Below are positions 1 through 39,725 of a DNA stretch of 39,725 bases, piece by piece. Origin of the DNA: Pseudomonadota bacterium (GTDB taxonomy: Bacteria; Pseudomonadota; Alphaproteobacteria; UBA1280; JAAZVW01); NCBI GenBank assembly GCA_018623135.1, contig JAAZVW010000011.1:1-39725 (forward strand), in the 5' to 3' direction. Position numbers and translations under genes: made by a program. Position 1 is the first letter of the stretch. Each line of letters begins with the position of its first letter. Below the pieces are notes generated by a model. It searched no databases. It saw only the letters and a program-made list of their open reading frames with translations, and was not told the DNA's origin.

Positions 1-1759
1 AACGCACCATGTTCGGGTAAATATAGTTCCCTTGGCTATCTTCATAAGCATTGGCAACAACCATGCCTTGGCAAAGTAAGCGTTTAAATGGCTCATCAAT
101 TTTATGCATGCCGACATCACGCATAGCTTTATTGACAAAACGCGCATAGAGAAGATGCAAAATAGCATGCTCGATACCGCCGATATATTGCTCTACCGGC
201 ATCCAGCGATTAACAGCATCGGTATCTACCATTTGTTCTGCTTGTGGGGCACAAAAACGCGCATAATACCAAGATGAATCCATAAACGTATCCATCGTAT
301 CTGTTTCACGCACAGCTTCTTTACCACAATTAGGGCAAGTTGTATGCTTCCAAGTTGGATGCGTATTCAGCGGATTACCTGAACCATCAATCGTCACATC
401 CATTGGCAACTCAATAGGTAAATTCTCTTTCTTTTCTGGCACAGCGCCACAATCAGCACAGTGCACCACAGGAATAGGCGTACCCCAATAACGCTGACGA
501 GAGATACCCCAGTCACGTAATTTGTAGTTTGTTTGTGCTGCACCACAGCCAAGTTCAGTTATTTTTTCGATAACTTTTGTTTTAGCTGTTTGGTTATCTA
601 AGCCATCAAACTCACCAGAATTACATAAAATGCCGTCATCTACATAGGCATCATCTTCTGGCATATGATCGCCTTTAATCACCTGCTTAATCGGAATATT
701 ATATTTAGTAGCAAAAGCATAGTCACGCTCATCATGGGCAGGTACAGCCATAACGCCGCCTGTGCCGTAACTCATAAGCACAAAGTTTGCCGCATAAACA
801 GGCACAGATTCGCCTGTAATAGGGTGAATGGCTTTAATGCCTAAATCGATACCCTTTTTCTCCGCCTTTTCGATATCAGCAAGGGCTGTTCCTAAGGCCT
901 TACAATCATCAACAAAAGCTTGCACATCTTCACGCTGTTTTGCAATTTCTTGTGCAAGAGGGTGTTCTGCCGCTACAGAACAGAATGTGACACCCATAAT
1001 AGTATCAGGACGTGTTGTAAACACTTCTAGCTGGTCATCTCGACCTTCTAGATCAAATTTAAATTTAAGACCTTGAGATTTACCAATCCAGTTACGCTGC
1101 ATATGCTTAACAGGCTCTGGCCAGTTTTCTAGCTTATCAATATCTTCAAGTAACTCATCGGCATATTTTGTAATATTCACAAAATACTGTGTCATCAACT
1201 TGCGCTCTACTTTTGCGCCAGAACGCCAGCCTTTGCCATCTATCACCTGCTCATTAGCAAGAACCGTCATATCAACAGGGTCCCAGTTTACTTCTGCTTC
1301 TTTTTGGTAAATAAGACCTTCTTTCATCATATCGATAAAAAAGGCTTGTTGATGGCCATAATAATCTGGCTCGCAGGTTTTAACTTCACGAGACCAATCA
1401 AGAGAAAGACCAAAGCGGTTAAAATCTGCCTTCATTTCTTCAATATTTTTAAGTGTCCAGTCACGTGGATGTGCACCACCTTTAATGGCTGCATTTTCTG
1501 CAGGCATACCAAAGGCATCCCAGCCCATAGGATGTAAAACAGAATAACCTTGCGCACGCTTAAAGCGTGCCAGCACGTCACCTAAAGTATAATTACGCAC
1601 ATGCCCCATGTGGATTTTACCAGATGGGTATGGGAACATTTCAAGCACATAATAGGGGTCTTTATCTTCTGAATTAGATGTTTTAAAACTTTCTTTTTCA
1701 GCCCATATTTTTTGCCATTTAGGTTCAATTTCAAACGGATTATAACGTGCGTCTGTCAT
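1..1759 (-). CDS. leuS: Leucyl-tRNA synthetase, N-terminal part (runs off the left edge)
   Basis: Class I aminoacyl-tRNA synthetase charging tRNA-Leu in the cytoplasm. About 586 codons are visible, reading leftward from an ATG at 1757-1759; the stop lies outside the window. The translation starts MTDARYNPFEIEPKWQKIW and carries the class I signature as KIHMGH within MFPYPSGKIHMGH, about 50 residues in. The CP1 editing-domain region follows, with TTRPDT and GTGGVMAVPAHDERD, and then a stretch with four cysteines (CADCG, CPNCG) of the type seen in many bacterial LeuRS. The KMSKS loop is not reached. The start codon is separated by one base from the stop of the upstream lipoprotein gene, so the two are almost certainly cotranscribed and translationally coupled. 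Identification is secure; the gene is incomplete only because of the window edge. Confidence 0.97.
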   Translation of the reverse strand, partial: MTDARYNPFEIEPKWQKIWAEKESFKTSNSEDKDPYYVLEMFPYPSGKIHMGHVRNYTLGDVLARFKRAQGYSVLHPMGWDAFGMPAENAAIKGGAHPRDWTLKNIEEMKADFNRFGLSLDWSREVKTCEPDYYGHQQAFFIDMMKEGLIYQKEAEVNWDPVDMTVLANEQVIDGKGWRSGAKVERKLMTQYFVNITKYADELLEDIDKLENWPEPVKHMQRNWIGKSQGLKFKFDLEGRDDQLEVFTTRPDTIMGVTFCSVAAEHPLAQEIAKQREDVQAFVDDCKALGTALADIEKAEKKGIDLGIKAIHPITGESVPVYAANFVLMSYGTGGVMAVPAHDERDYAFATKYNIPIKQVIKGDHMPEDDAYVDDGILCNSGEFDGLDNQTAKTKVIEKITELGCGAAQTNYKLRDWGISRQRYWGTPIPVVHCADCGAVPEKKENLPIELPMDVTIDGSGNPLNTHPTWKHTTCPNCGKEAVRETDTMDTFMDSSWYYARFCAPQAEQMVDTDAVNRWMPVEQYIGGIEHAILHLLYARFVNKAMRDVGMHKIDEPFKRLLCQGMVVANAYEDSQGNYIYPNMVR

Positions 1760-1760
1760 T

Positions 1761-2312
1761 TTACTTTTCTTCTTCCTTTAAGGGTTGCTTTACAGGTGCA
1801 AGGCCTGCATTTTCTAAAATCTTTTGTTTTAAGGCCGCAGAGGTATCTGTTGCCAATATTTGTGCGCCATCTTTACGCTTAAACAGCATCACATCTAAAT
1901 CTTTTTGATCCGCTTTAATAAAAAGCTGTATCTTTATTTCTTCAGACTTATTTTGCGGATTCGGTAGCCATTCCGTTACAATACTACCTTCTTGCTCACT
2001 GACTTGCAGTAAAGGCATAATGCGTAAAGCCTCTAAGCTTGCGCGCCATAATGCCGAACTTTGGGGTGTTTGTACAGTTTTTTGGCTGTTTTGAGTAGAA
2101 GGCTCTTGAGGATTTTTAGTCTCTTTTTGCGGTTCTGATACCTTAGCACTTTCCGCTTGCTTTTTCTTATCCCAAGAAAAGGTCATCCCTCTAAAAAAAC
2201 CATCATCACCTGCAAGAGCTTCAGAACCCGGATTAATTTCTGCAGGCTGTAGAACAATGCCTGAACAGGCAGAAAGACTTAACAAACATATTAATGAAAC
2301 TTTAGCTCTCAT
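1761..2312 (-). CDS. DUF3576-type outer-membrane-associated lipoprotein
   Basis: A 183-residue exported lipoprotein. Residues 1-16 form a lipoprotein signal with lipobox LSAC, so Cys16 would be lipidated. Residues 50-85 are low-complexity, rich in K, Q, S and P. The C-terminal half (about 87-170) contains ALWRASLEALRIMPLLQVSE followed by a GSIVTEWLPNPQ segment. This resembles the DUF3576 family, found in many alphaproteobacteria just upstream of leuS, where the pattern LWR-x-L-x-x-L-x-x-M-P-L and a following T-x-W are typical. The same neighbour relation holds here. Molecular function is unknown; a role in envelope biogenesis is inference only. I considered LptE, which also lies near leuS in this group, but LptE usually lies downstream and the core motif here fits DUF3576 better. 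Confidence 0.75.
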   Translation of the reverse strand: MRAKVSLICLLSLSACSGIVLQPAEINPGSEALAGDDGFFRGMTFSWDKKKQAESAKVSEPQKETKNPQEPSTQNSQKTVQTPQSSALWRASLEALRIMPLLQVSEQEGSIVTEWLPNPQNKSEEIKIQLFIKADQKDLDVMLFKRKDGAQILATDTSAALKQKILENAGLAPVKQPLKEEEK

Positions 2313-2352
2313 TTTCTACAGCTCTTTTAATTATTAATGCAGCACTTAGTTT

Positions 2353-2388
2353 ATAGAAAAAAGCCCAGAAGATCAAGCAGCTCTGGGC
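2353..2388 (-). terminator. Intrinsic terminator of the porin gene
   Basis: GCCCAGA (2363-2369) pairs with TCTGGGC (2382-2388). Read on the minus strand the stem is followed by a run of six T. It lies 33 bases past the porin stop and is oriented to end the porin transcript before the lipoprotein-leuS unit. Confidence 0.7.
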
Positions 2389-2420
2389 GTTTTAACAGAC
2401 TTATCTATTTTATAAAATAA

Positions 2421-3569
2421 TTAGAATTTAACACGTAAGTTAACACCCAGAAGGGAAATATCCTCATGCGTTTTAGCTAAATCATCTGTGCTTGGCTGGA
2501 TATTACGATAAAAAGCAGCGGTACTAATGCCACGACCCCAATCTGCCTGACCACCAACACTAAAGGTTTCCGCAGAGCCATTATTAAGATCTGGGTCTAT
2601 ATCTGTAAAAGAGCCAAAATCAACAGCAATAGCGTATTTATCCCACTCATAGCCAAATTTTGTGTAATAAAACTCAGGGTCTTTTACGCCAGAATCTGGG
2701 TTTTCAAGATAAATAGTACCAAAAGCAGCTGTTGCTGAAAGCCCTGAATCATGTTTCACAGAAACACTACCCGAAACACGCTGTTCTGGCACATTTGTGC
2801 CTGCTGTTGGCGCGCCATCATTTGGTAAATCATTATATTTATAATAACCTATGCCAGCAGCAAGTTTAAGCGTGCCAATTTTAGCGTTGTACCTTAAAGA
2901 CGCATCATAGTCTCCGCCTTGCATAAACGTACCACGCAGCTGGAATCCAGAAACAATAGGGGAGCGATAACCAACAGCATTTACCTGATCTGAATTACCA
3001 CGTCCATTGTTACTAAAGTCATCCTGACCTTCCATATTATCAATAAGCGCGCCTACTGTAATCGCATCGTAACCCTGAGCCTGTGAGTCATAAAACCTTA
3101 AAGAACCGCCCATGCGATCAACAGCAGAGCCCATCACATCTTTAACGCCACCAAGGTCAATTTCCGTAACACCATCTGTTGCCGATGCAAATTTACCAAG
3201 CGCAAAAGTACCTAAAGTATCGGCACCAATGGTAATACGCGCAATGCGATCACTTATTTCTGTGCTTGTGCTTTCTGGTGTAGAAGAACCATTAGGAACT
3301 TGGTCTGTCACCATAGAAGTTTCCGAATCATTCGAAACAATCTGAAATTCTAAAGCAACGCCAGCTTTAAAACCATTTGGGAGAATTTCTGTGCCACGCA
3401 CACCAATACGCGTTGATGAAAAGTCGTTATCCACAATAACAGATTCATTCGTGACAGAATCATTAAAGGTAACAAATGTTTTATTCACCTGACCATAAAC
3501 ATCCACTTCTGCTGCATAAGAAACCGTCGCAGAACAAAGCACTAATGAAGCACTTATGAGCTTTTTCAT
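2421..3569 (-). CDS. General porin of the outer membrane
   Basis: A 382-residue Gram-negative porin. A Sec signal peptide covers about residues 1-20 (MKKLISASLVLCSATVSYAA), cleaved before EVDVYGQVNKTFVTF, which is a typical first beta strand of the trimeric 16-strand porins. Further signs are repeated short amphipathic strands, GIRG/GVRGTEILPNGFKAGVALEFQ early in the chain, and a C-terminal strand ending in Phe (NLRVKF), the signal read by the BAM machinery. An in-frame upstream ATG at 3584 would add five residues; I prefer 3569 because GGGAG lies eight bases ahead of it and the signal peptide then starts with MKK. The gene is a single unit with its own terminator and stands divergent from yggS. 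Substrate preference cannot be read from sequence. Confidence 0.92.
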   Translation of the reverse strand: MKKLISASLVLCSATVSYAAEVDVYGQVNKTFVTFNDSVTNESVIVDNDFSSTRIGVRGTEILPNGFKAGVALEFQIVSNDSETSMVTDQVPNGSSTPESTSTEISDRIARITIGADTLGTFALGKFASATDGVTEIDLGGVKDVMGSAVDRMGGSLRFYDSQAQGYDAITVGALIDNMEGQDDFSNNGRGNSDQVNAVGYRSPIVSGFQLRGTFMQGGDYDASLRYNAKIGTLKLAAGIGYYKYNDLPNDGAPTAGTNVPEQRVSGSVSVKHDSGLSATAAFGTIYLENPDSGVKDPEFYYTKFGYEWDKYAIAVDFGSFTDIDPDLNNGSAETFSVGGQADWGRGISTAAFYRNIQPSTDDLAKTHEDISLLGVNLRVKF

Positions 3570-3687
3570 AAAAGCTACTCCCATTTTTATGTTATTTGTT
3601 CCATACTAATAGTGCCTTAAAACAAAAGGCAAGCTTTTTAACCCCTTTAAAAGCAGACAGGTTGCAAAAGAAACACAGGTTATTTTT

Positions 3688-4308
3688 ATGATAAAAGAAC
3701 TCAATATACCTTCACATATCATCTGTATTGGCGCCGCTAAAACGAAAAGCAGCCAGCAGATACAACAGGCAATATCTAAAGGACTCACACACATAGGTGA
3801 AAATTATATTCAAGAAGCAGAAGCAAAGGCGAAAGAGGGTGCTTATAAAGGGGCTCAATTACATTTTATAGGGCATTTACAATCCAACAAAGCTAAAACC
3901 GCAGTTCATTTCTGTGATTCTATAGATTCTGTGGACAGTATTAAACTTGCAAACAAAATCAACAAAGAAGCATTTAATATCAATAAGATACAGAATATTA
4001 TGATAGAAATAAACATTGCGAATGAACCACAAAAACATGGCATTAGTATATCTGATTTACCTGTTCTTATATCCCATATAAAATCAAACTGCCCGAACCT
4101 ACATTTAACAGGGCTTATGATGATTCCACCCAAAAACAAAAACCCAAGGCCTTACTTTAAACAACTTAAAAAATTATGTGAAACATATAACCTTAAACAT
4201 TGCTCCATGGGCATGTCATCAGACTACCAGATCGCTATAGAAGAGGGCGCAACACACATACGATTAGGCACCGCTATATTCGGCGCAAGAAAAAAGGCAG
4301 ACACTTAA
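3688..4308 (+). CDS. YggS/PROSC-family pyridoxal-phosphate homeostasis protein, short N terminus
   Basis: PLP-binding TIM-barrel protein of the YggS (PLPBP) family, which buffers cellular PLP and has no known catalytic activity. It has 206 residues; homologues are usually about 225-235. Visible family motifs are GAAKTKS near residue 18 (the Lys that binds PLP in the family's AVSKT motif), HIGENYIQEA, HFIGHLQSNK, and the C-terminal SMGMSSDYQIAIEEGATHIRLG phosphate-binding region ending FGAR. The usual first 15-20 residues are missing. Upstream the frame stays open for many codons without an ATG, GTG or TTG, so ATG 3688, with AGG eight bases ahead, is the only credible start. It is the only plus-strand gene left of the origin region and is richer in A and T than its neighbours. 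Confidence 0.88.
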   Translation: MIKELNIPSHIICIGAAKTKSSQQIQQAISKGLTHIGENYIQEAEAKAKEGAYKGAQLHFIGHLQSNKAKTAVHFCDSIDSVDSIKLANKINKEAFNINKIQNIMIEINIANEPQKHGISISDLPVLISHIKSNCPNLHLTGLMMIPPKNKNPRPYFKQLKKLCETYNLKHCSMGMSSDYQIAIEEGATHIRLGTAIFGARKKADT

Positions 4309-4320
4309 GCATCTGCCTTT
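4293..4320 (-). terminator. Terminator of the parA-parB unit, overlapping the yggS stop
   Basis: AAAGGCAGA (4293-4301) pairs with TCTGCCTTT (4312-4320), a nine-base-pair stem. On the minus strand it is followed by a T run, so it suits parB. On the plus strand the yggS stop codon lies in the loop and no T run follows. A smaller GCAGCC/GGCTGC pair (4328-4356) lies between it and parB. Confidence 0.65.
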
Positions 4321-4363
4321 GGGGTTCGCAGCCCGCAAGAAAGGTAAAAAGGCTGCAAATTCT

Positions 4364-5233
4364 TTAAAATCCTAAACGTGTTAACACATCGGCAAGCTGT
4401 TGCTCATTCTCAAAGTTAAATCGAATAGAACCGCGTCCGCCTTTTTGGCGAATATTACACTGCACGCCTAAATCTTTTTCAATACGAGATTCAAGCTCTC
4501 TTGTCGCAGCGTCTTTAGACTTGTTTGTTTTCGCCTTTGGTTCAGAACCAGATTCACGCAATGTTGAGCGCACAGCATCTTCCGCTTCACGTACCGACAT
4601 ATCTTTTTTCATAATTTTAGACGCCACACGCAACTGAAGCTCTGGATTATCAGATAACGGCAGTAATGCTCGGCCATGCCCCATCGAAAGTTCGCCAGCA
4701 GCAACAAGATCACGACAACGATCTGGCAACGAAAGAATACGAATCATATTAGAGATATGAGAACGACTTTTACCCGTTACACGCCCCATCTCTTCATGCG
4801 TATAGTTATATTCGTTTACAAGCCTTAAATAGCCTTGCGCCTCATCAACAGGATTTAAGTCGGAACGTTGAATGTTTTCAACAAGAGCAACTTCTAAAGC
4901 CTTATTATCTGAAAGCTCACGAATGATAACCGGAACTTCTTTTAAGCCAACAAGCTTAGAAGCACGCCAACGACGTTCACCAGCAATAATTTCATAAACA
5001 CCTTCCGTGCCTGGCTTAGGGCGAACGAGTAGGGGCTGAATAACACCTTGCTCTTTAATAGAAGCCGCAAGAGAGTCTAACGCTTCTTGATCAAAATAGT
5101 GACGTGGTTGCGCATCTGATGGCACCAACTGGGCAACTGGCAATGTACCTTCTGATACGCCTTGTTCTATATGTTTTACAGCTGTGTCATCTAATAGAGC
5201 ACCTAAACCTTTACCTAAACCTAAACCCGCCAT
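4364..5233 (-). CDS. parB: Chromosome-partitioning protein ParB
   Basis: CTP-dependent DNA clamp that loads at parS and spreads, marking the origin region for segregation. It has 289 residues. The opening MAGLGLGKGLGALLDD is the N-terminal ParA-interacting segment. The ParB/Srx domain follows with the arginine-rich CTP-binding motif GERRWR at about 85-90 and VENIQRSDLNPVDEA. A helix-turn-helix that reads parS lies at about 144-166 (THEEMGRVTGKSRSHISNM). The last 40 residues (about 250-289) form the dimerisation domain after a charged linker. Its ATG overlaps the parA stop by one base (TAATG), giving translational coupling. Two parS sites nearby support function. Confidence 0.97.
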   Translation of the reverse strand: MAGLGLGKGLGALLDDTAVKHIEQGVSEGTLPVAQLVPSDAQPRHYFDQEALDSLAASIKEQGVIQPLLVRPKPGTEGVYEIIAGERRWRASKLVGLKEVPVIIRELSDNKALEVALVENIQRSDLNPVDEAQGYLRLVNEYNYTHEEMGRVTGKSRSHISNMIRILSLPDRCRDLVAAGELSMGHGRALLPLSDNPELQLRVASKIMKKDMSVREAEDAVRSTLRESGSEPKAKTNKSKDAATRELESRIEKDLGVQCNIRQKGGRGSIRFNFENEQQLADVLTRLGF

Positions 5234-6009
5234 TAGACTGTTGCTCCTGCTTTAAATTTAGAAAGGAATTCTGAAGCAAGCTTCATATAAGCTTGAGAAC
5301 CTGTGCATTTTTGATCATATAATAAAACAGGCTTACCAAAGCTTGGGCTTTCAGAAACACGTACATTACGTGGGATAAGCGTATCAAATACCTTGTCCTT
5401 TAAGTATGCCTTAACATCTTCTGCCACAAGAGATGAAAGTTTATTACGATTGTCATACATCGTAAGAAGCACACCCATCAGATTCAAACTTGGGTTAAGC
5501 TTAGCCTTAACAAGTTCGATTGTTTGGAATAATTGAGAAAGACCTTCCATAGCAAAGAACTCGCACTGTAGCGGCACAATAATATCATCTGAAGCCGTTA
5601 AGGCGTTAATTGTAAGCAAGCCTAATGATGGCGGGCAGTCGATGAAAATATAATCATATTCTGTCTCGCACTCAGCAAGCGCATTTTTAAGACGGAATTC
5701 ACGTGAGAAAACAGATACCAATTCAACCTCTGCACCACTTAAGTGCATTGTTGAAGGAATAACATCTAAATTAGGGATAGCAGTTTGGTGCACAGCTTCT
5801 TTAATTGTGCAACGCTCTGTTACTAACGCGTATGAGTTGTAATCGCTAGTTTTTACAACCCCAAGACCTGTGCTTGCATTACCCTGCGGGTCAAAATCAA
5901 TAACAAGGACTTTGCTACCGCAAGCTACAAGAGCTGTGGCGAGGTTGATTGAAGTAGTCGTCTTGCCAACGCCACCCTTTTGGTTTGAAACTGAAATAAT
6001 ACGAGCCAT
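5233..6009 (-). CDS. parA: Chromosome-partitioning ATPase ParA
   Basis: Walker-type ATPase of the ParABS system. ATP-bound dimers coat the nucleoid and ParB-parS complexes move along that gradient. It has 258 residues. The deviant Walker A motif KGGVGKTTT is at about 11-19 with both signature lysines, Walker A' is DPQGNAS, and Walker B is IFIDCPPS at about 122-129. No DNA-binding N-terminal extension is present, as expected for chromosomal ParA. The start is preceded by AAAGG at good spacing. A parS site lies 22 bases upstream of the ATG in the leader, and a candidate promoter overlaps it by one base, so autoregulation through ParB binding is plausible. An rsmG terminator separates it from the upstream gene. 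Confidence 0.97.
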   Translation of the reverse strand: MARIISVSNQKGGVGKTTTSINLATALVACGSKVLVIDFDPQGNASTGLGVVKTSDYNSYALVTERCTIKEAVHQTAIPNLDVIPSTMHLSGAEVELVSVFSREFRLKNALAECETEYDYIFIDCPPSLGLLTINALTASDDIIVPLQCEFFAMEGLSQLFQTIELVKAKLNPSLNLMGVLLTMYDNRNKLSSLVAEDVKAYLKDKVFDTLIPRNVRVSESPSFGKPVLLYDQKCTGSQAYMKLASEFLSKFKAGATV

Positions 6010-6030
6010 TTTTATACCTTTCTTGTTGAT

Positions 6031-6046
6031 TGTTCCACGTGAAACA
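6031..6046. promoter_or_regulatory. parS site 1 (ParB-binding centromere)
   Basis: TGTTCCACGTGAAACA matches the widely conserved 16-base parS consensus TGTTNCACGTGAAACA at every fixed position. It lies between parA and rsmG, in the 5' leader of parA. Confidence 0.92.
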
Positions 6047-6073
6047 ACATAGACTCGAGAGAAATTGTTTCAA
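6046..6073 (-). promoter_or_regulatory. Candidate parA promoter
   Basis: On the minus strand TTGAAA (6068-6073), 16 bases, then TATGTT (6046-6051). The -10 hexamer is the same as the one in the rho promoter. It abuts parS site 1, so ParB bound there would sit at or just past the transcription start. Confidence 0.4.
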
Positions 6074-6097
6074 ATAGAACTTATGTATAGATAATAA

Positions 6098-6136
6098 CAA
6101 AAAAAGAAAAGGTTGTCTATTTCTAAACAACCTTTT
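6098..6136 (-). terminator. Intrinsic terminator of rsmG
   Basis: AAAAGGTTGT (6107-6116) pairs with ACAACCTTTT (6127-6136), a ten-base-pair stem. The minus strand continues with a T-rich tract. The rsmG stop codon is inside the loop. It separates rsmG from parA-parB transcription. Confidence 0.65.
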
Positions 6137-6755
6137 TTGAAATATTTTTAATTAAAAGTATTCTGCTTTCGGGTGAGGTTAAAGATTCGAAAGTCTCCAA
6201 ATCAAAATTCCATGTTTCACGTGCAACATCTACTTCTTCTTTCCATCTTTCACCTTTAGGAAATAAGAACTTTATATCTTTATGATGGAGTGGGGAAGTC
6301 CAATTCAATAAATTAATTAATTCTGAAACTGCACGAGCAGTAATAAGATCAACTTTCAAATCTAGATTATTAACATCATCTCTAATTACTTCAAAATTTG
6401 ATTTAAGATCTAATTGTCTTCTGCATTCTTTTAAGAACTGAACTTTCTTACCAATTCTCTCGCAAGCATAAACTGGAATTTCTAAAAGAGTTGCCAACAT
6501 AACAGATGGAGTTCCGCCACCTGAACCAAAATCTAAAATAGACTTAGTTTCATTTGGTATAAATTTAACTAATTGGCAAGAGTCGAATACATGTCTTAAT
6601 AAAATATCAGGAAGAGTAGAGGGACTTACCAAGTTATAATGCGCATTCCACTTTTTAAGAAGGCTTTCATAACCCAAAAGCTTTTCCATTTGTTCTTCTG
6701 TTACATTTATATTTGCCAATTTAAATTTGTTGTTTAATTGCTCTGTTTTATTCAT
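6123..6755 (-). CDS. rsmG: 16S rRNA (guanine-527-N7)-methyltransferase RsmG (GidB)
   Basis: SAM-dependent methyltransferase that makes m7G527 in 16S rRNA; loss of it can give low-level streptomycin resistance in other bacteria. It has 210 residues, normal for the family. Motifs are LLKKWNAHYNLVSPS at about 32-46, the SAM-binding loop DFGSGGGTPSVMLA at about 75-88, a motif II acid in YACERIGKK, and TARAVSELINLL at about 139-150. The gene is clearly richer in A and T, and in Lys, Asn and Ile codons, than mnmG or parA beside it. A second parS site is embedded in its coding sequence. It sits in the mnmG-rsmG-parA-parB order common in many bacteria, but terminators on both sides suggest it is transcribed alone. 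Confidence 0.95.
   Translation of the reverse strand: MNKTEQLNNKFKLANINVTEEQMEKLLGYESLLKKWNAHYNLVSPSTLPDILLRHVFDSCQLVKFIPNETKSILDFGSGGGTPSVMLATLLEIPVYACERIGKKVQFLKECRRQLDLKSNFEVIRDDVNNLDLKVDLITARAVSELINLLNWTSPLHHKDIKFLFPKGERWKEEVDVARETWNFDLETFESLTSPESRILLIKNISKKVV
6213..6228. promoter_or_regulatory. parS site 2, inside rsmG
   Basis: TGTTTCACGTGCAACA; its reverse complement TGTTGCACGTGAAACA fits TGTTNCACGTGAAACA at every fixed position. It lies 182 bases from site 1, within the 3' part of rsmG. parS inside coding sequence is common because ParB spreading does not need an intergenic position. Confidence 0.87.
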
Positions 6756-6791
6756 GGCTTTTCCTAAATTTTTTAAATTTTAATTCTTAAA

Positions 6792-6825
6792 TTAAAAACA
6801 AAAATGCCCCTCGCTAGAAGGGGCA
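6792..6825 (-). terminator. Intrinsic terminator of mnmG
   Basis: TGCCCCT (6805-6811) and AGGGGCA (6819-6825) form a seven-base-pair GC-rich stem with a seven-base loop, followed on the minus strand by ATTTTTGTTTTT. It lies 19 bases beyond the mnmG stop and upstream of rsmG. Confidence 0.8.
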
Positions 6826-6843
6826 GAATTGCTGGATTTTTAG

Positions 6844-8721
6844 CTATTTTAAAGCTGCTGTTTCTGCATAATTCTTCTTAATATAAACCAAAAGTGCCGT
6901 TAACGCTGAAGGCGTGACACCACTAATGCGAGATGCTGTTGCTAAAGTTGCAGGCGTGTGTAATTTTAGCTTCTGTTTCACTTCTGAAGACAAACCGCCC
7001 ACCAAATCGTAATCTATGTTTACAGGAATCTCTAACTGTTGCTCCTGACGGAAGGCTTCAATGTCAGATTCTTGACGACGTAAATAACCTTCGTACTTCG
7101 CTTCGATTTCCATTTGCTCTTTAGCATCTTCACGGAAATCTTTAAGTGCTGGATGAATCGCCTCTAAGTCTTTTAAGCTAATCTGCGGACGTTTTAAGAT
7201 ATCCAATAGGCTTTGGCTTTCTTTATAACCACCAGAAAGCTCAACGATCTTTTCCGCTGCTTCTGTGCCTACTTTTATCTTTGTTTCACGCATGTATTTA
7301 CCTGTTTGTGCAATCGCTTCTAAACGCCCTTTAAAGTGATCTTGGCGCTTCTGCTCCACACAACCAAGGTCTATACCTTTTTGTGTTAAACGCAGGTCTG
7401 CATTATCGGCACGCAAAATCAAACGATACTCAGCGCGGCTCGTAAACATACGATAAGGCTCTTGCGTACCTTTTGTAACAAGGTCATCAATAAGCACACC
7501 GATGTAAGCATCTGCTCTATCTAAAACAAATTTACCCTTACCTTGGATTTTAGCAGCGGCATTTAAACCTGCCATTAACCCCTGTGCAGCAGCTTCTTCA
7601 TAACCTGTTGTACCATTAATTTGCCCTGCAAAATAAAGCCCCGGAATTTTCTTTGTTTCCAATGTATGATGGAGCTCTGTAGGTTCTACATAATCATATT
7701 CAATCGCATAACCTGCACGTACAATTTCTGCGTTTTCTAAACCAGGGATGCAGCGTAACATTTTCGCTTGTACATCAATCGGTAGAGATGTCGAAATACC
7801 ATTTGGATATACTTCTATAGAGTCGTAACCTTCTGGCTCTAAGAAAATTTGATGATTCTCTTTTTCTGCAAAACGCACAACTTTATCTTCAATAGAAGGG
7901 CAGTAGCGCGGTCCAACCGATGAGATTTCACCAGAATACATAGGGGCACGATCTAGATTATTACGAATCGTTTCATGCATTTCAGGGTTCGTATATGTAA
8001 TGTGGCAAGGCACCATTTTCTGCTCTAGCTTTTCTGTTAAATAAGAAAAGCCTTGAGGATTATCATCGCCTGGTTGCTCTGCAAGCTGGGAATAATCAAT
8101 AGTACGTGTATCAACACGCGGAGGCGTACCTGTTTTTAATCGACCAACTTTAAAGTTAAGACGGCGCAAAGTATCAGAAAGCTCAGAAGACTGCTCACCC
8201 TGTCTGCCACCTGTTTGCTTCGCTTCACCAATATGAATAAGACCTTTTAAGAAAGTGCCTGTTGTCATTACAACAGCTTTCGTTTTAAAGACCCAGCCAA
8301 CGTTTGTTAAAACAGTATCTGCAACACCATTTTCGTTGATTAAGATATCTTTAACCATAGCTTGTTTTATTGTAAGGTTTTCTGTGTTTTCTAGCTCGTC
8401 ACGCATAGCATAGCGATATAGCTTACGGTCTGCCTGAGCACGCGGCCCACGAACTGCAGGACCTTTAGATGCATTTAGCATTCTAAACTGGATGCCAGCT
8501 TTATCTGTGATACGTGCCATAACGCCATCTAGGGCATCAATCTCACGCACCAAGTGACCTTTAGCCAAGCCACCAATTGCAGGGTTACATGACATTTGAC
8601 CGATTGTGTCATAATTCGCTGTTAAAAGAAGTGTTTTACAGCCCATACGCGCGGCGGCAGCAGCAGCTTCAGAACCTGCATGACCTGCACCAATAACAAC
8701 CACATCAAAATACTGTTCCAT
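6844..8721 (-). CDS. mnmG: tRNA uridine-34 5-carboxymethylaminomethyl modification enzyme MnmG (GidA)
   Basis: FAD-dependent enzyme that works with MnmE to modify U34 at the wobble position of several tRNAs, using methylene-tetrahydrofolate. It has 625 residues from ATG 8721. A TTG two codons upstream is also in frame, but the ATG fits the family start [16 protein letters not shown]. The FAD dinucleotide-binding loop is at 11-16, followed by [19 protein letters not shown], the conserved [23 protein letters not shown], and TGTFLKG. A C-terminal helical MnmE- and tRNA-binding domain covers about 550-625 with [16 protein letters not shown] candidate promoter lies 50-78 bases upstream. Its partner mnmE is at 32.4 kb in this window, whereas many genomes keep the two adjacent. 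Confidence 0.97.
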
Positions 8722-8770
8722 GATCAAAAAACCTTTATAAAACTATATAATTAGAAAGAAAACATAAGCC

Positions 8771-8799
8771 TATATAAGAGCTAATGCATAGAATATCAA
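8771..8799 (-). promoter_or_regulatory. Candidate mnmG promoter
   Basis: On the minus strand TTGATA (8794-8799), a 17-base spacer, and TATATA (8771-8776). The transcript would start about 43 bases ahead of the mnmG ATG. Confidence 0.45.
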
Positions 8800-8830
8800 C
8801 CAAAAAGCTTAAATATTATGTTTTTAAGCA

Positions 8831-8857
8831 CAAAAAAAGGAGGGTTTTAACCTCCTT
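8831..8857 (-). terminator. Intrinsic terminator of the patatin-like gene
   Basis: AAGGAGG (8837-8843) and CCTCCTT (8851-8857) form a seven-base-pair stem, followed on the minus strand by seven T. It lies 18 bases past the stop of the phospholipase gene. Confidence 0.8.
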
Positions 8858-8874
8858 GACTAAGCACATTTTAA

Positions 8875-9861
8875 CTACAAAATATCTGGTGACTCTTTCA
8901 TATATTTAAGAGCATCGGCTTTGCCTTGGGCAAAAAGTCTCTCTGTCAATTTACGGGATGGCCAGAAAATAAGCAAAGGTGAGACACCTTTTAATTCAAT
9001 TTCAAATAGAGTAATTTTTCTGCCTTGTTTTCTGTAGTCTTCTATAATGTCTAGCTCTTTTATATAAGGCTCAGTTAAATACTTTCTTAAAAATGTCCAA
9101 GATTTATTCGGGTTTGTTTCACGGACAGTCTCTGCCAATGTAAGCGCTAGAACAATCTGTTCCGATTCAGCTGTATCTTTTATGCTATCTAAGGGTTTCA
9201 CAAGAGCTGGGTTGCGCGCCACATGTTGCCTTATAAACAAATTATGCGCTGCGCCATCTACATAATAACCATCATCTAAGCGAGCAGGGGGGAGCATAAA
9301 GGGTATAGAAGCAGAAGCCTGCGTTGTCGCCACAGAAAGATGAGGTTGAGTAGATATTTTATGCTTTAGACCACTTACATGCATAGACGTTGTGAAACAA
9401 ACAATATCGGAAGCATTAATATCATCAAAGTTTAAACCCTCCAAAAGAGGTAGCAATGGAGATTTATAGCGACCAAAACTCAAAACGAACAACCAAAAAG
9501 AGCTCAGATACTGTAAAAATTTAAAACATATTTTAAGTTTACCAAACTTAACTGTATCATTATCAACCGATTTATTTATCCATAAATCATATAATCTGTT
9601 CGATAATGAGACTTTTTTAGGCGCATCAGAAAGACCCTCAGAGCCTTTTAAGGCATCTAAGATATACATAGCGTTAATAGCACCTGCAGAAACGCCTGAA
9701 ATAGCTTTAAATTTGATATTTGTGTTTTCTAGCAATCCTAAAATCAATCCAGCCTGATAAGAGCCTAAAGCCCCTCCACCTTGTAGGGCTAATAGATCAA
9801 TTTTTGTTTTTCCAGACAAAATATTATGCCAATTTATATTATTTTGAGTTAATTTATCCAA
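8875..9861 (-). CDS. Patatin-like phospholipase
   Basis: Serine lipid acyl hydrolase of the patatin family, with a Ser-Asp catalytic dyad. The 328-residue protein shows the oxyanion loop GGGALGSYQAG at about 28-38, the nucleophile elbow GVSAG at 56-60 (Ser58), and the dyad Asp in VDGAAHN (Asp202). No signal peptide is seen; a hydrophobic stretch at about 113-128 might touch membranes. The only credible start is TTG 9861: the frame is open for 22 codons upstream but has no ATG or GTG, and no internal Met precedes the catalytic loop. AGG lies about ten bases ahead of the TTG. Upstream is a gene-free AT-rich kilobase, so its promoter must lie there. Substrate is unknown; both housekeeping lipid turnover and an effector-type role occur in this family. 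Confidence 0.9.
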   Translation of the reverse strand: MDKLTQNNINWHNILSGKTKIDLLALQGGGALGSYQAGLILGLLENTNIKFKAISGVSAGAINAMYILDALKGSEGLSDAPKKVSLSNRLYDLWINKSVDNDTVKFGKLKICFKFLQYLSSFWLFVLSFGRYKSPLLPLLEGLNFDDINASDIVCFTTSMHVSGLKHKISTQPHLSVATTQASASIPFMLPPARLDDGYYVDGAAHNLFIRQHVARNPALVKPLDSIKDTAESEQIVLALTLAETVRETNPNKSWTFLRKYLTEPYIKELDIIEDYRKQGRKITLFEIELKGVSPLLIFWPSRKLTERLFAQGKADALKYMKESPDIL

Positions 9862-10853
9862 AATTAAACAACCTATACCTATTAAAAAACAATCAAAAAA
9901 TATAAATAAAATATGTTTTATTTTGAATCATTTTAACTGTTTTTTATAATAAAAATGCTACCAAGCAAAAAAGAAAAGAAGAGGAAATCTCGAAAAATAT
10001 TAAGCTATTTTCCTATTAAATTAATCTCTCTATTTTTCTTTATTTGCTCTTATGAAATTATAGCACAATTGTCATTATTTTTCTTATAAAAAATCAGAAA
10101 GAATGACTTAAAATCACAAAAAAATATATAGAATAAATACAATATAACTTATGATTGTATATTTTTTGTTTTTATATATTTTAAAGACGTTAAAAACCAT
10201 CTGTTATTTCAGATAATAATTTTTAAAAAAATCACCAAAAAGTAAGTTAATAAACACAAACAAACATATATATAAAATATTAATATTAAATAAAAATAAA
10301 TACATTTAATCTAAAATAGTAAATAACATTAAAAAAACAAATATCTTGTATAAGTTGCATAAAAAAATAACAACCAATTTGGGTATGTACAAAAAATTTT
10401 TTAAATATTAAATTTATAAAAATAAGCCGAGACAAGCTAAAAATTATCAAAAATAACAAGCTATTAAACTTCTAAAAAAGCTTCAAATATATACAATAAT
10501 TTTGTAACAAATTAACGGTGAAAATTAAAGACATTTTAACCTAAAATTACATAAAAACTTAAAAAATTTATATTCTTAAAAAGAAACATATTTATACAAA
10601 AAAATAAAAGTTTCAAAATGATACAAATATAACGATAAATTATGATAAATTTTATACTTAAAATTAAATATTGTATGCAAGTTAAAACAAACTAACACCA
10701 ATGGTTATTATGTAAAGTTATGTGTATATATTATATTTTTATAAATTGTGTCTTTAGTACAACAGTAAGATAAAATATGAATACAATCTGAAAAATAGAT
10801 AACCCATATAAAAAAGATATTGTATATCTGTTATTGATATACTCAGCAAATAA
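9862..10853. other. Gene-free, extremely AT-rich kilobase
   Basis: No open frame of 60 codons and no recognisable RNA gene is seen. G and C are very sparse, far below the flanking genes. Long A and T runs are frequent. The hexamer TTGTAT or its complement ATACAA occurs at 10137, 10155, 10346, 10491, 10594, 10621, 10671, 10781 and 10820. The patatin-like gene's promoter must lie at its left end. It may be regulatory or protein-binding DNA, or the remains of a decayed gene; I cannot tell which. Confidence 0.6.
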
Positions 10854-10871
10854 AAGAGGTGATTACCTCTT
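10852..10871 (-). terminator. Second hairpin downstream of the HIT gene
   Basis: AAGAGGT (10854-10860) and ACCTCTT (10865-10871), loop GATT. On the minus strand it is followed by TTATTTG. It probably backs up the stronger terminator just before it. Confidence 0.45.
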
Positions 10872-10880
10872 AAGGCATAA

Positions 10881-10906
10881 AAAAACGGCTTTAAGTAAAG
10901 CCGTTT
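10881..10906 (-). terminator. Intrinsic terminator of the polA-HIT unit
   Basis: AAACGGCTTT (10883-10892) and AAAGCCGTTT (10897-10906) form a perfect ten-base-pair stem with a four-base loop, followed by T on the minus strand. It lies 11 bases after the HIT gene. Confidence 0.85.
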
Positions 10907-10916
10907 AAATCATTTA

Positions 10917-11252
10917 TTAAAGACCTCTTAAGGATTCACCCCCAAGAATATGAAAATGAATGTGAGGGACTTCCTGATGCGAATCTGGGCCATTGTTTGT
11001 TACAACACGATAACCTGTCTTATCTACACCTAATTTCTCTGCAATAAGAGGTATTTTTGACATAAGATGACCTAAAAGCTCTTTGTCTGACATTTGAGCA
11101 TCCTGAATGCCCTCTAAATGACCGGACTTAGGAATAACTAAAGCATGCACCTTATAATCAGGATTAATATCATGAAATGCTAAAATATACTCATCTTCGT
11201 AAATTTTGTTACAAGGTAATTCCCCTGCTACTATTTTTGCAAATACTGTCAT
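10917..11252 (-). CDS. HIT-family nucleotide-binding hydrolase
   Basis: Histidine-triad protein; relatives (HinT type) hydrolyse AMP-lysine and other nucleoside phosphoramidates. It has 111 residues. The start MTVFAKIVAGELPCNKIYED and FHDINPDYKVHALVIPK are typical of bacterial HinT. The catalytic triad motif is HIHFHILGG at about 97-105, preceded by the conserved GPDSHQEVP. The frame extends further upstream, but that would overlap polA, whereas ATG 11252 is 22 bases past the polA stop and has AAAGG at good spacing. The 18 bases covering this ribosome site and ATG are identical to those at parA. Cotranscription with polA and a strong downstream terminator are likely. Confidence 0.93.
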   Translation of the reverse strand: MTVFAKIVAGELPCNKIYEDEYILAFHDINPDYKVHALVIPKSGHLEGIQDAQMSDKELLGHLMSKIPLIAEKLGVDKTGYRVVTNNGPDSHQEVPHIHFHILGGESLRGL

Positions 11253-11274
11253 TTTTATACCTTTCTTTAATCTA

Positions 11275-13971
11275 TTAATGCGCCTGTTGCCAGTTATCAC
11301 CAATATCAATACCGACACTCAAAGGCACAGAAAGCTTAGTTACAGATTCCATTTCCTGTAAAACAAGTGCTTTTGCCTTTTCTAATTCATGTTGAGGCAC
11401 TTCAAACACAAGTTCATCATGTACTTGCATAAGCATTTTAGTTTCTAAGTTTTCTTCTTCCAAACGGTTTTGAATATTACGCATTGCACGCTTAATAATA
11501 TCAGCGTTTGCGCCTTGTAATGGTGCATTAATAGCAGCTCGTTCAGCGCCTGAACGCATCATACCATTAGAAGAATTAATATTAGGAATATGGTTTCTGC
11601 GACCAAATATCGTTTCCACATAACCTTTTTCTTTACAATCTTCTATTGTTTTATCCATAAAAGGTTTAACGCCAGAATAACGCTCAAAATAAGCATCTAT
11701 ATAGGCTTTCGCCTCTTTTGTGCTTACACCTATTTGCTTCGAAAGTGAAAACGCGCCCATACCATAAACAATACCAAAGTTAATGGCTTTAGAGGCACGC
11801 CTTTGCTCAGAAGTTACTGCATCTGGTTCAACACCAAAAATCTGGCTTGCTGTAAATCTATGAATATCAAAACCTTCGTTAAAAGCCTTTTGTAAGGCTT
11901 CAGAACCCGATGCGTGTGCTAATAAACGCAGCTCGATTTGTGAATAATCGGCGGCCATAATAACTTTATCCTTATCAGCAATAAAAGCCTGACGAATACG
12001 TTTACCATTTTCTGTACGAATTGGAATATTCTGTAAATTAGGGTCAGAAGAACTCATGCGCCCTGTACCTGCACCATTTTGATGATATGAGGTATGTACA
12101 CGTCCTGTTTTAGGGTTAATATCCTTTACAAGGGCATCTGCATAAGTGCTCTTAAGCTTAGAAAGTTGACGATATTCAAGGATAAGTCGGGCAATTTCAT
12201 ACCCTTCTTCTTCTAGCTTCTCAAGTACAGAAACATCGGTTTTAAAGCCTGTTTTGGTCTTTTTAGCACCTTCTATACCTAATTTACCAAAAAGAATATC
12301 ACCCAGCTGCTTAGGGCTAGAAATATTAAACTCTTCACCCGCTAAATCATATATAGCTTGTTCATGGTTTTTGATTTGTTCGCCAAATTCCACAGAAAGC
12401 TTTTCTAAGGCTTCTCTATCAACAAGTACACCATTATGTTCCATTTTAGTTAAAACAGAAATAAGCGGGCGCTCGGTAGAGATGTAGAGCTCTTTTAAGC
12501 TTGGTTCTTTATCTAATTTATCTTTAAACAAATGATATAAACGTAGTGTAATATCCGCATCTTCAGCGGCGTAGGCAGTTGCTTTATCTATAGGCACTTG
12601 ATCAAACGTAATTTGTTTTTGGCCTGTACCACAAACTTCTTTATAAGAAATGCATTTATGATCAAGATATTTTTCAGCAAGAGCATCCATAGAATGGTTG
12701 TGTAACCCTGCATGCAATACAGCAGACATCACCATTGTGTCTTCAACACCTTTAAGCAAAATACCTTCATTTAAAAAGATCAGCATATCATACTTAATGT
12801 TTTGACCTACTTTACGGATGTTTTCGTCTGTAAGAAGTGGCTTAAGCTTTTCTAAAACTAATACCTTATCAAGCTGATCAACCGGGTTAAAGATATCTGA
12901 AAGATGCGTTAAAGGAATATAACAAGCTTCATGCTCTTCTATAGCCAATGAAATACCAACAAGATCCGCAGTATGAGCATTTAAACTTGTTGTTTCAGTA
13001 TCTATTGCACAATAACCTTTATCTTTAATACGAGAGATCCATTTCTCTAGCTCTTCTAGGCTTTGTACCGCTGTATATGTAGTCTCAACATGCTTTTTTT
13101 CTGGATTTTTAGCAGGGATATTTTTTTCAGATTTTCCTGCTAAGCGTTGAGCAAGGCGTGTAAATTCCATCTCATTTAAAAAGTCGATGACCTTGTCTAA
13201 ATTTGGCTCAAAATCTAGTTCTTCTAGGCTTTCTTGAACGGGTGCATCCTGCTCAAGTGTCACTAGTTTATAAGAAAGATAAGCTTCATCTTTAAAGGTT
13301 TCTAAGTTTTCCTTTTGCTTACCTTTAAGCTCATCCAAGTTATCGTAAAGACTGTCTAAACTACCATATTTCTGGATAAGTGTTGCCGCACCTTTAGGGC
13401 CAATACCTTTAACACCAGGGATATTATCTGCAGAATCCCCAATAAGTGCCTGCACTTCAATAACTTTATCAGGACCTACGCCAAACTTTTCCTCAACTTC
13501 TGCAAAAGATATTTGACGATCTTTCATTGTATCAAGCATGGTTACTTGGTCATCTATCAACTGATAAAGGTCTTTATCCGAAGACAAAATGGTAATTTTA
13601 ACATCTGATTTATACTTTTTTACCAATGTGGCAATCACATCATCCGCCTCATACCCCTCGGCACCTACGCCTTTAATACTAAAAGCTTCTACCATAGGCT
13701 CAAAGTAAGGGAATTGCTGGCGCATTTCTTCATCTGGTTCACTACGATGTGCCTTGTAAGCCTCAAACATCTCCTTACGGAAGGTTGGGCCTTTAGATTC
13801 TAAAGCTACAGCACAATAGTCAGGCTTAAGATCGTTCAAAAGCTTTACCAGCATTTGGCTAAAGCCGTATAAAGCATTTGTTGGCAAGCCATCAGCACGG
13901 TTTAAAGGGCGCACCGCATGGTACGCCCTAAAGAAGAAACTCATGCCATCAATAATGACCAGGTGTTTCAT
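11275..13971 (-). CDS. polA: DNA polymerase I
   Basis: Repair and Okazaki-fragment-processing polymerase. From ATG 13971 it has 898 residues. The frame also has TTG two codons earlier, but GAGG is well placed for the ATG. All three domains are present. The 5'-3' exonuclease covers about 1-270, with DGMSFFFRAYHA and IGDSADNIPGVKGIGPK. The 3'-5' proofreading exonuclease covers about 310-500 and is intact: IDTETTSL, NIKYDML and AEDADITLRLY hold the metal-binding acids. The polymerase domain has motif A ADYSQIELRLLAH, motif B RRASKAINFGIVYG, motif C QVHDELVFEV, and ends in WQQAH as Pol I does. It is 15 bases downstream of hemJ and probably one unit with hemJ and HIT. Confidence 0.98.
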   Translation of the reverse strand: MKHLVIIDGMSFFFRAYHAVRPLNRADGLPTNALYGFSQMLVKLLNDLKPDYCAVALESKGPTFRKEMFEAYKAHRSEPDEEMRQQFPYFEPMVEAFSIKGVGAEGYEADDVIATLVKKYKSDVKITILSSDKDLYQLIDDQVTMLDTMKDRQISFAEVEEKFGVGPDKVIEVQALIGDSADNIPGVKGIGPKGAATLIQKYGSLDSLYDNLDELKGKQKENLETFKDEAYLSYKLVTLEQDAPVQESLEELDFEPNLDKVIDFLNEMEFTRLAQRLAGKSEKNIPAKNPEKKHVETTYTAVQSLEELEKWISRIKDKGYCAIDTETTSLNAHTADLVGISLAIEEHEACYIPLTHLSDIFNPVDQLDKVLVLEKLKPLLTDENIRKVGQNIKYDMLIFLNEGILLKGVEDTMVMSAVLHAGLHNHSMDALAEKYLDHKCISYKEVCGTGQKQITFDQVPIDKATAYAAEDADITLRLYHLFKDKLDKEPSLKELYISTERPLISVLTKMEHNGVLVDREALEKLSVEFGEQIKNHEQAIYDLAGEEFNISSPKQLGDILFGKLGIEGAKKTKTGFKTDVSVLEKLEEEGYEIARLILEYRQLSKLKSTYADALVKDINPKTGRVHTSYHQNGAGTGRMSSSDPNLQNIPIRTENGKRIRQAFIADKDKVIMAADYSQIELRLLAHASGSEALQKAFNEGFDIHRFTASQIFGVEPDAVTSEQRRASKAINFGIVYGMGAFSLSKQIGVSTKEAKAYIDAYFERYSGVKPFMDKTIEDCKEKGYVETIFGRRNHIPNINSSNGMMRSGAERAAINAPLQGANADIIKRAMRNIQNRLEEENLETKMLMQVHDELVFEVPQHELEKAKALVLQEMESVTKLSVPLSVGIDIGDNWQQAH

Positions 13972-13986
13972 AGACAATCCTCAAAA

Positions 13987-14418
13987 TTAAAAGGGTTTAA
14001 AGAAAACAAGGCAGATTACAACAATTAAAATAACTGAAGGAACCTCGTTATAAATACGGAAGAATTTTTCCGAACGTTCGCATTTATCAATTTGTAAACG
14101 CTTACGGTAATACCCTAAGCTGATATGATACAAAGAAAGAATAAAAACAAGGAATACTTTCGTGTGTAACCACCCGGCATCTCGGTATGCTTCTGGCTGT
14201 TCTAAAACAAGGTTTACACCTAAAAACCAAACAAGCACCATAGAAGGGGTCATAATGTAATAAAAGAGTTTACGCGCCATTAAATTAAGTACATTTTTAA
14301 CGTCTTCATTGTTGGCATTGGCACGATGATAAACAAACAAACGTGGTAGATAAAAAAGTGCTGCGAACCATGTGATTATAAAAATAACATGGGCTGATAA
14401 AAGTCCTAAATAATACAT
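13987..14418 (-). CDS. hemJ: Protoporphyrinogen IX oxidase HemJ
   Basis: Integral membrane oxidase that converts protoporphyrinogen IX to protoporphyrin IX, the next-to-last heme step, in bacteria lacking HemG or HemY-type oxidases. It has 143 residues with four likely membrane helices (about 4-24, 50-72, 82-102 and 123-141). The invariant His10 is present in LSAHVIFIITWFAALFYLPR, and the conserved Lys87 in LHTKVF. FFRIYNEVP near 121-129 is a HemJ hallmark. The gene sits between the Tim44-like gene and polA, and hemE is just across the predicted origin. The later plus-strand gene called hemY here is a different, non-enzymatic family, so HemJ would be the only such oxidase in the window. Confidence 0.93.
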   Translation of the reverse strand: MYYLGLLSAHVIFIITWFAALFYLPRLFVYHRANANNEDVKNVLNLMARKLFYYIMTPSMVLVWFLGVNLVLEQPEAYRDAGWLHTKVFLVFILSLYHISLGYYRKRLQIDKCERSEKFFRIYNEVPSVILIVVICLVFFKPF

Positions 14419-14480
14419 GTTGTTATTCCATTTTTATTAATTTATTTATGAATATCTTATTTATGTAAGTAGGTATTTAC

Positions 14481-15077
14481 CTACTGAACGTTATCGATGC
14501 TTTCAAGTTCCCAGTTTAAGTCTTCAGCATCAACAGATCTTGCCCAAGTCCAAACAGTAGTCACTTCTTGGAAATCCTCCAGATTCCCTTGTGTTGCGAC
14601 ATTATCAGCATCCAATATCGCCTGCGCAATACGTGCATGATATTTCACTTCAATAATCGCTGTTCTGCCAGATAAGCGGGCATCCATAATTTCTACATTA
14701 ACTTCTTTAATAGCAAAAGCCATCTGTTCACCAGCTTCATCATAGCGTTCTGCTTGCTCTAAATATTGATCAAACAATTTAGGTGAAAGCAAGTCTTCTA
14801 ACATGTCTTCATCATCTTCTGTAATAGCCTTATGATATAGCTCAAATGCAGAAGTAGCCCCTTCAATAAAATCCTTTTCATTAAAGTCACGATCAGCTGC
14901 TTTAATTTGCGCCATACCTTCTAGACCCTCAATATCAATTTCAGGTTTTTTAGGCATCTTTAGCGGGATTATTTTTGCTTCTGGTTTTTGTTGATCTTCT
15001 GGTAATTTCATAGAGAAGAAACGACTAAAAACAAAAAAGCCTAAGGCTATTAAAAATAAAAGTTCCACAACATTCAT
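14481..15077 (-). CDS. Tim44-like domain protein (TimA type)
   Basis: Bacterial relative of the mitochondrial import-motor protein Tim44. The 198-residue protein has one N-terminal membrane helix (about 4-22, LLFLIALGFFVFSRFF), a proline- and charge-rich linker to about 55, and a Tim44-like domain at about 70-195 ending TVWTWARSVDAEDLNWELESI, a strongly conserved end in alphaproteobacterial members. It is probably anchored in the inner membrane with the domain outside the bilayer. In many alphaproteobacteria this gene neighbours mltA and an Smr-domain gene. Here mltA and smr lie across the predicted origin. Its exact role in bacteria is unsettled. The 5' side faces the DnaA-box region, so DnaA could affect its transcription. 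Confidence 0.88.
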   Translation of the reverse strand: MNVVELLFLIALGFFVFSRFFSMKLPEDQQKPEAKIIPLKMPKKPEIDIEGLEGMAQIKAADRDFNEKDFIEGATSAFELYHKAITEDDEDMLEDLLSPKLFDQYLEQAERYDEAGEQMAFAIKEVNVEIMDARLSGRTAIIEVKYHARIAQAILDADNVATQGNLEDFQEVTTVWTWARSVDAEDLNWELESIDNVQ

Positions 15078-15438
15078 AACAATATATTCTATTCTTTATT
15101 AAGGAGTTAATTTTAAGCATCCCCATTATCCACAGAATTCACATAATCCACAAGGGGCAATTTTATAAAATTATTTCTTTATTTTATAGCAACTTACTCC
15201 AAAAACAGCAAAGTTAGCCAATGTGTATAACTTTTGTTTTTTCTATTTTCAAAAAAAAGCTTTCAGGTTATGCTGTGCGTACTTCACAAAAAAGATCACA
15301 TAGAAATTTATATGTAACTTATTGTTAATAAGAGGTTTTTAAAAGTTATCCTCAAGTTTCACAGCTTCAAAAACAATAACAATAAAAATTAATAAATTTA
15401 TTTATTATAATTATTATGATTAAGGGATAAGTGGATAA
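15078..15438. other. oriC: Predicted chromosome replication origin (oriC)
   Basis: About 360 bases without a gene between the Tim44-like gene and hemE, the position of the origin in Caulobacter and several relatives. DnaA-box-like sites: TTATCCACA at 15126-15134 (perfect), TAATCCACA at 15144-15152, TGTGTATAA at 15222-15230 (perfect on the other strand), TTATCCTCA at 15346-15354, and AGTGGATAA at 15430-15438 ending at the hemE ATG. A tract of almost pure A and T at about 15366-15420 would suit duplex opening. All genes for 10 kb on each side, except yggS, read away from it. I saw no GANTC methylation site and no clear CtrA site inside. Confidence 0.8.
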
Positions 15439-16473
15439 ATGAAACCTTTATTAGAGGCTTTAAATTTAAGAGAAGTAAAAAGACCCCCTTTCTGGATGAT
15501 GAGACAAGCTGGGCGCTCTTTACCCGAATATCGTGCTTTACGTCAAGAAGCGGGTGGTTTTCTAGATCTATGCTATAATCCTGATTTTGGAACAGAGGTC
15601 ACACTTCAGCCTTTAAGGCGTTTTGGTATGGATGCCGCGATCTTATTTTCTGATATTCTTGTTATTCCTCATGCTTTAGGTCAAGAACTTACATTCGAAA
15701 AAGGTGAAGGACCAAAGCTTCCGCCGATCTCTGTTGAAGATATTGAAAAACTTTCAGCTCAAAAAAATAATATTGATAAAAAATTAGAGCCTATTTACCA
15801 AACAGTACGTGGCGTTAAAGAAAAACTAGAAGAAAATCAAACTATTATAGGTTTTTGTGGCGCACCTTGGACTGTCTCTACCTACATGATTGAAGGCGGT
15901 AGCTCTAAAAACTATGCGAAAACAACAAGCTTTTCTCTTAAACACCAGCAGGCTTATGATCAGCTCATTGATTTGCTTATCGAAACATCTGTTCATTACT
16001 TAAGCCAACAAATTAAAGCAGGTGCAGAAGCGGTACAAATTTTTGATTCTTGGGCGGCGGTTCATTCACCAGAGCAATTTGAACGTTGCGTGCTTAAACC
16101 TTTACTTAAAATGGCTAAGCTTCTAAAAGATAAACACCCAGAAGTGCCTATTATCCTGTTCCCAAGAGGCATTCACCCCCATCAGCTTGAAGTATTTGCT
16201 GCCCATAATGCGCATTTTGAAGGCTTAGGGCTTGATACAACCATTGATCTAGCTTGGGCACATGAAAAACTTCAGGGTAAAGTTTGTATTCAGGGTAATT
16301 TAGACCCTAACTTACTGTTAACAACACCTGAAATTATCCGTGAAAAAGTGACAAAAATGCTAGAAATTGGCCACAAAAAGCCAGGTTACATTTTTAACTT
16401 AGGCCATGGTGTTTTACCTGAAACACCTATGGAAAACCTTGAAGCGCTTGTTGAAACAGTTAAAAATTTCTAA
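15439..16473 (+). CDS. hemE: Uroporphyrinogen III decarboxylase
   Basis: Cytoplasmic enzyme removing four carboxyl groups from uroporphyrinogen III to give coproporphyrinogen III in heme synthesis. It has 344 residues, standard length. Family signatures are PPFWMMRQAGRSLPEYR at about 16-32 (substrate-binding Arg residues), FSDILVIPHALG with the catalytic Asp, FCGAPWTVSTYMIEGG, and FNLGHGVLPETP near the end. The last DnaA-box-like site of the predicted origin ends on the base before its ATG, and GGATAAG in the same stretch may serve as ribosome site. hemE directly beside the origin is the arrangement known from Caulobacter and rickettsiae. mltA follows after 22 bases. Confidence 0.97.
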   Translation: MKPLLEALNLREVKRPPFWMMRQAGRSLPEYRALRQEAGGFLDLCYNPDFGTEVTLQPLRRFGMDAAILFSDILVIPHALGQELTFEKGEGPKLPPISVEDIEKLSAQKNNIDKKLEPIYQTVRGVKEKLEENQTIIGFCGAPWTVSTYMIEGGSSKNYAKTTSFSLKHQQAYDQLIDLLIETSVHYLSQQIKAGAEAVQIFDSWAAVHSPEQFERCVLKPLLKMAKLLKDKHPEVPIILFPRGIHPHQLEVFAAHNAHFEGLGLDTTIDLAWAHEKLQGKVCIQGNLDPNLLLTTPEIIREKVTKMLEIGHKKPGYIFNLGHGVLPETPMENLEALVETVKNF

Positions 16474-16495
16474 TAATTTCTAAGGTCTAAAATTT

Positions 16496-17689
16496 ATGAA
16501 AAATATATCTAATAAACTGAAATATAACAGAATTATTCTTTTAGTCGTTTGTTTTTGCTTATTAGCAGCTGTTGTTTTTCAATTTTTAGAATCTCAAAAG
16601 GAAATTTTTAAATTTGAGTTAAAAAAATCGTCCTTTTCTGCGATTAAAGGCTGGAGGGAAGATGACTTTAGCAAGGCTTACCCAGCTCTTGTTAAAAGCT
16701 GTGGCGTATACTTAAACCGCAAAGGTCCTTTACACGATGACCCTCGTTTTGGGTTTTACGAAGATTGGGCGCCTTTTTGTGAACGTCTTATCCGTACAGA
16801 AGCTGAAAATATTAGGCCTGTTATTGAGCAGGAGCTGACACTTTACCTTGTTAAACCTGATCAAGGTGAAGGTTTATTTACAGGATATTATGAACCTTTT
16901 TTAAAAGGCTCATTTACACAAACAGAGCGCTATAACACCCCTCTTTATCCGCGCCCTAAAGATATGTTTGTGGCGAAACTTTCTGATTTTATTGATGATT
17001 TGCCAGAAGAATTGCAATACAAACGCATTGTCGGACAAATTAAAGGCCAAAGACTTGTGCCTTATTTAGACCGTGCAGCCATAGAGCAAGGCTTACTTAA
17101 AACAGTAGAACCTCTTGTTTATGTGGATTCTCCTATTGATGCTTTCTTTTTACATATTCAGGGTTCTGGGCGTGTAGAGCTTCCTTCTGGTCGTATGATT
17201 AACTTAGGTTATGCAGGCCAAAACGGTCATAAATACCAAGCCATAGGTCGTTATATGGCAGACAAAGGTTACTTAGAGTTAGAAAATGTATCTATGCAAA
17301 GTATTCGTCAATTTTTGCTCGATAACCCTGATAAACATCAAGACATTTTTAATCAAAACCCAAGTTATATCTTCTTTACTGAAAAGCAAGGTGGTCCTTA
17401 TGGGTCTTTAGGCGTGGAACTTACAGAAGAACGCTCATTGGCTATTGACCCGAGCAAATTCCCGTTAGGGCTTCCGCTATTTTTGAATGCAAAAGTAAGC
17501 CTTACGGATGAAAACTTTTGCAAGCTGATGTCTGCACAGGATACAGGCGGTGCGATTAAGGGTATTTTACGTGGGGATATTTACTTTGGTTTTGGTGTGC
17601 AGGCAGAACAAAAAGCAGGGCATCAAAAGGCGCAAGGGCAGTTTCATGTACTTCTTCCTAAAAAACGCTCTATCAAAACTTTAGAATAA
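16496..17689 (+). CDS. mltA: Membrane-bound lytic murein transglycosylase A (MltA family)
   Basis: Cleaves the MurNAc-GlcNAc bond of peptidoglycan with 1,6-anhydro ring formation. The 397-residue protein has a hydrophobic N-terminal anchor at about 13-31 (IILLVVCFCLLAAVVFQFL). No clean lipobox follows; Cys20 and Cys22 lie inside the helix, so a simple membrane anchor seems more likely than lipidation. MltA signatures are GLFTGYYEPFLKGS, DAFFLHIQGSGRVELPSG, and the 3D-fold end MSAQDTGGAIKG through GDIYFGFG, giving Asp349 and Asp361 as catalytic candidates. In related genomes mltA sits with the Tim44-like and Smr genes; here those flank it at a distance. Short spacing to hemE suggests readthrough from it. 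Confidence 0.92.
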   Translation: MKNISNKLKYNRIILLVVCFCLLAAVVFQFLESQKEIFKFELKKSSFSAIKGWREDDFSKAYPALVKSCGVYLNRKGPLHDDPRFGFYEDWAPFCERLIRTEAENIRPVIEQELTLYLVKPDQGEGLFTGYYEPFLKGSFTQTERYNTPLYPRPKDMFVAKLSDFIDDLPEELQYKRIVGQIKGQRLVPYLDRAAIEQGLLKTVEPLVYVDSPIDAFFLHIQGSGRVELPSGRMINLGYAGQNGHKYQAIGRYMADKGYLELENVSMQSIRQFLLDNPDKHQDIFNQNPSYIFFTEKQGGPYGSLGVELTEERSLAIDPSKFPLGLPLFLNAKVSLTDENFCKLMSAQDTGGAIKGILRGDIYFGFGVQAEQKAGHQKAQGQFHVLLPKKRSIKTLE

Positions 17690-17765
17690 AATCCTTACAA
17701 AACTTGTTCTTTTATCTATTTTGATGTAAAACCACTAGGTACTCAATAACAAGGATTAGAGTCCG

Positions 17766-18680
17766 ATGGAAAAAATTCGTATAGCAACACGTCAGTCTAA
17801 GCTTGCGCAAATTCAAGCGCGCATGGTGGGTGATCTTCTTAAAGAAACACATGGGTTAGACTACGAACTTCACTTTGTCACGACAACAGGTGATAAATTC
17901 ATGGGTGATCTTTCTAAAGTTGGCGGTAAAGACGCCTTTGTGAAAGAAATTGAATCTTGCCTGATGAATAAAGAAGCAGATATTGCTGTACATTCCATGA
18001 AAGATGTCGCGGCTATTTTAAACGATGGTTTTGCCATTCCGGCTTATTTACCACGTGCAGATATTCGTGATATTGTTATTGGTAAATCACTTGTTGCTTT
18101 ACCTGAAGGTGGCCGTGTTGGTACCTCTTCTTGCCGCCGTGCTTCTCAAATTCGTGCCACATTTCCTCATCTAGAAATTGTGCCAATCCGCGGTAATGTG
18201 CAAACACGTATGGCTAAAATTACTGAAGATGTTTGTGATTCTGTTATTCTTGCTAAAGCAGGGATTGATCGCCTAAACCTTATGAAAGAGGTAGAAGAAG
18301 TTCTTGAACCCGATATGCTGATGCCAGCAGTAGGTCAAGGCGCAATTGGTGTTGAATGCTTAGCTGAAAACAAAGAGCTTATCGTCCTTCTTGAAAAAAT
18401 TAACGATAAAGAAACAGAAGTTTGCTTGAATGCAGAACGTGCGATGGTACGTAAGCTAGATGGTGATTGCCATACACCTATTGCAGGCTACTGTGAAGTA
18501 ACCAAAGCAGGTAACTTACGCTTTTTAGCTTTAGTGGCAGAGCCAGATGGTACAGCTGTACTACGCGCCCGCCATAAAGGTGATTACGAAAAGGCAGAGG
18601 AATTAGGCTTAGAGGTTGCAGAAGATCTGTTAAACCAAGGCGCTGCAGATATTATTAAACGCGTTAAAGAAGGTCGCTAA
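17766..18680 (+). CDS. hemC: Porphobilinogen deaminase (hydroxymethylbilane synthase)
   Basis: Joins four porphobilinogen units into hydroxymethylbilane. The 304-residue protein has IATRQSKLAQIQA at the N terminus, the catalytic Asp in AVHSMKDVA, the basic TSSCRRASQIRA loop, and Cys235 in DGDCHTPIAGY, which carries the dipyrromethane cofactor. The ribosome site AAGGA at 17751 is part of AAGGATT, which can pair with AATCCTT just after the mltA stop (17690-17696), so initiation might be tempered by a long-loop hairpin; this is weak evidence. hemD follows after 14 bases, then hemB, so hemC, hemD and hemB make successive steps of one pathway from one transcript. Confidence 0.96.
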   Translation: MEKIRIATRQSKLAQIQARMVGDLLKETHGLDYELHFVTTTGDKFMGDLSKVGGKDAFVKEIESCLMNKEADIAVHSMKDVAAILNDGFAIPAYLPRADIRDIVIGKSLVALPEGGRVGTSSCRRASQIRATFPHLEIVPIRGNVQTRMAKITEDVCDSVILAKAGIDRLNLMKEVEEVLEPDMLMPAVGQGAIGVECLAENKELIVLLEKINDKETEVCLNAERAMVRKLDGDCHTPIAGYCEVTKAGNLRFLALVAEPDGTAVLRARHKGDYEKAEELGLEVAEDLLNQGAADIIKRVKEGR

Positions 18681-18694
18681 AGGGTAGACTTTCT

Positions 18695-19348
18695 ATGTGG
18701 ATTGTCCCAAGTGCGCGCCATGCGTTAGACCATAGACTCGCAGAATTGAAGACCCAAGGCATTCAGGCTTTGGGTTTTGCTTTATCTGAAACATCGCCTA
18801 TTGCTTATCAGGATGAAGAAGGTCTAGGTCTTGTAACAAGCCATTATACTGCGCAAATTTTAAAAACAGATAATCCGCTTTATACATTTAGCTATTCGGC
18901 TTACAAGCTTTTGCTTGCACGCCAGTTGCAAGTGACTTATGTAAAAGCTAAAAATGCCTTAGAATTTGCGGAAAAACTTAATATAAAACCCCAAAAATGT
19001 ATTCATTATACCAGTAATATTTCTGAAAATTTATGGTATGAAAATTTGCAAAAAAAAGGTCATACAGTCGTTTATAAACAGATATACCAAACCTTATTTG
19101 CAGATAATTTACCAAAAGATGTAAAAGAAGCTTTATCCGAACAAAAAAGATGCGTTATACTACTTTTTAGCAAAGCTTCTGCCCAAAGGTTTATTCAGCT
19201 CTGTCAACAAGAAGAAATAGAGCTTAATCGGCATCTGTATGTCTGTATTAGTCAGCAAGTGGCAGATGTTTTGGGGCAACAGCAGGTATATGTATCAGAA
19301 AATCCAAGCTTAAAAAGCATGGTAGAAAGGGCCAAAAATGTCATTTGA
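18695..19348 (+). CDS. hemD: Uroporphyrinogen III synthase
   Basis: Cyclises hydroxymethylbilane with inversion of ring D. HemD is poorly conserved in sequence, and this 217-residue protein is recognised mostly from context and fold-type pattern: an N-terminal WIVPSARHALDHRLAELKTQGIQ, a middle CIHYTSNISENLW segment in place of the usual sugar-like loop, VILLFSKASAQRFIQL at about 149-164 matching the family's FFSPRSAE-type motif, and a C-terminal YVCISQQVADVL. It lies between hemC and hemB; hemB's ATG is inside its last codons, an 11-base overlap. AGGG is placed ten bases ahead of the ATG. Function is confident because of position, less so from sequence alone. Confidence 0.85.
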   Translation: MWIVPSARHALDHRLAELKTQGIQALGFALSETSPIAYQDEEGLGLVTSHYTAQILKTDNPLYTFSYSAYKLLLARQLQVTYVKAKNALEFAEKLNIKPQKCIHYTSNISENLWYENLQKKGHTVVYKQIYQTLFADNLPKDVKEALSEQKRCVILLFSKASAQRFIQLCQQEEIELNRHLYVCISQQVADVLGQQQVYVSENPSLKSMVERAKNVI

Positions 19349-20315
19349 TCTTCCGTTTCGATTCCGTCGTTTACGTAAAAACAAAACAATCCGAGACTTA
19401 ATTAGCCGTGTAGAACTCACAGCAAATGATTTTGTTTACCCTATTTTTGTTGAAGAAGGCTTAGAAGGCCGTGCAGAAAGCGATAGTTTACCAGGTGTAT
19501 TTCGTGTGGGGGAAACAGCCCTAGCTGCTGAAATTAACATGCTTTGGGAAAAAGGTATTAAAGCTGTTATGCTTTTTGGTGTTTCACATCATAAAGATGA
19601 AGAAGGCTCTGATACATGGGATGAAGAAGGCCTTATTGCACGTATGATACGTATTGTGAAAGACCAAGCCCCAGATATGGTTATTATGGCCGATGCTTGT
19701 TTCTGCCAATACACAACCCATGGCCATTGCGGCGTTTTAATTAACGACCATGTGGATAATGACTTAACGCTAGAAAACCTACAAAAACAAGCTATTAATG
19801 CTGCAGAAGCTGGTGCAGATTTTATTGCACCATCTGCGATGATGGATGGTCAAGTCATGGCGATTCGTGATGCTTTAGATGAAGCGGGTTTTGAAGATGT
19901 GGGTGTGCTTTCTTATTCTTCTAAATTTGCATCAGACCTTTATGGCCCATTTAGAGGTGCTGCTGGTTGTAGCTTAAAGCAGGGAGATCGTAAGGCTTAT
20001 CAGGCAGATTATCGCCACTACGAGCTTGCTCTAGAAGAATCTATGGTGGATATTGAAGAAGGTGCAGATATGCTTATGGTTAAGCCAGGTACGCTGTACT
20101 TAGATGTGCTTAAAGGCATCCGAGAAAATACTTCTTTACCTGTAGCGGCCTACCACGTAAGCGGTGAATATGCTATGATTAAGCATGCAGCACTGGCAGG
20201 GGCCTTAGATGAGAAAAAAGTGGTGCTTGAAACAATGGTCGCTTTTAAGCGCGCAGGTGCAGATCTTGTTATTACGTACTACGCACCACAAATTTTGGAT
20301 TGGTTAAAGGATTAG
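19338..20315 (+). CDS. hemB: Delta-aminolevulinic acid dehydratase, zinc-type
   Basis: Condenses two 5-aminolevulinate molecules to porphobilinogen. It has 325 residues. Catalytic lysines are Lys196 in SYSSKFAS and Lys249 in LMVKPG. The metal site reads ADACFCQYTTHGHCG, so Cys121, Cys123 and Cys131 form the three-cysteine zinc site of the E. coli and Bacillus type. The characterised enzymes of Bradyrhizobium and Rhodobacter lack this cysteine set, so the zinc form is noteworthy in this background. AAGGG six bases ahead of the ATG lies inside hemD. It is the third gene of a hemC-hemD-hemB run. Identity is secure; origin by transfer is possible but not shown. Confidence 0.97.
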   Translation: MSFDLPFRFRRLRKNKTIRDLISRVELTANDFVYPIFVEEGLEGRAESDSLPGVFRVGETALAAEINMLWEKGIKAVMLFGVSHHKDEEGSDTWDEEGLIARMIRIVKDQAPDMVIMADACFCQYTTHGHCGVLINDHVDNDLTLENLQKQAINAAEAGADFIAPSAMMDGQVMAIRDALDEAGFEDVGVLSYSSKFASDLYGPFRGAAGCSLKQGDRKAYQADYRHYELALEESMVDIEEGADMLMVKPGTLYLDVLKGIRENTSLPVAAYHVSGEYAMIKHAALAGALDEKKVVLETMVAFKRAGADLVITYYAPQILDWLKD

Positions 20316-20318
20316 AAA

Positions 20319-21413
20319 ATGGTTAAAAAGCTGGTTAAATCAAAAAAAACTTGGCTAACAGTTGTTGCTTTAGGTTTATTTAGCGCGGCTGCTGTGCTTT
20401 TTGTTTCTAAACCTACTGTTGATGAGGCAATGCTAGATCTAATTGTAGAAGAACCGCAAGAACAAAAATCAGTTGTTTCTCGTACGCAAATAGAACTTAA
20501 AACAAAACCGACAGAAATTAAAGTTATTGCTGAAAAGCCAGCAGAGGTAAGCTCTGAAGAACAAACAGCTGATAATGGAGCAGAAGAAAAAGAAACTTCT
20601 GAAAAGCAAACAGAGGGATCTACAACAGCGCAAGCATCTACAGAAACAGCTCAGGTACAAACACAAGTTAAAGAGCTTGTAGGCGTTATGGCAGCAAGCT
20701 TAGAAGAAGGTTCACAGCAAATTCGTGTGCTTTCAGATGCGATGCATAGTTTAAATAAACGTGTACTTGCACATAAACAACAAATAGAATCTTTAAAAGC
20801 AGAAGCAAAGCCAGATTTTGGTAAAATTAAAGATTTAACAAAAGTGTTTTTGTCTCAACAGCTTGTTGTGCTTGATAATCGTTTCCAAATAGGTGCTGTA
20901 TCTGCAGAAGAAATCGCTTTTATTGAGAATTTTGCCCGCACAACCGCACAAATGCCAGAAGTAGCGGATAAACTTAAAATGCTTAAAGAGCTTTTACCAA
21001 AAGAAGGCTCTGTAACCTTTGCAGAGGTTCAGCTTATTGCAGGTGAAGCAGCACGTTTACACCCACCACGCAAACAAGTTGCCGATACTGCACCAAACTA
21101 TGCAGAATATGTAACCTTTACAGATAAAGCCAAGGCGTTTTTCGTTCATATTAAACAAAATATTAAAGGCTTAGTTTCTGTACGTAAATCAGTAGGTGAA
21201 GAAACAGCTCATCCTTGGCTAAAAGCTATTTATGAAGCACGCTATGCGATTGCCCGTGGTAAAACACAAGAAGCGCTTCATATTTTGCAAGCAGCACCTT
21301 TAGGTGCCGATACACGCTTGAATGATTTGCGTGCGCTTATTACCTTATATAGCCAACAAACAAAAGCTTTAGCGGATGTTCAACAAAGTTTTATTTTAGG
21401 ATATAAACCATGA
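20319..21413 (+). CDS. Mic60 (mitofilin)-like inner-membrane protein
   Basis: The 364-residue protein has a short basic N terminus, one membrane helix at about 12-31, a long Glu-, Thr- and Gln-rich disordered region (40-118), a helical and probably coiled-coil section at about 120-165, and a C-terminal helical domain with AIYEARYAIARGKTQEALHILQ at about 305-326. This layout, and its place between hemD/hemB and hemY, match the alphaproteobacterial Mic60 homologues, which shape intracytoplasmic membranes and are ancestral to the mitochondrial MICOS subunit. Sequence similarity to Mic60 is low as usual and I cannot run a profile search, so the call rests on architecture and gene order. Its stop overlaps the hemY start by four bases. 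Confidence 0.72.
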   Translation: MVKKLVKSKKTWLTVVALGLFSAAAVLFVSKPTVDEAMLDLIVEEPQEQKSVVSRTQIELKTKPTEIKVIAEKPAEVSSEEQTADNGAEEKETSEKQTEGSTTAQASTETAQVQTQVKELVGVMAASLEEGSQQIRVLSDAMHSLNKRVLAHKQQIESLKAEAKPDFGKIKDLTKVFLSQQLVVLDNRFQIGAVSAEEIAFIENFARTTAQMPEVADKLKMLKELLPKEGSVTFAEVQLIAGEAARLHPPRKQVADTAPNYAEYVTFTDKAKAFFVHIKQNIKGLVSVRKSVGEETAHPWLKAIYEARYAIARGKTQEALHILQAAPLGADTRLNDLRALITLYSQQTKALADVQQSFILGYKP

Positions 21414-22690
21414 TGCATACTTTAAACATTGTACTTACAGTACTTGTTTTAACAGCCATAGGCTATATTGGCCTAGAATACCCTGGCGACATTACTGTTA
21501 ACTGGGGCCCTTATGAGGTAAGAACATCTTTGTTCTTTGCATTTGTGGTGCTGTCTTTACTTGTGTTTATCAGCATGCTTATGTTCCGCTTAAGTTTATG
21601 GCTTAAAAACTTGCCGAAACGTTTTAAAGAAGACCGCCGCGAAAAGCGCTTGGAAGAAGGCGTAAAAGCACTTGTAGGCTCATTAGAGGCAACAGCTTCT
21701 GGCAAACACCAGCAAGCTAAAATGCTTGCTGAAAAAGCAACACAGTTGCTTCCAAATGCAGAGAGCACGTCTATTATTGCAGAAACCTTCTATTTAGAAG
21801 CTCCTTCAGAAAAAACCACCCGTCGTTACGAAAAAATGGCAGAAAACCCAAATACAGCCTTTTTAGGTTTACGTGGGCTTATTCAACTGGCGCGCCGTCG
21901 TAATGATTGGTCGGCTGTACGTGTTTATGCAGAGCAAGCGTTGAACGAAAAACAAGATAGCCCTTTTGCATTGGCTGCATTTTTTGAGTCTGCTCTAAAA
22001 ACAGGTAAGTTAGATACAGCACTTGATTTAATGTCTCGCATTGGTAAACAAGGCGTTTTTAATACCGATAAGAAAGAGTTTTATGAAGCTTGCCTATGTA
22101 CAGAGCAAGCACATAGGTTGCTAGAAGCTCAAAACGCTGCTGAAGCGATGGAATCTGTTAAAAGAGGTTTAAAGGTTATCCCTAACTTTGCACCTTTATT
22201 GCTTTTAAAGGCAGATATTTTAGAATCTTTAGGTAAAGAATCTAAAGCCATTAAAGAGCTTGCGAATGCTTTTGAACAATGCCCACGACCTGAAATTTTA
22301 AATAAGTGGCTTTCGTTAAGTGATAACGGTAGCAATAGCAATAAGCTTAAAAAAGAAGGTTTAAAACTTATCGAGCAAACAGCCAAAGCCGTACAAAAAC
22401 ATTACTTTGAAGGCCTTATTTATTTGTATGTAAGTGAATTTGAAGAAGCTTACCGTGTGCTTAACTTAGCCCGTGAGGATCGTGCAGATAGGGAAGTGCT
22501 AGAATCTCTTGCCCGTGCTCAAGAAGCTTTAGGCCAGCCAGAGTATGAGGTAGGTAAAACGCTTAAACAGGCGCTTAAAGCAAAACCACTTGTATTTGCT
22601 AAACATGGTTTTGTAGAAGAATACCGTGCATGGCGTATGAAATACTTAAGTCCAGAACCTAAAACAGAAAACCTAATAAGTTATGACTAA
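21410..22690 (+). CDS. hemY: HemY-family membrane protein with TPR-like helices
   Basis: Non-enzymatic HemY family protein (not the protoporphyrinogen oxidase of the same name in Bacillus), usually found with hemC, hemD and a Mic60 gene. The 426-residue protein has two N-terminal membrane helices (about 5-22 and 38-60) joined by GYIGLEYPGDITVNWGPYEVRTS, which is a typical HemY N-terminal domain. Repeated helical pairs of tetratricopeptide type follow to about residue 390, such as AAEAMESVKRGLKVIPNFAP and ESLGKESKAIKELANAF. Two consecutive ATG codons (21410 and 21413) are possible starts. The exact role in heme synthesis is not settled. It overlaps both neighbours by a few bases, showing tight coupling. 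Confidence 0.9.
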   Translation: MMHTLNIVLTVLVLTAIGYIGLEYPGDITVNWGPYEVRTSLFFAFVVLSLLVFISMLMFRLSLWLKNLPKRFKEDRREKRLEEGVKALVGSLEATASGKHQQAKMLAEKATQLLPNAESTSIIAETFYLEAPSEKTTRRYEKMAENPNTAFLGLRGLIQLARRRNDWSAVRVYAEQALNEKQDSPFALAAFFESALKTGKLDTALDLMSRIGKQGVFNTDKKEFYEACLCTEQAHRLLEAQNAAEAMESVKRGLKVIPNFAPLLLLKADILESLGKESKAIKELANAFEQCPRPEILNKWLSLSDNGSNSNKLKKEGLKLIEQTAKAVQKHYFEGLIYLYVSEFEEAYRVLNLAREDRADREVLESLARAQEALGQPEYEVGKTLKQALKAKPLVFAKHGFVEEYRAWRMKYLSPEPKTENLISYD

Positions 22691-23432
22691 AGATTGGGAC
22701 TGGGAAGACGAAATAGCAGATGTCACACCGCTTAAAAATAAAAAGCGGGTGGTTGCTGGTAAAACCAAAGCCTCTTCTGTAAAGGAAGGGGCTTTGTCTC
22801 CTTCTCAACAGATATCAACTAGCGATATAAACAAAGCAGATGACTTTGATGCGGTGGATGACTTTGATGATATGATCCAAGAAGCGCATAAGCTTACAGA
22901 GAGCCTTTTTACTGAAAAAACGACCACGAACAAACCAGAAGAACATAAACCTCTTCAAATAGACGCTGAGAGCTTTTTTAGAGGGTCAGAAAAAGAAGAT
23001 TACGCCACTTTTGCCCAAACTCAGCAAAATTTAAAAGAACGTTATAAAGAATTTATTCTGAAATCTCATACATCAGACCTTATTTATGGCCACTTACCCT
23101 CTTTAGATGACAAAATTCTTAAAAAATTAAGACAAGGTCAATTCCCTATTCAAGGGCGCATAGATTTGCATGGCTTAACGTTAGAACAGGCGTATAACCA
23201 GAGCATGTCTTTTTTACATGCGCGGTATGCGCAAGGCGCAAGAGTTGTGCTCATTACCCACGGAAAAGGCAAGGGATACGGGGACTTTAACGATATGGGT
23301 ATTATTAAATCTCAAATCCATCAATGGCTTATGGGGCATACGCAGGTGCTTGCTTTTCATACCGCTTTACCAAGACATGGTGGGGCAGGTGCATTGTATG
23401 TACTGTTGAAAAAAAATCGCACAGGGTCTTGA
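22683..23432 (+). CDS. Smr-domain protein (putative endonuclease)
   Basis: The 249-residue protein has an acidic, low-complexity N-terminal part (about 1-115) and a C-terminal Smr (MutS2 C-terminal-like) domain at about 157-248. Domain signatures are RIDLHGLTLEQAY (Asp161, His163), VVLITHGKGKG at about 194-204, and PRHGGAGALYVLL at the end. Smr domains nick DNA or cleave RNA in several bacteria; the specific substrate of the stand-alone alphaproteobacterial form is unknown. Its start overlaps the hemY end by eight bases. In related genomes it is beside mltA and the Tim44-like gene. It is the last gene before the rho promoter. Confidence 0.9.
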   Translation: MTKDWDWEDEIADVTPLKNKKRVVAGKTKASSVKEGALSPSQQISTSDINKADDFDAVDDFDDMIQEAHKLTESLFTEKTTTNKPEEHKPLQIDAESFFRGSEKEDYATFAQTQQNLKERYKEFILKSHTSDLIYGHLPSLDDKILKKLRQGQFPIQGRIDLHGLTLEQAYNQSMSFLHARYAQGARVVLITHGKGKGYGDFNDMGIIKSQIHQWLMGHTQVLAFHTALPRHGGAGALYVLLKKNRTGS

Positions 23433-23470
23433 TTATCGGGCAATGCCCCCACAAATATTGTTACATAAGG

Positions 23471-23499
23471 TTGACAGTGACAGCGCTTAGAGCTATGTT
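23471..23499 (+). promoter_or_regulatory. rho promoter, sigma-70 type
   Basis: TTGACA (23471-23476), a 17-base spacer, TATGTT (23494-23499). The -35 is perfect and the spacing ideal. A start near 23506 gives a leader of about 70 bases, AT-rich, ahead of the rho ATG. Confidence 0.75.
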
Positions 23500-23576
23500 T
23501 AAACCATCTTATTAAAAAATCTAAAAAACTCATTTCAAAAAAATTATCACAATTTTTACGTATAGGTATTATTTTC

Positions 23577-25211
23577 ATGACAGTCGAAGAGAAAAAAGTA
23601 GAAAAGAAAACTTTATCTGTAGATAAAGCAGCAACAACAGAAACAGTTACAGAGCGCAAACCCGTACGTAAGCGCAGTGTTAAAAAAGAAGTTTCTGTTA
23701 AGCCAACGACAGAGCTTAAAGAAGAAATTCGTTTTGAAGCACCTGCACAAGCAGCCGGCGCTACAACATCAGAGGTTAAAGCAAAACCTGCGCTAGAGCC
23801 ACTTAAGGCAGAATCTAAGCCAAAAGAACATAAAAAACATACCTCTCGTAATCATAAAAAACACAATAATTCAAATCATAACGCCAACGTTTCAGATGAC
23901 CATAAAAAGAAAAATGGTTTGCCAGAGCGCCGTAAGGCTGAACCAGGCGAAACTTTTGAAACAATCTATCTTCCAGAGCTTAAAAAGAAATCTATGGATA
24001 CTCTTGGCCAAATGGCACTTGATCTAGGCTGTGAAGATATTTCATCTCTACGTAAACAAGAACTTTTATTTGAAATTTTACTGCGTCTACCAGAAGAGCA
24101 AGAAGTTGTTGGCACAGGTGTGCTAGAAGTTTTACAAGATGGTTTTGGTTTCTTGCGCTCAACAGAAGCAAGCTATATGCCGGGTCCAGATGATATTTAT
24201 GTAAGCCCAAGCCAAATCCGCCGCTGTGGTATGAAAACAGGTGATACAGTAGAAGGTCCTGTACGTGCGCCAAACCCTGGTGAACGTTATTTTGCTTTAC
24301 TTAAAGTGGATTCAGTTAACCAAGATGAAACATCTGATTTGCGTAAGCGTATCGCCTTCGAAAACTTAACACCTCTTTACCCAGATGAGCCATATGTTAT
24401 GGAAATGGAAGGCCTAGAAGATATGACAGGTCGTGTTATTGACCTTGTTGCCCCTATTGGTAAAGGCCAACGCTCTCTTATTGTTGCGCCACCGCGTACA
24501 GGTAAAACGATTCTTCTTCAATCTATTGCGCATTCAATTGAGAAAAACTACCCAAATTCAGATGTGATTGTACTGCTTATTGACGAACGTCCAGAAGAGG
24601 TGACAGATATGTCGCGCTCTGTAAAAGGTGAAGTGATTAGCTCAACATTTGATGAACCAGCTTCTCGCCACGTACAAGTTGCTGAAATGGTCATTGAAAA
24701 AGCAAAACGCCTTGTTGAACATAAAAGAGATGTCGTTATTTTGTTAGACTCTATTACACGTCTTGCCCGTGCTTATAACACGGTTATTCCAAGCTCTGGT
24801 AAGGTATTAACGGGTGGTGTAGATGCCAATGCCCTACAACGTCCTAAGCGTTTCTTTGGTGCGGCACGTAATGTTGAAGAAGGTGGTTCTTTAACAATTA
24901 TTGCAACAGCACTTGTAGATACAGGCTCTCGTATGGATGAAGTGATTTTTGAAGAGTTCAAAGGTACAGGTAATATGGAACTATGCCTAGACCGTAAACT
25001 TGTTGAAAAACGTCTATATCCTGCTGTAGATATCGCTAAATCGGGTACACGTAAGGAAGACTTGCTGATCCCACAAAACGATTTGGCTAAAATCTGGATG
25101 CTACGCCGTATCTTACAGCCGATGAACGTAACAGATTCTATGCAGTTCTTGCTTGAGAAAATGTCTCCAACGAAGAACAATGCAGAGTTCTTTGATTCTA
25201 TGAACAGCTAA
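23577..25211 (+). CDS. rho: Transcription termination factor Rho with a long disordered N-terminal extension
   Basis: Hexameric RNA helicase that ends transcription. It has 544 residues, whereas most proteobacterial Rho proteins have about 420. The extra part is at the N terminus: residues 1-128 are low in complexity and very rich in Lys, Glu, Thr and later His and Asn (around 84-111, for example [14 protein letters not shown]). The normal Rho follows: Rho_N helices at about 130-170, RNA-binding OSB fold with DGFGFLRS at about 187-194, Walker A APPRTGKT near 304-311, [16 protein letters not shown], the Q-loop region and the C-terminal [12 protein letters not shown]. No strong ribosome site is visible at ATG 23577, but the frame contains no better start. 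It has its own promoter and a strong terminator. Confidence 0.97.
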
Positions 25212-25236
25212 AAAAGACTATCTGTTTAATACATAT

Positions 25237-25268
25237 AAAGCCCCTCAAACTTATTTGAGGGGCTTTTT
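25237..25268 (+). terminator. Strong intrinsic terminator of rho
   Basis: AAAGCCCCTCAAA (25237-25249) pairs perfectly with TTTGAGGGGCTTT (25254-25266), a 13-base-pair stem with a four-base loop and a terminal T run. It lies 25 bases after the rho stop. Confidence 0.92.
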
Positions 25269-25292
25269 GCTGTTATAGATGTTACATAGGCA

Positions 25293-25320
25293 TAAAAAAG
25301 GCTCAGATTAAACTGAGCCT
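25293..25320 (-). terminator. Intrinsic terminator of the BI-1 family gene
   Basis: AGGCTCAG (25299-25306) and CTGAGCCT (25313-25320) form an eight-base-pair stem, followed on the minus strand by six T. It faces the rho terminator in a convergent arrangement. Confidence 0.85.
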
Positions 25321-25345
25321 CCTTATATTGCTAAATAGTACTGAA

Positions 25346-26056
25346 CTATTCGCTACGTGCAACACCAATAAACTTAAGCAAGTGAATAAACATTGCAATA
25401 AAGTTAATGTATAGGCTTAATGCGCCAGAAATAGCCACACGTGCTCGGTTTGCTTCATCAGCACCTTCTACCATAAAGAATTCTTTAAGGCGTTGTGTAT
25501 CGTATGCAGTTAAACCTGCAAACAAAGGAATCGCGATAAAGCTAATGGCAGTGCTCATAGCATCTGAGTTCATAAAAATATTAATAACAGATGCTGCAAT
25601 AAGGCCAATAAGCGCCATTGTAAAGAATGTGCTTAAGCCAGAAAGAGATTTTTTAGTTGTATAACCAACAAAACTCATACCAGCAAACATCGCTGTTGTT
25701 ACTAAAAAGGCGTTTACAATACTCGCACCTGTGTACACAAGCAAAATTGGTGCGAGTGTAAAGCCGTTAAGTACAGCGTAACCAGCAAATAAGCTTAGTG
25801 CGACAGCAGGTTGCAGTTTGTGCATACCAAAACCCATACCTAGCACAATACCAAGCTGAGCAATTAGAAATACCCACATTAGTCCAGAAGTTGCGATTTG
25901 CGCCAAAAACGCACCGCCGTTAATTGTGTAAAGTAGGTAAGCAACAAGCGCCGTAAGAGCCACACCACCTGTCATGTAGTTGTAAACAAGGCGCATACCA
26001 ATCGCCATATCTTTTTCTGATACAGCCTGACGAGCCATAGAATAAAGCATTATCAT
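25346..26056 (-). CDS. Bax inhibitor-1 (BI-1/YbhL-YccA) family membrane protein
   Basis: The 236-residue integral membrane protein has seven predicted membrane helices and ends in ALSLYINFIAMFIHLLKFIG, the family's most conserved region. Earlier marks are RLVYNYMTGGVALTALVAY and AFAGLTAYDTQRLKE-type text (seen here as FAGLTAYDTQRLKEFF, about 183-198). Members are pH-sensitive calcium-leak channels or modulators of FtsH proteolysis; which applies here is unknown. ATG 26056 and ATG 26050 are both possible starts with GAAAGG upstream, and ATG 26038 (MARQAVSEKDM) is a third. A very good promoter lies 60-88 bases upstream, and a terminator follows, so the gene is a single unit. Confidence 0.92.
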   Translation of the reverse strand: MIMLYSMARQAVSEKDMAIGMRLVYNYMTGGVALTALVAYLLYTINGGAFLAQIATSGLMWVFLIAQLGIVLGMGFGMHKLQPAVALSLFAGYAVLNGFTLAPILLVYTGASIVNAFLVTTAMFAGMSFVGYTTKKSLSGLSTFFTMALIGLIAASVINIFMNSDAMSTAISFIAIPLFAGLTAYDTQRLKEFFMVEGADEANRARVAISGALSLYINFIAMFIHLLKFIGVARSE

Positions 26057-26115
26057 TAATCCTTTCTAAATTAATAAAGCAGTTCTTTTAGGGTCTTCCT
26101 AAATCTGCAATAGTC

Positions 26116-26144
26116 ATTATAAATTTTAAGTATTTTTTTGTAAA
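26116..26144 (-). promoter_or_regulatory. Promoter of the BI-1 family gene
   Basis: On the minus strand TTTACA (26139-26144), a 17-base spacer, then a perfect TATAAT (26116-26121). The leader would be about 50 bases. Confidence 0.7.
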
Positions 26145-26225
26145 GTATCAACCGTTGTTAAATAAACACAAACCCTATAATAACTAAGGTTATTAGCTAA
26201 ATAAATGGTGTTAGTATTTACTTAC

Positions 26226-26780
26226 TTACACCAGTTTTAACATACCCCTGTTGCTTAAATGTTTCGCTGTTTCAATAAGGCTAATCACATCAAATAAAGC
26301 GTTATGCTCCTGCCCTTCTAGATTAAGCCCTACGGCTTTATATAAAGCACCAGAATTGTATGATGATGTATCAATACCTGCTTGTTGGTACAAAGGTAAA
26401 ATGTCAAAATGATGAGCGCCACAAGTCCAATCAATACCAACTAAGTCGCAATTTTCTTGCATAATAATGTGGTCGCCACCGTAGCTATAGCATTTGGCAT
26501 CTCCAATAAAATCTTTAAAGGCGCCCAGAGCATCTTTGTATGATAAACCTTTTTCATCCACATTTTGCTGTGTAATGCCCGTAAGCTCTATAATATAGTC
26601 AGAAAGTTTGGGGTTTAAAGTTGGTTTTACATACACATCAAAGCGTTCAATTTCGTTGAACGCATCATCTATTTTAATAGCAGCGATTTGTATAATCTCT
26701 TTATGCTGAGGTGGTAGCCAACCATTTTTGTGACAGCCCTTCCAACTGGTGAATTCAGTATCGTAGATAACATAATACAT
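26226..26780 (-). CDS. DEDDh-type 3'-5' exonuclease
   Basis: The 184-residue stand-alone exonuclease is of the DnaQ-like superfamily. The first metal-binding pair is in YVIYDTEFTSW (Asp7, Glu9), followed by EIIQIAAIKID and LTGITQQNV, both standard for the fold. A central YGGDHIIMQENC gives the middle acid, and the last motif is EHNALFDVISL (His and Asp five apart), so it is the DEDDh class. The NGWLPPQHKEIIQI style and size recall ERI-1/KapD-like exonucleases rather than the polymerase III epsilon subunit. The substrate, DNA or RNA, cannot be decided. It is divergent from tsaD with only 52 bases between the start codons. Confidence 0.85.
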   Translation of the reverse strand: MYYVIYDTEFTSWKGCHKNGWLPPQHKEIIQIAAIKIDDAFNEIERFDVYVKPTLNPKLSDYIIELTGITQQNVDEKGLSYKDALGAFKDFIGDAKCYSYGGDHIIMQENCDLVGIDWTCGAHHFDILPLYQQAGIDTSSYNSGALYKAVGLNLEGQEHNALFDVISLIETAKHLSNRGMLKLV

Positions 26781-26832
26781 ATTTTTAAGCTCTCCGCTTT
26801 TGTTTGAGGTGAAAATTCGCTATACTTATACC

Positions 26833-27840
26833 ATGAAAATTATGGCGTTTGAAAGTTCTTGCGATGAAACAGCGGTTGCTATTGTCGAGATATCCGACAA
26901 TGGTACGCAGATTCATGCTAATCAAATTTATAGTCAATTCGATGAACATGTAGAATATGGCGGCGTTGTGCCAGAAGTGGCGGCGCGCGCCCATTTAAGC
27001 TATTTTGATCCTCTTGTAAAAAAAGCGCTAGAAGAAGCCAATATGTCTTTTAAAGATATAGATGCCTTTGCTGCAACAGCAGGGCCTGGGCTTTTAGGCG
27101 GTGTCATGATTGGTTTTATGTATGCAAAAAGTTTAAGCCTTGCCTTTAATAAGCCTTTTATAGGCACAAATCATCTTGAAGGGCATGCGCTTACGCCACA
27201 TTTAACAGATGATATTGATTTTCCATATTTGCTTTTATTGGTTTCTGGCGGGCACTGCCAGTTTATTCATGTGAAAAATTTAGGGGATTATCACACTCTA
27301 GGCGGTACAATTGATGATGCCATTGGCGAAGCTTTTGATAAAGTAGCCAAAATGCTAGATTTACCCTATCCAGGTGGTCCTCAAATTGAAAAACTTGCCC
27401 AAAAAGGGGATAAAAACGCCTATAAATTCCCGCTACCTCTTAAAAATAAGGGAATTGATTTTTCATTCTCAGGTCTTAAAACATCTGTAAGACAGCGTAT
27501 TTTAACAGAAGAAATGACAGAACAGCGCAAGGCAGATATCGCGGCCTCTTTCCAAGAAACAGTCGCGCAAATTATAGAAATTAAGGCGAAGCGTGCCATA
27601 GAGCAAACAGCTGTAAACACTTTTGTTGTTGCAGGTGGTGTGGCGGCAAATAAGTTGTTGCGTCAGCGTTTAGAAAATCTTTGTACACAAAAAGGTATCA
27701 CTTTTGCCGCACCGCCTCTTAAATTATGTACTGATAATGCAGTTATGATTGCTTATGCAGCAGCAATGCATAGTAGAATAGATCAATTTTCAGAACTATC
27801 GATGTCGGCGCGCCCGCGTTGGCCTCTAGAGGAGATATAA
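26833..27840 (+). CDS. tsaD: tRNA threonylcarbamoyladenosine biosynthesis protein TsaD
   Basis: Metal-dependent subunit that transfers threonylcarbamoyl from TC-AMP to A37 of tRNAs reading ANN codons, with TsaB and TsaE. It has 335 residues from ATG 26833. An in-frame TTG at 26800 would add 11 residues with no family match, whereas MKIMAFESSCDETAVAIV is the typical N terminus. The metal-binding HxxxH is TNHLEGHALTPH (His114, His118). Others are GPGLLGGVMIGFMYAKSLS, LLLLVSGGHCQF and GGVAANKLLRQRL. gpsA follows with one base between stop and start. tsaD-gpsA is a common alphaproteobacterial pair, often near hemC, which lies 8 kb away here. Confidence 0.97.
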   Translation: MKIMAFESSCDETAVAIVEISDNGTQIHANQIYSQFDEHVEYGGVVPEVAARAHLSYFDPLVKKALEEANMSFKDIDAFAATAGPGLLGGVMIGFMYAKSLSLAFNKPFIGTNHLEGHALTPHLTDDIDFPYLLLLVSGGHCQFIHVKNLGDYHTLGGTIDDAIGEAFDKVAKMLDLPYPGGPQIEKLAQKGDKNAYKFPLPLKNKGIDFSFSGLKTSVRQRILTEEMTEQRKADIAASFQETVAQIIEIKAKRAIEQTAVNTFVVAGGVAANKLLRQRLENLCTQKGITFAAPPLKLCTDNAVMIAYAAAMHSRIDQFSELSMSARPRWPLEEI

Positions 27841-27841
27841 A

Positions 27842-28846
27842 ATGTCAGATTTTACGGTTGGTGTTATTGGTGTTGGTGCATTTGGTACAGCTATTGCGCA
27901 AACTTTTGCACGTTCAGGCCATCATGTGCTTTGTTGGGCGCGTGAAAAAGAAGTTGTTAAATCGATTAACAAAAATCACGTTAATCCGCTTTATTTATCA
28001 GACATTAAACTAGATGAAAAAATTAAAGCCACTAAAACAATAGAAGAAGTGGCGCAAAAAGCTAAAGTGCTTATTGTTTCTGTACCTGCTTTTGCAAATA
28101 CAGAAGTTGCAACACAGCTTAATAAATATATTACAACAGATCATACAGTTATCCTTTGTGTTAAAGGTTTCCGTGAATCAGATGGTGCATTAATGTCCGA
28201 AGTCTGGCAAGAATCTGTTAAAAACCTTGGCCGTTTCGGGGTTATGAGCGGCCCTTCTTATTCTCGTGATCTTGCATTGGGTAAGCCAACTTCAGTTGTG
28301 CTGGCATCCCACAATAAAGATGTTATTGAGCAGTTAGATCATATGATTACAGACCCATATTTCCGTATGTATTTTTCAGATGACGTAACAGGTGTGCAAA
28401 TTGCAGGTGCCCTTAAAAATGTGGTTGCCGTTGCTGCAGGTCTTAACGATGGCTTAGGCTGGGGTGCCAACTGTAAAGCGCTTATTGTAAACCGTGGTCT
28501 TATAGAAATGGCGCGTTATGTACAAGCGATGGGTGGGCGTTTAGAAACAGTTGTTGGCCTTACGGGTATGGGCGATCTTTACTTGTCTACAGTAGAAACA
28601 TCAAGAAATTACCGCCTAGGTAAAGCATTAGGTGAGGGACGAACGCTAGAAGAAGCCTTAGAGCATATCGATGGCTATGCCGAATCTGTTAAAACAGCCC
28701 GCATTGTGACCCATGAATCTATTAATAGAGGCATAGATCTTGCCGTTATTATGGCTATTGATGGTGTGTTTAATGGTGATATTGCAGGTGAAACCGTTAT
28801 GCAACTCCTTTTCCATCGTCCAAGAAAGTGGGAGACAACAATCTAA
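27842..28846 (+). CDS. gpsA: Glycerol-3-phosphate dehydrogenase [NAD(P)+]
   Basis: Reduces dihydroxyacetone phosphate to sn-glycerol 3-phosphate, the backbone precursor of phospholipids. It has 334 residues. The Rossmann loop is GVIGVGAFGTAIA at about 7-19 (most homologues have GAGAWG). Further motifs are VKGF, SGPSYSRDLALGKPTSVVLAS, and the catalytic Lys in AGALKNVVAVAAGLNDGLGWGANCKA, with GLTGMGDLYLS and SRNYRLGKALGEG. AGGAG is seven bases before the ATG. The stop overlaps the start of the next gene by one base (TAATG), so the following exported protein is translationally coupled. Confidence 0.97.
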   Translation: MSDFTVGVIGVGAFGTAIAQTFARSGHHVLCWAREKEVVKSINKNHVNPLYLSDIKLDEKIKATKTIEEVAQKAKVLIVSVPAFANTEVATQLNKYITTDHTVILCVKGFRESDGALMSEVWQESVKNLGRFGVMSGPSYSRDLALGKPTSVVLASHNKDVIEQLDHMITDPYFRMYFSDDVTGVQIAGALKNVVAVAAGLNDGLGWGANCKALIVNRGLIEMARYVQAMGGRLETVVGLTGMGDLYLSTVETSRNYRLGKALGEGRTLEEALEHIDGYAESVKTARIVTHESINRGIDLAVIMAIDGVFNGDIAGETVMQLLFHRPRKWETTI

Positions 28847-29559
28847 TGCTTAAGAAGCTTTTCGTTTTTTCAGCGTTTTTTGTTACAAGCGCGGTTGCTC
28901 TAGCAACCGATAAAGAGCCTTTAGACCTTAAAAAACTGTTTAAAGATAATTCTAAGGTTGAAGGTGCCCTTATTTCTGTTTATGGCCCTAATAATGTGCT
29001 TTTAAAAAACATGGGTTGGGAAATTGGTAAACTTAAAGCAACAGTTTTGCTTAATAGAATTGAACGCCTTACAGAATTAGAGGAAGAAGACTTCCCTAAA
29101 AGCCTAGAAACACCGCCCCATAAAGAGTATGACCATATTAAAATTGAGCTTTTAAATGTGGATCGTAAAGTCTACGAACCTATTTATGTTGTTAAAAATT
29201 ATACATACCCGGAAGATAAAAGCCTTTATTTCAAAGATGAAAATAGAACTTTTGAGTTTTGGCTTATGTCCACATCACAAACAGTTGAACAACTTGCAAA
29301 TGCGAATAAATTATTGCGTGTAAATAGCTATAAAGATTGCGTACGCGTAGGTAATAATTTTGATGAGACCAATCCGGAAAAGTGTTACATGCCAGATGGT
29401 AGCGTTTTTTATAATACAGGCGAAGCTTTTGAGGATAAGGACTACAGTATTTTAAACTATGAAGACTGTATAGATGCAGGCTATGAAACAACTGAAAAAT
29501 TCCCACGTCGTTGCGTAAGTAAAGGCCGTGTGTTCTTAGCGCCCTTTGAGCTCAGATAA
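28846..29559 (+). CDS. Exported protein with a duplicated Cys-x14-Cys motif
   Basis: The 237-residue protein of unknown function has a Sec signal peptide MLKKLFVFSAFFVTSAVALA (1-20). I start it at ATG 28846, which shares a base with the gpsA stop. A GTG at 28828 is in frame but would disturb the signal peptide. The middle (about 40-150) resembles no family I know. The C-terminal part holds two copies of one motif: C165-x3-G-x7-P-x2-C180-x4-G-x2-F and C208-x3-G-x7-P-x2-C223-x3-G-x2-F. Both cysteine pairs have identical spacing, which suggests two small disulfide-closed units in the periplasm. Similar single C-x3-G-x7-P-x2-C modules occur at the ends of other bacterial exported proteins, without known function. 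Confidence 0.75.
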   Translation: MLKKLFVFSAFFVTSAVALATDKEPLDLKKLFKDNSKVEGALISVYGPNNVLLKNMGWEIGKLKATVLLNRIERLTELEEEDFPKSLETPPHKEYDHIKIELLNVDRKVYEPIYVVKNYTYPEDKSLYFKDENRTFEFWLMSTSQTVEQLANANKLLRVNSYKDCVRVGNNFDETNPEKCYMPDGSVFYNTGEAFEDKDYSILNYEDCIDAGYETTEKFPRRCVSKGRVFLAPFELR

Positions 29560-29583
29560 ATAGCATAAGTCTTTTAAATATAA

Positions 29584-29614
29584 TTAAAAAGCAGTCTAAA
29601 TTTTAGACTGCTTT
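29584..29614 (-). terminator. Terminator of the alanine dehydrogenase gene, possibly bidirectional
   Basis: AAAGCAGTCTAAA (29588-29600) pairs with TTTAGACTGCTTT (29602-29614); the ald stop codon is inside the stem. Five T follow on the minus strand. The plus-strand side has TTT only, so it may end the Cys-motif gene less efficiently. Confidence 0.75.
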
Positions 29615-30609
29615 AATGCTTCAGAAGGTGTCTTTTTGGCAAGCTCTATCACATAAGGATATATGGCTTCAGAAAGGGCTTCAGAAGCAGTGAGAGGCAC
29701 GGTTCCAGGCAAGTTTGTAATAGCGCTTACAATAACACCTTCTTTTACTATATAAGGGTTTGTATGGGTGCAAGGCTCAGAAAACTCAAAGCATCCACCC
29801 TGATCAATAGAAATATCAATAGCTACAGCCGCTTTTTGCATCAGTTTTAACTGTTTGTTGGAAACCACATGCGGTGCTGCTTGCCCTACCAGATAAACAG
29901 AACCAATTAATAGATCAGTTTTAGGTAAAAGTGCGTTAACTTCCGCTTGGGTGCTTATATGGGTTATTAAGTGCGGCAGCTCTTCTTGTAATTCCGCGAG
30001 TCTTTTTTCATTTACATCTAAAATATGTACTTCAGCGCCAGCCCCTAAAGCCGCCTTTGCTGCTTCTGTGCCTGCAACACCTGCGCCGATAATTGTAACA
30101 ACACCTTGGCTATGCCCTGTAAACCCACCTAAAAGCTTACCCATGCCACCAGCGGATTTATGTAATAAATTTGTACCAATTTGCACGGAAAGTCGACCTG
30201 CGATGGCACTCATGGGCGCCAATAAAGGTGTTGTGTTGCCAATTTTAACTGTTTCAAAGGCATAGGCTTCTGTAAGTCCAATATCTTTAAATGCTTTGCT
30301 TAAATGCGGGTTACCTGCCATGTGTAAGTAGCAAAAAAGGCTGTGGTGTTTTTGTAAAAACCTTAAATCTGCCTCTACAGGTTCTTTTACTTTAACAATA
30401 AGCTCTGCTTTTTTATATAAATCAGCTTGGGTTACTATTGTAGCACCTACATTGCTGTAATCATCATTCGTATACCCAGCATCAACGCCAGCATTTTCTT
30501 CTATATATAGAGTAAAGCCTTCTTTTACGAGTTTAGAAACCTCACAAGGTGTGAGAGAAATGCGCTTTTCTGCTTCTTTTTGTTCTTTAGGAATACCAAT
30601 AATCATCAA
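29596..30609 (-). CDS. ald: Alanine dehydrogenase-like NAD-dependent oxidoreductase
   Basis: Probably interconverts L-alanine and pyruvate with NAD. The 337-residue protein is somewhat shorter than the usual 360-375. It shows IGIPKEQKEAEKRISLTP, a substrate-binding Lys in IVKVKEPVEADL, the catalytic His in FCYLHMAGNP, ETVKIGNTTPLLAPMSAIAGRLSVQIG, the Rossmann loop VVTIIGAGVAGTEAAKAALGLG-type stretch (GAGVAG, about 168-173), and the catalytic Asp in DISIDQGGCFE. The end SAITNLPGTVPLTASEAL is also family-typical. AlaDH and the related transhydrogenase alpha subunit share this fold; the DQGGC and YLH residues favour AlaDH. The gene is flanked by unrelated plus-strand genes and stands alone. Confidence 0.9.
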   Translation of the reverse strand: MMIIGIPKEQKEAEKRISLTPCEVSKLVKEGFTLYIEENAGVDAGYTNDDYSNVGATIVTQADLYKKAELIVKVKEPVEADLRFLQKHHSLFCYLHMAGNPHLSKAFKDIGLTEAYAFETVKIGNTTPLLAPMSAIAGRLSVQIGTNLLHKSAGGMGKLLGGFTGHSQGVVTIIGAGVAGTEAAKAALGAGAEVHILDVNEKRLAELQEELPHLITHISTQAEVNALLPKTDLLIGSVYLVGQAAPHVVSNKQLKLMQKAAVAIDISIDQGGCFEFSEPCTHTNPYIVKEGVIVSAITNLPGTVPLTASEALSEAIYPYVIELAKKTPSEALKQSKI

Positions 30610-30745
30610 TTTAGCCTGTTTTTTATAAGTTTTTATTATTTTTTCTTGATTAGTATAAACTTTTTAAGGCAGAATAAAAGTATGAATACGAAAACTCTAA
30701 AACACACATATATTACTTTTTCTTTTATGGTCTTTTGGCGATAAG

Positions 30746-30820
30746 AGAAGGGTTGGCGTGCGTTTAAAGTTTTATTCTACATATATAGGTATTAAAAGAC
30801 GGAATCCCGTCAATCCTTCT
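30746..30820 (+). other. Nested inverted repeats in the leader of the 159-residue protein gene
   Basis: AGAAGGGTT (30746-30754) pairs with AATCCTTCT (30812-30820) with one G-U pair. Inside it, and touching its 3' arm, GACGG (30798-30802) pairs with CCGTC (30807-30811). In RNA this would give a two-stem element ending 36 bases before the ATG. No known riboswitch class is recognised. Confidence 0.35.
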
Positions 30821-30856
30821 TAAAACTCCATTGATTATATATAACCGAGGTGTCTT

Positions 30857-31336
30857 ATGACATGCTTTGTAAAAAATGCTCCTTTGAGCTTGGTTCCTGT
30901 TGCTACAACACCCAAAAAGTCTCTTTTAGAAACTTTAGGCGGCAGGGGTTTTTTGGTAAACCAGGGTTTTGAGCGTATGTTTTTACGCTTTGAACAGGCT
31001 TACCCCAAATTAGCTAAAAACTTTTGCTTATCTGTTTTGGCAAATTTTGCGCAAGAGATTCGCTCTTTAAATGATTTTGGTCAACAGGTCTATTTAGACT
31101 TTGATCGCATTAAAGAAGATTCTCAGATAGAAACCTTAATGGCACAGGTTACGTATATTTATAAATATGCCATCTGCGCAGATCTGCAAAACAAAATTAA
31201 TCCATTCAAAAAATCCAACGTGAAGTTACAAGGGGATTATCTTGAATCAGGGTTTTTAGCACAAATTATGTTTGAGCGATTTTTAACAAATTTGGAAAAT
31301 TACTTTTTGGACTACATAAATGAATTAGAGCGATAA
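30857..31336 (+). CDS. Hypothetical protein, 159 residues
   Basis: I do not recognise this protein. It is probably cytoplasmic: no signal peptide or membrane helix is seen. Composition suggests an alpha-helical fold, with amphipathic stretches such as FERMFLRFEQAYPKLAKNF at about 38-56 and FLAQIMFERFLTNLENYFLDY at about 133-153, both rich in Phe, Leu and Tyr. ATG 30857 is preceded by GAGG at eight bases (ACCGAGGTGTCTTATG). Reality of the gene is supported by this ribosome site, normal codon use, and a clear intrinsic terminator just past the stop. About 250 bases lie between it and the divergent ald gene and can fold into a nested hairpin, which may be a leader. Confidence 0.7.
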   Translation: MTCFVKNAPLSLVPVATTPKKSLLETLGGRGFLVNQGFERMFLRFEQAYPKLAKNFCLSVLANFAQEIRSLNDFGQQVYLDFDRIKEDSQIETLMAQVTYIYKYAICADLQNKINPFKKSNVKLQGDYLESGFLAQIMFERFLTNLENYFLDYINELER

Positions 31337-31344
31337 AAAATAAA

Positions 31345-31375
31345 AAGAGCGTGTTATGAGCACGCTCTTCTTTTT
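31345..31375 (+). terminator. Intrinsic terminator after the 159-residue protein gene
   Basis: AAGAGCGTG (31345-31353) and CACGCTCTT (31361-31369) form a nine-base-pair stem followed by CTTTTT. It begins nine bases after the stop. Confidence 0.85.
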
Positions 31376-31480
31376 GGTTATGTAAGCAACTTAAGGTTTA
31401 TTAAAAATAATAATATATATTTAAATTAAAATTATTTTGCAGAAGTAGTTAACGAGAGTAAAATAAAATATAAGTTTTTT

Positions 31481-32305
31481 CTAATATTTCTGGCAACTCG
31501 GACAAAAATAACTACTTCTACCAGCTTGTTTAATTTTTATAATTTTATTTTCACATATTTTACAGGGTAAATTTTCTCTATTATAGACGTTAAAATTTAA
31601 CTGAAAATATCCGAGCTCACCATTTGATTTTACATAATCGTTTATAGAGGACCCACCCGCATAAATGGCTTCTTGTAGTACATCTTTAATAGAGATCACC
31701 AATTTGTCAATTTGATGCCTTGTTATATTTTTTGCCTTAATTTCGGGGTGTATATTTGCTCTAAAAAGTGCTTCAGAGGCATATATGTTACCAACACCAA
31801 CAACAATATGGTTGTTCATAATAGCTTCTTTAATGGCTTTATTGCTTGACTTTAACAATGTAAATAAGTATTCACTATTAAAATCTTCTGTTAGGGGTTC
31901 TGGTGCAAGGTCTTTAAGTAGTCTATGTTTATAAATATTAGCTGTTTGGTCGTATATAACAAAACCAAAACGCCTCACATCATGAAACTTCATATAAAAT
32001 TTATCAAAAAATTCTATATAAAAATGATCATGTTTTTTAATGTTTAAATTTTCTTTTTCAAAAGATATCTGCCCTGTCATCCCTAAATGAATAATAAGGC
32101 TATTTTTGTTTTTAAAGCCAATTATAATGTATTTTGCACGTCTTTTTATATGTGTTATTTTTTGGCCAATAATGCCTGATGCCTCCTCAATATTAAATGG
32201 AAAACGCAAATTTTTGTCACTTTTCCATAAAGAAACAACTTTTTTGCCTAGGAGCTCATCACGCATACCACGGCAGACTGTTTCAACCTCTGGTAGTTCT
32301 GGCAT
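31481..32305 (-). CDS. mutM: Formamidopyrimidine-DNA glycosylase (Fpg/MutM)
   Basis: Base-excision repair enzyme removing 8-oxoguanine and formamidopyrimidines, with AP lyase activity. It has 274 residues. The N-terminal Pro-Glu catalytic pair is in MPELPEVETV. Lys58 in IKRRAKYI matches the conserved beta-strand lysine. The helix-two-turn-helix has HIVVGVGNIYASEALF, followed by the lesion-recognition loop AGGSSINDYVKSNGELG. The zinc finger has Cys248, Cys251, Cys268 and Cys271, with Arg263 in QAGRSSYFC. All key residues are intact. Codon use is clearly more A/T-rich than in mnmE next door (many Ile ATA, Lys AAA and Asn AAT codons). It is divergent from mnmE. In many alphaproteobacteria mutM lies near the origin too. 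Confidence 0.96.
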   Translation of the reverse strand: MPELPEVETVCRGMRDELLGKKVVSLWKSDKNLRFPFNIEEASGIIGQKITHIKRRAKYIIIGFKNKNSLIIHLGMTGQISFEKENLNIKKHDHFYIEFFDKFYMKFHDVRRFGFVIYDQTANIYKHRLLKDLAPEPLTEDFNSEYLFTLLKSSNKAIKEAIMNNHIVVGVGNIYASEALFRANIHPEIKAKNITRHQIDKLVISIKDVLQEAIYAGGSSINDYVKSNGELGYFQLNFNVYNRENLPCKICENKIIKIKQAGRSSYFCPSCQKY

Positions 32306-32389
32306 TTTAAAACTCTTTCTATCTTTTTTCTAAGGAATGTGCTAATAATAGCTTAATTCAACAAATTTGCAACAGGGGTATTTTCTCTC

Positions 32390-33766
32390 GTGACTATGGT
32401 TTTTAAAGATACAATTTGTGCGCTTGCAACAGCGCCACTTCCGGCAGGTGTCGGGATTATTCGTTTGTCTGGTAAGGCAGCAAAATCAGCGGTAGAAAAA
32501 CTGGCACCTAGTTTTAAAGATGTGCCAACACGTAAATTACATTACACAGAAATTAAGCATAACAGCATAGCGTTAGACCAAGTTCTTTTAAGCTACTTTA
32601 AAGCACCAAACTCTTTTACAGGGGAAGATGTTGTTGAGATTCATTGCCATGGGGGTAAAGCGGTTATTCAATCCATTATGAATGCGCTGCTTGAACAAGA
32701 AAATATTCGCCCAGCAGAAGCAGGTGAATTTAGCCGCCGTGCTTTTTTAAATGGTAAAATGGATTTAACAGAAGCAGAAGGACTTGCCGATTTAATTGAT
32801 GCAGAAACAGAAGAACAACGTCGCCAAGCATTAAATCAACTTGGCGGGCAGCTTGGTCGTACTTTTGAATCTTGGCGAGAGCAAACAATGCTGATGCTTG
32901 CTCATGTAGAAGCTGCTATCGATTTTCCGGATGAAGAGCTAGATGTTCTGGAAGACGCAGGCCTTAAAGAAAAACTCTTTACCCTTAAACAGAATCTAGA
33001 AAATTCTATAGCCCAAGATATTGGTGAACGTATTCGTGATGGTTTTAACGTTGTTATTGTAGGTAAACCTAACGCAGGTAAATCTACGTTAACAAATTTA
33101 CTTTCGGGTAAAGACACAGCTATTGTCAGCCCTATTGCAGGTACAACACGTGATATTGTAGAAGCGCACTTAAATATTGGGGGCTTTCCGATTGTGCTTT
33201 CAGATACTGCGGGCTTGCGCCAATCAGAAGATGTTATTGAGCAAGAGGGTGTTAAGCGTGCGCTTAAACGCGCAGAACAGGGTGATCTGGTTATTTTGGT
33301 GGTAGATGCAGATGATTTCCCTATGTTAGATCAAGAAGGGGCTGATAAGCTCAGGAAAGAGCGTAGCCTTGTTATTGTTTCTAAAGTAGATCAGCATCAA
33401 AAAAACATTCCAGCAACAGTGGATGTAAATGGGGTTACTTACCCGGTGCTTGCTGTAAACCTAGCAGATGAATCTAATACAGCACCGGTTATTGATGCTC
33501 TTAAAGGGCTTATAGATAAGGCTTATGCAAAATCAACAGAAGCAGCGCTATTAACACGAGAACGACATAAAAGTGCGGCTCAGCAAGCTCTGCAAAACCT
33601 AAATCGTGCCATAGAGCTTTACGAAAAGGGGCATACAATGTCGGTTTCTGAGCTTTTAGCACAGGATTTAAGAGATGTTGCCCATGCCATAGGTACTGTT
33701 ACAGGGCGCACCGATACGGAAGATGTGTTGGATCTTGTGTTTTCAACATTCTGCATTGGTAAATAA
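32390..33766 (+). CDS. mnmE: tRNA modification GTPase MnmE (TrmE)
   Basis: GTPase partner of MnmG in wobble U34 modification of tRNA. It has 458 residues from GTG 32390, or 456 from ATG 32396. AGGGG is 11 bases before the GTG and 17 before the ATG, while the family start KDTICALATAPLPAGVGIIRLSG fits either. The N-terminal folate-binding domain shows SFTGEDVVEIHCHGG. The helical domain follows, with the inserted G domain at about 215-375: GKPNAGKST (G1), IAGTTRD (G2), DTAGLR (G3) and a VSKVD-type G4. The C-terminal FCIGK carries the cysteine typical of MnmE. It stands alone, with mutM divergent and an orphan gene downstream. Confidence 0.97.
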   Translation: MTMVFKDTICALATAPLPAGVGIIRLSGKAAKSAVEKLAPSFKDVPTRKLHYTEIKHNSIALDQVLLSYFKAPNSFTGEDVVEIHCHGGKAVIQSIMNALLEQENIRPAEAGEFSRRAFLNGKMDLTEAEGLADLIDAETEEQRRQALNQLGGQLGRTFESWREQTMLMLAHVEAAIDFPDEELDVLEDAGLKEKLFTLKQNLENSIAQDIGERIRDGFNVVIVGKPNAGKSTLTNLLSGKDTAIVSPIAGTTRDIVEAHLNIGGFPIVLSDTAGLRQSEDVIEQEGVKRALKRAEQGDLVILVVDADDFPMLDQEGADKLRKERSLVIVSKVDQHQKNIPATVDVNGVTYPVLAVNLADESNTAPVIDALKGLIDKAYAKSTEAALLTRERHKSAAQQALQNLNRAIELYEKGHTMSVSELLAQDLRDVAHAIGTVTGRTDTEDVLDLVFSTFCIGK

Positions 33767-33802
33767 TCTGTTAAAAAATTAAAAATTCTGTCAGTTTTTT
33801 AG

Positions 33803-33863
33803 GTTACCCTTATTTCTGTCCTTTACTATAAATATAAGTGAAGCGACGAACGAATAAGGGTAA
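33803..33863 (+). promoter_or_regulatory. Perfect 11-base inverted repeat covering the orphan gene's ribosome site
   Basis: TTACCCTTATT (33803-33813) is the exact reverse complement of AATAAGGGTAA (33853-33863). The right arm contains AAGGG, the ribosome site of the gene starting at 33868. In RNA the arms would hide that site. In DNA they could be an operator, as the left arm falls where a -35 would lie for the TATAAA at 33826. Confidence 0.55.
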
Positions 33864-33867
33864 TTTT

Positions 33868-34815
33868 ATGAGTAAAACAGCTGAAAAACAGCAAGATTCT
33901 GTTAAAGATTTCTTTTCCGAAGGTGCCTATGCGACCTATCCACTCGATAAGGAAGGTCAAAAATCAGGCCTTACACTTGTGCTTAAACATCAACAACTAG
34001 ATGACAAATCTCATGTTGTTGCAGAAGTAAAATCAGCAGGAGAGATGAGAAAATTTACAGCAGAGCAAAAAGAAAAAGGCGTTTTGCCTCTGCGTGTTCA
34101 GGCCAAAGATGTTGTGCATTTTATGGAACAACGTAATGGTATAGAATTTGCTGTTGAAACGAATAAAGGCCTGCAAAAAGATAATTACGAATCAGGTAAA
34201 GTCTTTGAAAAAGATCATCAACCCACAACAGGGCTTATGGGTAAGTTTGAGTATGATAAAGAGATGCCTTTTATTAAAAAAGCCGTTGGTGTTGAATATG
34301 GTGTAGATGCAGAAAAAGGCGTTTACGAAATTACAAGACTAGAACCAACAGTAGAATATGATGCTGAAAACCACCGTATTGGTGAAAAGCGCGCCCTAGA
34401 AAATGTTGATAATTTTAAAATTAAAGTAGAGCAAACGCACAAAGAGAAATCTTTTTCAGACCTCACTCTTGAAGACTTAGAAGTGCAAGGGCTAGCGCCA
34501 ACAGAAGGCACACTTAAACAGCAGGTTCATAATATGACAATGGAAGATGCTGAAAAGCTTTATAAAAATAACCCTGACCTTCAAAAAAGAATAGTTGATC
34601 AATCTAAAGCACTTGTTGGTAATATGGCGCAAGAACAGGGCATTAAGATAGGTAATTCACGCGTTGTCTCTGACCCTGAATTTGTAAAAGCAGCACTTTC
34701 ATTACAAGAAGAGCGTGAAATTTTACGAGAACAGCAAAGAGAAGCTGAAAAAACACCTGAGCCAGAACAAGCAAAAGATCGCGACGTAAGTATGGCGCTT
34801 GGGTATATAGATTAA
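33868..34815 (+). CDS. Orphan charged protein of unknown function, 315 residues
   Basis: I do not recognise this protein. It is hydrophilic throughout, rich in Glu, Lys, Gln and Asp, with no signal peptide or membrane segment, so it is probably cytoplasmic. Visible parts are a head with FFSEGAYATYPLDKEGQKSG (about 14-33), a beta-type middle with several short strands (about 30-175), and a helical end (about 245-300) with NPDLQKRIVDQSKALVGNM and a charged EEREILREQQREAEKT stretch. I start it at ATG 33868 with AAGGG seven bases ahead; an in-frame GTG at 33838 would add ten residues without a ribosome site. It interrupts the conserved housekeeping block between mnmE and coaE. Codon use is like the neighbours, so recent transfer is not evident. 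Confidence 0.78.
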   Translation: MSKTAEKQQDSVKDFFSEGAYATYPLDKEGQKSGLTLVLKHQQLDDKSHVVAEVKSAGEMRKFTAEQKEKGVLPLRVQAKDVVHFMEQRNGIEFAVETNKGLQKDNYESGKVFEKDHQPTTGLMGKFEYDKEMPFIKKAVGVEYGVDAEKGVYEITRLEPTVEYDAENHRIGEKRALENVDNFKIKVEQTHKEKSFSDLTLEDLEVQGLAPTEGTLKQQVHNMTMEDAEKLYKNNPDLQKRIVDQSKALVGNMAQEQGIKIGNSRVVSDPEFVKAALSLQEEREILREQQREAEKTPEPEQAKDRDVSMALGYID

Positions 34816-34842
34816 TATTTTTATAAGAGAATATTTTATCTG

Positions 34843-35433
34843 TTAAAGAACAAGGGAGACGATGCTTTGCACGTCTTCTTTTGTTTCTTTAGGGCTTTTA
34901 TCTGTATCAATAAGGTGGTTTGATTTGCTAATAAGCTCTTCTAGGGTTAATCGACGCGCATTAACTAAAGCCCATTTTCCCTCTGTCATACCATCACGTT
35001 CAAACGCTCGTTTTTTGCGGTCGGCTTCGTTGCATAAACAAAGCATGACAGAATCACAAAGCACATCTGCACCTGTTTCAAACATTAAAGGTACTTCTAG
35101 CACAGCAAGTTTGTAGCCACGGTTCTTTGCTTCTTGTATGTATTCTTTCATACGGCTACGTACACCAGGATGAAAAACAGATTCCAAAAAGTCTAGAAAA
35201 TCAGGTGTTTCAGCGGCAATCTCTGCAAGCTTTTTACGGCTGAGAGAACCATCATCATTTAAAACAGAATCGCCTAATCGAGCAACAATCTGCTGTGTTT
35301 GCTCGGTATCTTTTTGTTGTAATTCATATACAATATCGTCGGCGTTAATTACGTAAGCGCCAAAGCTTTTTATCATTTTACCAACAGTGGTTTTACCACT
35401 TGCCATTAAACCTGTTAAACCTAAAACGTACAT
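34843..35433 (-). CDS. coaE: Dephospho-CoA kinase
   Basis: Catalyses the last step of coenzyme A synthesis, phosphorylating the ribose 3'-OH of dephospho-CoA. It has 196 residues. The P-loop reads GLMASGKTT at 8-16 (most homologues have G-S-x-G-S-G-K-S). INADDIVYELQ at about 34-44 holds the conserved acidic pair, with FLDFLESVFHPGVR and VLEVPLMFETG further on. GGAG lies nine bases before the ATG. It is the last gene of a minus-strand run maf-coaE, with 15 bases after the maf stop. The maf-coaE pair near the origin is standard in alphaproteobacteria, where dnaQ often follows; here the next gene is the convergent orphan instead. Confidence 0.96.
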   Translation of the reverse strand: MYVLGLTGLMASGKTTVGKMIKSFGAYVINADDIVYELQQKDTEQTQQIVARLGDSVLNDDGSLSRKKLAEIAAETPDFLDFLESVFHPGVRSRMKEYIQEAKNRGYKLAVLEVPLMFETGADVLCDSVMLCLCNEADRKKRAFERDGMTEGKWALVNARRLTLEELISKSNHLIDTDKSPKETKEDVQSIVSLVL

Positions 35434-35448
35434 AGGGCTCGTCTCCAG

Positions 35449-36057
35449 TTAGTAACTTAAAGTACCTAAGTCTCTTAGCTTAGCTGAAAGGGGTAAAATA
35501 GGCACGCCACATATACTAAAATGACAGCCTTCTATTTTATCAAATAAATGAATGCCTTGAGATTCATAAGTAAAAGACGCGCATGTCGTAAGTGCATGGG
35601 GGTCTTGGTCTATATAAGCGCGAATCTCTTCATCTGATAAATGACGAAGTTTGAATTTAGGCTGATCTACAGTAGACCAAACTTCTTGCCCCTGATGAAA
35701 AATGCAAATACCCGTATTCAGAACCGCATTCTTGCCAGCCATAAATTTAATGTTTTCAAAGGCCTCATCTTTATCTTTTGGCTTATCAAAAGTCTTGCCA
35801 TCACAAAAACAAGTTTGGTCACCTGCAATCACATAAGCTTCTGGGTGGGCGGTGCTCACAGTTAAAGCTTTTGCTTTGGTTAGGCTAAGTGCCAATTCTT
35901 TTGCTGATATTTTAGGGTTTTCATGCCTTAAATCGGCTTTAAGAGCCTCTTCATCTAGCAAGGGTTCTGCAAGTTCTGCATCAATGCCGACCTGGTTAAA
36001 AATTTGTTGGCGCCATTTGGAGGTGGATGCCAGAATAACAGGTTCAGAAAGCTTCAT
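35449..36057 (-). CDS. maf: Maf/YceF-like nucleoside triphosphate pyrophosphatase
   Basis: Hydrolyses non-canonical or modified nucleoside triphosphates to monophosphates. The 202-residue protein starts KLSEPVILASTSKWRQQIF, a variant of the family's LILASxSPRR phosphate-binding loop in which Lys-Trp-Arg replaces Ser-Pro-Arg. The active-site acid lies in YVIAGDQTCFCDG, and KPKDKDEAFENIKFMAGK is the usual following helix. The end EGCHFSICGVPILPLSAKLRDLG resembles the second Maf of alphaproteobacteria, which sits beside coaE as here. GGAG is seven bases ahead of ATG. The nucleotide preferred cannot be read from sequence. Confidence 0.92.
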   Translation of the reverse strand: MKLSEPVILASTSKWRQQIFNQVGIDAELAEPLLDEEALKADLRHENPKISAKELALSLTKAKALTVSTAHPEAYVIAGDQTCFCDGKTFDKPKDKDEAFENIKFMAGKNAVLNTGICIFHQGQEVWSTVDQPKFKLRHLSDEEIRAYIDQDPHALTTCASFTYESQGIHLFDKIEGCHFSICGVPILPLSAKLRDLGTLSY

Positions 36058-36072
36058 AATAATACTCCAGCA

Positions 36073-36549
36073 TTATTTCTTTATTTCAGGGATTTCAAGC
36101 ATATGCAAACGCCCTTTAGCAACCCAGCCTCTCAAATCTGTAAGCATAATTTGGCATTGCCCTAAATCGCAAACGCCAAGTTTACCAACAACCCCTTGTT
36201 CTAGGCGGGCAATAGGTTTAAGACCCTTATTGTCTTTATATAAAACAGCAGGCAAGCCTTCATTAATACTTACGTATCTTGTGCGTGAAACAAGGTTTTT
36301 GTGTACCCAACCTTCTTCACCTTCCATGTCTCTTATTTCATACCAGTTTTGGTATTTGCGCATAATTAAAATAGGTACTTCTTTTTTCTTATACACCCAT
36401 AAAATAGGGTAGCGTAAACCAGGGCCTGTGCGCACGTTGGTTTCGTTAGATTTTAAAGAGGCATAAAAAGGAATCCTCTTTTGTGTTTGCGCAAAAGAAG
36501 TTCCCGAAATAAGCGTTAATAAGCAGAATATAATTAATTTTTTCATCAT
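36073..36549 (-). CDS. Exported SH3-like domain protein
   Basis: The 158-residue protein has a signal peptide (MMKKLIIFCLLTLISGTSFA, cleaved about residue 20) and two bacterial SH3-like units. The first is obvious: SNETNVRTGPGLRYPILWVYKKKEVPILIMRKYQNWYEIRD followed by GEEGWVHKNLVS (about 33-85). The second, more divergent, runs about 95-150 and ends in LRGWVAKGRLHML. Such periplasmic SH3-like proteins usually bind peptidoglycan or partner proteins; the ligand is unknown. ATG 36549 and 36546 are both possible starts. It lies 15 bases upstream of maf and 37 downstream of comM on the same strand, so it is likely part of that run. Confidence 0.88.
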   Translation of the reverse strand: MMKKLIIFCLLTLISGTSFAQTQKRIPFYASLKSNETNVRTGPGLRYPILWVYKKKEVPILIMRKYQNWYEIRDMEGEEGWVHKNLVSRTRYVSINEGLPAVLYKDNKGLKPIARLEQGVVGKLGVCDLGQCQIMLTDLRGWVAKGRLHMLEIPEIKK

Positions 36550-36586
36550 TCAAAGTATACCCAAAAGCCTTCCGTAAATAAAGCTT

Positions 36587-38095
36587 TTATCCTTTATATG
36601 GTTGGTAACGGTAAGAAAGAGCTTCTGCAATGTGTTGAGGTAAAATAGTGCCAGAAGCATCTAAATCCGCAATGCTTCGTGCTAGTCGCAAGGTTCTAAA
36701 ATACCCTCTACCAGAAAGATGAAACTTCTCAATAGCACGTTTCATCATATCTTCCCCTTTAGGGCAAAGTTGTGTGTGTTGTTGCAGTAGGTCATCAGGT
36801 GCTGCGGCGTTACAACTTGCTTTGCCCTTGTAACGGGCTTCTTGTAAAGCGCGCGCTTTTAAAACGCGCTGTAAAATTTCTGCTGAGCTTTCTGATTTTT
36901 CTTGTGATGTGAGTTCCTGTGCACAAAGCACAGGTAGCTCAATATATAAGTCCATTCTATCTAATAAGGGGCCAGAAATTTTGGCACGATACTTTTGTAT
37001 TTGCTGTGGTGTACTTGTGCAAGGAATATGTGGATGCCCTAAATAACCACAAGGCGAAGGGTTCATTGCCGCAATAAGCTGGAACCTTGCAGGGTACTGA
37101 ACATGTGCATTTGCACGTGCAACGGTAATATGGCCTGTTTCTATGGGTTGGCGGAGTGTTTCTAACACCTGTCGCTGAAATTCTGGTAATTCATCTAAAA
37201 AGAGCACGCCATTATGTGCCAGAGACATCTCCCCTGGCTTGGCTTTGTGCCCCCCGCCAGACATAGCCACATGGCTGGTACTATGGTGCGGTTCTCTAAA
37301 GGGGCGTTGTTTCACTAAACCTTCCTTACCCAATAAGCCAGAAACCGAATAAAGCATTGTCGCTTCTAAAGCTTCTTTACTATTAAGCGGTGGTAAAATA
37401 CTTGGTATTCGTTTTGCAATCATAGATTTACCGGCACCGGGTGGTCCGCACATAAGCATATTATGACCACCGGCCGCAGCAATTTCTGCCGCACGCCTTG
37501 CTTGTTTCTGGCCTTTGACATCGGCAAAATCTAATCTGTTACTAGAGTCTTCTTCTATGAGTGTAGCTGCTTCAGGAGTAAGGGCGCTATCGCCTTTAAA
37601 ATGACCCATCAGTGTTTTTAAATCGGTAACACCAAAAGCCTGTATATCTGCCCAAGCGGCCTCTTTCGCATTGGCTTTAGGGCAAAAAATACTTTTAAGA
37701 CCATGTGTATGCGCCGCAATAGAAGCTGGTAGTACGCCTGCTGTTGGTGTTAAACAACCGTCTAAAGAAAGCTCCCCCATAAAAAGAGCATCCTGTAATA
37801 CCGATTCAGGCACCGCGCCTAAAGCAGATAAAATCCCCACGGCAATCGGTAAGTCATAATGGCTACCAACCTTGGCTAAATCAGCAGGAGCAAGGTTAAC
37901 GGTAATGCGCTTGGCAGGTAATGAAAACCCCAGTGAAGAAAAAGCAGCACGAATACGTTCTTTAGATTCACGTACAGCACCATCAGGTAATCCAACAATA
38001 TTAAAAGCGACAAGGCCTGTACCTATATGAATTTGCACATCTACAATTTGCCCGTCGATACCACAAAGAGCGATTGTTTTAACTGATGTTGCCAT
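36587..38095 (-). CDS. comM: ComM/YifB-type AAA+ ATPase (magnesium chelatase-like)
   Basis: Hexameric helicase that drives branch migration during natural transformation in Vibrio and others; it is also present in many species not known to be competent. The 502-residue protein has an N-terminal Lon-protease-like fold (about 1-170) with VGLPDGAVRESKERIRAAF and ITVNLAPADLAKVGSHYDLP. The AAA+ module follows with Walker A MCGPPGAGKSM near 214-224, Walker B GVLFLDELPEF near 293-303, and AAMNPSPCGYLGH. The C-terminal helical domain has LSGRGYFRTLRLARSIADL. The gene is complete. Its ribosome site AAGGAG is the 3' arm of a hairpin followed by seven T, so translation control or a terminator for the upstream gene is possible. 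Confidence 0.95.
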   Translation of the reverse strand: MATSVKTIALCGIDGQIVDVQIHIGTGLVAFNIVGLPDGAVRESKERIRAAFSSLGFSLPAKRITVNLAPADLAKVGSHYDLPIAVGILSALGAVPESVLQDALFMGELSLDGCLTPTAGVLPASIAAHTHGLKSIFCPKANAKEAAWADIQAFGVTDLKTLMGHFKGDSALTPEAATLIEEDSSNRLDFADVKGQKQARRAAEIAAAGGHNMLMCGPPGAGKSMIAKRIPSILPPLNSKEALEATMLYSVSGLLGKEGLVKQRPFREPHHSTSHVAMSGGGHKAKPGEMSLAHNGVLFLDELPEFQRQVLETLRQPIETGHITVARANAHVQYPARFQLIAAMNPSPCGYLGHPHIPCTSTPQQIQKYRAKISGPLLDRMDLYIELPVLCAQELTSQEKSESSAEILQRVLKARALQEARYKGKASCNAAAPDDLLQQHTQLCPKGEDMMKRAIEKFHLSGRGYFRTLRLARSIADLDASGTILPQHIAEALSYRYQPYKG

Positions 38096-38130
38096 AAAAA
38101 AACTCCTTCAAAAAATAATTCTAAAGGAGT
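38096..38130 (-). promoter_or_regulatory. Hairpin containing the comM ribosome-binding site
   Basis: On the minus strand ACTCCTTTAGAA pairs with TTTTGAAGGAGT (38102-38130) over 12 pairs, two of them G-U, with a five-base loop. AAGGAG, the comM ribosome site, is in the 3' arm. Seven T follow and then the ATG. It has the form of an intrinsic terminator as well as of an initiation-blocking hairpin. Confidence 0.5.
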
Positions 38131-38165
38131 ATATCTTAAATTGTTTTGTAAATAAACAACTAAAC

Positions 38166-38774
38166 CTAAGGCTGTATAATAAGTATTTTAACGTTGTTCA
38201 TAATTTCACCAGTTGATTTGAGATGAATATTATAAGTTTCACCAGCTTTCATATATGTTTGTCCAACAAGTTGAAAGCTACGAGAGCCCACATGTTTGCC
38301 AATAATATTTTGCCCCATACTATCAAGTAATTGACCATTTACATAAAGAGCTTGCGCTTGGTTGCCAGAAACCAGACCAAAAATAGAACCTTTTGCAATA
38401 AGTGTTGCAATACCGGTCTTTTTAGCTTTGTAAGGCTGTTTGGCATTTTTGGTCGCATTTATAGCGTTAGATGCTGTGTAGTAAGGCTTGTCTTGCTCTA
38501 AGGCAAATATACGAGATTCAAAATTTTTAAGCTTAGGATATTTTAAGCTATTAATATTTTGGTTTACTTCTATAAGAGCTTCTGTTTTGGCTTCTTCTTT
38601 AAGAACTTGCATGGCTTTGCGTAAGCTATCAATACTTTTGCTGAGTTGCTCAACCTGTAAAGAAAGCGCAGAATTTTTTGCCTGTTCCATCGTAGAAGTG
38701 CCCGATGTTTCGGTCTGGGCATGTGCACCCAGACTTAACATCAAACCTAATATTAAAAAGCTTAATAAGCGCAT
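38166..38774 (-). CDS. Exported coiled-coil protein of unknown function
   Basis: The 202-residue protein has a Sec signal peptide MRLLSFLILGLMLSLGAHAQ (about 1-19), a helical and probably coiled-coil section at about 30-70 (LSLQVEQLSKSIDSLRKAM), a spacer with many Lys, Ala and Asn (to about 118), and a C-terminal beta-rich part (about 120-200) with GQLLDSMGQNIIGKHVGSRS and a final NNVKILIIQP. This layout is reminiscent of small periplasmic secretion- or pilus-assembly accessory proteins, but I cannot assign a family. Its ATG is two bases after the gyrB stop, suggesting translational coupling, which is an unusual partner for gyrB. Confidence 0.72.
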   Translation of the reverse strand: MRLLSFLILGLMLSLGAHAQTETSGTSTMEQAKNSALSLQVEQLSKSIDSLRKAMQVLKEEAKTEALIEVNQNINSLKYPKLKNFESRIFALEQDKPYYTASNAINATKNAKQPYKAKKTGIATLIAKGSIFGLVSGNQAQALYVNGQLLDSMGQNIIGKHVGSRSFQLVGQTYMKAGETYNIHLKSTGEIMNNVKILIIQP

Positions 38775-38776
38775 GA

Positions 38777-39725
38777 TTAAATATCCAAATTACGTACGTT
38801 CAGAGCGTTTTTCTGGATGAAATCACGACGTGGGTCAACCACATCACCCATCAGTGTAGAGAAGATAGAATCTGCTTTCATTGCATCTTCCACACGTACT
38901 TGTAGCATTAAGCGGTTATCAGGGTTTAGTGTTGTTTCCCATAGCTGTTCAGGGTTCATTTCACCCAAACCTTTATAGCGCTGAATCTTAATACCATGGC
39001 GACCTTCTTCCATTACTGCATTTAAAATAGCGCGTGGAGAAGTGGCATCTGTTTCTACATGCCCTGCCTTAAATCGACCTTGGCCAATAAGCTCAATAAG
39101 ATCTTCTTTCATATTCATAAGGTCATTAAATGCCTGATGAGAGAAGAAAGAAAGAGAAACTTTAACATCTTCTTTTAAGCCACCAACAGTACGTGTAATA
39201 ACACCGTAATGCTTGCCTTCAGCATTTTCATCTGGGCGTACAGTGGCATTCCAACGCTCAATTTCTTCTAGGCCTTCATTCATAAAGCTGGCAACTTTTT
39301 CAATAAGTACAGAGGTTTGGTCTGCACTTTCAAAAGTTTCACGGCTAATGTTTGCTTTAAGAGAGGCATTTATAATGTTCTCATCAATTTGGCCATATAG
39401 CTCATCGTATAGTTTTGTTGCGCGTTGGCAAATTTTATAAGTGTTTTCTAAATCTGCACCAATGCGAGATTCGCCACTTTCTAAGCTCAGTACAGCATCT
39501 TTTAAGCCTGTGCCAGATAAGTAGTTTTGTAGTTCTTCATCATTGAGTAGATAAATTTCTGATTTACCTTTAGCCACTTTATAAAGCGGTGGCTGGGCAA
39601 TGTATAAGTAGCCTTTTTCAATAATTTCAGGCATATGACGGAAGAAGAACGTTAAAATAAGCGTACGAATATGAGAACCATCGACGTCGGCGTCGGTCAT
39701 GATTACAATCTTATGGTAACGCAGT
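38777..39725 (-). CDS. gyrB: DNA gyrase subunit B, C-terminal part (runs off the right edge)
   Basis: ATPase subunit of the type II topoisomerase that introduces negative supercoils. The visible 316 codons begin inside the TOPRIM domain, [21 protein letters not shown], which holds the metal-binding Asp triad [23 protein letters not shown] follows, and the C terminus has [20 protein letters not shown] and [19 protein letters not shown], both typical of GyrB rather than ParE. An insertion-like stretch of about 150 residues lies between, as in proteobacterial GyrB. The frame is open to the right edge, so the gene continues there. In many bacteria dnaA, dnaN and recF precede gyrB; whether they do here is outside the window. 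Confidence 0.97.

Follow-up and report, generated by a model that had tools for sequence, protein, structure and literature searches.

Gene organization around the hemE gap

The sequence considered here is contig C2 of a fragmented assembly (1.52 Mb in 70 contigs, 85% complete), and the whole of it, 39.7 kb, is referred to as the window. The genome is the sole member of its family among the genomes compared, and its order comprises six genomes. Between two divergent genes, one encoding a Tim44-like domain protein and the other uroporphyrinogen decarboxylase (hemE), lies a 361-bp intergenic gap with 25% GC, compared with about 38% GC in the window. The features relevant to its interpretation are the following:

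4364..6009, minus strand: parB and parA (Pfam ParB_N and HTH_ParB; ParA named from the ORF sequence)
6031..6046, no strand assigned: parS site 1, TGTTCCACGTGAAACA, between parA and rsmG
6213..6228, minus strand: parS site 2, TGTTGCACGTGAAACA, inside rsmG
14481..15077, minus strand: Tim44-like domain protein gene, left flank of the predicted origin (Pfam Tim44, 9.3e-21)
15078..15438, no strand assigned: predicted oriC
15126..15134, plus strand: DnaA box 1, TTATCCACA, perfect
15144..15152, plus strand: DnaA box 2, TAATCCACA, one mismatch, 18 bp after box 1; pair kept in G001, G002 and G005
15222..15230, minus strand: DnaA box 3, TTATACACA, perfect match in inverted orientation; G001, G002 and G005 likewise have an inverted box
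15346..15354, plus strand: DnaA box 4, TTATCCTCA, one mismatch; it follows box 3 by 124 bp and lies next to the AT-rich tract
15366..15420, no strand assigned: probable DNA-unwinding element, an A/C-rich stretch followed by AT-only sequence at 15381-15417 (unwinding predicted)
15430..15438, minus strand: DnaA box 5, TTATCCACT, one mismatch, abutting the hemE start codon
15439..16473, plus strand: hemE, right flank of the predicted origin (Pfam URO-D, 1.4e-119)

Gene direction switches at the gap. The nine rightward genes listed in the earlier note are all present, whereas the leftward run, given there as ten, amounts to nine (Tim44, hemJ, polA, HIT, patatin, mnmG, rsmG, parA and parB), beyond which yggS reads rightward. 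The nearby gyrB is found at 38777-39700, truncated by the contig end, and the ParABS system expected 9 kb from the gap is present with its two parS sites. A further sequence, TGTTTTACCTGAAACA, at 16410-16425 inside hemE and 1 kb from the predicted origin, differs from parS by two mismatches and could be a decayed parS site or a product of chance.

In three order relatives (G001, G004 and G005) one side of the gap carries parB-parA ... polA-smr-hemY ... hemB-hemD-hemC-mltA-Tim44 and the other hemE-hemJ-rho. Compared with these, the segment from mltA to smr (mltA-hemC-hemD-hemB-mic60-hemY-smr) lies on the hemE side in the window (13987-23432) and hemJ on the Tim44 side, and the swapped genes are still directed away from the gap. 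Judged from gene order, this arrangement is what one would expect from two nested inversions across the origin. The usual order at 80 hemE loci of other alphaproteobacteria is coaE-maf-COG1806, the gap, and hemE-hemJ-rho. COG1806 (DUF299, PF03618) has no match in the genome studied here (85% complete) or in four other order members; in G001 it is found between Tim44 and the gap, at the left origin border. Tim44 has thus apparently become the border gene via loss of COG1806, and it also takes the place of COG1806 in one genome of another order (L134).

DnaA boxes and the AT-rich tract

The two perfect boxes and three near matches reported earlier are all present at the coordinates and on the strands given. 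Five sites with at most one mismatch are present, whereas 2000 dinucleotide-shuffled versions of the gap contain 0.33 on average and never more than 3. The gap is also the densest 361-bp cluster of DnaA boxes across the window and five other stretches of the same genome. Three of the five boxes carry one mismatch each, which counts against an origin. Box 5 does end on the base before the hemE start codon (15438, with the ATG at 15439), and one may guess that DnaA acts on hemE directly through it; among the four relatives, a comparable reverse box near the start occurs only in G002 and G005. Scanning the gap and its surroundings for promoters returned two weak sites where chance alone would give 3.2, and on this yield we claim no hemE promoter. 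By-eye inspection beside boxes 4 and 5 gave no clear match to a DnaA-trio motif.

The tract next to hemE had been described as AT-only over about 15366-15420. It is AT-rich over that span, but strictly AT-only just in the 37 bp from 15381 to 15417. Of all 51-bp segments in the window, only one is less stable than that starting at 15374. AT runs as long or longer occur elsewhere in the window (31397-31438, 10266-10302), so the tract by itself is not unusual. The least stable segment (10266) falls inside a region of about 1 kb (9862-10916) between the patatin-like and HIT genes, which has about 20% GC and no ORF longer than 61 aa. Scans for tRNAs and Rfam families across the whole window, this region included, gave no matches.

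Conservation of the gap across the order

The gap upstream of hemE has DnaA boxes in all four order relatives considered (G001, G002, G004 and G005). Relative to the hemE start, they lie at -306, -288, -201 and -77 in G001 and at -353, -335, -220, -114 and -48 in G005; G002 has eleven sites and G004 three. The window, G001, G002 and G005 share a common geometry, in which two direct boxes exactly 18 bp apart precede an inverted box at a distance of 78-115 bp; a direct box comes after a further 124, 124, 123 and 106 bp, respectively, and then AT-rich DNA and hemE. This geometry is thus common to four of five genomes, the strict form being absent from G004. When the boxes of each genome are placed at random without a change in their number, the probability that this geometry arises by chance is 2e-5 to 4e-3 per genome. 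The genomes that suggested the geometry also served to test it, so that one of the four does not count as independent. The 18-bp pair does not occur at the 80 hemE loci of other alphaproteobacteria, nor at 26 further loci.

The cumulative GC skew points to the same place. Within the 39.7-kb window, which is the scope of the curve given the 70 contigs of the assembly, the minimum falls on base 15380, at the AT tract and within the gap; over this span the GC skew agrees with the origin prediction of the earlier note. In each of the four relatives, the skew minimum either coincides with hemE or is no more than about 7 kb away from it: at 4144 in G002 (hemE at about 4213), inside hemE in G005, at 63.6 kb in G001 (hemE at 59.2 kb; 165 kb read) and at 425.5 kb in G004 (hemE at 432.7 kb; 237 kb read). 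The offset of 4-7 kb in G001 and G004 weighs against an origin at hemE.

Alternative explanations

The point of gene divergence coincides exactly with the gap and box 5 abuts the hemE start codon, as would also be expected if the skew switch merely mirrored divergent genes and the box cluster were a DnaA-responsive hemE promoter. Since divergent genes could give rise to skew via transcription, third-codon positions were used to distinguish transcription from replication. Left of the gap, third-codon GC skew is -0.149 for minus-strand genes and -0.254 for the one plus-strand gene; on the right side, it is +0.079 for plus-strand and +0.078 for minus-strand genes. The sign tracks the side regardless of gene strand, and gene direction is therefore not the explanation of the flip. 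This pattern is what replication strand bias requires, and a change from minus to plus marks an origin, not a terminus. In addition, four other members of the order keep the location at hemE although genes have been rearranged. We regard the promoter explanation as extremely improbable.

An origin beside dnaA, which would leave the hemE gap as no more than a promoter under DnaA control or a site that titrates DnaA, draws on the four perfect boxes of near-identical spacing found just upstream of rpsT-dnaA in G004 (L099:9781-9951) and G005 (L100:9720-9892), and on two perfect boxes at the same position in G001 (L102:9726, 9772). In the relatives with such a cluster, however, the skew minimum is at hemE instead, and in the two genomes measured dnaA lies about 30 kb (G001) and about 75 kb (G004) past it. 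The 20-kb dnaA stretch of the genome studied here has no perfect box and no comparable skew step. A better cluster next to dnaA, which the earlier note had named as contrary evidence, is missing from this genome's dnaA stretch. We reject an origin at dnaA as very improbable, on the skew of G001 and G004 and because the dnaA of the genome studied here has no perfect boxes. Still less credible, with a probability close to nil, is an origin at mnmG (gidA), rsmG and parAB, as Ori-Finder proposed for Bradyrhizobiaceae. Palindromes of the type TGTTNCACGTGAAACA occur at 6031 and 6213, beside rsmG and mnmG, and have been taken as DnaA boxes (PMC2275245), but the palindrome is the standard parS site and here adjoins parAB. 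The skew is negative all the way from 6 kb to 15 kb, up to the minimum at 15380, and this location is rejected on that ground.

The genome's next best pair of perfect boxes (C49, 16357 and 16535) was rejected as an origin, the skew being uniformly negative there. A second DnaA-box element, consisting of TTATGCACAAAGTTATCCACA and another perfect box, is found outside the window on C49 (L088:9383-10168) and in G004 (L101:9474-9771). The spacing of its perfect boxes is 178 bp in these two genomes and 179 bp in G005. The neighbouring genes differ, the element lying in the uvrB/uvrC gap in G004 and G005, and in the genome studied here it shows no skew switch. It is possibly a DnaA-titrating or DnaA-reactivating element.

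Proposed initiation and its control

From the sequence evidence, we conclude that 15078-15438 very probably serves this alphaproteobacterium of the UBA1280 lineage as its chromosomal replication origin (oriC). The position rests on sequence statistics and comparison, and the proposed binding of DnaA, melting and firing follow the DnaA-oriC paradigm. DnaA-ATP would load on boxes 1-3 (15126, 15144, 15222), and the oligomer would then grow as far as box 4 (15346), which lies next to the AT-rich element. Melting of this element at about 15366-15420 would permit helicase loading, upon which two forks would depart, one via Tim44, polA and parAB and the other via hemE, hemCDB and rho. The new origins may then be segregated by ParB on the two parS sites.

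We found no sign of CtrA control in this genome. The gap contains no perfect TTAA-N7-TTAA CtrA site, and full-length CtrA (model NF045991) has no match in the genome (85% complete), while matches in G003, G001 and G004 are full-length and below the cut-off. No GcrA was detected in the six genomes of the order. Given 85% completeness, the absence of CtrA and GcrA from this genome is suggestive only. Neither IHF consensus (WATCAAN4TTR or WATCAN5WTR) occurs in the gap; IHF sites are degenerate and a diverged site is possible. We tentatively propose, as a broader reading that we find somewhat more doubtful than not, that the order has a hemE-side origin whose DnaA-box geometry (an 18-bp direct pair, an inverted box and a direct box about 124 bp on) is fixed and peculiar to it. 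Firing, at least in this genome, would then not depend on the CtrA-GcrA circuit, and the extra DnaA-binding element (C49; the uvrB-uvrC gap in relatives) may tune DnaA activity.

Comparison with known hemE-side origins

That hemE can lie beside oriC in Caulobacter and the rickettsiae, as stated in the earlier note, is documented: experiments have established such an origin for Caulobacter, and one has been predicted for Rickettsia, Wolbachia and their relatives (PMC1914354). Ori-Finder uses hemE as an indicator gene (PMC2275245). Like Caulobacter crescentus Cori and the Rickettsia prowazekii origin, the gap lies directly upstream of hemE, ending at its ATG, and is an AT-rich region of a few hundred bp, richer in AT than its surroundings, with an AT-rich element and several DnaA boxes (5 vs 0.33 expected). 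The GC-skew shift at the gap likewise fits a hemE-side oriC, given the minimum at 15380 and a third-codon flip independent of gene direction. The best boxes here are TTATCCACA and TTATACACA, as against the TGATCCACA G-boxes of Caulobacter (PMC4285127). Unlike these two origins, the gap has no perfect CtrA site, and its genome has no detected COG1806, such that Tim44 borders the origin; an IHF consensus site is not seen either, although a diverged one may be present; G001, of the same order, retains COG1806 at the left border as in the hemE/COG1806 origins.

COG1806 at the border and CtrA sites, neither of which was detected here, are typical of hemE-side origins and not universal. Accepted hemE-side origins without CtrA sites exist, some Wolbachia, Ehrlichia and Anaplasma members having few or none, and the border gene is not defining, since it varies among accepted members and is COG1253 in Wolbachia (PMC1914354). 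The window thus resembles the hemE-COG1253 origins of Wolbachia, Ehrlichia and Anaplasma in that the hemE border is kept and the other border gene has changed, here to a Tim44-like gene, apparently by loss of COG1806.

For the field overall, this is an expected result. It places a replication origin for a lineage represented by a fragmented assembly, shows that across the order the origin is marked by hemE and not by dnaA, and allows the loss of COG1806 and the apparent absence of CtrA and GcrA to be compared with Caulobacter and Rickettsia. A hemE-side oriC is known in Alphaproteobacteria; what is new is the altered border gene and the order-wide DnaA-box geometry.
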